Below, in pieces: positions 1 through 64,000 of a stretch of DNA of 64,000 nucleotides. This stretch comes from an uncultured Poribacteria bacterium (GTDB taxonomy: Bacteria > Poribacteria > WGA-4E > PCPOR2b). Each line of letters starts with the position of its first letter. The first letter of the stretch is position 1. The notes below the pieces were generated by a model. It worked only from the letters and a program-made list of their open reading frames with translations. It had not been told where the DNA came from and ran no database searches. Both the position numbers and the translations under genes were made by a program. Where the stretch lies: contig OY282444.1 in the NCBI GenBank assembly GCA_958296125.1, positions 1,607,940 through 1,671,939 on the forward strand. The letters are read 5' to 3'.

Positions 1-741
1 CGCGTCCTTAACAAGCGGCATCAACCAGCGATTCATGCAGAAACAGTACCAACGGATCGGCTCCTTCTCAGCGATAAGTGTATGATGGACACCCGGCGCA
101 TGTCCGATGAGATCCCCCGCCGAAACCTCAAAGATGTGACCGTTTTGTTCGACATGCCCTGAACCTTCATGGATGTACCAGAACTCCTCATGGCTGTCAT
201 GGACATGGTTGGCGGCACGTGCCCCCGGCTCACTGCTATTCTGATCCCAATGATCTAATGTCGAATGCGGTCGAGCGTGTGGATACCGGTAACAGGAGTC
301 CCCTACCTGTGGTGGCAGTTCCTCCCCCCGGACCAGTGATGGCTTGCCCTTGACATAATCGCCGTGCGAATCTCCAATACCAGCTTCCAATGTATCCGCA
401 GCAATCTTCCAAGTGGCGGAATGGAACGCAACGTCAAACCATTTGACAGGCGCATCTCCAGCGGTGAGCGAATGGGGAACTCCCGGCGGGGTGATGATTA
501 GGTCCCGCGGTCGGATTTGGAGGGTTTCGTTGCCACGCACCATTGTCCCCTCCCCACTGATTATAATCCAAAATGATTCACGCGATTCATCGATAACCTC
601 TGGAGTACGCATCCCTGCGTTGAGGGTGCGGATGGTGAACCTCTCAAGAGAACGACAGTCCTGGTCCTGCGTCGCGTACGCAAGCATCGTTCCTTCGGGT
701 AGCGATTTTGGTTCGAGTAAGTCCCTATAGTGAATGCGCAT
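1..741 (-). CDS. Double-cupin protein, C-terminus cut off by window edge
   Basis: The reading frame is open from the ATG at 741 to position 1 (247 codons), so the stop lies outside the window. Two cupin modules are visible. The first spans roughly residues 30-110 and contains GEGTMVRGNETL and a Pro-rich turn ending VPHSL. The second (about 175-235) has a clean metal-binding pattern HVHDSHEEFW (HxHxxxxE), followed by GVHHT, which would supply the distal His. Bicupins of this type include AraC-less sugar sensors, dioxygenases and isomerases, so the substrate cannot be named. It lies 48 bp downstream, on the same strand, of a Gfo/Idh/MocA oxidoreductase, which suggests a shared catabolic transcript. 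Confidence 0.75.
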   Translation of the reverse strand, partial: MRIHYRDLLEPKSLPEGTMLAYATQDQDCRSLERFTIRTLNAGMRTPEVIDESRESFWIIISGEGTMVRGNETLQIRPRDLIITPPGVPHSLTAGDAPVKWFDVAFHSATWKIAADTLEAGIGDSHGDYVKGKPSLVRGEELPPQVGDSCYRYPHARPHSTLDHWDQNSSEPGARAANHVHDSHEEFWYIHEGSGHVEQNGHIFEVSAGDLIGHAPGVHHTLIAEKEPIRWYCFCMNRWLMPLVKDA

Positions 742-788
742 GTTTCACCTCATGACAAATCATCTGATGGTGCAACTATTGGATAAGA

Positions 789-1841
789 TCAATTCCCCGG
801 CGGTAGCGGCAGCTCTACACGCACATTTCCGCGCTCTTGCGACTTGAGGAATCCGATGATAATCTCAACCACTTTCTTCCCTTCGGAGGCAGGGGAAAGC
901 AGCTCGCCGCCGCTCTCTATGACTTGAATGAGCTCTTCAATGCAGGCGGGAATACCGATTTTCATGTGTGGCGGCAGGTCGAACAGCTCAGATTTACCAC
1001 CGCTGCTCGACAAAGTCACGGTGTTTTCCACATCCAGACGTCCCTCTTCGCCGATGACCTCAAGGCAAAAACCACTCGCCTGACCCTTTGATCCGTTCAC
1101 AAATGCGCGGACTCCGTTCTTAAAATGGATGTATCCACTGCCGCCTGGATCGCCAGCAGGGCTACGTCCACCGTCTCCACGATAGGAAAAATAATCCTCA
1201 AAACCCTCGTCCAACTCTGCAAATACCCACGCCGGCTCCGACTCGGCAAAGAAGCAGATACCGTCAATCAGGTGCGTGCCGTTACGGAATAACATGGCTC
1301 TGGGACCGCCCATGTGCGCCACGATGCGACGCACGCCACCGATTGCCCCTTCACGGATTGCCTGACGGGCGCGATGATAGGCGGGCCACCACCGCCGCGT
1401 GTGATCAACTGAAATCGGTACACCCTTCACCTCGCAAGCGGCGATTATACGATTGCAGTCGTCAACCGTGGTGGCAAGCGGTTTTTCGCAGACAATCCCC
1501 TTTATCCCCGCGTTCGCTGCGTCAACCACAATATCGGTGTGGCGGTTGTCGGAGGTAACAACACTGAGGATGTCGAGGTTCTCTTTTTCAAGCATCTCGC
1601 GGTAGTCTGTATAGGTCTGCACGTCAGGAAGCACATCGCCCCATCGTTCCTTAAACTGGTCAAACAACTCTGTTTTCAATTCGCACACTGCGACCAGATC
1701 TGTGTGTGGGAGTGCTACATAAGATGCGACATGCGAACCCGGCATCGGGGTGTTGAGCACCATCTTTGAATCCGCTTCCAAGCGATTTGCTGCAATCCCC
1801 GTTAGCCCAACCACGCCGACTCGGTATCTCTTCTCTGCCAT
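789..1841 (-). CDS. Gfo/Idh/MocA-family NAD(P)-dependent oxidoreductase
   Basis: 350 aa. The N-terminal Rossmann fold starts near residue 6 (VGVVGLTGIAANRL). The family EKP signature is visible as CEKPLATTVDDCN near residue 117, and the C-terminal half has the alpha/beta substrate domain. An SD (AAGGAG) lies 8 nt before the ATG. Family members oxidise or reduce sugars, inositols and related cyclic polyols using tightly bound NAD(P). The catalytic His/Lys region appears as VDHTRRWWPAYHRA. It is the first of four family members in the window and is probably co-transcribed with the bicupin downstream. Specific substrate unknown. Confidence 0.88.
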   Translation of the reverse strand: MAEKRYRVGVVGLTGIAANRLEADSKMVLNTPMPGSHVASYVALPHTDLVAVCELKTELFDQFKERWGDVLPDVQTYTDYREMLEKENLDILSVVTSDNRHTDIVVDAANAGIKGIVCEKPLATTVDDCNRIIAACEVKGVPISVDHTRRWWPAYHRARQAIREGAIGGVRRIVAHMGGPRAMLFRNGTHLIDGICFFAESEPAWVFAELDEGFEDYFSYRGDGGRSPAGDPGGSGYIHFKNGVRAFVNGSKGQASGFCLEVIGEEGRLDVENTVTLSSSGGKSELFDLPPHMKIGIPACIEELIQVIESGGELLSPASEGKKVVEIIIGFLKSQERGNVRVELPLPPGN

Positions 1842-1955
1842 CGCTGATTCTCCTTATCAGTTTGTGTAGAGTATATCCTTTTCCATTATACGTAATTGAG
1901 AGATGTTGGTCAATATAAAAACAATTTCCAAAACATAGAGACATTGATTTTCAAT

Positions 1956-1992
1956 AAAGCTCCAGTCGTTTGATTCGGTTGGGGCTTTTTTT
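1956..1992 (+). terminator. Hairpin plus T-run in a divergent intergenic region
   Basis: AAAGCTCCA (1956-1964) pairs with TGGGGCTTT (1980-1988) with one G-T wobble and a 15-nt loop, and a T-run follows to about 1992. It reads as a rho-independent terminator on the plus strand, yet no plus-strand gene lies upstream. It could be a leader attenuator for the cupin gene at 2116 or a relic. Confidence 0.45.
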
Positions 1993-2115
1993 ATGGGATA
2001 AAATGGCTTTAATTTTTTAGCGAAATTTGATACACTTGAACTGGATTAAAGGATTTTTCTGATTATCTAGAAAATCGTGTTACCATCAACTGATATTGAA
2101 AATTGGAGGAAACTG

Positions 2116-2760
2116 ATGAGTTTTGCTATCTACGATTATCATACCGATATTCGCAACGTACTGATCACCCCACAAATCCGCTCCCGATTTTTGCGGATGG
2201 AGCCCGGTCAAGTCGCCGATATTCACAGCCACGATTTGGGACATGAAATTTTCCTAATCCTTGAAGGACGGGTCATATTTGAAATTGGTGACGGGGTTGA
2301 GAAACTGGGGCCCGGTCAAATGTGCGTTGCGCTTGCTGACGAGGTCCACCGAGTGCGCGTAATCGGAGACGAGCCGATGATTATGTACCTCTCGGTGACA
2401 CCCCACATCCATCCGACCCATACACCACGCACTGAGGATGGAGAGCGACTGCCGCATCAGTTCGCACCGCCCAACGCCTATGACCTAGGAGAGGACATAA
2501 GCAAACCCCTTGAAGAACTGATCGACCATCACGTTGAGGTCGCTGAGAGTCTTGCGGAAGCAGCCCAAGCCTGTGCCCGCGTTCAGAAAGAGATGGGAGC
2601 CAAACTCAAGGAAATTCACGCTGACGGAGATAATCCTGCTGCCGTTGCGGCTCGGAAAGCAATGTGGGAGGGTGTCTACACGATGTTCAAGAAGGTCTAC
2701 GAATTTGGTGAAGTATGGAACGAACTTGCGCCACGGGCGGCGGAGAACGAACCGGAATAG
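2116..2760 (+). CDS. Single-cupin domain protein with helical C-terminal extension
   Basis: 214 aa from the ATG at 2116, chosen because GGAGGA lies just upstream; an in-frame GTG at 2077 has no such support. The cupin core is near residues 25-110: DIHSHDLGHEIF gives an HxHxxxxE metal site, GEGRVIFEIGDG-like glycine turns follow, and the distal His is in DEVHRVRV. The C-terminal third (from about residue 120) is Glu/Ala-rich and helical. Cupins with this arrangement are often small-molecule isomerases or sensors; the substrate cannot be assigned. It is divergent from the Gfo/Idh gene at 1841. Confidence 0.8.
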   Translation: MSFAIYDYHTDIRNVLITPQIRSRFLRMEPGQVADIHSHDLGHEIFLILEGRVIFEIGDGVEKLGPGQMCVALADEVHRVRVIGDEPMIMYLSVTPHIHPTHTPRTEDGERLPHQFAPPNAYDLGEDISKPLEELIDHHVEVAESLAEAAQACARVQKEMGAKLKEIHADGDNPAAVAARKAMWEGVYTMFKKVYEFGEVWNELAPRAAENEPE

Positions 2761-2843
2761 TAGGATTTTTGTATGGTGAGGGTATACATCTGACACCGGA
2801 TCTGGATTTGGCAATCCGAACTGAGCGAAGCGGAAAATTGGTT

Positions 2844-4043
2844 TTATTCAAGGTTTTCCGCACATCTTGTATCGGCACCAACGCTGAGCACGCCCTTTAC
2901 CAAGTTCCCGTGACAATGGTTGGCAACGATGAGGTTCTTATCACTCGTCCCACTTTCTTCAATGCCATACGCTTGCGTCTGTAGAGATTGATCGTCAAGA
3001 CATCTATTGCCAGTAACTATCATCCCGGTGACATCCATTAGGGCGATTCCGCTATATCTGCCGGGTTCCTCCTGTGAGTTGTTCAAGCAGATATTGCCGT
3101 TGATTGTGTTGTCTTTGCCCTGAGAAGCTTCCATGCCGTGACAGGCATTGTTGACACAGGTGTTGTTGGCTACGACGTTGTATTGATCTCCGCCATCAGC
3201 TAAACCGCCGATGCCGTGTCGGCCATTTCCATAAAAAGTGCTTTCGCTGACGATCGAGTGGCGGACATACATGCAGAAGTAGAGTCCGTCACGACCATTA
3301 TCCCGCCCGATGTTGTTCGTCCAGAGGCTGTGTTGGACGGACGTGCCGGGGTGGAAACCGTGTCCCAAACAGCCCTCGGCGAGGCAATCGCTGACAATCG
3401 CTCCAACCCCTCCCTGAACGCTTATCCCGTCTGCGAGCCAATGTTGTACAACGCATCCCCTCACGCGGGCATCTGTTGTCCGCACCAGATGAATCGCAGA
3501 CACCGTAAAATCCACAAAAACACTCTGATCAGTTGTACCGCCTCCATCAATACAAAGCGACTCCAATTCACAGCCGCGCTCTTCCCAACCCACGAATGCC
3601 GAGAAAGCGTGAGCCACCATGCCAGCTCGGTCTGGGAGGCAGGGACGATTGATAGGTCGATCCAGATGGAGTCTGTTTTCACTGATATCTACAATGAAAG
3701 CATGTGTGGCGTACCAACCGTGTTGCACCTTGTCAAACACACTGACTTCCATCCCAACGGCGAATTCCGATTCGCTTTCAACATGGACAGAGGTCTCACC
3801 TGCCTGGGCTTCACTCACAAGCGGAGAAGAAACCTCCGGTGCCCGGACGATGCGGCTGGCTTGGCCCGCGCCGCGGATAGTGACGTTGTGGCGCAGCCGT
3901 ACATGGCGGTGCAGGGTATAAATCCCTGGAGGCACCCAAACAATGCCTCCACTTTTAGGGAGGGCATCAACCGCCTCTTGAAGTCCGGAAGTGAAAGACC
4001 CCTTCTCGTTAAAATCGGTCACATTTTGAGTGGCTGTTATCAT
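2844..4043 (-). CDS. Right-handed parallel beta-helix (pectate-lyase superfamily) protein
   Basis: 399 aa, no evident signal peptide. The N-terminus matches the pectate-lyase superfamily opening: a short strand, then LQEAVDALPKSGGIVWVPPG and a GIYTL turn (about 20-45), with IRGAGQASRIVR (about 74-85) as the first helix rung. From about 180 onward there are repeated PbH1-like rungs with N/G-rich turns (ANNTCVNNACHGMEA, GNICLNNS, TGNRCLDD). Such proteins cleave or epimerise acidic polysaccharides. Placement among sugar-acid catabolic genes supports polysaccharide processing, but catalytic residues cannot be fixed by eye. A long antisense frame (3216-4103) is a shadow. Confidence 0.8.
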   Translation of the reverse strand: MITATQNVTDFNEKGSFTSGLQEAVDALPKSGGIVWVPPGIYTLHRHVRLRHNVTIRGAGQASRIVRAPEVSSPLVSEAQAGETSVHVESESEFAVGMEVSVFDKVQHGWYATHAFIVDISENRLHLDRPINRPCLPDRAGMVAHAFSAFVGWEERGCELESLCIDGGGTTDQSVFVDFTVSAIHLVRTTDARVRGCVVQHWLADGISVQGGVGAIVSDCLAEGCLGHGFHPGTSVQHSLWTNNIGRDNGRDGLYFCMYVRHSIVSESTFYGNGRHGIGGLADGGDQYNVVANNTCVNNACHGMEASQGKDNTINGNICLNNSQEEPGRYSGIALMDVTGMIVTGNRCLDDQSLQTQAYGIEESGTSDKNLIVANHCHGNLVKGVLSVGADTRCAENLE

Positions 4044-4105
4044 GATTCTCGTGCCTACTCTTTTCTAAGTATTGTACGCAAATTGCACATGTCGCCCCGC
4101 TAGAG

Positions 4106-4897
4106 CTATGTTGGTTCATCACCGACCTCCTGAATCCATGCCCGTGTCCACTCAACGGTTTCTAATTCCAAATCGCAGATACAACTGGCGAGAAAAATCA
4201 TGCCATCAATACGACCGTCACGGAGCCATTGCAAACCGATTTCGCACTGATGTTTCATCAAGTCAACCGGCATGGTTTGATGATTACCGTAATCGTACAT
4301 GTAGCAGCCGAGTATTTTGCGGGGCGACAGTGCGATCTCCTCAACACGCTTGAAATTTTTCTCCAACCCTACCAAGTGCTCAGAAGTCCACGTCCAAAAG
4401 GTAACGACATCACAAGTTTCCAAATGCGGACCCACAGGGGCTTCAAGCTGATGGTTGTAGAGCACAACCCACAGATCTAACTTCCGATCCACGACGGTTA
4501 GTTGTTTTTGAATAGCATTTAGCGATTCGACATCATGGACAGCGACTTGGCCGGTTGCTGGATCGCTGAAGAAATCATCCATTATCACGCCGGTAAAATT
4601 TGGGAATTTTGCTGCCAACTCGCGCGCTGCTTGCACTTCGTAATGCTCAGTGGCACCGGCCGCTCCGACTATAGACCAGACGACCTGTTTCAGTGGACGA
4701 AACGCTAGTGCGTACTGTTCAAACGGCGGTTGAGGCAGATCACGATAGCGCACCAATATGATATTGGGTACGTTAAGATACAAAGCACCTTCTGCCGGTG
4801 TCATGCGTGAGGGGGTGGTCAATCCATATTGATCATCGTGACTCCCGGCATCATGTCCCCAGATCCAAAATTTATCCCTCACAACACCATTTCCCAT
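4106..4897 (-). CDS. Uncharacterised protein, TIM-barrel glycosidase-like
   Basis: 263 aa with an SD (AAGGAG, 10 nt) before the ATG. I do not recognise a named family. Alternating hydrophobic strands ending in acidic residues suggest a TIM barrel: LKQVVWSIVGA, FTGVIMDDFFSD (about residues 97-108), LDLWVVLYNHQL, CDVVTFWTWTSEHL, KILGCYMYDYG and GMIFLASCICDLE. The paired Asp in GVIMDDFF is what one expects of a glycoside hydrolase catalytic strand, but this is inference. It sits between the beta-helix protein and a PhyH dioxygenase on the same strand. Confidence 0.65.
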   Translation of the reverse strand: MGNGVVRDKFWIWGHDAGSHDDQYGLTTPSRMTPAEGALYLNVPNIILVRYRDLPQPPFEQYALAFRPLKQVVWSIVGAAGATEHYEVQAARELAAKFPNFTGVIMDDFFSDPATGQVAVHDVESLNAIQKQLTVVDRKLDLWVVLYNHQLEAPVGPHLETCDVVTFWTWTSEHLVGLEKNFKRVEEIALSPRKILGCYMYDYGNHQTMPVDLMKHQCEIGLQWLRDGRIDGMIFLASCICDLELETVEWTRAWIQEVGDEPT

Positions 4898-4963
4898 TAT
4901 GTCGTCTCCTTAGGTCACGAGCCCTCACTTTTCGCCCTCTCTAAGGGATGTCACTGACTCGAT

Positions 4964-5827
4964 CTATTGGGCTTTCTTCTCCGCAAAGATAGGATTTTCT
5001 AGAAGCGTTTGCACTTCGTAGATTGACCCCTTGCGTTCAGCATGCGGTTGAGGAATACGAATGGGAGCAGGGACAACCCGCGGCTGATTCGTGGGTTCGC
5101 CACGTAGAGCAAAGGATTTGAAGACATTCCAATCCCCCCCGGATATGGGCCAGGCATCGAGGGCACAATACTGGAGTAACAGCAGCCGGCGGGGGTTGCT
5201 GGAGTTATTGGGGGCGGAACCGTGCAGCATGCGAACATGGTGAATCGAAATGCCGCCGGCTTTGACTTGAACAGGAACGGCGGTATCGGGACTAAAATTG
5301 GGATCTGTTACCGCACCGACGAAGACACCATTTTGGTGATGGTCATAGGTTGGTCCCTTATGGGAACCGGGAATAACCATCAGACAGCCGTTTTCCAGCG
5401 ACATATCGTCAATCGCTACGCCAACTGCCAATAAGTCGTCGTTGGTATAAGGATAGAACGCCCAATCCTGGTGCCATTCGACGGGGCTGCCGAATTCGGG
5501 GTATTTCATGTTGAGTTTGTGACCATTATGGCTCACGCCAGGTCCAATCAACTGTTCAACGATGTCGAGGATACGGTCGTGGCGTAGCGTTTGGTCATAA
5601 ACAATGTGGTGCAGGACGGGATTTTTGATCCGGCGCACGCGAGGGGTTTCTGAGGTATGCCCCGGTTCAAGGTCGAACACATCGGTATGTTCAGTGACCT
5701 CACGGGATTTCTCAACAAACTCCTCCGTAGTACGCCGAAGGTCAGCAACCTCTTCCGCCGAAAGCACATTTTCGACACCGAGATAACCATTTTCATTGTA
5801 GAAGTCAATCTGTTTTTGGGTTAGCAT
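4964..5827 (-). CDS. Phytanoyl-CoA dioxygenase (PhyH)-family protein
   Basis: 287 aa from the ATG at 5827, chosen because AAGGAG precedes it with good spacing; an upstream in-frame start at 5851 lacks an SD. PhyH proteins are Fe(II)/2-oxoglutarate oxygenases. The facial triad is visible: VEWHQDWAFYPY (HxD), and the distal His in SIHHVRMLHGSAPN, with a downstream Arg (NPRRLLLLQYC) for 2-oxoglutarate. ENGCLMVIPGSHKG is the usual family loop. The substrate is unknown. First of three PhyH paralogs in the window. Confidence 0.88.
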   Translation of the reverse strand: MLTQKQIDFYNENGYLGVENVLSAEEVADLRRTTEEFVEKSREVTEHTDVFDLEPGHTSETPRVRRIKNPVLHHIVYDQTLRHDRILDIVEQLIGPGVSHNGHKLNMKYPEFGSPVEWHQDWAFYPYTNDDLLAVGVAIDDMSLENGCLMVIPGSHKGPTYDHHQNGVFVGAVTDPNFSPDTAVPVQVKAGGISIHHVRMLHGSAPNNSSNPRRLLLLQYCALDAWPISGGDWNVFKSFALRGEPTNQPRVVPAPIRIPQPHAERKGSIYEVQTLLENPIFAEKKAQ

Positions 5828-5926
5828 TTTTAGCTCCTTCCAGCTATACAATGTTGAGGATAACGGTCCAGTCGAGAGATAGTGCCAGTTAGTTCTGAAC
5901 GGCTACGTTTGAAGTGTTCAATTTAT

Positions 5927-5966
5927 CTTACGTCTTACGAATTACGAATTACGTTTCACGCATCAG
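5927..5966. repeat. GTTTCACG/ATTACGA dispersed repeat, copy 1
   Basis: A run of TTACGAATTACGAATTACG followed by GTTTCACGCATCAG. It overlaps the last codons and TGA stop (5956-5958) of the Gfo/Idh gene at 5956-7014. Related copies are at 13403-13450, 32266-32294 and 41737-41760. Confidence 0.6.
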
Positions 5967-7014
5967 CCTTAGTCACAAGTTCAACTACGCTGCCGGTCCG
6001 AGCGGATGTCATACCAGCCAACAAAATCTCCGTGACATGACGCGCTGCGTAAACGTTCGACAACGGTGGCTGCTTACCATCGCGGAGGCATTTTGCAAAA
6101 TGTGTGTGCATATCGCCGAGATCAGCGTCTGAACAATCAATCGCCTTCACGTCCACAGGTGCTGTTTCACGGGTGTAGGATGTCGGTGTCCATTGACTCA
6201 GCGCAGCCCCATCCTCCCCCGGCAGTGTAAGTTTGCCTGCTGTGCCGTGAATGCTTGCCCCCCACGTCCGAGCGGGGTCACACCAGCTTGTTTCGGCAGT
6301 GACGATGCCTCCCGATTCCATTTCGAGAACGAGGGTCGCCACATCTTCCAACTCAGTCGGTTTATCAAAGGTAGTTGCGAAACCGGTGACTCGCTTAAAA
6401 GTCCCTAGCATTGCAACCAATCCAGCAACGGCATAAACACCCATATCGAACAGTGCCCCGACGCTTGCTCGCTTCGCGTCAAAGAACCAGAGATCGTCAT
6501 CTTTCTCACCAAAAATGTCTCGAATCTCTGCGTAGTAGATTTCGGGCCCGCCGTGACTGGTTCGGAATCGAGCCCCCGAAACCCTGCCAATCGCGCCTTC
6601 TGCCAACAGTTGGCGTGCCTTGCGGATGGAGGCATTCACGTGAGGGAGACACATCACCGTCAGGCGACTTCTTTCTGCCGCTTCCACAAATTGATTGGCT
6701 TCGTCCATATCACCGCACAGCGGCTTCTGCATCAAGACATGCATCCCTGCCTCCAGCACTTTGACTCCCCAAGACACATGAAGCGGGTGAGGTGTACCAA
6801 CCAAGATGGCATCGAGCGAGTCATCTGCGATGATCGAATCGTAGTCCTGTGTCCAACGCGGGATGTCAAACTGCTCACATTGATACTTGAGCCGATGCTC
6901 CCGTCTGCCTCCAAGGACGGCAACCTCAAAGTCTTTTCCGGCAACGAGGGCAGGAAGATGCAGCCGACAAACAATGCCGCCTGCACCGATGACACCCAAT
7001 CTGATTTTCGCCAT
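5956..7014 (-). CDS. Gfo/Idh/MocA-family oxidoreductase
   Basis: 352 aa. Rossmann start IRLGVIGAGGIVCRLHLPAL (residues 3-22), then QKPLCGDMDEANQFVEAAE (about 95-113), where the usual EKP is QKP. The central domain has VMCLPHVNASIRKARQLL and a substrate-domain motif LFDMGVYAVAGL. AGGGGA lies 7 nt before the ATG. The stop codon lies inside the dispersed repeat at 5927-5966. It precedes a PhyH gene and follows an enolase-superfamily dehydratase by 27 bp, so it is probably part of one sugar-catabolic transcript. Substrate unassigned. Confidence 0.87.
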   Translation of the reverse strand: MAKIRLGVIGAGGIVCRLHLPALVAGKDFEVAVLGGRREHRLKYQCEQFDIPRWTQDYDSIIADDSLDAILVGTPHPLHVSWGVKVLEAGMHVLMQKPLCGDMDEANQFVEAAERSRLTVMCLPHVNASIRKARQLLAEGAIGRVSGARFRTSHGGPEIYYAEIRDIFGEKDDDLWFFDAKRASVGALFDMGVYAVAGLVAMLGTFKRVTGFATTFDKPTELEDVATLVLEMESGGIVTAETSWCDPARTWGASIHGTAGKLTLPGEDGAALSQWTPTSYTRETAPVDVKAIDCSDADLGDMHTHFAKCLRDGKQPPLSNVYAARHVTEILLAGMTSARTGSVVELVTKADA

Positions 7015-7040
7015 GTCTGTTCCCCTTCGATTTTATGAAA

Positions 7041-8231
7041 TTAATCAAAAAAGGCTTCGTCGCCTTCAGGGAGATACTGTTTCGTGGCTTCCGCGTTGAG
7101 TTCGACACCCATGCCGGGGCGGTCCCAAACTGTGATAAATCCATCTTCAACGATGGGGTCTGGCAGCCCTTCAACTATATCATACCACCACTCAGGACGA
7201 CCGACCGGGTACTCGAAAGCGATATAATTCTGGGGCAAGGTTGCTGACATCTGAACGAGGGCGGCTAGCCCAATGAGCCCGTCACCCGTGCCGTGGGGTG
7301 CCATAAGAATACCATGAAGATCTGCATGCTCTGCGACCCACTTCAGTTCTGCGATGCCGCCGATGTCACACGGATCGGGCCCGATTACATTCACGGCGTG
7401 TTTTTCGATTAGGTCTTTGAAGTTCTGTCGGAGGTAAATTTGCTCGCCGGTGTGGATCGGTGTTGATGTGCTTTGCGTTACCTCACGGTAGAGATCTGCT
7501 AAAACATACGGCACATAATCTCCGGTGATCATGTCTTCGAGCCACATCACGTTTAGCGGTTCCACAGCCTTCGCAAGCCTAATCGCGTCAGGGACTGTCA
7601 ACCCAGGTCCACAATCCAAAGCTAGACCGACCTCGTCTCCCAAAACATCCTTCATCGCCTCAACGCACGCAACCGTATGTTTCAATCCCCGTTCGGTCAA
7701 AGGACCCCGACCTGTTCCAAAAGCCCCTTTTTGCATTTCACCGTAGAAAAAGTCCGGCACCTCACGTGGCATTCCGCTATGAAATGCGATGCCTTGCTTG
7801 ATAATGGTGAATCCTTCCGGGGCGGCTTTCATTTTTTCCATATTTGCAGCGTAGGCTTCCGGGGAATTTCCGTCCATTGGAAACCTGACCGCACCATTAT
7901 AGACCCGAACTTTGTCGCGGATTTTACCCCCCAGCAGCTTGTAGACCGGAAGGCCTGCTGCTTTGCCGGCGATATCCCAAAGTGCCATCTCTATCGCACT
8001 TACCGAGCTGCCCCACGGCTTAAAACTCCCCAAGCGGCGGATCTTCAGCATGACCCGCTCCACGTTCGTGGGATCTTCTCCGACAATGTGCTGCTTGTAA
8101 AATAGAATATGAGGCTTCAGGTAGTGTTTACTGCCTTCCACCTCTGCGAGCCCACTGATCCCCTCGTCGGTTGTTATGCGAATCACGGGGTTATTACCCA
8201 AAACAGTGCATTTTAAGTCCGTAATTTTCAT
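7041..8231 (-). CDS. Mandelate racemase/muconate lactonizing enzyme-family dehydratase
   Basis: 396 aa from the ATG at 8231. A longer frame to 8321 would run into the next gene's coding region and lacks SD support. The start MKITDLKCTVLGNNPVIRI is the normal enolase-superfamily capping-domain N-terminus. Metal ligands are plausible in LALDCGPG (Asp), MWLEDMITGDY (Glu) and IHTGEQI (Glu), with a catalytic His in MAPHGTGDG. Such enzymes dehydrate sugar acids to 2-keto-3-deoxy acids. It is flanked by Gfo/Idh genes on the same strand. The sugar acid cannot be named. Confidence 0.87.
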   Translation of the reverse strand: MKITDLKCTVLGNNPVIRITTDEGISGLAEVEGSKHYLKPHILFYKQHIVGEDPTNVERVMLKIRRLGSFKPWGSSVSAIEMALWDIAGKAAGLPVYKLLGGKIRDKVRVYNGAVRFPMDGNSPEAYAANMEKMKAAPEGFTIIKQGIAFHSGMPREVPDFFYGEMQKGAFGTGRGPLTERGLKHTVACVEAMKDVLGDEVGLALDCGPGLTVPDAIRLAKAVEPLNVMWLEDMITGDYVPYVLADLYREVTQSTSTPIHTGEQIYLRQNFKDLIEKHAVNVIGPDPCDIGGIAELKWVAEHADLHGILMAPHGTGDGLIGLAALVQMSATLPQNYIAFEYPVGRPEWWYDIVEGLPDPIVEDGFITVWDRPGMGVELNAEATKQYLPEGDEAFFD

Positions 8232-8274
8232 TGATATAACTCGTCCTTTGGATGTGGTCCAACCTTCTGCGAAC

Positions 8275-9369
8275 CTACCACTCGCTCGGAATTCGGGCGT
8301 GTTCAGTGTAGGCTTTAACAATGTTGATAATCAGTGCAATGTCGTTGCGAGCATCAATGACTGATGTGCGACAGGGAATCCCTTCAGTGATGCAGGCATG
8401 GAAGTGACGAATCTCACGGCTGAAGGCACTCTCCCACTCTATCGCAGGTTCTTTGAGCACCGTTGTGCCATCCGCTTCAATCTCATGCACTGTGACAGTG
8501 GAAAGAATGCCGCGGGAAAATCCTGTGGGGTATTTAACAATCACACGCTTGGTATCGCCGTAAACCTCTAGCGTTTCCTTGAAATCCCACAAGCCCGGAA
8601 TGGCTGCCCATGTATACACAAGGCGCACTTCGTTTGGATATTCAAGTATCGTCGTGATACCACGTCCCCCATTCCACAACTCCGTGCTGGCTACCGCCTC
8701 CGGCACACCAAGCATGGCACGGAAACCGTAGAGATCATGGATGCCGCTGCCTGAGAGTGTGGAGAAGGCACTGCTAGCACTGTCCGATGCATCTCCAATA
8801 GCATCTTGACGCGCTTTCGCTCCATCTTCACCAGCCTCACGCATTGCGTCTGGCGGAAGGTCATCGAACCGCTTAATCCGAAAATTACGAAGGTGGAGCT
8901 CGTTGCCACAATGCAGATGATTTGCCTGAACAAATCGGATGTCTTCCATCTTATTGACTTCACTTTTCGCCAATTCAAACGCAGGGTCGTGAACTTTCAT
9001 GTACCCAGCTTGCCCAACCTTCCCCGATGCCTGACACGCAGCGATTATAGCGTCCGCTTCCTGAATGGAAAAACAGATCGGTTTCTCAATGAAGACATGC
9101 ACCCCCGCATTGAATGCTGCCACTGCTACCCTTGTCTTCGGATCGGAGTGGCAGAGCAGCACCGCGTCGACATCGGATGCGAGGAGGTCACGGTAATCTG
9201 TCACATAGCGAGGGATATTGAAGGTCTCGGCAACATACGCTGCGGCACCCGGCGATACATCGCAGACGATTGGCACCTCAAATTCGTCTTGAAGTGCTGT
9301 TAAATTGGGAAGATGATGGACCTGAGCAATTGCTCCACAGCCAATGACACCGATACGTACTTTTTTCAT
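8275..9369 (-). CDS. Gfo/Idh/MocA-family oxidoreductase
   Basis: 364 aa. Rossmann motif VRIGVIGCGAIAQVHHLP (residues 4-21), family signature FIEKPICFSIQEADA (about 93-107), and QAGYMKVHDPAFELAK carrying the probable catalytic Lys. An insertion rich in Ala/Asp/Ser (about 180-205) precedes GSGIHDLYGFRAMLG. AGGAGG lies 5 nt upstream of the ATG, and an 18-bp perfect tandem duplication (9379-9414) sits directly upstream of it. The stop lies 43 bp before the dehydratase start at 8231, indicating one transcript. Confidence 0.88.
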   Translation of the reverse strand: MKKVRIGVIGCGAIAQVHHLPNLTALQDEFEVPIVCDVSPGAAAYVAETFNIPRYVTDYRDLLASDVDAVLLCHSDPKTRVAVAAFNAGVHVFIEKPICFSIQEADAIIAACQASGKVGQAGYMKVHDPAFELAKSEVNKMEDIRFVQANHLHCGNELHLRNFRIKRFDDLPPDAMREAGEDGAKARQDAIGDASDSASSAFSTLSGSGIHDLYGFRAMLGVPEAVASTELWNGGRGITTILEYPNEVRLVYTWAAIPGLWDFKETLEVYGDTKRVIVKYPTGFSRGILSTVTVHEIEADGTTVLKEPAIEWESAFSREIRHFHACITEGIPCRTSVIDARNDIALIINIVKAYTEHARIPSEW

Positions 9370-9378
9370 ATAGTCCTC

Positions 9379-9414
9379 CTAGTGAAGATTTTCCAACTAG
9401 TGAAGATTTTCCAA
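9379..9414. repeat. Perfect 18-bp tandem duplication in a leader
   Basis: CTAGTGAAGATTTTCCAA occurs at 9379-9396 and again at 9397-9414. The first copy ends in the SD of the Gfo/Idh gene starting at 9369, so the copy number sets the distance to any upstream promoter. Confidence 0.9.
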
Positions 9415-9433
9415 TTTTGTACCTCAAGAACCG

Positions 9434-10207
9434 TTATACGGCACGGCACGCCGTAGAGAAGTCTTCATTTGATGCAGTGAAGCCACACTGCTGCTCAACT
9501 TCCCGGATGGCGATTTCAGTGGTGAAAAGCTGGCCGAGCGTATCGGGGAACTCCACGCCCGTGGTTGCATCGCGGAGGAGGATGATGTTATACCCCCGCT
9601 GAGACATCGCTCGGATACCGTAGTCACGACCAACGACGCACCAGTTGGTCGCAAAGCCGACATAGATTAGGTGTAAGATACCGCGCTCCTCCGAGAGTTC
9701 ATGCAGTTGCTCCCCCGTTGCGATTACAAAGTCATCGTCTCGCACTTCGATTGATGGTGACATCGCCAATTTTTCCGAGAGATTGTTCCAGTGAATACCA
9801 ATGCTCGGAGGCTGATTACGCGGTCCCCGGTAGGCGGTGTATTTGCCAGTCCGACTCCGAAACTCTGGCGGGGGCCAATCGGGTTGAGGCTGGACTTCGG
9901 GAGGGGTATGCCGATCAAGTTGCGGGAATTGCTCAGCGACCTCCGGGCAGGGAGCATGCACGATTGTCAGTTTTGCCTCACGAGCGGCGTTCAGCGCAGG
10001 AATGATTGCGTTGATGGTCACGTCTTTCGCGCGTTCAATCCAACTCTCGATGAAATGCACGTTCCAGACATCAACCAGCACAAACGCGGTCTGCTCAATA
10101 GGCAGCGGCATCGTGATTTCACGTCGGATGAAGTTTTCTTCGCGACATGGCACCCCCATGGGAGTGCTATCCTGAAAATACCGGACACGCAGATCTAGCG
10201 TTCGCAT
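9434..10207 (-). CDS. Isochorismatase-fold cysteine hydrolase
   Basis: 257 aa. The isochorismatase/nicotinamidase fold is shown by FVLVDVWNVHF (catalytic Asp, about residue 44), a Lys in SRTGKYTAYRG, and the nucleophile region VGFATNWCVVGRDYG (about 195-209) followed by GYNIILLRDATTG. An N-terminal stretch of about 30 residues before the core is retained because AAGGA precedes this ATG. Family members hydrolyse amides or vinyl ethers (nicotinamide, N-carbamoyl compounds, isochorismate). It is followed by Gfo/Idh and dehydratase genes; its actual substrate is unknown. Confidence 0.85.
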   Translation of the reverse strand: MRTLDLRVRYFQDSTPMGVPCREENFIRREITMPLPIEQTAFVLVDVWNVHFIESWIERAKDVTINAIIPALNAAREAKLTIVHAPCPEVAEQFPQLDRHTPPEVQPQPDWPPPEFRSRTGKYTAYRGPRNQPPSIGIHWNNLSEKLAMSPSIEVRDDDFVIATGEQLHELSEERGILHLIYVGFATNWCVVGRDYGIRAMSQRGYNIILLRDATTGVEFPDTLGQLFTTEIAIREVEQQCGFTASNEDFSTACRAV

Positions 10208-10233
10208 ATTTAATTTCCTTTTCGGGGTTCGCT

Positions 10234-10254
10234 AGGTAAATTTCCGATTTACCT
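10234..10254. promoter_or_regulatory. Perfect hairpin in the isochorismatase-gene leader
   Basis: AGGTAAAT (10234-10241) and ATTTACCT (10247-10254) form a perfect 8-bp inverted repeat with a 5-nt loop, 27 bp upstream of the start at 10207. It could be an operator or an mRNA hairpin; no protein can be named. Confidence 0.45.
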
Positions 10255-10263
10255 CGATGCAAG

Positions 10264-10301
10264 ATCGGGATTAAGAAGCCCCGATAAATCGGGATTAAGA
10301 A
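10264..10301. repeat. Two direct copies of ATCGGGATTAAGAA
   Basis: The 14-mer ATCGGGATTAAGAA is at 10264-10277 and 10288-10301 (24-bp period), separated by GCCCCGATAA. It lies in the noncoding stretch 10208-10441, which otherwise holds the hairpin at 10234 and the palindrome at 10383. Confidence 0.7.
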
Positions 10302-10382
10302 ACATGCACTCATCCCAAGCGGTGGGTAGTTCAGGAGGGTGAAGTGCGGGGGTGGGAAAGTGGTCAAACAAAAGATATTAGT

Positions 10383-10414
10383 AACCTTGCGAAGGTTTGG
10401 AACCCTCGCAAGGA
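10383..10414. repeat. CCTTGCGA palindrome, copy 1
   Basis: ACCTTGCGAAGG and CCTCGCAAGG arms form a near-perfect hairpin around TTTGGAAC. It lies 28 bp beyond the stop of the LamG gene at 10442, without a T-run. Near-identical copies occur at 52942-52974 (opposite orientation) and, as one arm, at 63021-63040. Confidence 0.75.
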
Positions 10415-10441
10415 TTGAGTCTATCAAAAATTTAACAAGTG

Positions 10442-11335
10442 CTACCGACTAAACTGCTCTCGGGTATTGCGACTCTTGAGGGCACCCCAGGTTGTGGTAG
10501 CTTTTCCTAATGGACTGACAGCCAGTGCCCCTTGCTCAAGCCCATCGTCCATGATGGTTCTAATTTCGTCTTCGGTCAACGCACGATCGAATAGGGCGAC
10601 ATCGTCCATAAGCCCCTTTAGATTGCCGGTGTCATTCGGACGGGTGCCGATGATGAATGGATCGCCGGCGGCTTTGAGGTCTGGCAGGGCATTACACGGA
10701 TCGTCCCCGTTTGGACTGTCCCCATCGAAACATTTGTCCTGCCCTTTTCTTCCATCGGTGTAGACGAGCAGGGACGGTTGTTTCCAGAGCCCAACGACGT
10801 GATGCCACACGTCATCCGTTAGGAGGTCGCGTGGAGCAGTAGCATCCGCCCACTTGCAACATCCATCGGCACCGAAGACAATACGCGCTGTCTCTCCCGC
10901 TCCGAAGTTAAGCTCCCAGACGATATTCCTGCTCCCGTCTCCGCCCGGTGCTGATTCGTTTGAAAACATACGTTGATTCAAGTTGGGGGTAGACTGTGCC
11001 TTAACCCACAAGGATATGGTAAACTCGTCGAAGGAGTTATAGTTGTCTGGATTCGGGATTGTGACGTTATTGAGCTCCCCATCTATGTGGGGGAACCTTA
11101 GTGCCCCTCCAAATTTGCCTGGCTCTCTTGTCACACCTTTCGGATCGAAGTGATTGATTTTGCCATCCGCGTGGTGGCCACTTGCATCAACGATTGCATC
11201 GCCGTCAGCTTCGTCAAAGAGCCATATCCCTACGATATCCTCGTCTGCAAGCTCAATTTTGGTATATCCTGGACCACTGTATATCAGTCCAAGAGCAATA
11301 AGACTGACAAGGGTCAATTTTAACACCGTGTTCAT
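10442..11335 (-). CDS. Secreted LamG/concanavalin A-like domain protein
   Basis: 297 aa. The N-terminus has an uncleaved-looking signal (LTLVSLIALGLIYSGPGY). The LamG (laminin G/ConA-like lectin) fold covers about residues 30-265: IVGIWLFDEADGD, ASGHHADGKI, FTISLWVKAQS, WHHVVGLWKQPSLLVYTDGR, KGLMDDVALFDRALTEDEI. These are the standard LamG_3 strand motifs. The tail AVSPLGKATTTWGALKS resembles the tails of the LamG proteins at 14873 and 15883. LamG domains usually bind carbohydrate or protein ligands outside the cell. CAGGAGG lies 8 nt before the start. Confidence 0.85.
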   Translation of the reverse strand: MNTVLKLTLVSLIALGLIYSGPGYTKIELADEDIVGIWLFDEADGDAIVDASGHHADGKINHFDPKGVTREPGKFGGALRFPHIDGELNNVTIPNPDNYNSFDEFTISLWVKAQSTPNLNQRMFSNESAPGGDGSRNIVWELNFGAGETARIVFGADGCCKWADATAPRDLLTDDVWHHVVGLWKQPSLLVYTDGRKGQDKCFDGDSPNGDDPCNALPDLKAAGDPFIIGTRPNDTGNLKGLMDDVALFDRALTEDEIRTIMDDGLEQGALAVSPLGKATTTWGALKSRNTREQFSR

Positions 11336-11362
11336 GCGTGAACCTCCTGATATTTACTAATG

Positions 11363-11418
11363 TCTGCTGAATCGTTTCAGCAGAATCGAGAATTTGGCGG
11401 CGCATTGCCGCCCTTTTT
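11363..11418. promoter_or_regulatory. Two perfect hairpins upstream of the LamG gene
   Basis: TCTGCTGAA (11363-11371) pairs perfectly with TTCAGCAGA (11376-11384) around a 4-nt loop. Next to it GGCGGC (11396-11401) pairs with GCCGCC (11407-11412), followed by CTTTTT, giving a terminator shape on the plus strand. They lie between the LamG start (11335) and an IS200/IS605-type remnant. They could be leader structures or belong to the insertion sequence end. Confidence 0.5.
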
Positions 11419-11535
11419 AACCATAGTCTTTGACATACTCCCAAACCTAAAGGCTTGGAATTCTCACCCCTGAGTTCCTCCGTTCCGGTCTCGGCACGGA
11501 CTCCCCTCGCGGAGACTATTAGAAGTTTAACATAT
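11419..11535 (-). pseudogene. Remnant of an IS200/IS605-type right end with tnpB 3' terminus
   Basis: On the minus strand the sequence reads GAGGGGAGTCCGTGCCGAGA, then GGAGGAACTCAGGGGTGAGA and an element end with the imperfect hairpin CCAAGCC-TTTA-GGTTTGG, followed by GAGTATGTCA. This matches what I know of the tnpB tail and right terminus of IS605/IS1341-group elements (RNA-guided TnpB families). One frame reads ARGVRAETGTEELRG, a typical degenerate TnpB C-terminus. No transposase body remains. A second, shorter copy of the terminal hairpin is at 47037-47075. No database check was possible. Confidence 0.55.
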
Positions 11536-11616
11536 TTCGCCAACAAAGCCAACAAAAAAATGCTAAAGCGAAACTTAAGACCTGTTAAAAGGTCTTTATC
11601 CCAAGCATGCCTATCC

Positions 11617-11690
11617 TGTCCGTTCCGAGAGCCCCGCGAACGGGACAGGCAGGCAGGTGGAACGGGCCTGTCCCGCCTGCGGGGAGACAT
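11617..11690. repeat. GC-rich inverted-repeat block
   Basis: CGGGACAGGC (11641-11650) and GCCTGTCCCG (11666-11675) are perfect 10-bp inverted repeats inside a GC-rich island surrounded by AT-rich sequence. The 14-mer TGTCCGTTCCGAGA at 11617-11630 recurs at 54931-54944. It looks like a small dispersed palindromic (REP-like) element. The rest of 11536-11778 shows no supported gene. Confidence 0.6.
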
Positions 11691-11778
11691 CTATCGGGGA
11701 ATGCTTGGGTGTTACGGGCTAAAGCTCCTTTTGATAATGTTAGCATTTTTTAGAAATTATTGCAACTATTTTTTAATT

Positions 11779-13467
11779 TCACTTGTCCTCGGGTTCTGCA
11801 ATTTTGATAACTTGATTGATTGGAATTGCCTCCATTTCATAAACACGCCCACTTGGAAATGTTACGATGATTTTATCAATAATCGTGTAACTCCCTAAAC
11901 CGAAATGAAGAGCGAGTGCATTTTGGCACAGGTAGCCAGAGCCGCTTTTCACTTCAGCCATCTGTGAAACACTTCCGGTAATGACTTCGACTCGCGCCCC
12001 GATCCCTGCGCGGTTACTTGTAGTTCCCCGGATGTGTACTTTCACCCAGTTGTTCCGATTTCCGCCATTGTTCCTGAGAAGTTGCGGCTTCCCATCGCTG
12101 TTGGTGACCAATATATCGATGTCACCGTCATTATCATAATCTCCGAATGCAGCCCCCCGGCTGGGTGCCTTTTGGGACAGATCGAGCCCGACATGCGCGG
12201 TGACCTCTTGAAAACCTCCACTTCCTAAATTCCTGAAAAGGTGATTGACCTGCGCGTAAGTTGTCTCAGGATTGAACTGCTCGACATTACCGAAAATATG
12301 CCCGTTGGCGATAAATATATCCTTGGCACCGTCGTTGTCGTAGTCGAAGAAACAGACCCCCCATCCCAAAGATGCGTAGGTGCTTTCGCCTGTTCCAGAG
12401 ATATAAGAAGCGTCAGAAAAAAAACCATCTCCGTCATTATGGTATAGGGCCGCCACTTCGTCCTGAAAATTGGTCACCATAATGTCCAAGAGCCCATCGT
12501 TGTCATAATCCCCAAAGTCAACGCCCATACCGCTCCCCATTTCGCCGTTTTCATTCAATGCAACGCCCGCAAAGAAAGCCATGTCGGAGAATGCCCCATC
12601 ACGGTTATTGTGGAAAAGGTGGTTCTCATTCGTGTCGTTCGCCACATAGAGGTCAATGTAGCCATCGCTGTCGTAGTCGCCCCAGACGACCCCAAGCCCT
12701 CTGCTCCGTGGTTGGTAAACACCCGCCGCTTGGGTAACTTCCGTATATGTTCCGTCGCCACTGTTTCGATAGAGGATATCGGCTTCGCCTACATATTCCT
12801 GCGGGTTGCAATACGTGCGCACCCCCTTATTCTGGCAGGTTTTGTTTTTATCCAGTTGGAACTGAATGTAGTTGGTCACATAGAGATCTAAATGTCCATC
12901 GTTGTCATAATCTGCAAAGGCGCAAGAAGCCCCCCAACGCGCATCTCCAACATTGGATCGGTCTGCCACATCAGTGAAAGTCCCATCTCCATTGTTGCGG
13001 TAAAGACGATTTTTTCCAAAGTTGGTCACATACAGATCGAGATGTCCATCGTTGTCATAATCGCCAACACAACACCCAACGCCGTAACTTTTGTCTCCGA
13101 CCCCGGCAAATTCCGTCATATCAGTAAAAGTCCCGTCCCCGTTATTTCGATAGAGGCGGTTTGTTGGTGGCCTCTCCGATTGAAAACCGGGAAGGTCCGC
13201 CCCGTTGACGAAGTAGATATCCAGATTCCCATCGTTATCGTAATCAAAAAATGCCGCCCCTGAACCGAGCTGTTCTACGAAGTAAAATTGGCCGCTCCTG
13301 CCACTCGTATGCTTAAAATTGATGCCGGTTTCCGCGGTCACGTCGGTGAAGGTTGGTGTTTGGGCTGCGAGAGCTAGCGGGGCAAATAGCAAGAGGATGA
13401 GAACGTGATGCGTGAAATGTGAAACGTAATGTCTATTGCATATTGCGTAAAATAACCTTCCCTCCAT
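11779..13467 (-). CDS. Secreted FG-GAP/VCBS-repeat protein with ASPIC/UnbV domain (CRTAC1-like)
   Basis: 562 aa with a signal segment (HVLILLLFAPLALAA, about residues 21-35). Seven FG-GAP/VCBS calcium-binding repeats follow, each with DYDNDGxxDIYVTN or a close variant, forming a beta-propeller. The C-terminal ASPIC/UnbV domain is clear: IGARVEVITGS, VKSGSGYLCQN, LHFGLGSY, IDKIIVTFPSGR. Two N-terminal residue runs (RHYVSHFTHH) are encoded by a dispersed GTTTCAC repeat, so the extreme N-terminus may be recent. An AGGAGAGG SD precedes the ATG. It follows the TPR gene by 29 bp, a common pairing. Function of this family is largely unknown; extracellular binding is likely. Confidence 0.9.
   Translation of the reverse strand: MEGRLFYAICNRHYVSHFTHHVLILLLFAPLALAAQTPTFTDVTAETGINFKHTSGRSGQFYFVEQLGSGAAFFDYDNDGNLDIYFVNGADLPGFQSERPPTNRLYRNNGDGTFTDMTEFAGVGDKSYGVGCCVGDYDNDGHLDLYVTNFGKNRLYRNNGDGTFTDVADRSNVGDARWGASCAFADYDNDGHLDLYVTNYIQFQLDKNKTCQNKGVRTYCNPQEYVGEADILYRNSGDGTYTEVTQAAGVYQPRSRGLGVVWGDYDSDGYIDLYVANDTNENHLFHNNRDGAFSDMAFFAGVALNENGEMGSGMGVDFGDYDNDGLLDIMVTNFQDEVAALYHNDGDGFFSDASYISGTGESTYASLGWGVCFFDYDNDGAKDIFIANGHIFGNVEQFNPETTYAQVNHLFRNLGSGGFQEVTAHVGLDLSQKAPSRGAAFGDYDNDGDIDILVTNSDGKPQLLRNNGGNRNNWVKVHIRGTTSNRAGIGARVEVITGSVSQMAEVKSGSGYLCQNALALHFGLGSYTIIDKIIVTFPSGRVYEMEAIPINQVIKIAEPEDK
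13403..13450. repeat. GTTTCAC/GCGTAA dispersed repeat, copy 2 (inside coding sequence)
   Basis: CGTGATGCGTGAAATGTGAAACGTAATG and TTGCATATTGCGTAA form the repeat. It overlaps codons for the N-terminal region of the FG-GAP/ASPIC protein, just before its signal segment. Confidence 0.6.
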
Positions 13468-13496
13468 TCTTCCTCTCCTTCCATTCTTCCCGTTTG

Positions 13497-14684
13497 TTAT
13501 TTGCTCTGTTCGGTCATCGCTTTGTGGATTGATTTCTGACGTGCTACATAGTCCGGATCATTGGGTTGTAGGTCAAGTGCTTTGGCAATCGCCTTGGCGG
13601 CTTCTTTGTGCCTTCGCGCTTTATAAAGAGCGTAAGCGAGGGTATCCCAGTGGGAGGCGGTCGGTTTCAACTTAACGGACCTGGTCGCAAGTGCAATCGC
13701 TTCATCTATGTTCTTCCCAGCTTCAGCATAGAGCCAAGCAAGCGCATTACAAGCTGGCGCAAAATTGGGTCGAAGCGAGAAGGCACTCTCAAATGATTCA
13801 ATCGCCTTCTCGATTTCGCCCTGCTTGTGATAAATCCGGCCCAGTTGATAGTGGCCTGCTGCGAAATTGGGTTTAATCTCAAGTGCCTTTTGGAGATACT
13901 GCGCTGCGGTTTCCAAGTCATTCTGTTGGAGGGCAATGGCACTGAGTCTGGCATAAGCGGGCGCAAACGCGGCATCCATGTCCAGCGTCCGCTGAAATGC
14001 TGTGAGGGCTTCGTCAATTTCTCCTTTTTTCAAAGATCGCTCTGCAAGATTGAATCGTTCCTTCGCTTTAATTTCCCGGAACTTCTCCAACTGACGTTTC
14101 CCTTCGTCCTGCTTTCCCATGCGGAAATAGGCATTCGCCAGTTGGTAGTAAGCACCTGTGTGATTCGGATAAAGTGCTATCGCTTTCTGATAGAAAGGAA
14201 TAGCTTCCTCAAACTGTCCTTGTTGGGCAGAGAGGTAGCCGAGTTGGAAATGTGGCAGGGATAGTTCCGGATCTAATTCGATGGCGAGCTGATATTGAGT
14301 TTTCGCTTTTTCAAGAGCCCCCTTCCTGGCATGGATCAGACCGATCTGGTAGTGCCCGAGCACTTTTAAGCCGTATTGTGCGGTCGGTGAGTTGGGGTCA
14401 AGCTGTAGCACAACTGCGTATGATTCAACCGCCTTGTCAATCCAACCTAGCCTGCTGCAGGCAATTGCAAGTTGAACATGTACGTCAACTTCTCGCGGAT
14501 GAATATTGAGTGCCTTCGAGAGATGTTCAACCGCTTTGAAAAATTCACGTTGACTCGCGTACAGATTTGCTTTTTGGAGGTGTATCTGAAATTCAGACGC
14601 TGAATAGAGGGGGAAACTGCACAAGTTCAGGAAAACAGTGAGAAGGAAAAAGGAAATCCACCTGCTGCTATGTAAGTTGACCAT
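13497..14684 (-). CDS. Secreted tetratricopeptide-repeat (TPR) protein
   Basis: 395 aa with an N-terminal signal peptide (WISFFLLTVFLNLCSFPLYS). At least nine TPR units run from about residue 30 to the end, e.g. AVEHLSKALNIHPREVDVHV, AQYGLKVLGHYQIGLIHARK, AAYYQLANAYFRMGKQ, IDEALTAFQRTLDMDAAFAP and AIESFESAFSLRPNFAPACN. TPRs form helical scaffolds for protein-protein contacts. It sits directly upstream of the FG-GAP/ASPIC gene and presumably acts with it at the cell envelope. Confidence 0.88.
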   Translation of the reverse strand: MVNLHSSRWISFFLLTVFLNLCSFPLYSASEFQIHLQKANLYASQREFFKAVEHLSKALNIHPREVDVHVQLAIACSRLGWIDKAVESYAVVLQLDPNSPTAQYGLKVLGHYQIGLIHARKGALEKAKTQYQLAIELDPELSLPHFQLGYLSAQQGQFEEAIPFYQKAIALYPNHTGAYYQLANAYFRMGKQDEGKRQLEKFREIKAKERFNLAERSLKKGEIDEALTAFQRTLDMDAAFAPAYARLSAIALQQNDLETAAQYLQKALEIKPNFAAGHYQLGRIYHKQGEIEKAIESFESAFSLRPNFAPACNALAWLYAEAGKNIDEAIALATRSVKLKPTASHWDTLAYALYKARRHKEAAKAIAKALDLQPNDPDYVARQKSIHKAMTEQSK

Positions 14685-14726
14685 CTGATGTCACCTCAGC
14701 ACGATTGCTTATTTTTTGTTAGACAA

Positions 14727-14756
14727 TTGAGTGATTTTTTGTTAAACTTGTATAAG
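14727..14756 (+). promoter_or_regulatory. Candidate sigma70 promoter for the tandem LamG genes
   Basis: TTGAGT (14727-14732), an 18-bp spacer and TATAAG (14751-14756). The -10 overlaps the first possible start of the long frame, which supports the later ATG at 14873. Two copies of ATTTTTTGTTARAC flank the -35. Confidence 0.4.
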
Positions 14757-14872
14757 TGTTTCCAGATTTTATTGTGGGGATTCCGCGACAAGAATCGCAC
14801 AAATTATCAGTTGTTCAACGAGGAGAGTATAAAACTCCCCTCCTAACTAGAATTCACAAGGAGAGCATCAAC

Positions 14873-15754
14873 ATGAAATTGTCTAACAGAACTATCCTCA
14901 CCCTCACGCTTATCATGGTGCTGACACCTTCCATAGCGTTTGCCGCGAGCCCGGTCAGGAAACCTGTGCTTTATTTTAACCCCTTAGAAACTCGCCAGCA
15001 GAAGGGCGACAACTCTTGGAAAAATGCCGGCACAGCTGGCGGGGAAGTTAGCAGGGGCGAATCCAAACCAATCCTTGAAATGGGCCCCATTGAAATTCCA
15101 TCAATCGGTTTTAAGGCGGACGATGCCGCGTGGTATACCGCAATTCGGGCTAAAACCGTTTTCGCCAACGAAGCGGATGACCGCAGCGCACCTGTCGTTA
15201 ATCTCGAAAACTTTACCATCGGGCTCCTTATGCGGGTGAATGGCCCATACTTCGCGGAGGAGAACATCGTTATAGGCCTCCAAACCGAGGGGGTCATACC
15301 ACCTCGGGCGCATGAGCAAGTTGTTCGGATATGGCTGGATGTCGCCGGCAAAGGCATCGTCCAAAACGTAAGTATTGCCCAGAACGTTATACAAGCCCGT
15401 CACGATTTCTCGAACAGGAAAAACAAGCTGAAGCTTGGACAAAACGAATGGCACTGGATGCATATCGCCTTTGAAAGTGGTAAGAGTGTAACAACCTACC
15501 TTGATGGCAAAGAGGCAGCTTCCCACGCAACAGAAGTAAAGTGGGATCCAGAACACGATTTGAAGATTCACGGCATATTTACCTCTAATTTTGATGTGCA
15601 ACAGCGAACCTGCAACTGTTCCATCGCTATCTACCGCGTCTATGACCGGGTGTTAAGCGCAGATGAAATTAGCAAAAATGTGAGAAACTCACTCGCGGTT
15701 GACCCCGCCAGCAAGCTCGCTGTCACCTGGGGCAAGATGAAGCAGGGATTTTAG
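14873..15754 (+). CDS. Secreted LamG-like protein, tandem copy A
   Basis: 293 aa from the ATG at 14873 (SD AAGGAG). The signal peptide TLTLIMVLTPSIAFAASP ends in a good AxA cleavage site. The body is a ConA/LamG-like fold: VLYFNPLETRQQKGDNSW, FTIGLLMRVNGPYF, VRIWLDVAGKG, WHWMHIAFESGKSVTTYLDG and CSIAIYRVYDRVLSADEI. The tail LAVDPASKLAVTWGKMKQ matches the two other LamG proteins. It is closely similar throughout to the next gene (15883), so they arose by tandem duplication. Ligand unknown. Confidence 0.8.
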   Translation: MKLSNRTILTLTLIMVLTPSIAFAASPVRKPVLYFNPLETRQQKGDNSWKNAGTAGGEVSRGESKPILEMGPIEIPSIGFKADDAAWYTAIRAKTVFANEADDRSAPVVNLENFTIGLLMRVNGPYFAEENIVIGLQTEGVIPPRAHEQVVRIWLDVAGKGIVQNVSIAQNVIQARHDFSNRKNKLKLGQNEWHWMHIAFESGKSVTTYLDGKEAASHATEVKWDPEHDLKIHGIFTSNFDVQQRTCNCSIAIYRVYDRVLSADEISKNVRNSLAVDPASKLAVTWGKMKQGF

Positions 15755-15882
15755 TTTGGAGATTTTTCCGACAGATTATCCCCAAACGTTTCGCTAAGGC
15801 ATCGGTGCTTGTCTAACTAAGCAATACACTTATTGACAGGAGGATATAAGACTCCCACAGAATCCATCAGGAGGAGATCAAA

Positions 15883-16785
15883 ATGAAAACGTCTAACAGC
15901 AATATGCTTAGTGTGGTGCTGATTACTGCCCTCATATCGTCTGTGGCGTTCGCCGTGAGTCCAGTTAGGAACCCCGTGCTCTACTTTAACCCTGTAGAAA
16001 CACGCCAACAGAAGGGCGACAACGCGTGGCGAAACGCCGGCACGGTTGGCGGACAAATAGAACGGGGAAGGGGCAAGCCAATCCTCGAACGTGGCACTAT
16101 TGAAATTCCCGCGATTGGTGTCAAGTCGGATAATGCCGCATGGTACACCGCAACTCAATCCAACACAGTTTTTGCTAACGAAGAGGAGGATAAAGCCGCG
16201 CCTATCGTCCACCTTCAAGATTTTACCATCGGGCTCCTTATGCGGATAAATGGCCCACTTTTCATGGAAGAGCACCAAGTTTTTGGCATTCAGACCAAGC
16301 CGTGGGCTGCCATTAAAGACGGATGGAACGCTGGAGCACCGAGAGATCAGATTGTTAGGGTCTGGCTGGATGCCAAGGGCAGCGGGATATTCCAAAACAT
16401 CAGTATCGCCCAGAATGTCGCACAACATCGTCAGGACCTAGCGAAGCGGAAAAACAAGCTGAACATTGGGCAAAAGGAGTGGCACTGGGTGCACATCGTC
16501 TTTGCAAGTGGAAAGAGCATAACAAACTACCGGGACGGTGTCGAGGTTGCCAACGTTCCAACCCAGGTAGAGTGGGATCCAGCGCACGAAATGCTACAGC
16601 ACGGCATATTTACTTCCGCTCATGTTGAACAACAGCGAACCTGCAACTGTTCCATCGCTATCTACCGAGTCTACGACCGGGCGTTGAGCGCAGACGAAAT
16701 TAACAAAAATGTGAGAAACTCGCTCGCGGTTGACCCCGCCGGCAAACTCGCTGTCACCTGGGGCAAGATGAAGCGTGGACTTTAG
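15883..16785 (+). CDS. Secreted LamG-like protein, tandem copy B
   Basis: 300 aa, SD AGGAGG before the ATG. The signal peptide VVLITALISSVAFAVSP is followed by a near-copy of the preceding protein: YFNPVETRQQKGDNAW, FTIGLLMRINGPLF, WHWVHIVFASGKSITN, CNCSIAIYRVYDRALSADEI. It differs by a short insertion (about residues 136-150, KPWAAIKDGWNAG). Conserved Cys pair CNC is present in both copies. The tail LAVDPAGKLAVTWGKMKRGL is the shared motif. Probably extracellular; binding target unknown. Confidence 0.8.
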   Translation: MKTSNSNMLSVVLITALISSVAFAVSPVRNPVLYFNPVETRQQKGDNAWRNAGTVGGQIERGRGKPILERGTIEIPAIGVKSDNAAWYTATQSNTVFANEEEDKAAPIVHLQDFTIGLLMRINGPLFMEEHQVFGIQTKPWAAIKDGWNAGAPRDQIVRVWLDAKGSGIFQNISIAQNVAQHRQDLAKRKNKLNIGQKEWHWVHIVFASGKSITNYRDGVEVANVPTQVEWDPAHEMLQHGIFTSAHVEQQRTCNCSIAIYRVYDRALSADEINKNVRNSLAVDPAGKLAVTWGKMKRGL

Positions 16786-16845
16786 TTGGTTCATCGGTTG
16801 TGGGGGTTGGGTTTCACTCTCGCTATCTGTAGGAACGTTCCTTGC

Positions 16846-16957
16846 TATAACCCAAGTTGCTAGGGCGTTCGGGTGACTATACGTCTGTCGCCCCGTTGAG
16901 GTTGTGCGGGTGGTGCTAGGAAGCCCGACCTACGGGAATAATGACAACTTGAGATAT
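16846..16957. mobile_element. MITE-like element with TATAACYCAAGTTGC ends
   Basis: TATAACCCAAGTTGC at 16846-16860 and GACAACTTGAGATAT at 16943-16957 are imperfect inverted repeats about 112 bp apart. There is no coding capacity between them. Related single ends occur at 49837-49853 and 56009-56025. The right end touches the stop codon of the aldo/keto reductase gene. The stretch 16786-16958 holds nothing else I can support. Confidence 0.45.
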
Positions 16958-16958
16958 G

Positions 16959-17945
16959 CTATACACTCCCTTTGGGATGTCCAACGAATGATTCAGAAGC
17001 AGTGTCCAGCTGTTCTCGTATGGAATCATCAAGCGTCCAACCGACAGCACCAATATTATCGTTCAGGTGTTCAGTTGTGTCAGCACCGCTGATGGCAACG
17101 GTGATTTCTGGATGCGAAAGCACCCACGCCAAAGCCAACTGTGCAGGCGTTTTTCCTAATTCATCAGCGAGCCGCCTAACGGTTGTTATAACCCGCGCGG
17201 AGCCTTCTTCCATCATGCGGGCAAAGTCGTCACGGTTCCGTGTCGCAAACAGAGTTCCCGACGGCGGTGGGCGGTCTGGTGAATATATCCCACTGAAAAG
17301 ACCGACCGCCAACGGGCTAAACGCCATCGCACCCAACCCCGTATCCTTCACCAAATCAAACATTTCGCCTTCCATCTGACGATTCAGCAGGTTGTATAGA
17401 TTTTGGGCGCACATGTATGGCGTTGCATTGTATTTGTCCGCAATCCAGAGCGATTTGCAAACTTGCCACGCCGCATAGTTGCAACACCCGACGTAAAGTG
17501 CCTTACCCGCGCGAACGATATCGTCCAACGTCCGGATCGTTTCCTCAAGCGGTGTCAATTCATCGAAGCGATGGACCAGATAGATATCAACATGGTCTGT
17601 GTCCAACCGCTTGAGCGATCGCTCCACTTCACGCATGATGTGATATCTCGATAAGCCCTCATCGTTTGGGCCCGCTCCGGTGGGCGCAGCGACCTTCGTG
17701 GTAATCACAACGTTATCCCGCTTCCCCTTCAGTGCCCTGCCTAAAATCACCTCTGAACGCCCCTGATTGGCTCGATTGTCCATTGGGCCGTACCAATTGG
17801 CACAATCGATGAGGTTAATCCCCAGCTCAAAAGCGTGCTCGATCACTCTCTGGGCTTCCGCTTCATCGGGTTGCCCCCTGAAACCCAAGCCGAAAGCCAG
17901 CCGGCTCACTTGGATGCCGGCGGTTCCAAAGTTCACATATTCCAC
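16959..17945 (-). CDS. Aldo/keto reductase-family oxidoreductase
   Basis: 328 aa from a GTG start (GGGGAG SD, 6 nt). The AKR tetrad is visible: Asp and Tyr in NLIDCANWYGPMDN (about 45-58), Lys in VVITTKVAAP (about 84), and His in DIYLVHRFDEL (about 126). Near the C-terminus PEITVAISGADTTEHLNDNI gives the NADP-binding loop. AKRs reduce carbonyls using NADPH on a TIM barrel. It is separated by 40 bp from the membrane protein upstream, so they may be co-transcribed. Substrate not predictable. Confidence 0.9.
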   Translation of the reverse strand: MEYVNFGTAGIQVSRLAFGLGFRGQPDEAEAQRVIEHAFELGINLIDCANWYGPMDNRANQGRSEVILGRALKGKRDNVVITTKVAAPTGAGPNDEGLSRYHIMREVERSLKRLDTDHVDIYLVHRFDELTPLEETIRTLDDIVRAGKALYVGCCNYAAWQVCKSLWIADKYNATPYMCAQNLYNLLNRQMEGEMFDLVKDTGLGAMAFSPLAVGLFSGIYSPDRPPPSGTLFATRNRDDFARMMEEGSARVITTVRRLADELGKTPAQLALAWVLSHPEITVAISGADTTEHLNDNIGAVGWTLDDSIREQLDTASESFVGHPKGSV

Positions 17946-17985
17946 AATTTTGTCTCCCCTTTTTGAAATTGTTGCAATCTATGTT

Positions 17986-19923
17986 TCAATACCACGTCCC
18001 TCCATTCAAATAGATCATATACGTCTGCTGCTGTGTCAGGACACCGTAGATCATCCAAAGCCCCCCGGTTATAAAATCACCCAAAATCAAGCCGAAGAAA
18101 AACGGGATGGAGCGTTGATACCCTCTGACCTGACCGACCCGCAAAATAATGGCTTTCAACGTCCAACTGATGAGAAAAGTAAACCAGAAGTAATCAATGG
18201 CAAAACTCACGGCAAGCGGGTAACCGGCGGGATGAAGGGGCCACCAAAAGAAGCGGGTTCGTAAGACATGGAGAATTACGGTGAACGCCATGCCGACTCC
18301 CATAAACATGGTACGTGGCACATCGGCCGGCATTGGGTGAAACAGCCAGTTTTCTAACCGGCTCCAAGCGGTATTGGCGACCCAAACCTTAAAGAATGAT
18401 ACCCGCGCCAGCGCACCATCTCGGTACATCATGTCTAGGTTCGTCCACATCCCAACGATCAGTGCCACAGCCGCCCCAACCATCATCGCAATTACCAACC
18501 GACGAGTGTTGATACGAGCGACTTCAGCCATCTTGAGCGGCTCAAACTGATTTGGCATGGCGTGCGAGCGGTAACTCCGATTGAACCACTGATAGAAACT
18601 CATTACGGTTAAACTACTCCCCCCCCAGGTCAACGTCCCGAAAGCGGTCACCATCATGTCTGCAGGATGGTTGAAGATGCCGTGGGGCGCGCCGAATTCT
18701 GCCCGTAAACGGGTGACGGCGATAGCAATAGCAAAATAAAGCCCGAAGAAAACTGGAATGGCTAGCATCGTCATGCCAGCCTGATAAGACAAAATAAACA
18801 TGAACAGACCTCCGCCAACCAGTCCAAGTATGGCGGTCCGATAGCGCATCGGCTCGTCGGCATCGGCTGATGATTTTTCAGAAAATGCGGTCCGAAACGC
18901 AAAAATCAAATGCCTGCGCGTCACCCAAACCGCAATGAGGCACATGCAGATCCATGCACCGGCGGATTGTTCATAAAAGTAGGGGAAGCCGGGAAGCGTG
19001 TCCAATCCAAGGTAGCTACTCAGCACGCGGCTGAACTGGCGCATCAGAAAGAAGAACCAGCAGGTAAACGAGAGGTCTAACGGCAGGAAAAACCCGAGGC
19101 CGATCATGAACGGGAAGAAAGATATCATCGTATTGGACATCGCATCCCACGGCTTTTCAGTGAGTTGTCTGCCGACAAAGTGCAACTTGAGATGAAGATA
19201 TGGAACAGCGGGGAAAAGGACGTGTAATCCGTCCATGAGGTCTAAGGCGAAAGGGATGGAGAATCCGACCCATAGCAGACCGTTCCGCAAGAAATTTGAC
19301 GACTGTGCCATCGCCACAGGCAGTTGGATGATTGGAAATGCTAGTCGTTCGGTGTGCACCCACTGTCGGCGAACGAGGGTGTTGATACAGTGGAGCATAA
19401 ATAGCAAGACCAGCGTGAATAGCGTCCAGACTATCATGGGCCTTAGCCATGCTTTGAAGTGCTTCGGCTCGTAAAAGGAGGAATCCCCTTCGTAGTATCC
19501 GGTCAATACGGCATCAGGTGTGCTGACGGTAAACCAAGGCGGGATGTAATGGAAAAAGAGTTCCTTCCACTCATTTTCTTGGGTTGCAAATTGGTAGGGG
19601 TGGAGACTGATGGCGAAAAGGTCCTGTAACATCCCATACGAGGCGATGGAGGTCGAAATCACAATCATGGAGTAGATGGTGAGGAGCTCTCCAGTCGAGA
19701 ATCGAATCCGCGGCCACAGTTGCAATATACTGTTGTTGAACACAACCAGCCAAAACAGGATAAAGATTGGATAGATGAAGATCGGCAGTGCAGTCGCTTC
19801 CGCCCGGTACTTCATCTCCGTAATTGTCACCCAATAGACATTAAAGGCGACAAGTGCCAGACCGATCAGGATAGCACGTCCTGTTGCCCCTTTATATCGC
19901 TGCTGTGTTTTAATGTCTTCCAA
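17986..19923 (-). CDS. Polytopic membrane protein, DUF6785/DUF6784-like
   Basis: 645 aa, TTG start with GGAG 7 nt upstream. I count about 12-14 hydrophobic membrane segments across the length, e.g. AILIGLALVAFNVYWVTITE, IFILFWLVVFN, MIVWTLFTLVLLFMLHCI, FLPLDLSFTCWFFFLM and LVGGGLFMFILSYQAGMTML. Conserved-looking signatures include WVHTERLAFPIIQLP and RAEFGAPHGIFNHPADMM. I associate this pattern with the DUF6785 family of oligopeptide-transporter-like proteins, which is abundant in planctomycetes and related uncultured lineages. Transport activity is inferred only. Confidence 0.75.
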   Translation of the reverse strand: MEDIKTQQRYKGATGRAILIGLALVAFNVYWVTITEMKYRAEATALPIFIYPIFILFWLVVFNNSILQLWPRIRFSTGELLTIYSMIVISTSIASYGMLQDLFAISLHPYQFATQENEWKELFFHYIPPWFTVSTPDAVLTGYYEGDSSFYEPKHFKAWLRPMIVWTLFTLVLLFMLHCINTLVRRQWVHTERLAFPIIQLPVAMAQSSNFLRNGLLWVGFSIPFALDLMDGLHVLFPAVPYLHLKLHFVGRQLTEKPWDAMSNTMISFFPFMIGLGFFLPLDLSFTCWFFFLMRQFSRVLSSYLGLDTLPGFPYFYEQSAGAWICMCLIAVWVTRRHLIFAFRTAFSEKSSADADEPMRYRTAILGLVGGGLFMFILSYQAGMTMLAIPVFFGLYFAIAIAVTRLRAEFGAPHGIFNHPADMMVTAFGTLTWGGSSLTVMSFYQWFNRSYRSHAMPNQFEPLKMAEVARINTRRLVIAMMVGAAVALIVGMWTNLDMMYRDGALARVSFFKVWVANTAWSRLENWLFHPMPADVPRTMFMGVGMAFTVILHVLRTRFFWWPLHPAGYPLAVSFAIDYFWFTFLISWTLKAIILRVGQVRGYQRSIPFFFGLILGDFITGGLWMIYGVLTQQQTYMIYLNGGTWY

Positions 19924-19974
19924 TCACAATCTCCATCTTCACGAATGACACGGATAAACTGATTTCAGATGTCC

Positions 19975-20952
19975 TTATACGCTCAGGACTCTCCCTTCTC
20001 TGGCTGATTGGTAGATTTTCTCCAACAGTGCAACCGTTCGGCGTCCCTCCCTGCCATCAACTCTCAGGTCTCCACCTTCCTCAACAGCCTGAACAAAATC
20101 TTCGATGATGCTGTGAACGGGGTTCTCAATTTGTTGGAGCCGTTCCTCCAACCCTTCACCAAAGGGGCGCATCGTCCCGCCAAGCACGTCGTCAACAAGA
20201 ATCCCGCCTTCGGTCCCGTGCACTTCGGCACTGAAATAGACGCTTGTCGGGAAGGTTGTTGTCCCAACGATGACCCCTTTGGCACCGCTCTTGAAGTTCA
20301 CGATTGCAAGCCCGATGTCCTCGGTTTCAATATCGTGGTTCATAATTGCCATCTCACCGTAGACCGATTCAAAATCGCCCATGAACCAAGCAATGAGATC
20401 AAGCAGGTGGGCCCCCTGATTCGCCAGAGAACCGCCGCCATCCATCTCCCACGTACCACGCCATCCCTCGTTGCGCTCAAAATATTCGTCGGCTCTGAAC
20501 CACTTGAAGCGGACTTCACCCAGAATGGGTTTACCGAGCCACCCCCGCCGAAGGGCTTCTGCGACGCGATAGTTGGTGTCCACATAGCGGCTCTGATAAT
20601 CGACAGCTAACTTGACCCCCGCCTCGTCGCAGGCGGCGATGAGGCGATCGCAGGCTTCGGTAGAAACGTCCATCGGCTTGGTGGTAATCACATGCATCCC
20701 TACCTGCGCCGCGCGGATGCCGAGTGCTGCGTGGGTTCCGCTTGGTGTCATCACCATCACGCAATCAATATCGCTCCGGCCCAGAATAGCGTCCAGATTC
20801 GGTGCCCACTCCGTGTCAAGCTCTTTGGCGATGCGTTTGGCGAGAGCTTCGTTCAGATCGACAACGCATTTCAACTCAGCACCTTCGGCATTTTTAATCA
20901 GCCGAGCGCGGTTGCTCCCCATGCCCAAACCCACAACTGCGAAATTGATCAT
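19975..20952 (-). CDS. Gfo/Idh/MocA-family oxidoreductase
   Basis: 325 aa. Rossmann motif FAVVGLGMGSNRARLI (residues 4-19), signature TTKPMDVSTEACD (about 94-106, TKP instead of EKP), and the catalytic region AVDYQSRYVDTNYRVAEAL. The substrate domain contains GGGSLANQGAHLLDLIAWFMG. The stop lies 52 bp before the DUF6785 gene, so the two are likely expressed together. Fourth family member in the window; substrate unknown. Confidence 0.88.
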   Translation of the reverse strand: MINFAVVGLGMGSNRARLIKNAEGAELKCVVDLNEALAKRIAKELDTEWAPNLDAILGRSDIDCVMVMTPSGTHAALGIRAAQVGMHVITTKPMDVSTEACDRLIAACDEAGVKLAVDYQSRYVDTNYRVAEALRRGWLGKPILGEVRFKWFRADEYFERNEGWRGTWEMDGGGSLANQGAHLLDLIAWFMGDFESVYGEMAIMNHDIETEDIGLAIVNFKSGAKGVIVGTTTFPTSVYFSAEVHGTEGGILVDDVLGGTMRPFGEGLEERLQQIENPVHSIIEDFVQAVEEGGDLRVDGREGRRTVALLEKIYQSAREGRVLSV

Positions 20953-21374
20953 ATCGAAAAATCCTTTCGCGTAAAGAGTTATGCGTCAATGCTTTGATTT
21001 GTTGCAAACTCTACAACCGGCACTGTTACCCTGATAGAGAAGGACAAACTACAATAAAATCGAGTTTTAAAGTAAATGATAGCGGGAATAGCCAAAACAC
21101 TCATTCTCATAACATGTGAAATTTGTATTGTAGCACCTTCCTTTATCGTTGGCAAGCGGAAAAAAAATGATCTTATCATAAAAGTAACCTAAAGCCCCTA
21201 TAGAGTTGGAAGTAAATCCGCTGAGAGTGGGAGCAATCCAGCAAATAGGTTGATCGAAGACTTGGAAGTTCTGCAAATTTCCTGTATAGTCCAAATAGCA
21301 CTCGGTTAAAAGAGACCACCAACAGAGCCGATCTCGCTGTAAACCCCTAGGAAGAGGAGATAGAAGGTTTTTAA
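20953..21374. other. 422-bp divergent intergenic region, no gene seen
   Basis: This AT-rich stretch separates the divergent Gfo/Idh (20952) and CorC-like (21375) genes. The only frames (e.g. 21067-21294 minus) lack an SD and resemble nothing. No tRNA or known riboswitch consensus was seen. It presumably holds both promoters. Confidence 0.6.
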
Positions 21375-22475
21375 TTGAAAGACACCCGTAAGATGTGCTA
21401 TAATTATTTCAGCTTTGTAAGCCAAACCTCAATCATAATCGTACTATTTCCTTCAATAAGGCTATCTCTATTATTTGAAATGGAAGTGAGACACAAATTG
21501 AAAACAAATCCATCAAAGTCGCCAGAAGAAGGCGCAGAAATCACGACAGCAACAACTGATTCGCTTGTTGTGGCATCCCAACCCAACCCAAAACAAACAC
21601 TTTCCACTCCAGCAAATACAGTTAAACCGGAACGCGGCTTATTTGGGAAACGGAAGCGTAAGGGGGACCCCAAAGCAGAACAGATCAAACAGATTGTCCT
21701 TGACAATATCAACGCTTTCCCAGAGAGTGATGCGCGGATATTGCGTGGTTTCTTTTCCCTTTCGGGGACAACTGCACGGGAAATCATGATTCCCTTGTCA
21801 GAAATGATTGCCATTCATATTGCCACGCCGATCGAGCAGGCGAAGGCGATGGTGCATCATTCCAATTATCAGTATGTTCCGGTCTACGAAGAGCGGATCG
21901 ATCGGTTGACAGGGATCGTGAGCATCATGGATATTTTGTACACCCCGCCTGGAACGAAAGAACTCAGTCCTTTCATAAGGACTGCATACTACGTTCCAGA
22001 GACAAAGCTGATAGGTGATTTACTCGAAGAGTTGCGTCTTGCTACAGAACCTGTAACCGTTATTATTGATGAGCACAGTAGCTGTGTCGGATTCGTAGCG
22101 TTGGAAGATCTCCTTGAACAAATTGTGGGTGAGATCCCTCATAACCATAAGCGGCGTGTGCTACATATCGAACAACTTGGGAATAATTCATGGACACTTG
22201 ATGCACGGACACCGATCAATCTCGTCAACGCGACGTTAAGCACAAATATTCCCAGAGATCGCTACGATACCATTGGAGGATTTATGCTAAAACTCATTGG
22301 TCGGTTACCGGAACAGGGTGAAAAAGTAACCTATGATGCCATCGAATATACTGTTGATGAAGTATTCGATTACGGTATCGCTGTTATTCACGCCAATAAG
22401 AAGCTGTCGCAGGTTTCCGACAAAAGCTCCAGTGGCTGGAACCGTGTCACAAAAAAATTAACAGGCTCGTCATGA
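21375..22475 (+). CDS. CorC/HlyC-family CBS-domain protein
   Basis: 366 aa from a TTG start with AGAAGG 7 nt upstream; the ATG at 21480 lacks an SD. After a basic, low-complexity N-terminus (to about residue 105), the family core begins with TAREIMIPLSEMIAIH. Two CBS domains follow (QYVPVYEERIDRLTGIVSIMDI and VIIDEHSSCVGFVALEDLLEQ), then the transporter-associated CorC_HlyC domain (YDTIGGFMLKLIGRLPEQGE). The N-terminal DUF21 membrane domain typical of CNNM/CorB proteins is absent, as in YbeX/CorC. Role probably in Mg/Co efflux or ribosome-associated; unproven. Confidence 0.85.
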   Translation: MKDTRKMCYNYFSFVSQTSIIIVLFPSIRLSLLFEMEVRHKLKTNPSKSPEEGAEITTATTDSLVVASQPNPKQTLSTPANTVKPERGLFGKRKRKGDPKAEQIKQIVLDNINAFPESDARILRGFFSLSGTTAREIMIPLSEMIAIHIATPIEQAKAMVHHSNYQYVPVYEERIDRLTGIVSIMDILYTPPGTKELSPFIRTAYYVPETKLIGDLLEELRLATEPVTVIIDEHSSCVGFVALEDLLEQIVGEIPHNHKRRVLHIEQLGNNSWTLDARTPINLVNATLSTNIPRDRYDTIGGFMLKLIGRLPEQGEKVTYDAIEYTVDEVFDYGIAVIHANKKLSQVSDKSSSGWNRVTKKLTGSS

Positions 22476-22525
22476 CGGATTTATTCGTTGCATCAGATGG
22501 ACAGAACACTCATCTCTGACACCCT

Positions 22526-23728
22526 ATGCACAAAGAGCACTGGCTGAAATCCGAATTAGACCAACTCAAGCAAGCCGGGCTCTGGCGATCACTCCGTTCC
22601 GTCACGACAGCACCAACAGGGCGCATCCTGCTTGATGGGCGCGAGGTCATTCTGCTCGGATCGAACAACTACATCGGTTTGAGTGTGCACCCAATAGTGG
22701 TTGAAGCTGCCGCTACAACCGTGCAGAAATACGGAACGGGCGCAAGTGCCTCCCGTCTGATGTCAGGTAATTGCCAGCTTTATGCAGATCTCGAGGCAAA
22801 GATCGCTAAAGCTAAGGGAACAGAAACCGCCCTAGTTTTCGGTTCCGGGTATCTAGCGAATATCGGTACCATCCCCGTGCTGGCAGGCGACGGCGACCTC
22901 ATTCTCAGTGATGCCCTCAATCACGCGAGCATTATTGATGGGTGCCGCCTCAGTCAAGCGACAAAACAGGTCTATCGGCATTGTGAGGTCGAGCATCTAG
23001 AATCGCTGTTGGCACAATCAACGAAATTCAGACGCAGGCTCATCGTGACCGATGGGGTATTCAGCATGGATGGCGACATCGCCCCGCTCCCTGAAATCTG
23101 TGCGTTGGCTGAGCGATACGATGCAACGGTGATGGTTGATGATGCACACGGTTTTGGGGTTTTAGGAGAAACAGGCGCGGGAACAATTGAACATTTCGGA
23201 TTGGAGAATCGTGGAGTTATTCAGATGGGGACGTTGAGCAAAGCAATTGGCGGGTTGGGGGGATACGTCGCTGGCAGTGCTGTTTTGATTGATTTCCTAG
23301 TGAACCGAGCGCGGAGTTTCGTTTTTACAACTGGACTTCCACCCGCAACGTTAGCTGGTGCTTCGGCAGCGATTGATGTGATCCGTTCCGCCCCTGAATT
23401 GCGCCAACGACTGTCATCCAATGTTTTCCTGCTAAAAAACGCTCTGGTGGAAAGCGGATTCCAACTCCTACCGAGTAAGACCCAAATTCTTCCACTGATC
23501 CTCGGCTCTGCGGATGTCGCCTCACGGTTCGCTGAAGTTCTGCTTTCGCACGGTGTATATGCCCCCGCTATCCGGCCGCCCACTGTACCGGAAGGAACGA
23601 GCCGATTGCGGATTTCTGTGATGGCATCTCATACGACTGAAGATTTAGAGACAGCGGTCAAAGGGTTTGTAGCGGCGAGAGCTGCCACGCAGATCGACAG
23701 CAGCACTCATCCAAAGCAGCATGATTAG
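22526..23728 (+). CDS. Alpha-oxoamine synthase-family PLP acyltransferase (BioF/Kbl-like)
   Basis: 400 aa. The fold-type I PLP features are complete: SNNYIGLSVHPIVVEAA, the GTGASASRLMSGN glycine loop, DALNHASIIDGCRLS (His stacking on PLP), MVDDAHGFGVLGETG (Asp for the pyridine N), and the Schiff-base Lys239 in MGTLSKAIGGLGG. The family condenses an amino acid with an acyl-CoA: 8-amino-7-oxononanoate synthase (alanine + pimeloyl thioester) or 2-amino-3-ketobutyrate CoA ligase (glycine + acetyl-CoA). No biotin or threonine genes lie nearby to decide which. It starts 50 bp after the CorC-like gene. Confidence 0.85.
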   Translation: MHKEHWLKSELDQLKQAGLWRSLRSVTTAPTGRILLDGREVILLGSNNYIGLSVHPIVVEAAATTVQKYGTGASASRLMSGNCQLYADLEAKIAKAKGTETALVFGSGYLANIGTIPVLAGDGDLILSDALNHASIIDGCRLSQATKQVYRHCEVEHLESLLAQSTKFRRRLIVTDGVFSMDGDIAPLPEICALAERYDATVMVDDAHGFGVLGETGAGTIEHFGLENRGVIQMGTLSKAIGGLGGYVAGSAVLIDFLVNRARSFVFTTGLPPATLAGASAAIDVIRSAPELRQRLSSNVFLLKNALVESGFQLLPSKTQILPLILGSADVASRFAEVLLSHGVYAPAIRPPTVPEGTSRLRISVMASHTTEDLETAVKGFVAARAATQIDSSTHPKQHD

Positions 23729-23785
23729 CTGAACCGCCGATATGAGTAGCCAGGGTCAACTATAGAGACACAGCGGTGATGCCGT

Positions 23786-24526
23786 TTAGATCCGACTCGA
23801 CAATTCAATCTGATCGAATGACGTAATCTCCGGATGGCCATGCCCAGCCGGGACTTTTGCATTGCCGGGGCGTTTACACAAGCAGGTTTGCATCCCGGCC
23901 GCGCGGGCTGCTTCTAACTCAATGGGCACATCGCTTAAAAAAAGAATTTGCGACGGCGGCAGACCAAAGTCTTTGGTGATTGCTCCGTAACTCGCTGCTT
24001 CCTTCTTTGGACCGATGGTCGTGTCGTAATGTCCTCGAAACAGGTGCAGCATGTTCCCAACCACGGTATGCCCGAAAAACAGTTTCTGCGCCGCAATGCT
24101 CCCAGATGAAAAAATTCGGACATCGCACCCGGTGTCGTCCCAAGCTTGAATTGCAGGCAAAACATCATCATAGACGTGCGCCCGCATTTCGCCACTTTCA
24201 AAGCCGGACCGCCAAATTAAGCCTTGAAGTGCTTTCAACCCCGTCGCTTTGACATCGCCATCCATCAGCCGAAGCACCTCCTTCCGGAGCAGTTGCCGCG
24301 GTTTGCTTACCTCAATTTCGTTTCCACACCACGCAACGAAAGATTCATAACCGGCATCTTTGGCAATCAGATCGCACACCTCGTTCAACGCCGCTGAATT
24401 CCAGTTGGCGCACAGGTATTTATCCAATTCGCGGCGCACGAAAGGGAACATCCGATCGTAGACAAAGCTGACCGACGAAGTCGTGCCTTCAATATCGAGC
24501 AGGATTCCATGCCCGGAAAATTTCAT
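23786..24526 (-). CDS. mtnC: Acireductone synthase (enolase-phosphatase E1)
   Basis: 246 aa. HAD-superfamily phosphatase of methionine salvage: converts 2,3-diketo-5-methylthiopentyl-1-phosphate to acireductone. The catalytic motif is DIEGTTSSVSFVYDRMFPF (residues 11-29). Motif II is IFSSGSIAAQKLFFGHT, and motif III/IV is ILFLSDVPIELEAARAAGM. Length is normal for bacterial MtnC. Its ATG overlaps the mtnD stop (TGATG), which implies translational coupling in mtnB-mtnD-mtnC. Confidence 0.92.
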   Translation of the reverse strand: MKFSGHGILLDIEGTTSSVSFVYDRMFPFVRRELDKYLCANWNSAALNEVCDLIAKDAGYESFVAWCGNEIEVSKPRQLLRKEVLRLMDGDVKATGLKALQGLIWRSGFESGEMRAHVYDDVLPAIQAWDDTGCDVRIFSSGSIAAQKLFFGHTVVGNMLHLFRGHYDTTIGPKKEAASYGAITKDFGLPPSQILFLSDVPIELEAARAAGMQTCLCKRPGNAKVPAGHGHPEITSFDQIELSSRI

Positions 24527-25107
24527 CAGACTTGCACCATAGGCTCAATGTCGCTGGTAGGAGACAGGTAGGCTGGCCCCATGCAGACAGGTGTGTAATT
24601 CTCATGGACGGAATTATCAACATAGTGTGGTGTCCACCCCGACATATCCTCAAATAAGCGAATACAGCGGATAGTGCGGTCATCGCACAAGTCGAACCAA
24701 TGCTGAGTTCCGGTTGGCACACGGATTAGATCACCGCTTTCCACCTGGATTGCAAACACAGGAGCGTTATCTGGATGGATGTGAAAGAGTCCGCTGCCTT
24801 TGATGGTGAAGCGAACTTCATCCTCGCTGTGTGTATGTTCTTTGTTGAACTTTGCCAACATAGCGTCCAAGCCGGGTGTCTCTGGCGTGACATTAATTAC
24901 ATCCGCCGTCACAAACCCACCTTGTTCCTTGAGGCGTTCGATCTCCGGGGCATAAGCGTTCAGAATTTCTTCGTTTGTCGCATCGAGACCAACGCGGCCC
25001 TCGACATCCCACTTTTCATACAAGATATCGAATGGCTTCAGAAATTCGCGAATTTCCTGGTGATCGGTGATTTCTCGGTTTTCGTCTTGCACTCGAATGC
25101 GAGCCAT
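24526..25107 (-). CDS. mtnD: Acireductone dioxygenase (ARD)
   Basis: 193 aa from the ATG at 25107, which has a strong AAGGAGG SD; the longer frame to 25188 overlaps mtnB. Cupin-fold metal dioxygenase that splits acireductone to the methionine keto-acid precursor and formate (Fe form) or to off-pathway products with CO (Ni form). The metal site is HTHSEDEVRF (HxHxxxxE), and the distal His is in GTQHWFDL. Length matches bacterial ARD. It sits between mtnB and mtnC in pathway-consistent order. Confidence 0.94.
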   Translation of the reverse strand: MARIRVQDENREITDHQEIREFLKPFDILYEKWDVEGRVGLDATNEEILNAYAPEIERLKEQGGFVTADVINVTPETPGLDAMLAKFNKEHTHSEDEVRFTIKGSGLFHIHPDNAPVFAIQVESGDLIRVPTGTQHWFDLCDDRTIRCIRLFEDMSGWTPHYVDNSVHENYTPVCMGPAYLSPTSDIEPMVQV

Positions 25108-25142
25108 AATGTTCCTCCTTATTTCAATTAAGGGTTGGTTAA

Positions 25143-25805
25143 TCAAACTGGCATCGCTCCGGCAAGTATCAGATGCCGAGCGACGCATTTAAATAGAAAC
25201 TCAAAAATTTCGATGTGCCGTTTCGCTTCGTCCAGATCACGTCCCCATGTATACAGACCATGCCGCCGAATTAAAAATCCGTGCTGAATAAGAGAGTGGA
25301 AATCATTCAAGCACTGGCGAACCTGTTCGGCTAACGCGGGGATATCTTGTGTATTGTCAAAGACCGGCACCCACTCAGAGTGCTCATGGGTTGTTACGCC
25401 AGCAAGTCCCTTGAGCATTTCATAGCCTTCGACTCCGAAACCGTTGTCCTCGAAATACAAATCCGAAAGCAGGGTCCCCCAGATAGAGTGTGTGTGCATC
25501 ACCGCCCCGATGTCAGGTTGTTCGGCGATAGCGATATGCAGCAGCGTTTCCGCAGATGCTTTCGGCTGCTCAGCAACGATGGGGAGGCCGCCGCTGCCTA
25601 CACGCACAAAATCGTGTCGCGATAGGTGCCCTTTATCTTTTCCGCTTGCAGTAATTAGCAACTCCAGCGGCTCACGACGAATCACCACGCTGTAATTACT
25701 ACTGGTGCCGAGCGACCAACCGCGAGCGTGAAACTGATTGCCAACCTCGCGTAGCGCGTCTATCTCTTTTTCAAAACCTTTAAGGGGTGTCCCGGATAGA
25801 TCCAA
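25143..25805 (-). CDS. mtnB: Methylthioribulose-1-phosphate dehydratase
   Basis: 220 aa, class II aldolase/adducin family. It dehydrates 5-methylthioribulose-1-phosphate before the MtnC and MtnD steps. Visible features: LGTSSNYSVVIRR near residue 32, LLITASGKDKGHL, the zinc-binding HTHSIWGTLLSDLY (about 104-117), and the third His in LIRRHGLYTWGRDLDEAKRH. First gene of the mtnB-mtnD-mtnC operon. No mtnA, mtnN or transaminase gene is in the window. Confidence 0.92.
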   Translation of the reverse strand: MDLSGTPLKGFEKEIDALREVGNQFHARGWSLGTSSNYSVVIRREPLELLITASGKDKGHLSRHDFVRVGSGGLPIVAEQPKASAETLLHIAIAEQPDIGAVMHTHSIWGTLLSDLYFEDNGFGVEGYEMLKGLAGVTTHEHSEWVPVFDNTQDIPALAEQVRQCLNDFHSLIQHGFLIRRHGLYTWGRDLDEAKRHIEIFEFLFKCVARHLILAGAMPV

Positions 25806-25924
25806 GGCTTCCTTCCTATGGCTTACTGTTACAAAATGTGAGGCGGTGTTCGGGTATCTTCCTCATTCGGAAGACCACCAACTCGTAATAACCGACAAAT
25901 AATGAGCATTCCCCGTTTTTTCCT

Positions 25925-25952
25925 TTGACAAAAAAACAGAACCGAGTAAAAT
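25925..25952 (+). promoter_or_regulatory. Candidate sigma70 promoter for the PhyH gene at 26075
   Basis: TTGACA (25925-25930), a 16-bp spacer and TAAAAT (25947-25952). It is the best consensus match in the 269-bp divergent region between mtnB and the PhyH gene. Confidence 0.45.
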
Positions 25953-26074
25953 ATTGTAGCGCATTTCGCGGAAGACATCATGCGAAAGCAGCACCCGAAA
26001 AACATGGGCAGCCATAAAATCGAAGTATTTCTAATTACCGAATCCATCAATAATCATGAGTAGGAGATGACACA

Positions 26075-26893
26075 ATGGACCTAACGCAACAGGACATCCA
26101 CCACTTTCGGGAACAGGGGTATCTCGCCATTCCTGAATTTTTCTCCCCACGCGAGGTGAAAGCGATGCAGGCTGAACTCGACTGCCTGTTTCGAGAAGGC
26201 ATGTTGCGTAACGTCGCAACCGATGGTGACGGAAAAACACACTCAACCACACAGTTCAATTTTCAGATTTGCCCGATTTATCACAAGAGTCGCTTTTTCA
26301 GGGCAATGCCGTTTGATCCGAGAATTATCAAAGTGGTCACGCAACTCATCGGGGATCGGATTATCGAGCATCTGGATCAGATTTTTCTGAAACCTGCCCA
26401 CACCGGCTCACCTACCAACTGGCATCAAGACAATGCCTACTTCAAGATTAGCGACCCCTTGCGCGGCACAGCAATGTGGACAGCCCTTCACGACGCGACA
26501 GTCGCCAATGGGACCCTGCGTGTCATCCCCGGCTCTCATCGGGAACAGTATGAACATTCCCGCGACCCCCACAGCGACCATCACATCCGATGTTATCCGC
26601 CGGAGGAGCGTACCGCATCCCTTGAGTTGCCCGCAGGAGGTGTCGCATTTTTCTGCTACGGCACCGCTCACGCGACCGGTTACAACAATACCGACAAACC
26701 GCGCGGCGGCTTAGCGATTCATTTCCTGCATACTGATTACGCTGAACCGAATCTAGTTGAGGAAAATCGGACGACCCGCCCCTACCTGACAGGCATAGAA
26801 GCAACCGGCGGCATCAAGGAGTATGGTGTCAAGGTCGAAGGGACCTGGGAGCAGGAAGTGGAACGTGTGCTCGCCGAAGCTCAAGCCGCCTAG
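26075..26893 (+). CDS. Phytanoyl-CoA dioxygenase (PhyH)-family protein
   Basis: 272 aa, ATG preceded by GTAGGAG. Fe(II)/2-oxoglutarate oxygenase fold: TNWHQDNAYFKI gives the HxD motif (about residues 112-116), NGTLRVIPGSHREQYEH is the family loop, and the distal His is in YGTAHATGYNNTDKPRGG, whose Arg may bind 2-oxoglutarate. The N-terminus QDIHHFREQGYLAIPEFF is the usual start of this family. Divergent from the mtn operon. Substrate unknown. Confidence 0.88.
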   Translation: MDLTQQDIHHFREQGYLAIPEFFSPREVKAMQAELDCLFREGMLRNVATDGDGKTHSTTQFNFQICPIYHKSRFFRAMPFDPRIIKVVTQLIGDRIIEHLDQIFLKPAHTGSPTNWHQDNAYFKISDPLRGTAMWTALHDATVANGTLRVIPGSHREQYEHSRDPHSDHHIRCYPPEERTASLELPAGGVAFFCYGTAHATGYNNTDKPRGGLAIHFLHTDYAEPNLVEENRTTRPYLTGIEATGGIKEYGVKVEGTWEQEVERVLAEAQAA

Positions 26894-27007
26894 GACCAGT
26901 TTTGGTTGTAAATGCCTGTAACTGAATTTATTAGAATAGAGACTGGTTCACAACTCGGCTACAACACCGTTGTTGCTGATAAAATGGTCCATGTTCTGCC
27001 CATGACA

Positions 27008-27889
27008 TCAACCCGGCGATTTCGGTTGAAACTCCAGCGGTGTGCTGTCCTGTGCCTGTTGCTTCAGTTGACGAATGAAATCAACCTCAAGCCGACGGTT
27101 ATGTTCAATCGTCCACTCCCTGGCATCGCTCCGATTGCCCAAATAGAAGCGTGAACCTACCAAGCAAATTCCCACCGCATCCACATAACGTTCCTCACGT
27201 ATCGAATCCACCAACAGGTAGAAGACAGCCGCGTTGATTGCACCGGAGATTAATCCATTTTCTAGCTTGCTAGCGTAGATCTGCCCAGCACCCGGAAGAA
27301 CGGTGGACATCCACTGAGCCAGCCGGGGAGACTTGAAGGGTAGAGGCGTGTTTGCATAAGTCATGTCAGCAAGCTGGGTGGAGACCTGACTGAGCGGGGT
27401 ATCCGGTTGAAGTTGTTGGACTGTGCGGAACTCCGTTATCGCTTTGAACCAAGCCTGTTCATGGATATAGCACCACCCCCGCAGGTATCGTGCCTGTGCC
27501 GCTGTCTCTCCACCCGCGTCCGCATTAGCAATCTGAAAAAAAGTCGATCGGGCGGTCGAATAGTTTTTGGCATCAAAGTACGTCCTGCCGATCATCAGTT
27601 GTGCATGGAGATAAAGCGGGGAGTTGGGGAAATTTTGTGTAACTCCCTCAAATTTTTGCCGAGCTCGTTCTCGGTTACCTTGATGATAATAGCTCAACCC
27701 AATCCGGTAGCGCGCAAGGTCTGCCTGAGTTGTGTCAGGATGATAAAAAAGCAACCGCTTGTATTCGAGGATTGCGGAGCGATAAGCACGTTGTTTGAAA
27801 AGGTGGTCAGCGTAAAGGAACCGACGCATTTCGGATTGGTGTTGAACGATAGTAAGCAGCGAAATTAAAACGTAAGAGAGCATCGGCAA
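27008..27889 (-). CDS. TPR protein with C-terminal PGAGQIY membrane segment (copy A)
   Basis: 293 aa. After a hydrophobic start, TPR-like helices of the YbgF/BamD type follow (ADHLFKQRAYRSAILEYKRL, YRIGLSYYHQGNRERARQKF, MIGRTYFDAKNYSTARSTFF). The C-terminal third carries STVLPGAGQIYASKLENGLI and two hydrophobic segments (GAINAAVFYLLV, GICLVGSRFYLG), a pattern seen in DUF5683/TM2-like modules. It has the same architecture as the upstream gene (27976), so they are a tandem paralog pair. Envelope location is inferred. Last gene of the long minus-strand run. Confidence 0.72.
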   Translation of the reverse strand: MPMLSYVLISLLTIVQHQSEMRRFLYADHLFKQRAYRSAILEYKRLLFYHPDTTQADLARYRIGLSYYHQGNRERARQKFEGVTQNFPNSPLYLHAQLMIGRTYFDAKNYSTARSTFFQIANADAGGETAAQARYLRGWCYIHEQAWFKAITEFRTVQQLQPDTPLSQVSTQLADMTYANTPLPFKSPRLAQWMSTVLPGAGQIYASKLENGLISGAINAAVFYLLVDSIREERYVDAVGICLVGSRFYLGNRSDAREWTIEHNRRLEVDFIRQLKQQAQDSTPLEFQPKSPG

Positions 27890-27975
27890 ATCGCCTCAAA
27901 TTTAGTGAAAAACAGTTGGAAAGGGAAAGGATGGCAGAAATGATTCCTGCCTTCAATCAAACCTCCCCGCGGGTG

Positions 27976-28923
27976 CTAAAAGCGAGCGTCTAACAACACA
28001 AATACCATATCGGATGGCGGCCCATCCGAAGTGCTGAACAGATCAGATTCGGAAATCTGCTTTCGGAGTCCATCTCGGAGCTGATTTTCGCGTTGCTGGT
28101 TAAAAGCCTTCGCGGACTGCAAGCTATCATAAACATTGCTGATATAAAAAAATAGTCCGATGATACCTAATGGAATCGCAACCTCGTAGCGGTCCTGGTC
28201 AGTATAGTAAGCAGTTCCCGCAGCAGTCGTGCCGACGACTAAGAGAGAATACACGCCAGCCGAATAACGTCCATTGTAAACTTGACCAAGCCCCGGGAAA
28301 AATGTCGAGAGCAAACCAGCGGTGACAGGAGATCGGCGAGGGAGCGATTCTGCCTGCTGAGCCATGCGTATCAACTTATTGCTCATTTCCGCGAAGGGTG
28401 TTTGTGGGTGTGTCGTCCGTAGCTGCTCCCACTCCCGCACTGCGGCTATCCAATCTTTTTTGTCCATATAGATTGTTGCAATAATAAACTGTGTACGTGG
28501 TGCTAACTCGCTTTCCGGATAGTCCGATAAGAATTGCCGCAACGACGTAATCGATGTGGCTTGATTGCCCTCCAAGAGTTGACATTGTGCAATATTGGAT
28601 CGAGCACGTTCGATAAATGGGCTTTGTGGATAGTTCTGGATTAACGATTGATACGCTTCTATTGCCGTGTTCAATCGCCCGGCATTCTGATACGCCGCAG
28701 CGATATGGAGTTGAACAAAATCTGCTTGGACTGTATTCGGGTAAAGGAACAGGTAGCGTTGATATTCATGTGCAGCATTCAGGTAGTCCCCTTCTCGAAA
28801 GAGGGATTGCGCGAAGCCCAATAGATTATCAGCGTTAAAGTTTTGTGAATGGACAGGGAAAGATACGAATAGAAAGAGACAGAAGGAACACCAACAGAGG
28901 AGTAAAAGAAATCGTAATTTCAT
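27976..28923 (-). CDS. TPR protein with C-terminal PGLGQVY membrane segment (copy B)
   Basis: 315 aa with a signal peptide (FLLLLCWCSFCLFLFVSFPV). TPR/BamD-like repeats cover about residues 35-190 (AHEYQRYLFLYPNTVQADFV, AIEAYQSLIQNYPQSPFIER, TSLRQFLSDYPESELAPRTQ). Then TFFPGLGQVYNGRYSAGVYS and two hydrophobic stretches (LLVVGTTAAGTAYY, IPLGIIGLFFYISNVY). It ends in a beta-strand-like MVFVLLDARF. Architecture matches the downstream gene. BamD-like repeats suggest an outer-membrane assembly or transport scaffold, but no function is established. Confidence 0.75.
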   Translation of the reverse strand: MKLRFLLLLCWCSFCLFLFVSFPVHSQNFNADNLLGFAQSLFREGDYLNAAHEYQRYLFLYPNTVQADFVQLHIAAAYQNAGRLNTAIEAYQSLIQNYPQSPFIERARSNIAQCQLLEGNQATSITSLRQFLSDYPESELAPRTQFIIATIYMDKKDWIAAVREWEQLRTTHPQTPFAEMSNKLIRMAQQAESLPRRSPVTAGLLSTFFPGLGQVYNGRYSAGVYSLLVVGTTAAGTAYYTDQDRYEVAIPLGIIGLFFYISNVYDSLQSAKAFNQQRENQLRDGLRKQISESDLFSTSDGPPSDMVFVLLDARF

Positions 28924-29017
28924 GGGAGTATCAGGGTAAAAAGTTTACCGGGGGAACGTTCCGGCTTAACTTGAGGGTCGAAGGTGTGTGCTTTTATGAA
29001 TCCAACCGAATAGCCTC

Positions 29018-29689
29018 TTAACCTGACGAAGCCGCTTGGCGTAAGGTGCGGATTGCGCCCCGGAGATCATCTCGCCCGAAAATCGCAGTGCCAGCCACTA
29101 AAATTGTCGCTCCACAACGTCCAACTAACGCGGCAGTCTCTTGGTTGATTCCGCCATCAACCTCAATTGCGACATTCACTTTTCGGGTTTGAATCAGCTG
29201 TCGTAGTCGGTCAATCTTGTCGAGCGTGTCCATTCGGAATGACTGTCCACCGAATCCAGGTTCGACACTCATTGGCAAAACCAAGTCAATATCACCGAGA
29301 TATGGTTCAACCACTGCTACGGGTGTCTTGGGTCGCAGGGCGATGCCAGCTTTGACATTACGGCTCTTAATCTGATCGATAATTGTCGGGAATTGATCTT
29401 CCAGTTCAATGTGAACCGTGATAAGATCTGCACCTGCATCAACGAAGGCATCAATATACGCCTGCGGTTCAGCGAGCATCAGATGCACATCAAAGGGGAG
29501 ATCTGTATAGGACCGGATCGACTTGATAAGCTGAGGTCCCATTGTTAAATTTGGGACGAAGTGCCCATCCATTACATCGAGGTGGATCAGGTCTGCGCCC
29601 GCTTCAACCACTCGGCAAACCTCCTCGCCGATTCGGCTGAAATCTGACGCAAGCATGGATGGTGCGATCATAATTTTTTGTTCCAACAA
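29018..29689 (-). CDS. rpe: Ribulose-phosphate 3-epimerase
   Basis: 223 aa TIM-barrel enzyme of the pentose phosphate pathway interconverting ribulose-5-P and xylulose-5-P. Motifs: IAPSMLASDFSRIGEEV, DLIHLDVMDGHFVPNLTMG (metal His-Asp), DVHLMLAEP, VLPMSVEPGFGGQSF, and VAIEVDGGINQETA near the C-terminus. The start is a TTG at 29689 with GAGGTGAG just upstream; an in-frame ATG at 29671 is possible. Follows the PASTA gene on the same strand, matching the def-fmt-...-PASTA-rpe order known in other bacteria. Confidence 0.95.
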   Translation of the reverse strand: MLEQKIMIAPSMLASDFSRIGEEVCRVVEAGADLIHLDVMDGHFVPNLTMGPQLIKSIRSYTDLPFDVHLMLAEPQAYIDAFVDAGADLITVHIELEDQFPTIIDQIKSRNVKAGIALRPKTPVAVVEPYLGDIDLVLPMSVEPGFGGQSFRMDTLDKIDRLRQLIQTRKVNVAIEVDGGINQETAALVGRCGATILVAGTAIFGRDDLRGAIRTLRQAASSG

Positions 29690-29724
29690 TTGCTCACCTC
29701 ACCTTGAAAATCCTTAAATCCTGC

Positions 29725-30717
29725 TCACCAATCAAACTCCTGCTTTTTGACTAGCACGTTGTCTTCATAAATGCGCATCGTCGCTTTACCCATAACGCGC
29801 ACCGGCAGCTTCTCGATAAGCGTACCGGACTTATACCCTCCATCAACAACCTTGATCAGCTTTTTGCGTTCATCCTCTATGACAATCCGCACCTGTTTGT
29901 GAGGCGTACCGGTTGAGGAAACTCTATATTTTATCTCCAGATAGCCCCCCTTATCCTCGGACCTTCGTTGCTGAGAGCCGCTAGCTTCAAGATTGACCGT
30001 CTGTCCGACCCGAATTAGCTCACCCGCAATTGGCTGATGACCGATAATCAAACCTTGATCAATCTCCGGATGCGGTTTATAAACAGGCTCACCGATTTGG
30101 AGCCCGTGTGATTCAAGTAAGAAACGTGCCTCATCAATTGGCATAAGACGGAGGTCCGGCATTCGCAACACCTTTGAACGGATACCCAAGCTTAATAGCA
30201 GATGCACCTCGCCATCATACGGGTGCATGGTAGTTGCCCGAGGGGTTTGTGCGATGACAGTGTGGGCCTCTGGATACCGATCGGTGTGGACCGCTGCAAC
30301 CCGTCCCCGGCGGAATCCAGCGTCTGTGATTAACATCTCGGCATCGCTCAGTAATTTCCCTGTAACATCGGGTATAGCAATTTTTTCACTACCCAAACTC
30401 AAAGTCAGCCGAATGGGCTTGTTCAACTTGATCTTGAAATTTGCAGGTGGCTCTTGTTCGATAACCTGCCCTGCCGGAAAGTCAGAACTCGTTTTTTTTT
30501 CCTGCACTGGATCGACTGCCAATCCTGTACTGTTGATAAGCAACACGGCTTGTTGATAACTTTGCCCTATCAGGTTGGGTACAGCAACTTCCGGGGTGCG
30601 GACTTGATGCGGAACAACCCAAAAGAGGAAAACCAACCCAATGACAATCATCACTACGAGACAAAGCAGTGCGATTTTAATGACAGCAAATAATATGACA
30701 TCTCGGCGCATGTTCAA
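29725..30717 (-). CDS. Membrane-anchored PASTA-domain protein without kinase domain
   Basis: 330 aa. A single N-terminal membrane anchor (LLCLVVMIVIGLVFLFWVV) is followed by three PASTA repeats: VAVPNLIGQSYQQAVLLI, IAIPDVTGKLLSDAEMLI and LRMPDLRLMPIDEARFLL, each followed by a G-rich turn and a P-x-G/V segment. The last about 80 residues form a beta-rich C-terminal region. PASTA domains bind muropeptides or beta-lactams in Ser/Thr kinases and PBPs. Here no kinase or transpeptidase domain is attached, although the locus is where PrkC-type kinases sit in Firmicutes (fmt ... PASTA kinase ... rpe). Confidence 0.85.
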   Translation of the reverse strand: MNMRRDVILFAVIKIALLCLVVMIVIGLVFLFWVVPHQVRTPEVAVPNLIGQSYQQAVLLINSTGLAVDPVQEKKTSSDFPAGQVIEQEPPANFKIKLNKPIRLTLSLGSEKIAIPDVTGKLLSDAEMLITDAGFRRGRVAAVHTDRYPEAHTVIAQTPRATTMHPYDGEVHLLLSLGIRSKVLRMPDLRLMPIDEARFLLESHGLQIGEPVYKPHPEIDQGLIIGHQPIAGELIRVGQTVNLEASGSQQRRSEDKGGYLEIKYRVSSTGTPHKQVRIVIEDERKKLIKVVDGGYKSGTLIEKLPVRVMGKATMRIYEDNVLVKKQEFDW

Positions 30718-30721
30718 CCTA

Positions 30722-31753
30722 TTAATCTATTGACGTTTCCCTACGAAAGAGCCGATCACCTGTTTTCAACCGATATCCGTTTATAAAGGCGCGAGCGTCC
30801 ATTTTCTTTTTGTTCGCGGGTTGGACATGATCTAACCGTAAGTGCTTGCCCCCCAATCCGTCGGGGTTGCTTTGCACCCCGATTTTATCTGGGATGCCCT
30901 TTCCGGTAAAAACAACGAGTTCTTTGTCAGACGTGATTTCGATTGTACCGTTGGGAGATTCTGCGGAATTCAGATAATCGACAACAGTACAAGCAGTTAT
31001 TTTCAAACGGAGGTCATCACCTGTAGGGTCCTTGCCTGTTTTTACCCACGTATACGCACCGGGCCAAATTGAAACGCCACGCACTAGATTGCGAATCTGA
31101 TCTGCCGACTGGTTCCAATCAATTTGACCAACTGCCTTGGTGAGTCGGGGGGCATGGGTCGCTCGGGCATGGTCTTGGGGTTGATGCGGTGGTGGACCAT
31201 CTGAGATACGCGCCAACGCTTGAACCAACAGGGAAGGTGCCAGATTCGCCAATCGGACTGAAAGGGTCGCGGCATCATCCAAGGCATCAATTGACAGACT
31301 GCGTTGCAGAATAATATCCCCCGTATCTTCTCCTTCATCAAGCAGCATAATCGTGACACCGGTTTCCGTTTCACCGTTAACGAGTGCCCATTGAATCGGG
31401 GCAGCGCCTCGATATTTCGGGAGGCGCGAGGGATGCACATTGAGACAGCCATAAGGCGGAAGTGCTAGCACCGATTTAGGGAGAATCTGACCGAAAGCAA
31501 CGACAACGATTACGTCGGGTTGAAGTGCCCTGAGCACACGAACAAAATCACGGTGCCGAGCCCGCTCCGGTTGATAAATTGGGAGATTGTGCATAGCGGC
31601 AACCACCTTAACGGGAGTTGGGTTCAGTCGCTTCCCTCTACCGCTTGGACGGTCTGGTTGTGTTACAACACCAATGAGCTCGAACTCCTCCGCAATCAAT
31701 TTTTCTAAACTCGGAACGGCAAATTCACTTGTTCCCATGAAGAGAATTTTCAT
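30722..31753 (-). CDS. fmt: Methionyl-tRNA formyltransferase
   Basis: 343 aa; formylates initiator Met-tRNA using 10-formyl-THF. N-terminal motif ILFMGTSEFAVPSLEKLI. The catalytic core has LNVHPSRLPKYRGAAPIQWA (Asn and His) and VTIMLLDEGEDTGDI (Asp). The C-terminal OB-like domain begins about residue 210 (VRGVSIWPGAYTWVKTG). It overlaps def by 29 bp and ends 5 bp before the PASTA gene, so it sits in a tight operon. Confidence 0.95.
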   Translation of the reverse strand: MKILFMGTSEFAVPSLEKLIAEEFELIGVVTQPDRPSGRGKRLNPTPVKVVAAMHNLPIYQPERARHRDFVRVLRALQPDVIVVVAFGQILPKSVLALPPYGCLNVHPSRLPKYRGAAPIQWALVNGETETGVTIMLLDEGEDTGDIILQRSLSIDALDDAATLSVRLANLAPSLLVQALARISDGPPPHQPQDHARATHAPRLTKAVGQIDWNQSADQIRNLVRGVSIWPGAYTWVKTGKDPTGDDLRLKITACTVVDYLNSAESPNGTIEITSDKELVVFTGKGIPDKIGVQSNPDGLGGKHLRLDHVQPANKKKMDARAFINGYRLKTGDRLFRRETSID

Positions 31754-32264
31754 TTTCAGTCACCGTTTTTTCGGATGCTTCCGGTTGAAGTTCAAGCAGT
31801 TCTTGATCTTCGGGCAGCAGCAGATCGGTAAAAAAGATCCCATTGAGGTGGTCAATTTCATGTTGCAAGACCCGCGCCATCAGATTGCTTGCATCAAACT
31901 CAATTTTGCTCCCATTCGGCAGCAGGCCCTCTACCTTCACAAGTGCTGCTCGCCGCACCATCCCTCGCACTCCCGGCAAACTTAGGCAACCTTCTTCGCC
32001 TAGTTCTTCGCCAACGGTCAGTGTTATGACGGGATTAATCAATGCAATCCGTGGGTACTCCGGGTGGTGTTTTTCGATGTCAATGACGATAATCCTTTTG
32101 GACACGCCAACCTGCGGCGCTGCCAGACCAATCCCTTGCGCCTCGTACATTGTCTCAAACATATCTTCGATGAACGGGCTTAACTCTGCGTTAATCTCTT
32201 GAACAGAGACCGCTTTTTGTCGTAAAACGGGAGCATCGTCGGTTTGGATTTCTAAAACGGCCAT
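31725..32264 (-). CDS. def: Peptide deformylase
   Basis: 179 aa metalloenzyme removing N-formyl groups from nascent proteins. All three family motifs are present: GIGLAAPQVG (about residues 44-53), EEGCLSLPG (metal Cys) and QHEIDHLNG (HExxH). Length is typical. The C-terminal tail is Glu/Gln-rich and ends in the overlap with fmt. Confidence 0.96.
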   Translation of the reverse strand: MAVLEIQTDDAPVLRQKAVSVQEINAELSPFIEDMFETMYEAQGIGLAAPQVGVSKRIIVIDIEKHHPEYPRIALINPVITLTVGEELGEEGCLSLPGVRGMVRRAALVKVEGLLPNGSKIEFDASNLMARVLQHEIDHLNGIFFTDLLLPEDQELLELQPEASEKTVTENENSLHGNK

Positions 32265-32265
32265 A

Positions 32266-32294
32266 GTGTGAAACGTGATACTAAAATGTGAATA
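32266..32294. repeat. GTGAAAC dispersed repeat, copy 3
   Basis: GTGTGAAACGTGATACTAAA followed by ATGTGAATAA, directly upstream of def (start 32264) in the def-32336 spacer. Diverged relative of the copies at 5927, 13403 and 41737. Confidence 0.45.
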
Positions 32295-32335
32295 AACCTA
32301 TAAATTGATTAAAAGCGATCTGAATCGCTAGCCCA

Positions 32336-32836
32336 TCAAAACCAAATGTGAACGAGCGGCACAACGAGTCTATCTGGCTCATCGGGGTCCCAATCGTTCT
32401 GTCTGACATCTTGGATTGGTGACCGCCGTGGAGGGGTCATACGTTGCGGCGAAGTGGGAATCAGTTCTTCTGAAGGATTTTTATTGTGTGTATGCAGCCA
32501 ATCCCAGAAACCGATAAAGAGAGCGAGCGATACCGCAGATGCCCCGATAATCCTGAAATCTGTCCCGGAGAGTTCGGGCGCAAACTCATTTTGCTGAATC
32601 ATTTGGAGGCCACGCACGCCCACATAGCTATGAATCGCTGTAAATGGCAGAGCGATGATGGTAACAATCTCAAAGCGACGTAACGCGCTTTCATGGTAAA
32701 CTTCCTCCTCTTGCCGACGAGCGGGCGACATCTCCTCCTCCGAACCTCTCTGATATTGGGCAGAAACATCGGTCACAACCATTGCGGTTAAAATCAGAAT
32801 GATGAGTAATCTAATTTTCGATCTGTTTCGCTTCAT
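32336..32836 (-). CDS. Uncharacterised small membrane protein between lspA and def
   Basis: 166 aa, not recognised. Signal-like N-terminus (RLLIILILTAMVVTDVSA), then two hydrophobic segments (FEIVTIIALPFTAIHSYVGV; IIGASAVSLALFIGFWDWL). A Pro/Arg-rich tail ends in an aromatic strand (LVVPLVHIWF), which could suit an outer-membrane or periplasm-exposed protein. GGAGA SD. It overlaps the lspA 3' end by 26 bp, so it is translationally coupled to lspA. Confidence 0.65.
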   Translation of the reverse strand: MKRNRSKIRLLIILILTAMVVTDVSAQYQRGSEEEMSPARRQEEEVYHESALRRFEIVTIIALPFTAIHSYVGVRGLQMIQQNEFAPELSGTDFRIIGASAVSLALFIGFWDWLHTHNKNPSEELIPTSPQRMTPPRRSPIQDVRQNDWDPDEPDRLVVPLVHIWF

Positions 32837-33311
32837 CGTAATCTCCTCGATGCTGAAATAGATAAATCATCAGCAGCCCGGCACCGATACAAACGGCGAC
32901 ATCGGCAACATTGAAAGTGGGCCACCAGAAGCCGGGCAGTCGAAATTGAATAAAATCTGTGACTTCTCCGACGCGAATACGGTCGATAAAGTTACCGAGT
33001 GCACCCCCAAGCAAAAAACTGAGCGCAATCTTCATCCACAAACTCTCGCGGAACTGCCTGTAGTAGTAGGCAATGAAGCCCATTGCAACAACTGAGATGA
33101 TAACTAGCAGCAGGCTTTGCCCCGGCATCAGTCCAAATGCGGCACCGTCATTTGTATCATGGCGGAGGTTCAACATACCCTGAATTATCACGTGTTGACC
33201 ATGAGATGGGATATTTTGTTGAACCAGCCACTTGGTGAATTGGTCCACCAATAACACGGGCAAAGCAATACCAAATAGAGGTAAAATCAATTTTAGCACG
33301 TTTCTCTGCAT
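32811..33311 (-). CDS. lspA: Lipoprotein signal peptidase (signal peptidase II)
   Basis: 166 aa, four predicted membrane helices. Catalytic aspartates are in NLRHDTNDGAAFG-type and GALGNFIDRIRVGEVTDFI motifs (about 50-60 and 110-130). It cleaves prolipoproteins before the lipidated Cys, which fits the lipoproteins seen in this window. It sits directly downstream of the IleRS-like gene, preserving the common ileS-lspA order. Confidence 0.93.
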   Translation of the reverse strand: MQRNVLKLILPLFGIALPVLLVDQFTKWLVQQNIPSHGQHVIIQGMLNLRHDTNDGAAFGLMPGQSLLLVIISVVAMGFIAYYYRQFRESLWMKIALSFLLGGALGNFIDRIRVGEVTDFIQFRLPGFWWPTFNVADVAVCIGAGLLMIYLFQHRGDYDEAKQIEN

Positions 33312-33380
33312 TGGGAATGTCCTTATGTATTATGACCCCTGATAAACAGTGCTCAGTTGAAACTCGCCGAAGTTTCAGAT

Positions 33381-33497
33381 CTAAGGCTTAAGCACAACAC
33401 CTATTACGTTTTGATTTGCCTGTTCCTCTAGCAATTGCTTCCAACGCACGTCCGCGTCCGCAAGGTGAGGATGGTTACGGCATACGGAGCATGCCTA
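33381..33497 (-). pseudogene. In-frame IleRS-like C-terminal remnant beyond tandem TAG stops
   Basis: Directly after two adjacent in-frame TAG codons (33500-33498 and 33497-33495), the same frame stays open for 37 codons to a third TAG at 33381. Its end reads DVRWKQLLEEQANQNVIGVV, closely matching the IleRS C-terminal helix pattern (W..L...R..V...LE..R...IG.SL). The upstream portion holds a CxxC (CSVC). It shows the ancestral gene was longer. Confidence 0.6.
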
Positions 33498-35849
33498 CTA
33501 CTTCAAGGTTAATATGGGAAACCGGGAAACCCAATTTTTCAAAAAAACGCTCGACAATTCAGACTCATCTTGACGTTGGGTGTAATCCGGATGTGAAGCA
33601 GCGGCCTCTCGTATTTGGATTAAAGCGTAGGTTTGTTCGGAGAAAAAAGGAATGATTGGCGCAAACCGTTGTACCAAGACATATAAAATCGCTGATAGTA
33701 CCGTTTGGCAAGATTTCTTTTCTAGCACTGCTTCCGATGTATTGAACCGATTATCGCAGAATTGTTGAAGATTTGATTGGCAGAAGTCCCTTAGCAGACA
33801 CCATGCTTGATAAAAATCGCGTTGCTGATAGGCGAGATCTACGGATTGGAGCACTCTGGCAGTGGTGGATAAGATCTGTGTGTCCGGTGTTAGCAGCGGT
33901 TCTAGCGGAGGCTCATGTAGGTCAAGGGTAAAATCTTCGAGATAACTTAATATCATGGTGCACAGTTCTTGAATGGTGTTGTATTCATGCTGACACTGTT
34001 GGAGGTGCATCTCCATTGATGACGGATCCAGATTGGGCTGGAGGCAGAGCAAACGCAGTACATCCTTTGGATATTTATCCATCCAGCTTTGGTTGACATC
34101 AATCGATTGGACATTTGAATGATCGCCTATCAACTCTATATTCAACGGTGCCGCATCGGAGATAGCAATCGAAGTCAAAACGAACTGAGCGAACCATTTA
34201 CGAAATTGATTCGTGTAAAAGAAGTAAACATTAATCGGATCAATATCATTTCCCTTGACTTCAAGATTGTTGATTGCGTTGAGCAGAACCGCGAAACGTC
34301 CATCAAGGGTTGTAAATTCTTTCTGAAACTCTTTTGCATCACAGTGAAGGCATAAGGTGTTTGGAGGTAACTGATCTTCAGCACTCAACTTAAACCAGCT
34401 ATCGGCCCCGCGACGACCCATCGAAGTACGGATGTCTTTGGTAATCCGGGTGTCAGAAAGTTCGCTCCCACATTTTTGGCACTGAAAAATAGGAATCGGA
34501 GTTCCCCAACCTCTGTAGCATGAAACACATGGAGGCGGAAGCTCCCGGATCGTTTGTTGTATCCAATCCCTATCTTTAGGGCTATAGTGTGTCAAATGTT
34601 CACCTGAACAAAGCACACGTTCCCTCAGTTGATTGTTGTCCAAGGAAAAAATCCATTGTTGAACAGCACGAAACAAGGCAGGCGTATCACACATCCGACA
34701 GTGGGGCTGCTGCACCTCCTCAAATCCTGCTGATATTAAGTACCCCCGTTTTTCCAATTCAAAGGCGATAAATTTTCCTGCGTCGGAAACTTCAAGCCCA
34801 CAAAACTGCTCGCAATCCTCTGTCAGATGCCCCATATCATCAATAACCGATGTAATCGGCAGTTGCAGGGATCGAGCAATTTGATAATCATAAGGACTGT
34901 GCCCCGGGGTGAGATGCCGTACCCCGGTCAGTGGTTGAGATATTGTCTCCTCGTTCAGCGCACTGTTATGTTGAGAAAAATCCGGGATGGCGACTACCGG
35001 AAGGTCTGTGCCTAGGAACGGATGGGCGCAGATGCAGTCCGTCAGCACCTCAACCGGACAGGTTTGCAATTGATTTATACCTGCCTGATGATCTGGTGGA
35101 AAGCGAGTTGAAAAATCTTCCTCAGCGAGAAGAAGGATTTCACCGCCTAGTTCAACAATCCAATACTTGCTACTTTCCCTCAACCCAATGGCAACACTTC
35201 CAGCAAGGTGCCATAGATCTTGGAGCCATGCTAGCAGGTAAACGTCCTCGCCAAATTCTTCTAAGCCGATACTGACAGGAAATTTGACGTACCCGGAATA
35301 TGCCGGGGCCGGGTGAATTTGCGTCTCATCCACATCTAATACTGTATTACATTCCGGACACCAAGCCCCCAATTTTTGATCTTTATTCAAATAACCCAGT
35401 TCTTGCAATGTGCTGAAAGCATCGATAATCTTCGCTTCATCGCGTGAATCCGGACTTTTGCCCTTTTTCCAATTTCCAAAGGTCCCAAGTGCCCGCAGTT
35501 GATTTTGCCGTTGTTCAACCTCGCGCTGGAACTCACGTCGACACTGCCGGCGAAATCGGAGTGCATCAAAGGTGCCATCTTTAGACTCTCGACTCAACGC
35601 CTTTGTTTCGACAGCAGACGTATAATAATTCCAATGCGGCACATATTCCACGCCCCTCCCTTGCATTATGTTGACTTTAAGAAAAATGTCTTGGTGGATC
35701 TTGCCTTTAAGCGCATCCAATTTCAAGTGATGGGTAGCTGTGGGCATTTCTCGAAGGATGTAGGTTGATTCCGCTCGTTGAGTCAGGTGGGCATAGATAT
35801 CAATCTCATCCCATAATTTCAGGATTTTTTCTTCAGTCAGCATTTTCAA
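33498..35849 (-). CDS. Degenerate isoleucyl-tRNA synthetase-like protein, probably not catalytic
   Basis: 783 aa against about 930-1050 for IleRS. The class I IleRS layout is recognisable along the full length. Residues 1-85 align with the N-terminal catalytic half, e.g. NIMQGRGVEYVPHWN for MQGxxxxYVPGWD. Residues 185-400 align with the CP1 editing domain (LTPGHSPYDYQ, PHCRMCDTPALFRAVQQW). CYRGWGTPIPIFQCQKC and RRGADSWFKLSAED follow, then the anticodon-binding domain (KSCQTVL, QRFAPIIPFFSE). Key motifs are lost: HIGH is replaced around residues 39-44 (THHLKL), the CP1 TTTPWTLP by AWLQDLWHL, and KMSKS by IGDHSNVQSIDVNQS near 574-588. The frame is intact, so it may serve another role. A functional ileS is expected elsewhere. 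Confidence 0.8.
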   Translation of the reverse strand: MKMLTEEKILKLWDEIDIYAHLTQRAESTYILREMPTATHHLKLDALKGKIHQDIFLKVNIMQGRGVEYVPHWNYYTSAVETKALSRESKDGTFDALRFRRQCRREFQREVEQRQNQLRALGTFGNWKKGKSPDSRDEAKIIDAFSTLQELGYLNKDQKLGAWCPECNTVLDVDETQIHPAPAYSGYVKFPVSIGLEEFGEDVYLLAWLQDLWHLAGSVAIGLRESSKYWIVELGGEILLLAEEDFSTRFPPDHQAGINQLQTCPVEVLTDCICAHPFLGTDLPVVAIPDFSQHNSALNEETISQPLTGVRHLTPGHSPYDYQIARSLQLPITSVIDDMGHLTEDCEQFCGLEVSDAGKFIAFELEKRGYLISAGFEEVQQPHCRMCDTPALFRAVQQWIFSLDNNQLRERVLCSGEHLTHYSPKDRDWIQQTIRELPPPCVSCYRGWGTPIPIFQCQKCGSELSDTRITKDIRTSMGRRGADSWFKLSAEDQLPPNTLCLHCDAKEFQKEFTTLDGRFAVLLNAINNLEVKGNDIDPINVYFFYTNQFRKWFAQFVLTSIAISDAAPLNIELIGDHSNVQSIDVNQSWMDKYPKDVLRLLCLQPNLDPSSMEMHLQQCQHEYNTIQELCTMILSYLEDFTLDLHEPPLEPLLTPDTQILSTTARVLQSVDLAYQQRDFYQAWCLLRDFCQSNLQQFCDNRFNTSEAVLEKKSCQTVLSAILYVLVQRFAPIIPFFSEQTYALIQIREAAASHPDYTQRQDESELSSVFLKNWVSRFPILTLK

Positions 35850-35907
35850 TCACTGTTGGGACGCACCTAGAATCACAAGGATCCGGGAGTTCTGAACAAA
35901 TGGCTGT

Positions 35908-36180
35908 TTAAAAGGTCGCCCTCAACATCCTTTGCAGTATTTGTAAAAAGATTATTAAAATAAGTGGGGAGATATCAATCCCCAAGCCCCCTGTCAGGGG
36001 ACTGAGAACGCGGCGAATTGGATCTAGTGCTGGGTCAACAAATCGATTCGTCATCCAATACAGTTGTCTGACTGTCATATTACGAGAGAAGTTCACAACC
36101 CAGGATAATATCACATTGGCAAAAACAATGATTGAGTAAACCCCAATCGCTTCGGTCACGAGAGGTATCAATACTTCCAT
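35908..36180 (-). CDS. YggT-family membrane protein
   Basis: 90 aa from the ATG at 36180 (GGAAGG upstream); a GTG at 36204 directly after the proC stop is also possible. Two hydrophobic segments flank a polar loop: GVYSIIVFANVILSWVV and DISPLILIIFLQILQ. The family pattern PLLxPIRRxxPxxGGxDxSP is seen as DPALDPIRRVLSPLTGG-GIDISP. YggT/YlmG proteins act in envelope or division-site organisation and typically lie next to proC/yggS, as here. Confidence 0.85.
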   Translation of the reverse strand: MEVLIPLVTEAIGVYSIIVFANVILSWVVNFSRNMTVRQLYWMTNRFVDPALDPIRRVLSPLTGGLGIDISPLILIIFLQILQRMLRATF

Positions 36181-36204
36181 AGTCGAGAGACCTTCCAATT
36201 TCAC

Positions 36205-37020
36205 TCAATTTGCAAGTTCTTCAGCGCGTTTTGTAGCAGCACTTACCGCATCAGCGATAATCGCCCGCAGGCGTCCACTCTCCAACGCATATAATCCCGC
36301 TGCTGTTGTTCCCCCTGGTGTCGTCACCCGGTTCTTTAGCACCGCTGGATGTTCGCCTGTCCCCTCAAGCATTTTGCTCGCCCCGAACACAGTTTGCAGG
36401 GCAAGTTGGTAGGCATCGGGACGAGCCAATCCGACCTGTACCCCCGCATCAGCGAAGGCTTCAATGAACAGGAACACAAAAGCGGGACCGCTGCCGCTTA
36501 AACCAGTAACGGCGTTCAGGTGTCTCTCCTCCATGACTAGCGACTTACCCGCAGCGTTGAAAATTGCTTGCGTTACGGTGAGGTGCTCAGTTGTGGCTGC
36601 ACTTCCCGCCGCGATTGCGGAGATCGCTTCTCTCACAGATGCGGCAATGTTTGGCATCACACGGACAATTGGCGGTGGCGGAGAGGCGAAGTAAGATTCT
36701 AATTGGGTTGTCGAGACACCAGCTGCAATGGAGATAATCCACTGGGACGGAGATTGGAGGGTAGCAGCAATCTCTGGGAAGACATCCGGTACGTTATTCG
36801 GCTTGGCTGCATATAGCAGACAGTCCACATTTTCCACCAATTGCGGGATGTTTTCTGCACGGTTGACCCCTAGCTCCTTGCACAGTTGGTCAACAAGGGG
36901 GCGATAGACATCTGTTATCCAAACCTGCTCAGGCGGCAGTAAATCACGCACAACGCCTCTGAGAATCGCACCTCCCATATTACCGACAGCAATGAAACCA
37001 ACTCGAAGTTTTGTATCCAA
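36205..37020 (-). CDS. proC: Pyrroline-5-carboxylate reductase
   Basis: 271 aa; NAD(P)H-dependent last step of proline synthesis. TTG start with TAGGAG 9 nt upstream. N-terminal Rossmann VGFIAVGNMGGAIL (residues 7-20). Conserved PNIAASVREAISAIAAGSAA and the C-terminal signature VTTPGGTTAAGLYALESGRL (about 230-249). Length normal. Between yggS and yggT, a widely conserved gene order. Confidence 0.94.
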   Translation of the reverse strand: MDTKLRVGFIAVGNMGGAILRGVVRDLLPPEQVWITDVYRPLVDQLCKELGVNRAENIPQLVENVDCLLYAAKPNNVPDVFPEIAATLQSPSQWIISIAAGVSTTQLESYFASPPPPIVRVMPNIAASVREAISAIAAGSAATTEHLTVTQAIFNAAGKSLVMEERHLNAVTGLSGSGPAFVFLFIEAFADAGVQVGLARPDAYQLALQTVFGASKMLEGTGEHPAVLKNRVTTPGGTTAAGLYALESGRLRAIIADAVSAATKRAEELAN

Positions 37021-37050
37021 AGTGCTATGCTCCTATTTGCGTCAAACGCT

Positions 37051-37740
37051 TTATGCTCGCTCTCCGAAGATTGCCGTACCAACCCTGATGAGATTCGCAC
37101 CCTCCTCAATGGCAACCTCAAAATCATTGGTCATTCCCATTGACAGGTTGTCCATCTCAACGTTCGGAAACTGCCGGGCGACAATCTTCTCCCGAAGTTG
37201 CCGCAGCAATACAAACATCGGACGCACCGCTTCAGGGTCCGGTAGAAAGGCACCGATTGTCATCAGTCCTTTGATCCGGACATGGGTGTAAGGGTGTGCA
37301 CTTTCAATGAAGTTTAGCGTCTGATCCGGTTCCAGACCATATTTGCTCGGTTCAGCGGAGGTGTTGACCTGAATCAGTACCTCTGTCATGCGATTCAACT
37401 GAACAGACCGTCGATCGATTTCAGCAAGGAGGCGCAAGCTATCTACGGAGTGAATGAGGTCAAAAATCTGTAACGCTTGTTTCACTTTGTTTCTTTGCAG
37501 ATGCCCGACCAAGTGCCATCTCACAGGGTGGTCAATCTGGGGGTGTTTACTTTGTGCCTCTTGGACGCGATTCTCGCCGATGTCCGTAATCCCTGCGTCA
37601 ATCGCTTCTACAATTAGACTGACAGGTTTGGTTTTAGAAACAGCAACGAGCCCTATTGAATCTGGGTCACGGCCGGCACGCGCGGCAGCCGCAGCAATTC
37701 GATCTTGAATCCGTGAAAGGTTTTCGCGAATAGAAGCCAT
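37051..37740 (-). CDS. yggS: YggS-family PLP-binding homeostasis protein
   Basis: 229 aa, AGGAGG SD. Family motifs: LVAVSKTKPVSLIVEAIDAG (PLP Lys about residue 35), IGENRVQEAQSK, WHLVGHLQRNKV, VLIQVNTSAEPSKYG, IKGLMTIGAF, LSMGMTNDFEVAIEEGANLI and VGTAIFG. The protein buffers intracellular pyridoxal phosphate and carries no known catalytic activity. Co-directional with proC-yggT. Confidence 0.93.
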   Translation of the reverse strand: MASIRENLSRIQDRIAAAAARAGRDPDSIGLVAVSKTKPVSLIVEAIDAGITDIGENRVQEAQSKHPQIDHPVRWHLVGHLQRNKVKQALQIFDLIHSVDSLRLLAEIDRRSVQLNRMTEVLIQVNTSAEPSKYGLEPDQTLNFIESAHPYTHVRIKGLMTIGAFLPDPEAVRPMFVLLRQLREKIVARQFPNVEMDNLSMGMTNDFEVAIEEGANLIRVGTAIFGERA

Positions 37741-37841
37741 TGTTTTCCTCCTGCAAGAGCGAATTAACAGAGATGTGCGAAACCACTAAATGATAGCATA
37801 TTTCAAGAAGCGATTGCAAGAGCAACCTGTCTGTTAGTGCT

Positions 37842-38771
37842 TCAATTTCTGACCTTCCAGAGACCTGCTGGGTCGTAGGCTTCCCCGCGCTTAGGCAGAA
37901 ATTGCCGCAGATGTCGTCCGCCCAACGCAAATCCGGCAAGCCCTGGCATCCCCCGATCCTCATTTTCAACACAGAGGACATAATCATATCCCGACTCAAG
38001 CAGTGCCCCGATGATTGTTCCCCAATTCAACTGTCCGCGTCCGGGGACACGATACTGCCACCACCAGTTTCCAATGATTCCTTGACGGAAGCGCATCTGT
38101 GGACTCACCTCGCAATCCTTTACATCAGCATAGTACCACTTGCCAGAAAACATGCGGATAGCGTCCTCTGCCGGTAGAATTCCCATCCAGAGCCAGTGGG
38201 AGGGGTCACAGGACAGGCCCAGGTTATCGGAGGGAATTGCGTCGAGGATGCGCTCCCACATCTCCGGGTTACAGGCGATGTTGCCCATTCTTACTGCACA
38301 ATCGAGCGCGATCTTCACGCCTTTCTCCTCAGCGAAGCGGATGACCGGTGTCCACATCTCCTTGAACCGGCCGACTAGTTCAACCGATCTATCGCCCAAG
38401 TTGCTAGGTGTTGAGGAAAATTGCCCGTAAAAATGCCAACTGACGGGGCTGCCTGCATAGGTTACGAGGACCGGCGCGCCGAGGAGGCTTGTCGCTTCGA
38501 TCGCCCGTTTGAGGTTTTCACGGGCAGCTTCACGCGCTTCAGGATCGTCGTCCAGCAGGTTGTTGTGGGCACTTAACGCGGCGAGATAGATATCGTGTGC
38601 CCGCAAAGTTTCGTTGATTTCATCACCGCCCGCTTGCAGGATGTGCTCAGAATCAAATACTCCACTAGCGTTAGGACGAATTGCATCGAAACCGTTTGTC
38701 TTCGCCCATTCGGCACACTCTCCGAGTCTCCATGCCCCTCCACCTACGCCTGTACTAAAACTGATGTCCAT
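37842..38771 (-). CDS. Sugar phosphate isomerase/epimerase-like TIM-barrel protein
   Basis: 309 aa, xylose isomerase-like AP-endonuclease-family-2 barrel. FSTGVGGGAWRLGECAEWAK at the start, LAALSAHNNLLDDDPEA, VLVTYAGSP, GVKIALDCAVRMGNIA (metal Glu/Asp position), NLGLSCDPSHWLWMGI (Asp-x-x-His metal site) and YVLCVENEDRGMPG near the C-terminus. Members isomerise or dehydrate sugars and keto-inositols. GAGGGA SD. It sits between yggS and the prenyltransferase gene; substrate unknown. Confidence 0.82.
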   Translation of the reverse strand: MDISFSTGVGGGAWRLGECAEWAKTNGFDAIRPNASGVFDSEHILQAGGDEINETLRAHDIYLAALSAHNNLLDDDPEAREAARENLKRAIEATSLLGAPVLVTYAGSPVSWHFYGQFSSTPSNLGDRSVELVGRFKEMWTPVIRFAEEKGVKIALDCAVRMGNIACNPEMWERILDAIPSDNLGLSCDPSHWLWMGILPAEDAIRMFSGKWYYADVKDCEVSPQMRFRQGIIGNWWWQYRVPGRGQLNWGTIIGALLESGYDYVLCVENEDRGMPGLAGFALGGRHLRQFLPKRGEAYDPAGLWKVRN

Positions 38772-38808
38772 GATTTCCCTCTTTCTATGAAGATTTCAGA
38801 TTGGGATG

Positions 38809-39663
38809 CTACAATACCATATCCACAACAGATAGTGCCATGAGCACCAAACTCACCATGCCATTTAGTGTGAAGAAGGCGAGATTTACCCGCGAAAAAT
38901 CATTCGGCTTGACGATGGCGTGTTCATAGCTCAAAATGACAATAACGACTCCAACGCCGACCAGATAGACAACACCAAGATCTGTCAACAACGTAACACC
39001 TATCAGGATTGCAACCATCACCACATGCAGCGCCGACGAAATCCATAATGCCGGTCTGATTCCGAATTTCGCAGGAATTGAGTACAGCCGATGCTTGCGA
39101 TCAAAATCGAAATCTTGACAAGCGTAGATGATGTCAAACCCCGCTGTCCACAGCAGCACTGCCAACCCAAGTAGCATCGGTGTCCAATCGAACTGACCTT
39201 TGATGGCTATCCACGCGCCGATCGGCGCAATTGAGAGGGAGATGCCGAGCCAAAGATGGGAAAGGGAGGTAAAGTGTTTGGTGTAGGAGTATCCCATAAT
39301 CACCACAAGCGCAACGGGTGAGAGCGCAAAGGCGAGCCGATTGAGGTTATATGCGGCGAATACGAGCAGGGCAGCAGAAATAAGCGTAAACCTCCACACC
39401 GCTCCCTTCGCGATCAACCCGGCGGGAATGGCTCGCATCGCTGTGCGTGGGTTCGCTTTGTCAATTTCGGCATCGGCAAGACGATTAAACGCCATGGCAC
39501 AACTGCGCGCCCCCACCATGGCAACGAGTATCCAACCGAGCTTGTCTAACGTTGGCAATCCGTCCGCAGCGATGAATGCGCTCATGATCGCAAAAGGCAA
39601 CATGAAAACTGTGTGCTCAAACTTGATCATGTCTAGGATGATTTTAATTTTTCGGAAAATCAT
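38809..39663 (-). CDS. UbiA-family prenyltransferase (UbiA/MqnP-like)
   Basis: 284 aa from the ATG at 39663; an upstream TTG (39687) is less likely. Eight to nine membrane helices. First Asp-rich motif NRLADAEIDKANPRT, second ACQDFDFDRKHRLYSIPAKFG. These are typical of the group annotated as 4-hydroxybenzoate polyprenyltransferase or the menaquinone futalosine-pathway enzyme MqnP. It attaches an isoprenoid tail to an aromatic acid during quinone synthesis. No other quinone genes nearby to decide between pathways. Confidence 0.88.
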   Translation of the reverse strand: MIFRKIKIILDMIKFEHTVFMLPFAIMSAFIAADGLPTLDKLGWILVAMVGARSCAMAFNRLADAEIDKANPRTAMRAIPAGLIAKGAVWRFTLISAALLVFAAYNLNRLAFALSPVALVVIMGYSYTKHFTSLSHLWLGISLSIAPIGAWIAIKGQFDWTPMLLGLAVLLWTAGFDIIYACQDFDFDRKHRLYSIPAKFGIRPALWISSALHVVMVAILIGVTLLTDLGVVYLVGVGVVIVILSYEHAIVKPNDFSRVNLAFFTLNGMVSLVLMALSVVDMVL

Positions 39664-39749
39664 GGTTTTTCCCGCTTTCGACAGCAAAATCTGGTGAGGC
39701 CAGTATAGTGTATCATATTCCGATTGTCAATCCCTTTTTGGTTTGCGGA

Positions 39750-40799
39750 TTACGACATAGAAAAGACAACTCCCAACGCCTCATTCGGGGTTTGGATGAG
39801 TTGCTCGCACCCGTCGGCGGCCTGATCGATTGGGACAATATCGGTAATCAACGGCTTCACCCTTAGCTTGCCTTCAGACATAAACCGAAGCACTAATTCC
39901 AGATTCCGTTGCGTGGGCCAGTGGACGAAAACCGGTGGATAATCCGCGCCATGTTCATAGGCTTCGTCATGATAGCCGGGACCCGTCCGGGCTGCGCTGA
40001 TTACGTCCACATTCCCAACGCCAGCCGCAAAACGGTGGGTAATGGTCGCCCCGCCGACGATAACGATACGTCCCATTTTATGCGTGTCCGGTGCCGTCTT
40101 GAGCATGCTGCGAATCTGGCGAAACGCTTCCGTGCCATCGCCGCCGAAGGCGATAATCCCGCAGTCCATCCCGTATCCGTTTGTAAATTCTTCTGCAATC
40201 GGTATCGGGTCAGCATCAGTCAATCTGATTGGCAAATCTACCCCAACCTCCTGTGCAATCTTCACGCGCTGGGGTAAGGAATCTAGCCCCATGACATACG
40301 CGCCGGCAATCTGTGCAATTTGACAGGAGAGCTGTCCCACCAAGCCAAGGCCTGCCACGACAACATTTTCACCAAGTGTGATTCGTCCACGCTGCACGGC
40401 GTGTAAGGCTGTGGCCGCAAGATGATTCGATGCCGCTTCCGCATCGCTCACGTTCTCAGGAATCTTTGCACAAAGATTATGCGGTATACAGGTGTGCGTC
40501 GCGTGCAGGGCGTATCCGCCACCCATCCCCGACACCCGATCGCCAATCGAGAACTCATCGCAATTCCCTTTTTTGTCAATGACGATGCCAGCGTTGCTAT
40601 AACCAAAGGGACGCTTGGTTGGATTCGGTTCTGGATTTGCGCGTCTGTCCTTGACCCCACCCAGTCCGGAGCCGGGGCTTACCATCGAGGCTCCAACTTC
40701 AACCAGTAACTGTCCCGGCTTGAGTTCAGGGATAGGCTGTTCCTCCGTCCAGATTTTTCCATTACTATCCATCACAACAACTTTTCTTGTCTGGCTCAT
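39750..40799 (-). CDS. Alcohol dehydrogenase-like (MDR superfamily) oxidoreductase
   Basis: 349 aa, AAGGAG SD. Medium-chain dehydrogenase fold: N-terminal GroES-like domain (FGYSNAGIVIDKKGN, IGDRVSGMGGGYALHA) and Rossmann domain VVVAGLGLVGQLSCQIAQIAGA (about 143-164). The catalytic-zinc Cys of the N-domain is not apparent (VSPGSGLGGVK at that place) and the structural-zinc four-Cys loop is missing. It therefore resembles zinc-less or sorbitol-DH-like members related to threonine dehydrogenase. Substrate unknown. Lies between pabB and ubiA-like genes. Confidence 0.82.
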   Translation of the reverse strand: MSQTRKVVVMDSNGKIWTEEQPIPELKPGQLLVEVGASMVSPGSGLGGVKDRRANPEPNPTKRPFGYSNAGIVIDKKGNCDEFSIGDRVSGMGGGYALHATHTCIPHNLCAKIPENVSDAEAASNHLAATALHAVQRGRITLGENVVVAGLGLVGQLSCQIAQIAGAYVMGLDSLPQRVKIAQEVGVDLPIRLTDADPIPIAEEFTNGYGMDCGIIAFGGDGTEAFRQIRSMLKTAPDTHKMGRIVIVGGATITHRFAAGVGNVDVISAARTGPGYHDEAYEHGADYPPVFVHWPTQRNLELVLRFMSEGKLRVKPLITDIVPIDQAADGCEQLIQTPNEALGVVFSMS

Positions 40800-40878
40800 G
40801 GTGTTCTCCTTATGAGCAGATGGTTCATGAGTTCATAGGTTCAGCGGTGCATGGGAGGACTCTAACCCATCAGACTGA

Positions 40879-40893
40879 AGTGCGTAAGTCCTA
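40879..40893. mobile_element. Solo end of the TAGGACTTAC element family
   Basis: AGTGCGTAAGTCCTA matches the right terminal inverted repeat of the MITE-like elements at 51536, 52043 and 56031. No matching left end was seen close by. It lies just beyond the pabB stop. Confidence 0.5.
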
Positions 40894-40896
40894 ACA

Positions 40897-42285
40897 TTAT
40901 ATCTCAGGCTGCTTGTCCAAAGCAGCAATCCAGCTGCTCGCTTTATCCAGCGTTTCCTGATATTCGGCTTCGGGTTCGGAATCCGCGACAACCCCGCCGC
41001 CGACGTGAAAGTAGGCGTGCCCATCTTTAAGGATACAGGTCCGAATTGCGATATTGAGATCCATCGCCCCATCAAACCCGAAGTAGCCGATTGCCCCGGT
41101 ATATACACCGCGATTCGTCGGTTCAAGTTCATCAATCAATTCCATCGCTCGAATCTTTGGTGCTCCGGTGATCGAGCCGCCGGGAAAACACGATTTCAGG
41201 AGATCGATTCGGTCAGCATCCCCCCGGAGCGTTCCCCTGACAGTCGCAACGAGATGGTGGATGTTGGAATAGCTTTCGAGCGCGACGCGTTCCGGCACAT
41301 GGATGGATGCGATTTCGCAGACGCGCCCGAGATCATTTCGCTCAAGGTCTACAATCATCAACAGTTCAGCGAGATCTTTCTCACTATGCAGCAGCTCGAC
41401 CGCCAGTTTCCGATCCAACTCCGGTGTCAAGCCGCGAGGGCGCGTCCCTTTGATTGGACGAGTTTCGACGGTTCGGCTACTTGGCCGGAAACGGAGAAAC
41501 CGTTCAGGAGAAGCACTCAGAACATGGAAGTCATCACAGTGGAGGTACGCGCCATAAGGGACGGGGCTTAACTGACGCAAGCGGGCGTATAGCTCTGTGG
41601 GCGGCAAATCGCTAGACATTGACAATCGTTGCGATAGATTGACCTGATAGATGTCGCCCGATGCGATGTACGCCTTCGCGCGTTGCACAGTGGAGAGATA
41701 GTCTGCTTTGGAGAAGTTAGATCGAATCGGGGACTTCGTGAAATGTGAAACGTGAAACCTGAACCCTTCGGAACGTAGTTGTGAGAGATGATTTTCAGAT
41801 TGGAGAATCGAGCAAAGTTTTTCGATCTGCTGTTGATGTCGATTGGTGGAGCCCTTGTCGGCGTTGGATCTGCATAAATAGACCTGATTGGATAGATGAT
41901 CAAATGCAACGATAGCATCGTAGAACGCAAAATAGCAATCGGGCAATTTGAGGTCGTCGTGTGTTGTTGTGGGTAATTTTTCGACGAAGCAGCGGAGGGG
42001 ATACCCCAAATATCCAACCCCGCCGATAGACGGTAGGTCGCCGGGAAGAGGACGCGATTGAAATCGATTCAAAATTTCCCGAAGCGCGTCAAACGGATTG
42101 CCCGACCGTTGTTCAACCCGGTCCCCCCAATCCAGCTGGAGGCTTGTCCCTTTGCCGCGGAAAATCAGGAACGGCTGCGAACCGATGAACGAGTAGCGTC
42201 CAAGCCTTGGGGCATCCATACCGCTATCAAGAAAAAAACTGTGCGGTTCATCAGCCAACAACCGAAAGAGATCAAAAGCTGTCAA
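40897..42285 (-). CDS. pabB: Aminodeoxychorismate synthase component I
   Basis: 462 aa; makes 4-amino-4-deoxychorismate from chorismate for folate synthesis. TTG start without a clear SD; the frame runs upstream to a stop at about 42320 using only rare starts. PabB rather than TrpE is supported by ETRPIKGTRPRG (the PIKGT Lys motif). Other motifs: SGDIYQVNLSQRL, ELLMIVDLERNDLGRV, SCFPGGSITGAPKIRAMELI and GVVADSEPEAEYQE. Residues around 210-222 (FHVSHFTKSP) are encoded by a dispersed repeat. Confidence 0.9.
   Translation of the reverse strand: MTAFDLFRLLADEPHSFFLDSGMDAPRLGRYSFIGSQPFLIFRGKGTSLQLDWGDRVEQRSGNPFDALREILNRFQSRPLPGDLPSIGGVGYLGYPLRCFVEKLPTTTHDDLKLPDCYFAFYDAIVAFDHLSNQVYLCRSNADKGSTNRHQQQIEKLCSILQSENHLSQLRSEGFRFHVSHFTKSPIRSNFSKADYLSTVQRAKAYIASGDIYQVNLSQRLSMSSDLPPTELYARLRQLSPVPYGAYLHCDDFHVLSASPERFLRFRPSSRTVETRPIKGTRPRGLTPELDRKLAVELLHSEKDLAELLMIVDLERNDLGRVCEIASIHVPERVALESYSNIHHLVATVRGTLRGDADRIDLLKSCFPGGSITGAPKIRAMELIDELEPTNRGVYTGAIGYFGFDGAMDLNIAIRTCILKDGHAYFHVGGGVVADSEPEAEYQETLDKASSWIAALDKQPEI
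41737..41760. repeat. GTTTCAC dispersed repeat, copy 4 (inside pabB)
   Basis: CGTGAAATGTGAAACGTGAA plus ACCT lies within pabB and encodes HVSHFTK-like residues at a surface segment before the catalytic core. The frame is preserved. Confidence 0.6.
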
Positions 42286-42369
42286 CTGTGTCTGAATCTC
42301 TTCAAGAGTAGAAACAATGCAGGTCGTAGTTCAACCTACCTTTCTCAGCGATGTGGACAGCAGAAGTAC

Positions 42370-43407
42370 CTATAGGGTATTCCTAAACAGGGGTAATGTA
42401 TCTTCATTGGTCATCGCCTCAACCCGATTTTGTGCATATTCGCAATACTCCGGGTTAATATCATAGCCGATGAAATGCCGTCCAAGTTTTTTGCAGGCGA
42501 CGGCTGTGGAACCAGAACCGATGAAGGGATCTAACACGACATCGCCAGGGCGTGTGAGAAGGTGTAAAAACTCCTTAACAATTTTTACGGGATAAATTGC
42601 CGGATGCTTGATTCCTTTAATTGATTCAACGGAGTGCTCGAGCACATCCCGTTTGAGTTTGTTGCCTCGTAATCGAATAAGCGTGAAACCATTTTTTTCA
42701 ATCTGAATCCTACGTCCGCCATCTTGTCCGCCAAATGCTCCCGCGTGGATGCCCCGAATTTTCATCCGTAATCCGGCGATTTCACCGCGGCGAACTTCTT
42801 GGATTGCCTGCTCCAAAGCAAGGCGGGCGTTATGTTTTTCGCTTTCAGACAAATCTGATTGATCAATCAACTCGAAATATTTCTGCCCGACACTCATCCC
42901 TTGCGCTCGCAATTTTTGGGGAGTGCCCTCGTTTGCCATGAACGCATCGGGATTGTAAAAATAATTGTCTGTCTTGACGAAATGAAAAAACGGTTCGGTG
43001 CTGCTGACCAATCGCCGTCTAAACTGGCGCGGTGTTGGATTTTTCTTCACCCATGTCACATCGTTGACCAATTTCACCAATCCTGTTTCCGTCGCCCCAA
43101 TCGCAAAACGGTATGGCACAAGGAGTAAGCTGCTGGCTTCGTACTTATCCCCCAAATTAAACACAAGACTTCCGTCATCTCTGACAGCGCGCACGCACTC
43201 GCGGAACACGGATAGCAAGTTCTCAAGATATTCCTCCAAACGCGCCTCGTTGCCCATACCCCCACCGTAGTCACGTTGTTGGAAATAAGGGGGGGACGTA
43301 ATAATGAGTTGAACAAAACGATCCGGAAGTTGTTGAATCAACTCCAGATTATCACCGCACAAAATCTGATCGAGTCGTAGGGGATCGGTGGAATTTCTGT
43401 CTTGCAA
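42370..43407 (-). CDS. Site-specific DNA methyltransferase, beta class (N4/N6 amino)
   Basis: 345 aa. Motif IV TSPPYF is near residue 37 and motif I DPFIGSGSTAVA about 297-308, an order (IV then I) that marks the beta class. The SPPY form is commonest in N4-cytosine enzymes. Between them lies a target-recognition region rich in charged residues. No restriction enzyme gene adjoins, so it is probably an orphan (regulatory or epigenetic) methyltransferase, or paired at distance. Target sequence unknown. Lies between the MNT gene and pabB. Confidence 0.9.
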   Translation of the reverse strand: MQDRNSTDPLRLDQILCGDNLELIQQLPDRFVQLIITSPPYFQQRDYGGGMGNEARLEEYLENLLSVFRECVRAVRDDGSLVFNLGDKYEASSLLLVPYRFAIGATETGLVKLVNDVTWVKKNPTPRQFRRRLVSSTEPFFHFVKTDNYFYNPDAFMANEGTPQKLRAQGMSVGQKYFELIDQSDLSESEKHNARLALEQAIQEVRRGEIAGLRMKIRGIHAGAFGGQDGGRRIQIEKNGFTLIRLRGNKLKRDVLEHSVESIKGIKHPAIYPVKIVKEFLHLLTRPGDVVLDPFIGSGSTAVACKKLGRHFIGYDINPEYCEYAQNRVEAMTNEDTLPLFRNTL

Positions 43408-43444
43408 AATCCTTCCTCTTAAGACAACTGAGCAGAGGCTATCT

Positions 43445-43804
43445 TTAGCCCATGCCTAAGATCCAAATCGCTTCTCGCATCACTGTTGAATAAAATCTTC
43501 GCTGACGAAGCCCCTCCCATTCTGCCTGAGTATAGATTAATAGATCGACAGGGACAGGCAATGCCGTGACATTCCAACTGACGCTCCGTCTCTCAAAAGG
43601 CAGGTCGGAGTGTTTGACGATGACGATGAGATCGAGGTCACTTCCTACGCCCCAATCCCCTCGTGCGTAAGAACCAAAATAGCCGACGCGCAGCACATCT
43701 TTTCGGTTTTGATCGATGGCTTCTGCCCAACGACGCACCGCTCTATCAACGGTTTGCGCGTTCGGCCATTTGAGTACGGGCGAACTCAATAATCTCACGG
43801 GCAT
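43445..43804 (-). CDS. MNT-type nucleotidyltransferase (antitoxin of a HEPN/MNT pair)
   Basis: 119 aa from the ATG at 43804, the first sensible start; the longer frame to 44080 is only the antisense shadow of the HEPN gene. The polymerase-beta motif is GSYARGDWGVGSDLDLIV (GSxARGxxxxxSDxDL), with the third Asp in VPVDLLIYT. In type VII systems MNT enzymes AMPylate the HEPN toxin. It overlaps the HEPN gene by 59 bp, which implies coupled translation. Confidence 0.85.
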   Translation of the reverse strand: MPVRLLSSPVLKWPNAQTVDRAVRRWAEAIDQNRKDVLRVGYFGSYARGDWGVGSDLDLIVIVKHSDLPFERRSVSWNVTALPVPVDLLIYTQAEWEGLRQRRFYSTVMREAIWILGMG

Positions 43805-44150
43805 GTCGAATTGCCACCTCACTTTGCAGCGGACCGTAGTGATCAAAAGGGGCACCTGTCGAATGACCATTCGGATAACGGGATGGGATATAGAAGTTAT
43901 CCAAAACGCGCCCCTTTTCAACCAATAGCTCTGGCACATCAACCGTTTCTGGTAACTCCTCAAGTAGCTGGGCGATGACAGGCCCCCACGCCTCCTGTCC
44001 AGTGTGGAGGTGTAAAGCCTTGATCGCTTTTTCTGCTGCTTGTTGTGCAGCGAAACATGCCCACTCATGTCGATCGGCATGAGTGGAATCCATCGCCTGA
44101 TCGAAATCTCTGTCAGCTTGCCTCAACCAGTCTGGGGCACGATTTGGCAT
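43746..44150 (-). CDS. HEPN-domain protein (putative RNase toxin partner)
   Basis: 134 aa all-helical HEPN domain: DWLRQADRDFDQAMDSTHAD, FAAQQAAEKAIKALHLHTG (the QQAAEKA helix is diagnostic), then VLDNFYIPSRYPNGHSTGAP (the family YxPxRYPD region) and a C-terminal helix ending AREIIEFARTQMA. A classical Rx4-6H RNase motif is not obvious, so it may be a non-catalytic or variant toxin. GAGG SD. Partner MNT gene overlaps the 3' end. Downstream of rsmD by 12 bp. Confidence 0.85.
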   Translation of the reverse strand: MPNRAPDWLRQADRDFDQAMDSTHADRHEWACFAAQQAAEKAIKALHLHTGQEAWGPVIAQLLEELPETVDVPELLVEKGRVLDNFYIPSRYPNGHSTGAPFDHYGPLQSEVAIRHAREIIEFARTQMAERANR

Positions 44151-44162
44151 TATTCTAATCCT

Positions 44163-44738
44163 CTATGGCTGCCATCTGTAAAATGAAAGCATTGTGCCAC
44201 CATACCGTTCTTGGCGACTTAAAACCAGCTCATCTAGTATCAAAGACACGGTCCAATCCGCCCCCCGAACCCTCCGATGTTCAATGACGAGCACCCCGGT
44301 TGGCGAAAGTAGACCTGCCTCCGCAATCTGCCTCAAGCAGGATGCATGAATCTTAGAGGCGTATGGTGGATCAAAGTAAATCAGGTCAAACTTCGCTTTA
44401 CGTTTGCTGAGCCGGGCCAGTGCTTTCTGTGCGTCAAGGTGAATGACCCGAACATGCGGATGCTTGCGGTCAAGCCCACACATTTCAAGATTTGACTTGA
44501 TAATACGGATACAGTGATAATTACTATCAATAAAGGTGGTGGATTTTGCGCCTTGGCTCAAGGCTTCGAGACCAATGTTTCCAGTTCCCGCACAGAGGTC
44601 AAGAAAATCGGCATCGACAACCTGTTCACCCAAGATACGAAATAACGACTCTTTGACGCGGTCGGCAGTGGGTCGAACTTCTGATCCTTTAAGGGTTTTT
44701 AAGCGTCTACCTTTGAATTTTCCAGCGACGACTCTCAT
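44163..44738 (-). CDS. rsmD: 16S rRNA (guanine(966)-N2)-methyltransferase RsmD
   Basis: 191 aa SAM-dependent methyltransferase modifying G966 of 16S rRNA. Typical opening MRVVAGKFKGRRLKTLKG, VRPTADRVKESLFRIL, DLCAGTGNIGLEALSQGA (SAM motif, about 47-64) and the catalytic FDPPYASKIHASC. Length is normal for RsmD. It is the first gene of the long minus-strand cluster. Confidence 0.95.
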   Translation of the reverse strand: MRVVAGKFKGRRLKTLKGSEVRPTADRVKESLFRILGEQVVDADFLDLCAGTGNIGLEALSQGAKSTTFIDSNYHCIRIIKSNLEMCGLDRKHPHVRVIHLDAQKALARLSKRKAKFDLIYFDPPYASKIHASCLRQIAEAGLLSPTGVLVIEHRRVRGADWTVSLILDELVLSRQERYGGTMLSFYRWQP

Positions 44739-44856
44739 TGTTCAACCTTGACGACGCTTTGCAGCTTAGTATGTGGTGCAACACAGGCAGATTATACTAT
44801 AGCCAATTTTGCACGTCAACCTAAAACGAGAAAGGTGTATCAGAATATAAAGAGGC

Positions 44857-44901
44857 ATTCCCCATAGGTTATTTCTAACAGATCTCTTACGTATGGGGAA
44901 T
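44857..44901. promoter_or_regulatory. Perfect 10-bp inverted repeat upstream of the RraA-like gene
   Basis: ATTCCCCATA (44857-44866) and TATGGGGAAT (44892-44901) are exact inverted repeats with a 25-bp gap, ending 19 bp before the -35 box at 44921. The spacing suits a dimeric or looping regulator. Confidence 0.45.
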
Positions 44902-44920
44902 CTGTGTCCGAATTTAGGTG

Positions 44921-44948
44921 TTGAATTTCGACCGTTATGGTTTATAAT
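44921..44948 (+). promoter_or_regulatory. Sigma70-type promoter for the RraA-like gene
   Basis: TTGAAT (44921-44926), a 16-bp spacer and a perfect TATAAT (44943-44948). The predicted start is about 60 bp before the ATG at 45017. Confidence 0.6.
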
Positions 44949-45016
44949 ATCGGCAAGATAGGTTTATGCGACGGTCTGAAACCTTCATAAGATTGATTCT
45001 GTAAAGGGAGAAACGA

Positions 45017-45736
45017 ATGACAAAAAACATATCGCGTGAGACGCTCGATCTTCTCTTGATTCCTAGTACCGCGACCTTGACTTCGGTGCTGCGGCAACAT
45101 GGTGTCACCCGGACGTTTATGCACGGTGTCGCGCCGCTACGACCCAATATGAAGATGGCAGGTCCTGCATTCACTCTCCGGTACGTACCCATGCGCGAAG
45201 ATCTGGATCCGGGCATAGTTGATAACCTGAAGGATGTCCAACGCATTGGGATCGAGCAGATTGGTGAGGGGGAAGTTCTAGTTATTGATGCACGAGGGGA
45301 TACCCGCGCAGGGACGATGGGGTCAATCCTTGCGACGCGCGTCCATTGCCGTGGCGCAGCGGGTATCGTGACCGATGGCGCTTACCGTGATAGTCCAGTC
45401 ATCGCGGAACTTGGCATTGCGACTTACGCTGCGGCAATGAATGCCCATACCAATAAAACCATACACCATCCGAGCGAGATTCAGGTGCCAATTGCCTGCG
45501 GTGAAGTGGCGGTATATCCGGGCGACATCATCGTGGGCGATGAAGAGGGTGTCGTCGTGGTGCCGGCGGAACTGGCAGAACAGGTGGCACAGACCGCTGT
45601 CGAGATGGAGGAGAAGGAGGAGTTTATCACGGAAAAGATACAGTCCGGAGCAAGCATTGTAGGTGTCTATCCACCGGATGAAAAAACACTGGCTGAGTAT
45701 GAGGAATGGAAAAAGAGAAAGGGTGATCGGGATTAA
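45017..45736 (+). CDS. RraA-family protein (4-hydroxy-4-methyl-2-oxoglutarate aldolase-like)
   Basis: 239 aa, AGGGAG SD. The family core is clear: ATLTSVLRQHGVTRTFMHGV, a central GTMGSILATRVHCRGAAGIV, and the metal/oxaloacetate site VTDGAYRDSPVI (G-x-x-R-D). ELGIATYAAAMN and VYPGDIIVGDEEGVVVVP follow. Most members are class II pyruvate aldolases or oxaloacetate decarboxylases; true RraA RNase E inhibitors are shorter. Sugar-acid genes next door favour an aldolase. Stop codon overlaps that of a decayed gene on the other strand. Confidence 0.85.
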   Translation: MTKNISRETLDLLLIPSTATLTSVLRQHGVTRTFMHGVAPLRPNMKMAGPAFTLRYVPMREDLDPGIVDNLKDVQRIGIEQIGEGEVLVIDARGDTRAGTMGSILATRVHCRGAAGIVTDGAYRDSPVIAELGIATYAAAMNAHTNKTIHHPSEIQVPIACGEVAVYPGDIIVGDEEGVVVVPAELAEQVAQTAVEMEEKEEFITEKIQSGASIVGVYPPDEKTLAEYEEWKKRKGDRD

Positions 45737-45920
45737 AGCGAGCCTTTGGCTTGGAAGAAGTCTTTTAATTGCTCCATCTCTGCATCGTTCAGCGTGTGAT
45801 AGGGTTTTCTACGCCAACGCCCGGCAATCCCGAATAGTTCAAGCGTTCCATGGATACCGATGGATACCGCCTGTCAACCCGCTAACAAAGTCGAAATAAG
45901 GGAAATCGTAATCCTGATAT
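45733..45920 (-). pseudogene. Decayed C-terminus of a DapA/N-acetylneuraminate lyase-family gene
   Basis: The minus strand ends GIHGTLELFGIAGRWRRKPY...EQLKDFFQAKGSL and stops at 45733, the characteristic final helices of dihydrodipicolinate synthase-family barrels. At 45851-45870 a 10-bp near-perfect tandem duplication (TGGATACCGA/TGGATACCGC) shifts the frame. Before it, YFDFVSGLTGG continues the homology in another frame, then stops. Only about 60 codons survive. It lies 15 bp past the dehydratase stop, so a dehydratase-aldolase operon has probably decayed. Confidence 0.72.
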
Positions 45921-45934
45921 CATCGACTTCTACT

Positions 45935-47035
45935 TTACCAATCAACGACCGTTCCATCTTCGTGGTGTAGCGGAGATTGTGGACGGAAGATAGTGCCGAT
46001 TTTGTCCGCCATCGCTTCATCATCGAGTTCAATCCCAAGTCCCGGTTTGTCAGGGATTGGCAAGTACCCATCGACCGGAACGAAAGGTTCTTTGAGGTAG
46101 CCCTCACCGAGCGTCACATGTTCCTGAGACACGAAGTTTGGCATCATGGCATCAAGTTGCAGGCAGGTCGCCAACGCAATCGGGCCGAGCGGACAGTGGG
46201 GGGCAACGCCGGCATAGTGCATCTCTGCCATTCCTGCGATAAGGCGTGTCTCAAAAATACCGCCAACATGGCAGGGGTCTGGGTTTAAGATTTTCGCTGC
46301 ACCTCGCTCCAAAAGCTCACGAAACGCCCAGCGTGTGAAAACGCGCTCGCCCGCCGCGATGGGAATGCTTGTAGATTGAGCGATTCGCGCCATCTCATCG
46401 TAGTTTTCGCACTGACACGGATCCTCTATCCACGCCGGGTGCAACGGCTCCAACGCTTTGATGATTGGCACTGCAGCGGCGGGGAGAAATGCACCGTGCA
46501 GATCGATGGCAATGTCAATGGAAGGTCCAACAGCGTCGCGAATCTCCCCCACCCAAGCAACCGCTTGATCGATAAACTCTTTTGTGGCATGAACCTTGGG
46601 ATACGGTCCGGGTAACCCAATCTTGAACCCTTTGAATCCCCGCGCTACATCCTCCTTCATCTGATCAATGGAGCCGCCCCCTTTGTACAGGCGAATGCGG
46701 TCTCGGGCGCGTCCACCCAACAACTGCCACACCGGCAGCCCGACGCTCTTACCAAGAATATCCCAAAGTGCTGCCTCAACTCCACTGATAGCACTCATCA
46801 AAATTGCACCGCCATGATAACACGGTTGTCGATACATGGCTTCCCAGTGATGGATAATGCGTCGTGGGTCTTGACCGATGAGGTAATCTTCCAGTTCCCT
46901 GACCGCCTCAGCGGAGGTTGTGGCGCGCCCTTCCAGATACGGCTCACCCAAGCCGACGATTCCCTCGTCGGTATGTACCCGCAGAAACAACCAGCGGGGT
47001 GCAATCAGAAATGTTTCGAGTTTGGTAATTTTCAT
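45935..47035 (-). CDS. Mandelate racemase/galactonate dehydratase-like enzyme
   Basis: 366 aa from the ATG at 47035; the earlier start at 47053 lies in IS-like sequence. Enolase-superfamily barrel: capping domain KITKLETFLI, lysine strand GFKGFKIGLPG, then metal residues in IAIDLHGAF (Asp), AWIEDPCQCENYDE (Glu) and IAAGERVFTRW (Glu), with the catalytic His in VAPHCPLGP. The Asp...His pair near DLHGAF resembles the D-galactonate dehydratase group. It makes a 2-keto-3-deoxy acid that a DapA-family aldolase, now decayed next door, would have cleaved. Confidence 0.87.
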   Translation of the reverse strand: MKITKLETFLIAPRWLFLRVHTDEGIVGLGEPYLEGRATTSAEAVRELEDYLIGQDPRRIIHHWEAMYRQPCYHGGAILMSAISGVEAALWDILGKSVGLPVWQLLGGRARDRIRLYKGGGSIDQMKEDVARGFKGFKIGLPGPYPKVHATKEFIDQAVAWVGEIRDAVGPSIDIAIDLHGAFLPAAAVPIIKALEPLHPAWIEDPCQCENYDEMARIAQSTSIPIAAGERVFTRWAFRELLERGAAKILNPDPCHVGGIFETRLIAGMAEMHYAGVAPHCPLGPIALATCLQLDAMMPNFVSQEHVTLGEGYLKEPFVPVDGYLPIPDKPGLGIELDDEAMADKIGTIFRPQSPLHHEDGTVVDW

Positions 47036-47036
47036 C

Positions 47037-47075
47037 TTTTGATATACTCCCAAAGCTAAAGCTGTAATTTTACTT
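47037..47075. mobile_element. Second IS200/IS605-like terminal fragment
   Basis: TTTTGATATACTCCCAAAGC then TAAAGCTGTAATTTTAC matches the fragment at 11428-11462 (TTTGACATACTCCCAAACCT...). It retains the terminal ACTCCCAAA-CTAAAG hairpin only. It immediately abuts the ATG of the dehydratase at 47035 and so forms its leader. Confidence 0.4.
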
Positions 47076-47249
47076 GACGTTGACTACGTCACGGGCTATC
47101 ATCATTCGATACCTCCTTGCACAGGATAAGCGCGAACCTGTTGAAAGCGGTAGAAAATGATATAGGGGATGCTCTTTCTGCCCAGAGAAATAAAGCGGAG
47201 TGAATTTGGCAAGCGTCTACAACTAGGCGGTGGTTGTTGATTCAGTACC

Positions 47250-48095
47250 TCATTGAACTGGCTGTGAGGGTTGGCTGAACTCAAAATCAACCTTCGTATC
47301 TTGATTGGTGGTGACCGCAACTTCTTGAACCGGCTGCGTCCCCAGTTCTTCATGCCACGCTTTAATACGATAACTCCCTTCTGGCACATTTTCCAACCGA
47401 AACTGACCGTCTGCATCCGTGAGGGCGTAGTAGGGGTGCTCGGTCACAATGATCCACGCCTTCATCCAGCTATGCACGTCGCAAATTACCTCGATAGTAT
47501 CAGGTTCAGGGAACACCAAGGGCAGCCATCTCCTTTTCGTTTTGGTTTGCATGATGTTGATTTCTTTGTTATGTGCACCAATAGCATGGAAGTTGTGCGA
47601 CACGGGATCGCTATTTAAGGCTTCAAATTCCACGCCGGCGGGGACCAGCAGCACATGTGGAATAAAAATACACCTTTGCTGGTCTATCTGGATCGGTTCG
47701 TCGCCCGTTTCCACTGGCAAGCCTTTGGGAATTTTCAACAATGACACGACCATATTTTGAATACCACCGTTTTCAGAGACAAGGAGACTTTCAGATTGGT
47801 ATGTATGTCCACACGTCTTTTTGTTTAAGGTGACACGCAGTTCTTTGGGGGGTGGAGGTTCACCTTTGAACAGTGCATGTCCGCTGATGGTTCCTACCTG
47901 TCCGGATTCGATTGCGTTTTGGAATGCTGCCAGAGTTTTCGGTGCTCGTTTCGGCATCGCAGGTTGAAAGGTTTGATTTGACTGTTGAGGTGCATCGGTC
48001 TGTGGTTTGCTCTGTCGGCGATCGCAACCCGCCAGATAAATGCAGAGACACAATAAAAGTAATTGCAGTGAAACAAACCAACGGCAAATAATCAT
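47250..48095 (-). CDS. Lipoprotein with cupredoxin-like site and carboxypeptidase-regulatory-like domain
   Basis: 281 aa. Lipobox YLAGC at about residue 24 predicts a lipid-anchored protein. The middle domain has PVSHNFHAIGAHN and TIEVICDVHSWMKAWIIV: a Cys-x2-His-x2-Met loop with an upstream His, the ligand pattern of type 1 (blue) copper sites. The C-terminus (from about residue 225) is a carboxypeptidase-regulatory-like beta-sandwich (YALTDADGQFRLENVPEGSY, RIKAWHEELG). Similar proteins accompany respiratory or methylamine-type electron transfer. Function unproven. Confidence 0.75.
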   Translation of the reverse strand: MIICRWFVSLQLLLLCLCIYLAGCDRRQSKPQTDAPQQSNQTFQPAMPKRAPKTLAAFQNAIESGQVGTISGHALFKGEPPPPKELRVTLNKKTCGHTYQSESLLVSENGGIQNMVVSLLKIPKGLPVETGDEPIQIDQQRCIFIPHVLLVPAGVEFEALNSDPVSHNFHAIGAHNKEINIMQTKTKRRWLPLVFPEPDTIEVICDVHSWMKAWIIVTEHPYYALTDADGQFRLENVPEGSYRIKAWHEELGTQPVQEVAVTTNQDTKVDFEFSQPSQPVQ

Positions 48096-48240
48096 CGATC
48101 TTCCTTTCTGTTTACCAAGTATCAGGTGAAGGCTTCATCAGGTTGAGAGGCTCGTCGGGCATTATATCAACCTGTCCAATCCGCGTCAAGCAAATTGCGG
48201 ATTGCCATCTTTGCTGAACGATTCAGTGAAAGGAAACACC

Positions 48241-48645
48241 ATGAAAAGAGTATGGGGTAGTTTCTGTTTTTTATTGATTATATCTGCTTGTTCGGATAGG
48301 AACACGCCCGAAGCTGTTGCGGAGGATTTTGTCTATAACTACTACCTGCATGCAAATCAGGGAATGGCGTTACGTTTGAGCGACGGGCTCGCTAAGGAAA
48401 AACTGGAAACAGAAATCGAATTCTTACGGGAAGTCCGAAGCGGTAGTGACCAATCCTATGTGAAACCAGACATCGAGTATAAGCAGGTGGGGAAAAAAAT
48501 TGAGGATGAAAACCGCGTGTTTTTTAGATATCAACTGACCATCAAGGGCACAAGTTTTTCAAGCGCGGTTCGTAACACTGTGATCTTCACGGAATTGATT
48601 GATGGACAATGGAAGGTTACTAATTTTGATGAATACGTGGAATAG
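48241..48645 (+). CDS. Small lipoprotein, DUF4878-like
   Basis: 134 aa from the ATG at 48241 (AAAGGA SD); the earlier start at 48202 has none. Lipobox FLLIISACS at about residue 15. The rest follows an alpha/beta cystatin-like pattern (TPEAVAEDFVYNYYLHANQG, a helix, then strands RVFFRYQLTIKG, AVRNTVIFTELIDGQWKV), typical of NTF2/DUF4878 lipoproteins of unknown role. Convergent with nothing; it faces the small ORF at 48689. Confidence 0.65.
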   Translation: MKRVWGSFCFLLIISACSDRNTPEAVAEDFVYNYYLHANQGMALRLSDGLAKEKLETEIEFLREVRSGSDQSYVKPDIEYKQVGKKIEDENRVFFRYQLTIKGTSFSSAVRNTVIFTELIDGQWKVTNFDEYVE

Positions 48646-48688
48646 TGAAATTGGGAAGAGGCAAACGTTGTTTTCTCGATAATGATAG

Positions 48689-48841
48689 TTATCGGTTGAC
48701 CTGTTTGATCCACCCCCACACCGTGAACTTTTTACCTGTCCGAGAGGATCCCGTGACCGGGGCGGGAGCAACTGCAAAAGCAGGGTTAGACCATGCAGGA
48801 TTAATGTCATTATAATGGGCGAGATTGTATCTCTGGTGCAT
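48689..48841 (-). CDS. Small ORF of 50 aa with a strong ribosome binding site
   Basis: ATG at 48841 with AGGAGG 8 nt upstream and a TAA at 48689. The product is basic, Pro/Ala/Asn/Trp-containing (starts MHQRYNLAHYNDINPAWSNP, ends KKFTVWGWIKQVNR) with no obvious membrane segment. No family recognised. The SD is the main reason to believe it. It lies alone in the 325-bp stretch 48646-48970. Confidence 0.5.
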   Translation of the reverse strand: MHQRYNLAHYNDINPAWSNPAFAVAPAPVTGSSRTGKKFTVWGWIKQVNR

Positions 48842-48970
48842 CTGCTATTCCTCCTCTGTTTTCAAATCAGTTTCTTATCCTTTCGGGTTGATGGAGTTCA
48901 GCTTGTGTAGGCAATCCCTTTCCAATTAAAGTGACAACTCGGTTTATTAATGGTGTTGGGTTTGGATAGT

Positions 48971-49816
48971 CTATGTTTCTACCCAATGCCGGTATAATGG
49001 TTTCACATTATCAGGTAGTGACGCGTAGACATCTGCTCGTATGAGGGGAGAATCGTAATTTTTTCCGTCCGTCTCGACCACTATTTGGGTGTGTTCCGGA
49101 TTTCCGACCTGCGTGGGATTCAGATTCAGCCACCATGGCGCATAGCGGACAATGACTGCAACACGCGGTTTGTCACTACGATTCGGCGGCACCGCATGCC
49201 AGAGCCGGCTGTCGTAGAGTAGGACGCTACCTGCGGGCCCCGACACCTGCGTTTCTGTTGGATATGGGGCATCGGGATCGATTCCCGCTATCCCTGCTGC
49301 GGAAGGATTGTCCTCGGTTCTATGGCTTCCGGGGATGATATAGGTGCCACCTGTTTCGGGGCCAAATGGGGTGAGCATCCAAATGGTCGAGAGGTGCATG
49401 ATTGTGTCCGGATACGGAGCGGGGATGTGCGTTGCATTGGTTTGATTGTAGGGCCAATCCGAATGCCAGTAGCCTCGCTCATTCCCCGGATAGTTAATCA
49501 CACAATCGGTGCAGGAAATCCGCACATACGGTCCGAACAGTGCCTCGGTAAGTGCCATAATCCGCTCATCTGCCAAGTACGGGGCGAAAGTCTGGGTTGC
49601 GTTGATGATTCCTCTCATATTTGCAACGCCTTTAGCACCCACACGGTGCCCCCGCGCTCTCGTTTTTGCGAGTTCCGCTTCTGCCTTCTTATGGTATGCC
49701 GCTTGTGCTGCTACCACACACTCTCGAATCTCATCAATTTTGTCATCCGGGATGATCCCTTCAAGGACACAATAGCCATTCATTTTCAACTGATATAGTT
49801 TTTCTTCTGTTGACAT
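48971..49816 (-). CDS. Phytanoyl-CoA dioxygenase (PhyH)-family protein
   Basis: 281 aa, AGGAGGAG SD. Fe/2-oxoglutarate oxygenase motifs: YWHSDWPYNQ (HxD at about residues 116-118), GGTYIIPGSHRTEDN, the distal His in YDSRLWHAVPPN, and SDKPRVAVIVRYAPWWLNL carrying the 2-oxoglutarate Arg. N-terminus LYQLKMNGYCVLEGIIPDD matches the family. Substrate unknown; third PhyH paralog in the window. Confidence 0.87.
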   Translation of the reverse strand: MSTEEKLYQLKMNGYCVLEGIIPDDKIDEIRECVVAAQAAYHKKAEAELAKTRARGHRVGAKGVANMRGIINATQTFAPYLADERIMALTEALFGPYVRISCTDCVINYPGNERGYWHSDWPYNQTNATHIPAPYPDTIMHLSTIWMLTPFGPETGGTYIIPGSHRTEDNPSAAGIAGIDPDAPYPTETQVSGPAGSVLLYDSRLWHAVPPNRSDKPRVAVIVRYAPWWLNLNPTQVGNPEHTQIVVETDGKNYDSPLIRADVYASLPDNVKPLYRHWVET

Positions 49817-49836
49817 GCTCTCCTCCTGATGTATTA

Positions 49837-49853
49837 TAACTCAAGTTGCTAAG
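49837..49853. mobile_element. Single TATAACYCAAGTTGC end
   Basis: TATAACTCAAGTTGCTA matches the end of the element at 16846. No partner end was found nearby. Confidence 0.4.
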
Positions 49854-49885
49854 TAACCTGTAGGGCAAGTTTCCATACTCAACAT

Positions 49886-50101
49886 CTAAGTAACTGCACA
49901 CCTGTCGCCTTGCTTGGGATTTGGGTTGTGGTGATTTGCTCTTGCCATACACATTGCGCGAAGGAAGTGATAGAGTGGTCCAATGTTCTTAACACTCAAG
50001 GTTGTGCTGCTCAAGATTTGAAGGTAGTTGAGTACGCTTTCTGTATCTGCCTTTGTTAGTTGAGTGGTATGTTCGTTTCGTTTTCGTTGGGATAGCCCCA
50101 T
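49886..50101 (-). CDS. Possible small hypothetical protein (71 aa)
   Basis: Helical-looking frame (THQLTKADTES-type region: TQLTKADTESVLNYLQILSS, then VKNIGPLYHFLRAMCMA) beginning at an ATG that overlaps the end of the gene at 50056. No clear SD; it could be translated by coupling. Not recognised; may be a fragment. Confidence 0.28.
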   Translation of the reverse strand: MGLSQRKRNEHTTQLTKADTESVLNYLQILSSTTLSVKNIGPLYHFLRAMCMARANHHNPNPKQGDRCAVT

Positions 50102-50385
50102 ATTATACTGAAGGTTTTGGCGGTAGTTGCAGGGTTTGCTTTGACACCTAGAAAAACAGGTGCGTCGTTCTGAATCCAGTAAATTGCTATTCCTTGATTG
50201 TAGCTTGATGAAATTATCTCGCCTTCATTGAGGGTAAGTTTGATTTTGATTAAATCGTTTGCCTTGCCATGAATCCTTCCCACATGAAAATACTTCGATT
50301 GGATGGAGTTATTCTCAAGTGAAAGTTTTGCAAGCTTCGGTGTCGGCCATGAGGGATTGATACGATATTCGATGGTGAAATCCAT
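50056..50385 (-). CDS. Hypothetical protein, beta-rich, 109 aa
   Basis: Not recognised. The ATG at 50385 follows AAGGGGG; the longer frame to 50436 lacks SD support. No signal peptide or membrane segment. Strand-like alternation (DFTIEYRINPSWP, KANDLIKIKLTLNEGEII, AIYWIQNDAPVFLGVKAN) suggests a small beta-sandwich. Next gene upstream is a membrane protein at 50517; the two may share a transcript. Confidence 0.5.
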   Translation of the reverse strand: MDFTIEYRINPSWPTPKLAKLSLENNSIQSKYFHVGRIHGKANDLIKIKLTLNEGEIISSSYNQGIAIYWIQNDAPVFLGVKANPATTAKTFSIIWGYPNENETNIPLN

Positions 50386-50516
50386 GAAGGTGTCCCCCTT
50401 TTTCTGTGGATGGCTCTGCATTGTCGGACTGACCACTGTCGCTATAGACAGAATAGTAGTCTGTAGGGCTGCATTGCATGTCGGGAATGGAGAATACGAT
50501 TCCCAACATGATTGAT

Positions 50517-50963
50517 CTAATGTTCTGAATTATCAACCTTCTTCGCCATATCCCTAATGGAAGGGAATTCCTTATTTTCTTCCTTTTCTGATTCTAAATC
50601 GGGTTGTAAATAGTCTTGTGAATGATCACGAAAAGAGTAAATTACCCAGTAAAGACCAACACCGAGTAGAAAGGCTACTATGAAGTGAACTTGGCTGTGA
50701 GGTGGTTTGCCATGAGATAGTAACTCGGCAATCTCAATAGATTCATATCTGTTAAATATGAAAATGAGCGCAAAAGCAAAAAGTATGATTGATGTATTTT
50801 GCTTTAGTACACCTAGCATACATAGGCAGCCGATGGTTATCCCGAAAATCCAGTGTAGTAGCAAAAATGAGCCTGGCTCGGTAACAAAGTGTCTTGATGC
50901 TTCAGCATTTAGGGTAAAGATACACAAGATGGTGAAGAGTACTGCACACATCCATCGTAACAT
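50517..50963 (-). CDS. Hypothetical four-helix membrane protein
   Basis: 148 aa from the ATG at 50963 (AAAGGAG SD). Hydrophobic segments: MLRWMCAVLFTILCIFTL, LLLHWIFGITIGCLCMLGVL, TSIILFAFALIFIFN and VHFIVAFLLGVGLYWVIYSF, then an acidic/basic C-terminal tail rich in Glu/Lys. No family recognised. Probably inner membrane. Confidence 0.6.
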   Translation of the reverse strand: MLRWMCAVLFTILCIFTLNAEASRHFVTEPGSFLLLHWIFGITIGCLCMLGVLKQNTSIILFAFALIFIFNRYESIEIAELLSHGKPPHSQVHFIVAFLLGVGLYWVIYSFRDHSQDYLQPDLESEKEENKEFPSIRDMAKKVDNSEH

Positions 50964-51074
50964 GGTAAATCTCCTTTGTTGTTTTGGATTAAGGTAAATG
51001 ACGGGATTGGGGATACGACTCCCGTCACGCCGCACGGTTTGGTTGGTTTGGGTAGGGAAGTTGAATCCATCAAT

Positions 51075-51467
51075 CTATTGGGAGTTGTCTGCGATCGCCC
51101 GGTCTAATATCATCAACACATGCGGGTGATTATCGTAAAACGAGATGAGCAGGTCTATATCGCAAGCGCATTGACGCTCTATATTATCTTCTGGTGAATA
51201 TAGCAGCGCATGATGTACGGTGCGCGCGATTGCATCATGAAGTCCGGGATATTCATGGCTTGAAATTCCGCCATTGACAAAAACCTTCAGATGCACCCCT
51301 AACTTCTCAGCTAACCATCGCGCGGATTCATTATCCTCCCTAATATCGAAATCAGAGTGTAGATAAGCGACACTATCCCCGTAAAGCTGCTTGTAAATAC
51401 GAAGATGACTTTTTCCTTTGCCGTAGTATTCTTGGTGTTCTTTAGCTATCTGTTCGTAGTCTATCAT
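51075..51467 (-). CDS. Hypothetical acidic soluble protein, 130 aa
   Basis: Not recognised. ATG preceded by AAAGGA. No signal peptide or membrane helix. Features: EYYGKGKSHLRIYKQLYG, the acidic DFDIREDNESARWLAEKLGV, a His-containing helix ARTVHHALLYSP, and CACDIDLLISFYDNHPHVLM. Short, clearly separate from neighbours. Confidence 0.5.
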   Translation of the reverse strand: MIDYEQIAKEHQEYYGKGKSHLRIYKQLYGDSVAYLHSDFDIREDNESARWLAEKLGVHLKVFVNGGISSHEYPGLHDAIARTVHHALLYSPEDNIERQCACDIDLLISFYDNHPHVLMILDRAIADNSQ

Positions 51468-51535
51468 TGTTTGATTCCTTTACCACAGGCAATTTTGGAT
51501 CAGAAGACGATGAAATATCTAAGAGTTTCATTATA

Positions 51536-51670
51536 TATAGGACTTACGGACTTCAGTCCCGATTTTATCAGGATTCAAAAATTTGTAGTAGCGCGATTTA
51601 TTGTGCATTGGGACGGGCGATAAATCGCCTGACTACAGAGATTGGGGCGTTCAACTGTGTAAGTCCTATA
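51536..51670. mobile_element. MITE-like element A, TAGGACTTAC ends
   Basis: TATAGGACTTACGGA (51536-51550) and TGTGTAAGTCCTATA (51656-51670) are terminal inverted repeats of 12 matching bases, 135 bp apart. No coding capacity. Same family as elements at 52043 and 56031. Confidence 0.7.
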
Positions 51671-52042
51671 GGTGACAATTTAAATAATTATACCATTTTA
51701 AAAGGACTTTCGGGTGAAAAACCCTTAAAAATCTGCTGAAGAAATCGAAAAATTAACGGCTAGAGATCGGGCTTGGTGTGATTTTTTAAGCTTTGCATGT
51801 GTCCAGTTGCATATAGTAATCAATCGGAGCCCAGTTTCGCGTCGTCGTCCGTGTCAAACCTATTGTTGCTACGTGGAATCTTGGCGTTCATCTGTGAGAA
51901 AGTTACAAGTGTCCTCTGATTTTTGTTGATTGGAAAGTGAAAAACGAGTACAATGGCTTGCGAAGAATTTCCAAAATCAGGGTTAAAAGTCCCAATGTTG
52001 CTCATTTGTTATGAACTTCACAACATTGTGAAGTTTAGATTG
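51671..52042. other. Noncoding stretch between two MITE-like elements
   Basis: AT-rich, no supported gene. It holds a small hairpin (GGGTGAAAAACCC near 51714) and the operator-like palindrome at 52014-52035. Confidence 0.5.
52014..52035. promoter_or_regulatory. Perfect 10-bp-arm palindrome, operator-like
   Basis: AACTTCACAA, a CA centre, TTGTGAAGTT: arms are exact reverse complements. It lies 173 bp upstream of the HpcH/HpaI gene at 52209. The shape suits a dimeric regulator (TetR/GntR/LacI-type), but the regulator is not in the window. Confidence 0.5.
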
Positions 52043-52160
52043 TAGGACTTACGCAAATTTAGCACGCGGCGCAAGATTTTTTATGTTTTACCCCTTAAAG
52101 CCCCCATCCCCCCTTATCATGGGGCTCAGGGGGATTTGCGAACCTGCTGCGTAATTCCTA
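52043..52160. mobile_element. MITE-like element B, TAGGACTTAC ends
   Basis: TAGGACTTACGCA (52043-52055) and TGCGTAATTCCTA (52148-52160), 118 bp, one mismatch between ends. The interior includes a pyrimidine-rich block (CCCCTTAAAGCCCCCATCCC). No gene. Confidence 0.68.
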
Positions 52161-52208
52161 TATTGAAAGTTCTCATCTAACAAAATCAAGTTAGAAAGGA
52201 AGTATCAG

Positions 52209-52916
52209 ATGGCAGAAAAAAGTTTGAAACAACGTATACACGATGGAGAGGTACTTATCGGGCGGGGAGCCTCCGTTGCATCAGATCCGGATGAACTCAG
52301 AACCATCCTCGATGGGGCAGACTTCGATTTCATCAATACTGACAGTCAGCACTCCGCATTTAACGAGGAGCGGTTGGTGACCTTCTGCAATGTAGCCGAC
52401 GAATTCGACATGCCGGTTCAATTCCGGATTAAGCACACCCGTAACACCTACCTTATTGGCAACTACCTGGATCTCGGGCCGACGGGCATTGAAGTGCCGC
52501 AAGTGGAACTCGAATCAACGGTTGATGAAGCCATTGATTACTTTTACTATCCACAGATCGGTAAGCGTAGTTGGGGTGGTGCTTCTCGGAAGGTCGCACC
52601 AGAACATAGTGGGCGCACCGAGTATGCACAATGGTGGAGCGAAAATGGTGTACTCTGGATGCAGATAGAATCGGTTGACGCAGTCACCAATGCGAGAAAA
52701 CTGGCGAAGCCGGGTGTTGACTGTCTATCTTTTGGACCAGCAGATCTGAGCTTCAGTCTAGAAAGCTATCCTCACCATTCGCTCAAAACCCTTGATGATT
52801 GTGCGCGTCATGTGGCAGAGCAGTTGCAAGGCACCGGCATTGCTGTCTGCCTCCGGGGTATTGCACCAAACGATCGTGATAGATATATTGATATGGGTAT
52901 CACGATGTTCCTCTAA
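52209..52916 (+). CDS. HpcH/HpaI aldolase-family protein (class II aldolase)
   Basis: 235 aa, AGAAAGGAAG SD region. Pyruvate-aldolase barrel: DFDFINTDSQHSAFNEE (active-site Asp/His), the metal Glu in WMQIESVDAVTNA and metal Asp in FGPADLSFSL. GPTGIEVPQVELES is the typical Gly/Pro loop. It reversibly cleaves 4-hydroxy-2-oxo acids. First of two related genes followed by a 3-hydroxyacyl-CoA dehydrogenase. Confidence 0.84.
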   Translation: MAEKSLKQRIHDGEVLIGRGASVASDPDELRTILDGADFDFINTDSQHSAFNEERLVTFCNVADEFDMPVQFRIKHTRNTYLIGNYLDLGPTGIEVPQVELESTVDEAIDYFYYPQIGKRSWGGASRKVAPEHSGRTEYAQWWSENGVLWMQIESVDAVTNARKLAKPGVDCLSFGPADLSFSLESYPHHSLKTLDDCARHVAEQLQGTGIAVCLRGIAPNDRDRYIDMGITMFL

Positions 52917-52941
52917 TCATCACAAGCCCATATAGAGCCTC

Positions 52942-52974
52942 ATCCTTGCGAGGGTTCGACACCTTCGCAAGGAT
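52942..52974. repeat. CCTTGCGA palindrome, copy 2
   Basis: ATCCTTGCGAGGGTTCGACA then CCTTCGCAAGGAT: near-perfect hairpin, 97 bp between the two HpcH/HpaI genes. Near-identical (opposite orientation) to 10383-10414. Confidence 0.75.
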
Positions 52975-53013
52975 CAAGCTGTCACCGAAATCACAAGAGG
53001 AGGGATTGGCTAC

Positions 53014-53811
53014 ATGATAATGGCTAATACGTTTCGTGAGAAACTCAACCAAGGGAAACCAACTATTGGCACACACTACCTTTCCGCCGACCCAGATCTC
53101 CCAGAGCTCATCGGAGATACAGGTTTGTTTGACTACGGCGAGTTCTGTGCCGAGTATAGCACCTTTGATATGCAACTACTCTACCACATGGCGCGATCGG
53201 GCCAGTGTGGTAACTTACCGCTCATGACAAAACTAGACCAGAAAAGCGAAAGCTTTTGGGCGCAGGCTGCGCTCGGCGCAGGTTTCAAGGCGGTCCTTTT
53301 TACGGATGTGCGTACCGTAGAGGATATTCAGCGATGCCATCAAGCGATAAGACCCGATACCCCCGATATCGGTGGACACATGGGGGTCAAGCTGCGTCGT
53401 TCGGCATTATCAGGTTATAGCGCAAACGGCTACATCGAAGACCTGAATTCAGTTGTGTTTCTGATTATGATTGAGAAAAACATAGCGGTTGAGAATATCG
53501 ACGAGATTCTGACTGTTGCCAAAGCAAAAGGGGTTGACATGACCCAATGGGGGCCTGCTGATTTTGGTTTCTCCAGAGGTGAACCGAACCTAATGAGCAC
53601 ACCGGAGATACAACCGTTTGAAGAACTTGTCATCAAGAAGTCAATAGAATACGATGTTGCGCCGCGGATCGAAATTGGTAAGCCTGAAGAAGCAAAACGT
53701 TATATTGATCTAGGGGTCCGGCACTTCTGTATGGGATGGGACCGGTTCATATACCAAAGCAACTTAATTCAGCTTGGCGAAGGGCTTCGGAAAATTGTAG
53801 ACCCCCTCTAA
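53014..53811 (+). CDS. HpcH/HpaI aldolase-like protein
   Basis: 265 aa, GAGGAGGG SD. Same superfamily: FDYGEFCAEYSTFD, metal Glu in FLIMIEKNIAVENIDEIL and metal Asp in QWGPADFGFSRG; the C-terminus ends RHFCMGWDRFIYQS. It is distinct from the preceding gene, with different loops (GHMGVKLRRSALSGYSANGY). Likely a second aldolase or a citrate-lyase beta-like member acting in the same pathway. Confidence 0.82.
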   Translation: MIMANTFREKLNQGKPTIGTHYLSADPDLPELIGDTGLFDYGEFCAEYSTFDMQLLYHMARSGQCGNLPLMTKLDQKSESFWAQAALGAGFKAVLFTDVRTVEDIQRCHQAIRPDTPDIGGHMGVKLRRSALSGYSANGYIEDLNSVVFLIMIEKNIAVENIDEILTVAKAKGVDMTQWGPADFGFSRGEPNLMSTPEIQPFEELVIKKSIEYDVAPRIEIGKPEEAKRYIDLGVRHFCMGWDRFIYQSNLIQLGEGLRKIVDPL

Positions 53812-53947
53812 TGGTTTGTCCAGCGATGGATGCTATCTGGAGGTCAAGGTTGTAGTTAGAATTGTGCTCTCGGCTAAACCCTCGGCACCTGATCTATCAA
53901 ACCAAAGTGGTGATTATGACAAGCGGCAGTAAATGCGGGAGGCAAAT

Positions 53948-54883
53948 ATGGAGTTAGCGGACATTAAAAAGGTGGGAGTTATTGGAGGGGGGACCATGGG
54001 GTTCGGCATCGCCATAAACTTTGCGCTAGGCGGATACCCCACCATTATCAGAGACCTTAGTGATGCACTTCTACAGCAGTCTATAAGCAATATCAGGGCT
54101 TCTATGGATCTCTTTGTCGAGGAGGAGCTGATAACCCAAGCGCAAGCCGATGACACGCTCAGCCGGATCACAACTACCACCGATTTGGAGGAAGTGGCAG
54201 CACAGAGTGATTTCATCACCGAAGTCATTGTCGAACGGTTAAAAGACAAGCAAGTTCTCTTTAATACATTGGATCAACGGTGCCCACCACATACCATCAT
54301 CGTCAGCAACACCTCCGGATTTGTGATGAGCGATATCGGTGCAGGTGTCAAACGACAGGACAAGATCGGGTTAACGCACTACTTCGCGCCGCCGCACATC
54401 GTGCCCGGGGTTGAGGTAGCTAAGGGTCCCAGCACGAGCGATGAAACATACAACATCATCTATGACTTGATGAAAAAGGTTAAGAAAGTGCCAATCCGGG
54501 TGTGCAAAGAGTTGCCGGGCTATCTGCTGAACCGGATACAGGGTGCGATGGGGCGTGAGGCGACGCGATTGTGGGCAGAGGGAGTGGCAACCGCTGAAGA
54601 CATTGAGCTCGGCATCCAGTCCACCTTTGGTTTTCGCATGCCCCATGAAGGTCCGTTTCTCCACTACGATCTAGCGGGTATCTGGAAATGGCCCGCAGAT
54701 ATACGAACTAGGAGGCGAAGGGGATCCGAACCGCTCGACGAAGCCGCTGAGAAAATCAGCGAGCGTATGGCGGAAGGGAAGCCGTGGTTTGTTGATCCGA
54801 ACAAGTTTGATGAGGCAGTTGAAAAAAGGGATAGGGAGTACATACGCCGCCTGAAAGAGTTATATCGGTTAGAAGAAGATTGA
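53948..54883 (+). CDS. 3-hydroxyacyl-CoA dehydrogenase-family protein
   Basis: 311 aa from the ATG at 53948 (GGAGG 7 nt upstream). NAD-binding VGVIGGGTMGFGIAIN (residues 8-23), a central helix-rich region, the Ser/His pair SNTSGFVMSDI and GLTHYFAPPHIVPGVEV, PGYLLNRIQGAMGREA and the C-terminal 3HCDH domain (GIQSTFGFRMPHEGPFLHYD). It oxidises beta-hydroxyacids or acyl-CoAs. With two aldolase-like genes upstream it suggests a branched/short hydroxyacid degradation module. Confidence 0.88.
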   Translation: MELADIKKVGVIGGGTMGFGIAINFALGGYPTIIRDLSDALLQQSISNIRASMDLFVEEELITQAQADDTLSRITTTTDLEEVAAQSDFITEVIVERLKDKQVLFNTLDQRCPPHTIIVSNTSGFVMSDIGAGVKRQDKIGLTHYFAPPHIVPGVEVAKGPSTSDETYNIIYDLMKKVKKVPIRVCKELPGYLLNRIQGAMGREATRLWAEGVATAEDIELGIQSTFGFRMPHEGPFLHYDLAGIWKWPADIRTRRRRGSEPLDEAAEKISERMAEGKPWFVDPNKFDEAVEKRDREYIRRLKELYRLEED

Positions 54884-55242
54884 CATTTTTACTATGGATG
54901 CAATAAAAAACTACACTGTTTGACTAATGTTGTCCGTTCCGAGACCAGGAAAACATTGGGCTTGTGAGAATTACTGTCAAATTTCGATCATAGGATTTTC
55001 GGTGGGCCTAGGCTGAAAAAGGTTAAAATGGATCACGCTTAGCATCTATAAGGAAAGCAGGTTGCAGTCTATGAATACAAGACCAAGACATAGGCTTTTT
55101 TTTGTGAAAATGATGAACTCCGTTGGTCGAGCTTTATCAAAATCTTCCGATTGAATACCCCATCTCTTTAGCCTTCTTAGGCCCAATCTATTGGAGGCGG
55201 GGATACGGATCAGCTACATGTTTCTAACTCTGTTTTCTTTCC
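54884..55242. other. Noncoding stretch after the 3HCDH gene
   Basis: No supported gene. It holds the 14-mer TGTCCGTTCCGAGA (54931-54944) shared with 11617-11630, and a weak stem followed by eight T (about 55070-55103). A 27-codon frame at 55071-55154 lacks a close SD. Confidence 0.5.
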
Positions 55243-55271
55243 TTGACAGCAACCCTCCCCTGTGCTACACT
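55243..55271 (+). promoter_or_regulatory. Strong sigma70-type promoter for the lipoprotein gene
   Basis: TTGACA (55243-55248), 17-bp spacer, TACACT (55266-55271). The predicted start near 55278 is about 70 bp before the ATG at 55347. Best consensus promoter in the window. Confidence 0.68.
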
Positions 55272-55346
55272 TAACTATCGTGTGAAAACGGTCATCTGGT
55301 CAAAATGGATCAGATCCCAACCCGAACGGGTATCAAGGAGAAAATC

Positions 55347-55994
55347 ATGCACAACTATTGCTTCCACACCGTGTGTATCTTCGCTTTATGTCTACTCCTG
55401 ATGAGTTGCGGACCAGCCCCGCAAGGCGAAAGGATGCCTATCCCAAGCGCAACTCATTCACAGTCTACTTCAGGTGCCGCGACGACTCGCGCCGCTTCAG
55501 CGACACCAGCATTGCCCGCTGCCGCTGCGATTGATGTTACTAAGAAACCGCTCCTGAAGGCGTTCTTCAGAAATGAACCTGATGCCAATCGGCTTGAAGA
55601 CCTCTATGCGACGACAAGGGGGAAAGTTCAAAACCTCAGCGTTGTATCCAACTGTAATTTGGATGTGTTGAAAGCGTTTGTAGCAACAGGCTGGACTCCC
55701 GTTATCCTATTAAGACGTTCTGGCAAGGGGGGCCTAACAACGGTGATGCAATATGATGATGCCGATCAGCAGATTCAGATTGGAAATCCGCTCCGCGCAC
55801 AGAGAAAAGGACTACGCACTCGGGCCGGACAGACACTTACTTACTCAGACTTTAAGAAGGAGTGGGCAACCGGATCCGGGAATAAGTGTGTATTGATTAC
55901 ACCGAAAAAACTCGACGAAATAAGCATTCATGCTGCTTTGAAGAAGTACTTCCCCAAAGAACAGGTCGATCGGATTCAGGTGAGGAGTCGCTGA
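55347..55994 (+). CDS. Lipoprotein with possible C39-like peptidase fold, catalytic His not evident
   Basis: 215 aa from the ATG at 55347 (AAGGAG SD). Lipobox LLLMSCG near residue 19, then a long Ala/Thr/Ser-rich linker. The folded part has VVSNCNLDVLKAFVATGWTP, GLTTVMQYDDADQQIQIGNP and a C-terminal TYSDFKKEWATGSGNKCVLI. The layout (Cys-helix, then YDD.....V/I.NP, then Y.xF...W) recalls the C39_2 peptidase family, but the GHxVVVxGYDD His is replaced by LTTVM. Possibly an inactive or divergent member. Confidence 0.6.
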   Translation: MHNYCFHTVCIFALCLLLMSCGPAPQGERMPIPSATHSQSTSGAATTRAASATPALPAAAAIDVTKKPLLKAFFRNEPDANRLEDLYATTRGKVQNLSVVSNCNLDVLKAFVATGWTPVILLRRSGKGGLTTVMQYDDADQQIQIGNPLRAQRKGLRTRAGQTLTYSDFKKEWATGSGNKCVLITPKKLDEISIHAALKKYFPKEQVDRIQVRSR

Positions 55995-56008
55995 AAAAGA
56001 ATGATCGG

Positions 56009-56025
56009 CAGCAACTTGAGTTATA
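56009..56025. mobile_element. Single TATAACYCAAGTTGC end, inverted
   Basis: CAGCAACTTGAGTTATA is the reverse complement of the ends at 16846 and 49837. It sits just before MITE-like element C. Confidence 0.4.
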
Positions 56026-56030
56026 TTAAT

Positions 56031-56172
56031 TAGGACTTACGCACTTCAACTGCGAAAATCGTTACCTCTATTTCATACCGCATAGGACAATGACTTTGAC
56101 ATCCGACCATGGAAATTCAATCGTGGACAGAGGTTCCCCTAATGTCCTGATTGCTCAACTGGGTAAGTCCTA
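56031..56172. mobile_element. MITE-like element C with target-site duplication
   Basis: TAGGACTTACGCA (56031-56043) and GGGTAAGTCCTA (56161-56172) bound a 142-bp noncoding element. TTAAT occurs immediately outside both ends (56026-56030 and 56173-56177), a likely target-site duplication. It lies 42 bp upstream of the aconitase start. Confidence 0.72.
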
Positions 56173-56214
56173 TTAATGAACTTTTGAACGAATGAACTTA
56201 GGTAGGGAAATTAG

Positions 56215-58941
56215 ATGCCTGAATTGATGCACAATCTCTTTAACACACTGCAAACTTTTGAAGCCGATAGACAGCGTATCCATTACTACGCACTTCCTGC
56301 TTTAGAAGCGCAAGGTATCGGGAAAGTTTCTAACTTACCTGTCAGCATACGCATCCTGCTGGAATCGCTGCTGAGAAACTACGATAATCAGCAGATTACA
56401 GAGCAGGACATCGTAGACCTGGCAAACTGGAATCCGCAACAGCCCAAATCTGTCGAAATCCCGTTTAAGCCAGCCCGCGTGCTTGCCCAGGATTTCACAG
56501 GTGTCCCCCTCCTTGTCGATCTGGCGGTGATGCGTTCGGCGGTAGAGGAACTCGGCGGCGATCCGCAGATTATTGAGCCGCTCGTCCCTGTCGATCTGGT
56601 CATCGATCACTCCGTTCAGGTGGATGCCTACGGGACAGCGAATGCACTGCAGATCAACACCCGAAGGGAATTTGAACGGAATAAAGAGCGATACGAATTC
56701 CTGAAGTGGGGGCAGCAGGCTTTTGATAAGTTTAAGGTGATTCCGCCCTCCATCGGTATTGTCCATCAGGTGAATCTGGAGTATCTTGCCAAATTGGTCG
56801 TTCCCGATGCGATCAACGGCGAAACGGTTGCTTATCCCGATACATTGGTCGGCACCGATTCCCATACCACCATGATCAACGGACTCGGAATCGTTGGCTG
56901 GGGCGTTGGCGGCATCGAAGCGGAAGCCGCCATGCTCGGTCAGCCGGTCTATATCCTGACACCGGAGGTGTTAGGGGTTCACATGAAAGGGGCTCTCAAA
57001 GAGGGCGTGACAGCGACGGATCTTGTTCTAACGGTTGTGCAGCGATTGCGGGAAACAAATGTCGTCGGCAAATTCGTAGAGTTCTTCGGCGAAGGGGTCG
57101 AAGCACTTTCAACCCCAGATCGGGCGACCATTTCCAACATGTGTCCCGAATACGGCGCGACGGTCGGCTTCTTCCCATCAGACGAAGAATCGGTGAGCTA
57201 TCTTCGGGCAACGGGGCGCGATGAAGCACATCTGGAGTTGGTCACGGCATACCTGAAAGCGCAGAATATGTTCGGCATCCCAAAGGCGGATGAAGTAGAG
57301 TATTCCGAGGTGTTGATGATTGACCTTGATGCGATTGAACCGAGCATTGCCGGTCCGAAACGACCGCAAGATCGGATTGAACTCTCAAAGGTCAAGGAGA
57401 CGTTTCCACGCCTATTGACAGCACCGCTGACAGAGGGTGGATACGGGCTTTCTCAAGCAGAACTTGAGGGGCACCGCCAGCAGGCGGAAGCGGCGGGAAG
57501 CATTACACACGGCGATGTTGCGATCGCCGCCATCACAAGCTGCACCAATACTAGCAATCCGTCGGTGATGATCGCCGCCGGTCTAGTTGCGAAGAAAGCG
57601 GTCGAACACGGCATCCGTGTTCCCGATTCCGTCAAGACCAGTTTAGCTCCTGGATCCCGAGTTGTCACAGAGTATCTGCAAGGGACAGGACTACTGCGCT
57701 ATCTGGAGAAGTTAGGCTTTAACGTCGTTGGATACGGCTGCACGACGTGCATCGGGAATAGCGGCCCCTTAAATGAAGAGATCCAAAGTGCGATTGAAGC
57801 GGGAAATCTCGTCGCCGTCAGTGTTCTAAGCGGCAACCGAAATTTTGAGGCACGCGTACACCGTGATGTCAAAGCCAGTTTCCTGATGTCCCCGCCACTC
57901 GTTGTCGCCTACGCGCTTGCTGGACGGATCGATGTTGATCTAACGAGCGAACCGTTAGGCTATAACGACGACAACCAGCCGGTCTATTTGAGAGATGTGT
58001 GGCCCACACGGGGGGAGATTGCCGATCTGATCGCTCAATCGCTGGATGCTAGCACGTTCAAACGCCTTTATGCTGAAATCGCCAATCAGGCACCGGAATG
58101 GGATGAATTAGATATACCCACAGGTGAACTCTATCATTGGAGCTTGGAGAGTACCTATATCCAGAAACCGCCTTTCTTTGAAGGGTTCGAGTTAGAGCCT
58201 GCTCCAATCACGGACATTCAAGGCGCGAGGGTTCTCGCTATTCTGGGGGATTCTGTCACGACAGACCACATTTCCCCTGCCGGTGCAATTGGTGCAGACA
58301 GCCCGGCCGGAAAGTATCTTATCGAACACGGCGTTGAGAGAAGGGACTTCAACACCTACGGTGCAAGGCGCGGTAACGACCGGGTGATGAGCCGCGGAAC
58401 GTTTGCTAACAACCGGATCAAAAACGTAATGCTGCCCGATATCGAAGGCGGCTATACCGTTACCTACCCTTCCGGGGAGCAGACAACGATGTATGAGGCG
58501 GGTCAACATTACCTTCAGCAAAACACACCGCTCGTCGTTTTCACCGGCAAGGAATACGGCTCTGGCAGCTCGAGAGATTGGGCGGCGAAGGGACCGAAAC
58601 TATTGGGGGTCAAAGCCGTTGTCGCCGAAAGCTACGAGCGCATCCACCGCAGCAACCTGATTGGCATGGGCATTTTGCCTTTACAATTCAAGGAGGGCGA
58701 GAGCGCAGCGTCGCTTGGCTTGAAGGGGAGTGAGGTCATCAACATCACCGGCTTTGCGGATAATCTGCAACCGGGGCAAATCGCCACGATGGAATGGATT
58801 GACACATCGGGGACGAAGCGGTCAACGGAATTGCTCATCCGAATTGATGCCTCCATTGAAGTGGAGTACTACCAACACGGTGGAATTCTCGATTATGTCA
58901 TCAGAAATTTGATGGCGGATCGAAGGCAGTTACCAGGTTAA
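56215..58941 (+). CDS. acnA: Aconitate hydratase A
   Basis: 908 aa, full-length AcnA/IRP-type aconitase of the TCA cycle. Domains 1-3 contain [51 protein letters not shown] and the [4Fe-4S] Cys ligands: C443 in [13 protein letters not shown]509 and C512 in [12 protein letters not shown]. The swivel domain 4 has [34 protein letters not shown] and the final [28 protein letters not shown] lies upstream of the ATG. Partner TCA gene sucD begins at the window end. Its upstream region carries a MITE. Confidence 0.96.
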
Positions 58942-59029
58942 GGCGACCCATGTTTGCCTTTAGTGTAGCATGATTGCAACAAGAAAATCAAAAGGATTTG
59001 AAGTCGGATTCAATTAGGAAACCTGCCAA

Positions 59030-61063
59030 TTAGCCCTCCTCGATCAGGGTGAGGATGAGATTGTAGTTTTCATCAAGGTGTAGTTCCGTACCGGACGGTA
59101 TGAAGGTTGTCGAATCGATTTCTTCGATAATCGCCGGACCGGAAAGCCGCGAACCTACCGACAGTCCATCCCGCCGATAAACGGGCATCTGCACGGCGTG
59201 AGTTGCAGATTCATGAACCAAACGGGGAACGTTGCGCTGGACATTTTTGGGGGTTGCTGCCAAGTTAATCTTCGGGTAATGTGCGGCTTCAGAGACGGAG
59301 ACCTTCAGGTGTACCAGTTCAATCGTCTCATCCTCGAAGTGATACCCGTAAAACTGATGATGCCGCTCGTGGAAACGGCCGATCGCCCCCTGTAAGCCTT
59401 CCTCCGAACGATACTCGATATCCTGTTCGTAGTTCTGCTGGTAATACCGCATGCTGATGAACAACGTTTCCCGTGGCTCACCCCGCACGCCTTCCCGATC
59501 AAGCTCTTCTCTCGCCTCCTGCTGCATGGGGGCAAATCGCGCTTGGAGGTCACTGTCCGTGACATCTGGGTTTTGCACAGCAAAGGTGTGAACTTTTTCG
59601 ACGCGAAGTTCGGAAATGGCAGCCCCAAAGGCGGAGCAGAGCCCCGGATGGGGCGGCACGACAACGGTGTGGATACCCAGTTTTTTGGCGATCGCGACAG
59701 CATGGAGCGGGCCCGCACCCCCAAACGCCACGAGCGCGAAGTCACGGGGATCGATCCCCCGATCGATGGTCAGTAAGCGGAGGGCGTTGGTCATGTTTTC
59801 GTCAGCGATTTCAATGATGGCTGTGGCTGTCCCCTGTTCGGAGACCCCCATACGCTTCGCCAGTTTTTCGATCGCTTCTTTAGCCAGCGCGAGATAGAGT
59901 GGCAACTCTCCGCCGAGGAAGAAACTGGGGTTGAGCCGCCCCAGCACCAAGTTTGCGTCGGTCACTGTCGCTTGTGTCCCACCTGCGCCGTAGCAAGCGG
60001 GCCCCGGCACCGCCCCGGCACTCTCAGGTCCAACGTTCAGCATCCCCCCTTTATCAATCCAAGCAATAGAGCCGCCCCCCGCTCCTAACGTGCGGACTTC
60101 AATGATAGGAATTGCGACGGGCAGCCCCCACTCAATCTCGAAGGCTGTGGTAAACTGCTGCTCCCCATCAAGCACCAAACCGACATCGCAGCTAGTGCCC
60201 CCCATATCAAGGGTAATTGCGTTTTGGAATCCCGCCGTTTCCGCGAAGTATTTCCCCCCAACAATGCCGCCAGCCAATCCTGATAACAGAATGTCGACAG
60301 GACGCTCAGGCGCGTTGTTGAGAAGCGTGGTCCCACCATCAGATTTAAGAAATGAACAAGGTCCATTGACACCATTGGCTTCCAAAGCGGTCCCAATATC
60401 GTGGCAGTAGCTTTGGATCAGTGGCTTGACAAACGCATCAGCCAAGAGGGTGCTGGACCGCTCGTATTCCCGCCAGATTGGGGCTACCCGATGCGATAGG
60501 GAGATGGGGATGTGCGGAAAGGCTTCCTCAAGGAACCTGCCTACCTCCAGTTCGTGGGCGGGGTTGATATAAGAAAAGAGCAAGCAGAGAGCGATAGCTT
60601 CGACCGCTTGATTTTGCAGCCGTTCCTCAATATCGGTCTTTAGGGCTGCAAGGGTGTCAGCGGTCAGAGGTACGACGACCTCTCCTTGGGCGTTTATCCG
60701 TTCTGTCACGCCGAGGCAGTTGCGTCGCTTTACCAGCGGCTGCGGCTTGAGCCAATGCAGGTCGTACTCCTTCTTGCGATTAATGCGCTGAATGAACGGG
60801 ACATCCTCGAATCCAGCTGTGGTGACAAACACGACATTTGCCCCAATTCGCTGGAGAATGGCATTGGTGGCAACCGTTGTGCCGTGCACAATACGTTCGA
60901 TGGCTTCAAACGGTATCTCTGATTTCTCCAGCACACCCAAGAACGCACGCATCGGTGCTTCAGGTGTGGAAGGATGCTTAGCAACTCGCACAGCACCATC
61001 CGCCGAAATTGCGACTAGGTCTGTAAAAGTGCCACCAGTATCAATGCCGATTGTGCTGGGCAC
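59030..61063 (-). CDS. Hydantoinase/oxoprolinase-family protein, HyuA type
   Basis: 677 aa from the GTG at 61063, which has GGGAGG 9 nt upstream; the longer frame starts at a TTG without support. HyuA features: ASKHA-like STIGIDTGGTFTDLVAI at the N-terminus, IERIVHGTTVATNAILQR, RVAPIWREYERSST, DMGGTSCDVGLVLDG, and GGSIAWIDKGGMLNVGPESA. Such subunits (N-methylhydantoinase, 5-oxoprolinase, acetone carboxylase) normally pair with HyuB, which is absent here. It follows the sulfatase on the same strand by 34 bp. Confidence 0.9.
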   Translation of the reverse strand: MPSTIGIDTGGTFTDLVAISADGAVRVAKHPSTPEAPMRAFLGVLEKSEIPFEAIERIVHGTTVATNAILQRIGANVVFVTTAGFEDVPFIQRINRKKEYDLHWLKPQPLVKRRNCLGVTERINAQGEVVVPLTADTLAALKTDIEERLQNQAVEAIALCLLFSYINPAHELEVGRFLEEAFPHIPISLSHRVAPIWREYERSSTLLADAFVKPLIQSYCHDIGTALEANGVNGPCSFLKSDGGTTLLNNAPERPVDILLSGLAGGIVGGKYFAETAGFQNAITLDMGGTSCDVGLVLDGEQQFTTAFEIEWGLPVAIPIIEVRTLGAGGGSIAWIDKGGMLNVGPESAGAVPGPACYGAGGTQATVTDANLVLGRLNPSFFLGGELPLYLALAKEAIEKLAKRMGVSEQGTATAIIEIADENMTNALRLLTIDRGIDPRDFALVAFGGAGPLHAVAIAKKLGIHTVVVPPHPGLCSAFGAAISELRVEKVHTFAVQNPDVTDSDLQARFAPMQQEAREELDREGVRGEPRETLFISMRYYQQNYEQDIEYRSEEGLQGAIGRFHERHHQFYGYHFEDETIELVHLKVSVSEAAHYPKINLAATPKNVQRNVPRLVHESATHAVQMPVYRRDGLSVGSRLSGPAIIEEIDSTTFIPSGTELHLDENYNLILTLIEEG

Positions 61064-61097
61064 GCGCGCTTTCCTCCCGTGTTCCCTCAACCAAGAA

Positions 61098-62579
61098 TCA
61101 TCTGTCTATTTCAGGATAAATCTGATCCCAGGGCATAGGGTAAGTTCGTTCCCAACCGACGCGACCAAAGTCTGGACTGCTAGAGTAGCTGGAGGTATAC
61201 GTGCGTTGTGGAAAGAATGCCTCATCCGTCAGGCGCATCATTTCTGCTGTCAGTTCGGTGTCCATGCGGTGGAGTACATCAGCGGCTTGGGGGTCATACG
61301 CCAAGTTATGCTGCTCGTGTGGATCGTTTGTGAGGTTGAACAGGTGCACCCCCTGAGCGTATTTACATAGCTTCCATGTGCCATCGAACCACATCCAGCC
61401 GTTGTGCAACAGCCCTATAATGGCATCCTTTCGCCCTTCATCCGTAATGCCTAGGCCGGGCAGCGGGGCGGCATCCATGTAGGCAGGAATCTTGCACCCC
61501 GCTAGACTCAGTATGGTAGCGGTGACATCAGTAAGTGTGACAAGGTCTTGACAGATACGGGCATCTTGGAACATCGGATGGCTCACCAACAGTGGGACAT
61601 GGCAGGCAGCTTCATAATAAGACGCTTTGCCGCTGAGTCCGTGGTCCCCCAAGTAATCTCCGTGGTCAGATGCGAAGATAATCACAGTGTTGTCTCGAAT
61701 GCCTTTTTGGCGCAACGCCTCAACGATGCAACCGACTTCGTGATCGATTTGTTTAACCAATCCGGCATAGTGGGCACGTTGTAGCATGTAATGCTCATGT
61801 GTTGGACTATTTTCGTTCTGAATAGCGTACCACGATTTCTGGGAGGATTCCGAGCGGGATGGTCGCCTCGGTCGCATCAGTGCAGTGTCTCCCGGGACAG
61901 CGGGGAGCGGTTCGGGTATGTCTTCAGGTTGGAAGGTAGCGTATTCCGGCGCAGGATCGTAGGGGTTGTGCGGGCCCGGGAAACCGACCATCATAGCAAA
62001 GGGTTGGTCGCTGTCGTATGCCTCAATCCAGTGTGCCACCTCATTACCAACGAAGTGGTCAACTGAGTATTTCCAAGGGATGGGACTGATTAGGGCACCG
62101 AAGTTGTTGTGATAAGCAGGATCGTTGTAGAAAGCGGTCTTGGTATAGCCGTGCGCTTTGAGAAGGTGGTCGTAGTCGTCCTGAATATAGCCCCAAAGTT
62201 TATCTTCCGCAATGATGCGGTGCTGGAAGCCTAGGCGCTTCTCCCACGGGTAAAAGTGCATCTTACCGACAGCGATGGTGTAGTAATCGTGTGCGTTGAG
62301 CAATTCGGGCCACGTCGCCAATCCACACACGCGATAATCAGGACGTAGGAACTGGCCATTGTCCAGCACACCGGTCTTAAGACCGTTCATGCCCGTGATG
62401 AGCGAGACACGCGCCGGCACGCATACCGGATGCTGCGAGTAAGCACGGCTATAGCGAACCCCTTGCACCCCGAGCGCATCAATATGAGGGGTATTAATGA
62501 AGTCAGCACCGTAGCAACTGAGGAAATCAGCGCGCAGTTGGTCGGGCATGATGAAGATGATGTTGGGTTTCTGGCTCAT
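61098..62579 (-). CDS. Sulfatase (formylglycine-dependent)
   Basis: 493 aa. N-terminal PNIIFIMPDQLRADFLSCYG and the sulfatase signature CVPARVSLITG with the formylglycine Cys at residue 53. A second metal loop reads IFASDHGDYLGDHGL, and LLVSHPMFQDARICQDL and IAVGKMHFYPWEKRLGF are also typical. Arylsulfatase-type proteins desulfate glycans or small molecules. No signal peptide, so it may be cytoplasmic, unusual for a polysaccharide sulfatase. Co-directional with the HyuA-like gene. Confidence 0.9.
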   Translation of the reverse strand: MSQKPNIIFIMPDQLRADFLSCYGADFINTPHIDALGVQGVRYSRAYSQHPVCVPARVSLITGMNGLKTGVLDNGQFLRPDYRVCGLATWPELLNAHDYYTIAVGKMHFYPWEKRLGFQHRIIAEDKLWGYIQDDYDHLLKAHGYTKTAFYNDPAYHNNFGALISPIPWKYSVDHFVGNEVAHWIEAYDSDQPFAMMVGFPGPHNPYDPAPEYATFQPEDIPEPLPAVPGDTALMRPRRPSRSESSQKSWYAIQNENSPTHEHYMLQRAHYAGLVKQIDHEVGCIVEALRQKGIRDNTVIIFASDHGDYLGDHGLSGKASYYEAACHVPLLVSHPMFQDARICQDLVTLTDVTATILSLAGCKIPAYMDAAPLPGLGITDEGRKDAIIGLLHNGWMWFDGTWKLCKYAQGVHLFNLTNDPHEQHNLAYDPQAADVLHRMDTELTAEMMRLTDEAFFPQRTYTSSYSSSPDFGRVGWERTYPMPWDQIYPEIDR

Positions 62580-62793
62580 AAAAATCCTTTTTCTACCGAT
62601 TCTGCTGCATAACTGAAAACATCATAACAGAACCTCAAGCGTTTCGCAACGATAAAATTGGCGTATCCGCAGCCCTTGCCGATTAAGTCCGAAACTCAGG
62701 TTGATTTTTTTCGTATATGATGTCAAGACATGTTTTATGTCCAGATAGTGAATCGGCAGTCATAATCTAAAATTCGACATTGGAGGATAGACA

Positions 62794-62943
62794 ATGTTTA
62801 ATAGTATTGGAATTATCTTGGGAGTCGCTTGCTCCCTCATGGGCATCGCGGGTGGATACCTACTTCTTTCGACTGTTTTCGCTGGTATTCAGTTAATCTC
62901 TAAGCACCGCGTGCCAAACCAAAAAATTGAGAAAAAAACTTGA
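62794..62943 (+). CDS. Small membrane protein of 49 aa
   Basis: ATG at 62794 with GGAGG 8 nt upstream; TGA at 62941. A hydrophobic segment IILGVACSLMGIAGGYLLLS followed by a basic tail (QLISKHRVPNQKIEKKT), so a single-pass membrane protein with its tail inside. Not recognised. Too short for ordinary ORF tools. Confidence 0.55.
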   Translation: MFNSIGIILGVACSLMGIAGGYLLLSTVFAGIQLISKHRVPNQKIEKKT

Positions 62944-62968
62944 CACCTGACCCCCCTTTGGGTAGCAT
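62940..62968 (+). promoter_or_regulatory. Candidate sigma70 promoter for the endonuclease V gene
   Basis: TTGACA (62940-62945), 17-bp spacer, TAGCAT (62963-62968), overlapping the stop of the small membrane protein gene. Confidence 0.35.
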
Positions 62969-63020
62969 ATTATGTAGCCTTGCTATTTATCCTTGCTCTT
63001 TTGCCAACTCTGATTGATGA

Positions 63021-63040
63021 TTCCAAACCTTCGCAAGGTT
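63021..63040. repeat. CCTTGCGA palindrome, half copy 3
   Basis: TTCCAAACCTTCGCAAGGTT is identical to the reverse complement of 10383-10402, but the other arm is absent. It lies upstream of the endonuclease V gene. Confidence 0.6.
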
Positions 63041-63097
63041 GACCCAATCTCATTGATGTGCAAAAGCCAAAGCTATCCATAAGCCGGTGGTTCAGCC

Positions 63098-63805
63098 ATG
63101 AATTATCAGCAGCTCCATCCGTGGGAGATGACTCCCGCCGAAGCACGCCAGATCCAAAACGAACTGCGTAATCAGGTGATATCCCAAGATCGATTTGGTG
63201 ACATCAAAACAGTCGCCGGAGTCGATCTTGGGTTTAAGAAAGACATCGCCTGTGCGTCAGTTGTTGTTTTGAGTTTCCCAGATCTACAACTGATCGACGG
63301 TGCCCTCGTTGAAAGTCCCGTCTCGTTTCCTTACATACCCGGTCTGTTATCATTCCGCGAAACACCTCCCCTTCTCAAAGCCTTTGATCAACTTAATACC
63401 GAACCGGATCTCATTATCGCTGATGGACAAGGGATTGCCCACCCCAGACGTTTTGGAATCGCATCGCATCTGGGGTTAATTCTGGACAGACCGACGATTG
63501 GGTGTGCCAAGTCGCGGCTGTGGGGTAAACACGAACAGCCCAAAAATGAAGCGGGCTCGCTTGAATATTTGTACGACAAGGACGAAATTATCGGCGCGGC
63601 GGTTCGTACACGGTCTAACATCAATGTCGTTTATGTCTCGGTCGGGCATCGGATCTCCCTAGATTCAGCAATTCGGTTGACACTCGCCTGCTGTCGGCGG
63701 TACAGGCTGCCCGAAACCACGAGATACGCCCATCAAGCGGCAGCGGGGCAAATTTCCCTACCCCAAAAACAGATTGAAGCGGAAGAGCAGCTTACACTAT
63801 TTTAG
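63098..63805 (+). CDS. nfi: Endonuclease V (deoxyinosine 3'-endonuclease)
   Basis: 235 aa; nicks DNA one base beyond deoxyinosine. The catalytic acidic residues match the well-studied Thermotoga enzyme: D43 in [12 protein letters not shown]89 in [10 protein letters not shown] and D109 in [13 protein letters not shown], with the wedge Tyr in [17 protein letters not shown] and [12 protein letters not shown] are family features. The start has no strong SD; the frame and length are normal. Followed by sucD at 12 bp. Confidence 0.94.
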
Positions 63806-63816
63806 AAGGAATTAAA

Positions 63817-64000
63817 ATGAGTATTCTTGTGAATAAAGACACAAAAATGGTCGTTCAAGGGATTACCGGTCGATCGGGTCGATTCCATACGCAACAGTGC
63901 GCCGCTTACGGCACAAAAATCGTTGCAGGCGTTACCCCCGGTAGAGGGGGCTCAGATGTTGATGGTATTCCGGTTTATGATACCGTTTCCGAAGCGGTTA
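63817..64000 (+). CDS. sucD: Succinyl-CoA synthetase alpha subunit, N-terminal part only
   Basis: Open from the ATG at 63817 (AGAAGG SD) to the end of the window, 61 codons. [20 protein letters not shown] and [20 protein letters not shown] form the CoA-binding Rossmann start of SucD, with [19 protein letters not shown]. The catalytic His region lies outside. TCA cycle step to succinate with substrate-level phosphorylation. Confidence 0.93.

Follow-up and report, generated by a model that had tools for sequence, protein, structure and literature searches.

A probable pseudo-synthetase derived from type-1 isoleucyl-tRNA synthetase at the ileS locus of Candidatus Poribacteria

A synthetase-like gene between yggT and lspA

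The window, a 64,000-nt stretch of a Ca. Poribacteria genome assembled as one 5.16-Mb contig, carries on its minus strand a gene derived from type-1 isoleucyl-tRNA synthetase (IleRS1), which we refer to as pseudo-IleRS (33498..35849). Pfam matches and locus comparison place it between yggT (35908..36204, minus strand), which precedes it in a conserved gene order, and lspA (32811..33311, minus strand), which follows. The frame is free of stops and spans 783 codons from the listed TTG start (35849), or 781 from an ATG two codons downstream (35843), which is the likelier true start. As the initial annotation had proposed, this intact frame aligns with IleRS almost from end to end, residues 5–748 matching positions 11–793 of the 861 in the TIGR00392 ileS model, but at 255 bits the protein lies far under the curated cut-off for a functional IleRS, 621 bits. 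Automatic annotation may label it as isoleucine--tRNA ligase, and metabolic models of Poribacteria would be misled by that name. It matches the Pfam families tRNA-synt_1 and Anticodon_1, and among solved structures it comes closest to IleRS enzymes of type 1, with Priestia megaterium IleRS1 as the top phmmer match in the PDB (E 1.2e-56). A confident AlphaFold2 model built from 18 homologues (pLDDT 85, pTM 0.81) again ranked IleRS1 structures top in Foldseek, with a TM-score of ~0.64 and an rmsd of 7–8 Å, values that imply no single rigid-body overlay of the model on IleRS1 enzymes. Model and alignment, both of which the initial annotation had called for, agree on an IleRS fold with the CP1 domain and core zinc knuckles, from which the motifs are gone. 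A search for T-boxes, other Rfam elements and tRNAs found none in the window.

Orthologues of pseudo-IleRS occupy the same yggT–lspA slot across Candidatus Poribacteria, a bacterial phylum that lives in association with sponges. Among 50 loci from named genomes, yggT lies upstream in 49 and lspA downstream in 49, and the usual order is yggS-proC-yggT-[pseudo-IleRS]-lspA-X-fmt, in keeping with the conserved yggS-proC-yggT-ileS-lspA order; class-level relatives show the same order as far as their contigs extend. Recovery of same-locus orthologues from dozens of independent assemblies rules out assembly error or contamination. Identity of the orthologues is 73–77% within the genus, 51–60% within the family, about 30–38% within the order and mostly 26–33% within the class. 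Of five outgroup genomes, three have a working IleRS1 next to lspA or in its vicinity, which identifies the yggT–lspA slot as the ancestral position of ileS. Two further features of these loci are of note. The end of lspA is overlapped by the frame of a 166-residue protein (32336–32836, minus strand) that matches no Pfam family and is kept there in nearly all Poribacterial loci seen, with dN/dS of 0.19–0.41; and in G081 (L217, L218) the lspA beside pseudo-IleRS is split across two frames, by either a frameshift or an assembly error.

Three genomes (G006, G009 and G012) have the locus intact and lack pseudo-IleRS, and we found no significant remnant of it at their empty sites. This clean loss indicates that the gene is dispensable. 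Neither pseudo-IleRS nor lspA was found in G073, G082 and G084, which are therefore outside the loss count. The empty yggT–lspA site of G006 (L147, about 960–1420) contains a small frame, roughly 100 codons long (MSVTVIVRYQAKPDKIDALL...), that by eye resembles a small ABM-type domain.

Loss of catalytic motifs and retention of the zinc-held body

The initial annotation had found the HIGH, KMSKS and threonine-rich editing motifs unrecognizable, and this holds for the window copy and for all 54 pseudo-IleRS copies that we aligned, on which the counts below are based. In the window copy, HIGH has become KLDA (residues 43–46; 35712..35723, minus strand), GWDCHGLPIE reads HWNYYTSAVE and EGSDQHRGWF reads FYTNQFRKWF; the KMSKS loop is gone, its place taken by a shortened loop at about residues 575–580 that aligns only approximately (34110..34127, minus strand). 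Neither an HXGH (or type-2 GXHH) signature nor KMSKS occurs in any of the 54 copies. GWD, DVWFDSG and EGSDQHRGW persist as scattered residues: at the GWD aspartate, 52 of 54 copies have D, N or E, whereas most copies have lost the tryptophan of DVWFDSG and, in EGSDQ, both the acid and the glutamine. The editing site of CP1 has fared no better, as TTTPWT is now LQDLWH in a segment no longer rich in threonine (residues 207–214; 35208..35231, minus strand), the editing threonines are substituted throughout the alignment, and the editing-site aspartate is left in 14 copies; loss of this threonine-rich motif also disfavors a role as a trans-editing factor. Five IleRS1 rows share 199 invariant columns, of which 46 are retained in pseudo-IleRS and 153 are not. 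Pseudo-IleRS is thus an enzyme homologue whose entire orthologous group has shed its catalytic residues, as defines a pseudoenzyme.

Conservation is highest in the Rossmann/CP1 body, which two zinc knuckles hold together; their eight cysteines are present in 52–54 of the copies. Knuckle 1 is formed by C164 and C167 (54/54 and 52/54; 35349..35360) with C384 and C387 (54/54 and 52/54; 34689..34700), and knuckle 2 by C457 and C460 (34470..34481) with C500 and C503 (34341..34352), each in 54/54, all on the minus strand. The proline of HDGPP and the tryptophan of HRGW occur in every copy; P36 and W552, at positions that we take to be isoleucine side-chain contacts in IleRS, are invariant. Other residues are newly fixed in the family, namely R474 and a G-x-E-x-x-G motif at the entry to CP1 (G195, E197, G200; 35250..35267, minus strand) that is not conserved in working IleRS.

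The C-terminal parts that read tRNA are in a different state. The anticodon-binding helical domain (about residues 653–750; 33600..33893, minus strand), delimited by Pfam and alignment, is among the least conserved parts, and the C-terminal tRNA-reading zinc domain of IleRS1 is absent from all 54 copies. Some class-level copies match the ileS model up to positions 855–857 of 861, whereas those of the window's family stop at about 793–808. In the window copy, stops remove the last ~20 residues, and a vestige of the tail found in relatives (ADADVRWKQLLEE) lies beyond them in the same frame (33385..33470, minus strand, limits approximate). The R-N-T-x-R helix residues invariant in IleRS1 are also gone in the window's taxonomic order, which, together with loss of the zinc domain, argues against present-day anticodon reading in that order. 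The copy of G083, which belongs to a different class of the phylum, is a fragment whose first half, including the HIGH site, lies beyond the contig edge. It lacks the second-half catalytic motifs, KMSKS included, yet retains the CERCW zinc finger at its C-terminus as well as the RNTCRF helix. From these sequences it appears that catalysis was lost first and tRNA reading later.

Descent, displacement by a type-2 IleRS and selection

In a maximum likelihood tree, made by a quick search and containing some long branches, all 21 sampled pseudo-copies form a single clade (SH-aLRT 100) that joins IleRS1 as its sister (SH-aLRT 99), apart from IleRS2 and ValRS. The motif-less state spans the phylum, which rules out recent local decay; the initial annotation had, if anything, understated a condition that is ancient and phylum-wide.

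That another functional ileS had displaced this one was also suggested at the outset, and the proposed genome search for a second copy yields one other IleRS, this one above the TIGR00392 cut-off, a 1123-residue protein of the type-2 branch (G000:C1:90629-93985, L161) with GVHH as its HIGH equivalent and an AMHKS loop. The GVHH form is active in type-2 IleRS (PMC10485003), and as the sole candidate found in the genome this enzyme is assigned isoleucine charging. More broadly, a profile search placed an IleRS above the cut-off in 75 of 85 Poribacterial genomes. Among the matches listed these are separate, long-form genes (about 1000–1190 residues, except where a contig end truncates them), and the ones included in the tree belong to type 2; we found no working IleRS1 in the 85 genomes. 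Pseudo-IleRS co-occurs with type-2 enzymes of either kind, KMSKS or AMHKS. In families f1, f2 and f7 (L161, L162-L166) the divergent GVHH/AMHKS enzyme stands in place of the canonical KMSKS IleRS2 that the other families have, and its identity of 78–80% between families suggests lateral transfer.

Selection on pseudo-IleRS is purifying but loose. Pairwise YN00 estimates within the genus give dN/dS of 0.26–0.43 at dS of 0.1–0.85, compared with 0.06–0.35 for its neighbors (yggS, proC, yggT, lspA and a ubiA-like gene) and 0.19–0.41 for the 166-residue frame behind lspA, and the frames contain no stops. When neutral evolution was simulated to 0.05 substitutions per site, the frame already acquired about 4.5 stops and 1 of 60 frames was still open, and none stayed open at 0.1 or more, so the open frame is not a matter of chance. 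The initial annotation had read selection from the long open frame and proposed dN/dS across related genomes as a check; the values lie well under 1 and, with the simulated decay, indicate a gene kept by selection, as a pseudoenzyme would be. Between the same genomes IleRS2 evolves much more slowly than pseudo-IleRS (87% vs 41% identity for G022/G026).

Possible roles of the retained protein

We consider it very probable that this gene encodes a catalytically dead but selected pseudo-synthetase derived from IleRS1 and displaced by a type-2 IleRS, and that it probably has a new, non-catalytic job. The window gene would be the type-1 ileS that Poribacteria had ancestrally; charging of tRNA(Ile) would have passed to a type-2 IleRS before the sampled families diverged from one another; and the displaced ileS1 would have stayed in its operon, dead but with its fold preserved, at first still reading tRNA, as in the G083 copy, and later dropping this ability in the window's order. 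Its function would presumably be one of binding, with the zinc-knuckle-held Rossmann/CP1 body serving as a scaffold or regulatory subunit. Conservation peaks in this body and is among the lowest in the anticodon helices, which for the window's order favors a partner that is a protein or an RNA contacted on its acceptor side over anticodon reading. We tentatively propose a partner in translation, with the working IleRS or its tRNA as the leading candidate. The roles suggested initially, tRNA(Ile) binding, regulation or a stress factor, are hypothetical, and loss of the anticodon-reading parts speaks against reading of the anticodon in the window's order today. A more specific version, which we hold to be doubtful, is that the pseudo-synthetase controls isoleucine charging and modulates translation by binding either the IleRS2 that displaced it or the tRNA of that enzyme. 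The taxonomically independent losses, in G006 and in G009 with G012, both fall in lineages with the GVHH/AMHKS enzyme, as expected if the protein were tuned to the KMSKS IleRS2, a post hoc correspondence of two events.

By analogy to the HisRS-like HisZ, an isoleucine pocket stripped of ATP chemistry might instead signal the level of isoleucine or branched-chain amino acids to a partner. The invariance of P36 and W552 and the acid or amide at the GWD aspartate position fit such a sensor, which we judge improbable, as the DVWFDSG and EGSDQ residues named above are mostly gone, the proline and tryptophan may be purely structural, and no branched-chain synthesis gene adjoins pseudo-IleRS. It is less probable still that the gene is a functionless relic, slow to vanish inside an operon: its fast evolution, dN/dS above that of its neighbors, trimmed C-terminus and clean loss in three genomes would suit decay, but the frame has stayed open across phylum-scale time with dN/dS within the genus clearly below 1, the eight zinc cysteines and new family-wide invariants are maintained, and the operon outlives loss of the gene, so that it is not needed as a spacer. 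We give an equally small chance to an enzyme with an altered active site, for instance a user of Ile-tRNA like SbzA; newly conserved residues (REMP, G195/E197/G200 and R474) do lie within or close to CP1 and the former active site, but SbzA keeps HYGH and AMSKA (PMC12945691), which are wholly missing here, the locus has no biosynthetic cluster, and the tRNA-reading C-terminus is gone. A working IleRS with unusual motifs can be dismissed in spite of the IleRS-like fold and retained zinc sites, since every motif group is gone at once in all copies, another IleRS exists and other Poribacteria survive without the gene; IleRS1 is intolerant even of a rearranged HIGH, as the swap to GXHH abolished activity in the IleRS1 of two species (PMC10485003).

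Pseudo-synthetases are known from other families. SLIMP is an animal protein derived from the class II synthetase SerRS, and HisZ is a shortened class II protein with HisG as its partner. Together with AS-A and SbzA they are among the described synthetase-like proteins (PMC9437257; SbzA also PMC12945691), SLIMP being listed as a SerRS-like protein among the SerRS paralogues (PMC9437257), and none of the four is a non-catalytic IleRS1. Pseudo-IleRS resembles SLIMP in being synthetase-derived, having a putative non-charging role and coexisting with a working synthetase, but is bacterial, class I and IleRS-derived, and here the original gene at the original locus has changed. HisZ offers a bacterial example of a synthetase-like protein reused outside charging, and SbzA is an IleRS paralogue with a non-housekeeping role, but one that keeps its signature motifs and some charging activity and is located in an antibiotic cluster. 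From IleRS1 itself (TIGR00392), pseudo-IleRS has kept the fold, domain order, zinc knuckles and position before lspA, consistent with its place as sister clade, but it differs in the loss of HIGH, KMSKS, GWDCHG, EGSDQHRGW, the editing threonines and the C-terminal zinc domain, and in its score far under the family cut-off. We found no IleRS-derived pseudoenzyme in the literature searched, though the duplicated synthetases surveyed by Chaliotis 2017 may include one. Whereas in the usual picture it is an added synthetase copy that diverges (PMC9437257), the copy that diverged in Poribacteria is the original one, still in the operon to which it belonged. The phylum offers a natural series in which a displaced essential enzyme is retained as a non-catalytic protein, apparently losing its catalytic motifs first and tRNA-reading parts later while keeping the zinc scaffold, and makes the use of a synthetase body without its chemistry a directly testable question.

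As a hint of tRNA binding, net charge shows no clear trend, the pI varying from 4.7 to 9.1 among copies. In one family (f3; L020, L023, L028, L034, L044) pseudo-IleRS carries a lysine-rich N-terminal extension, which in L044 contains an AT-hook-like RGRPPKKK and could possibly contact nucleic acid.
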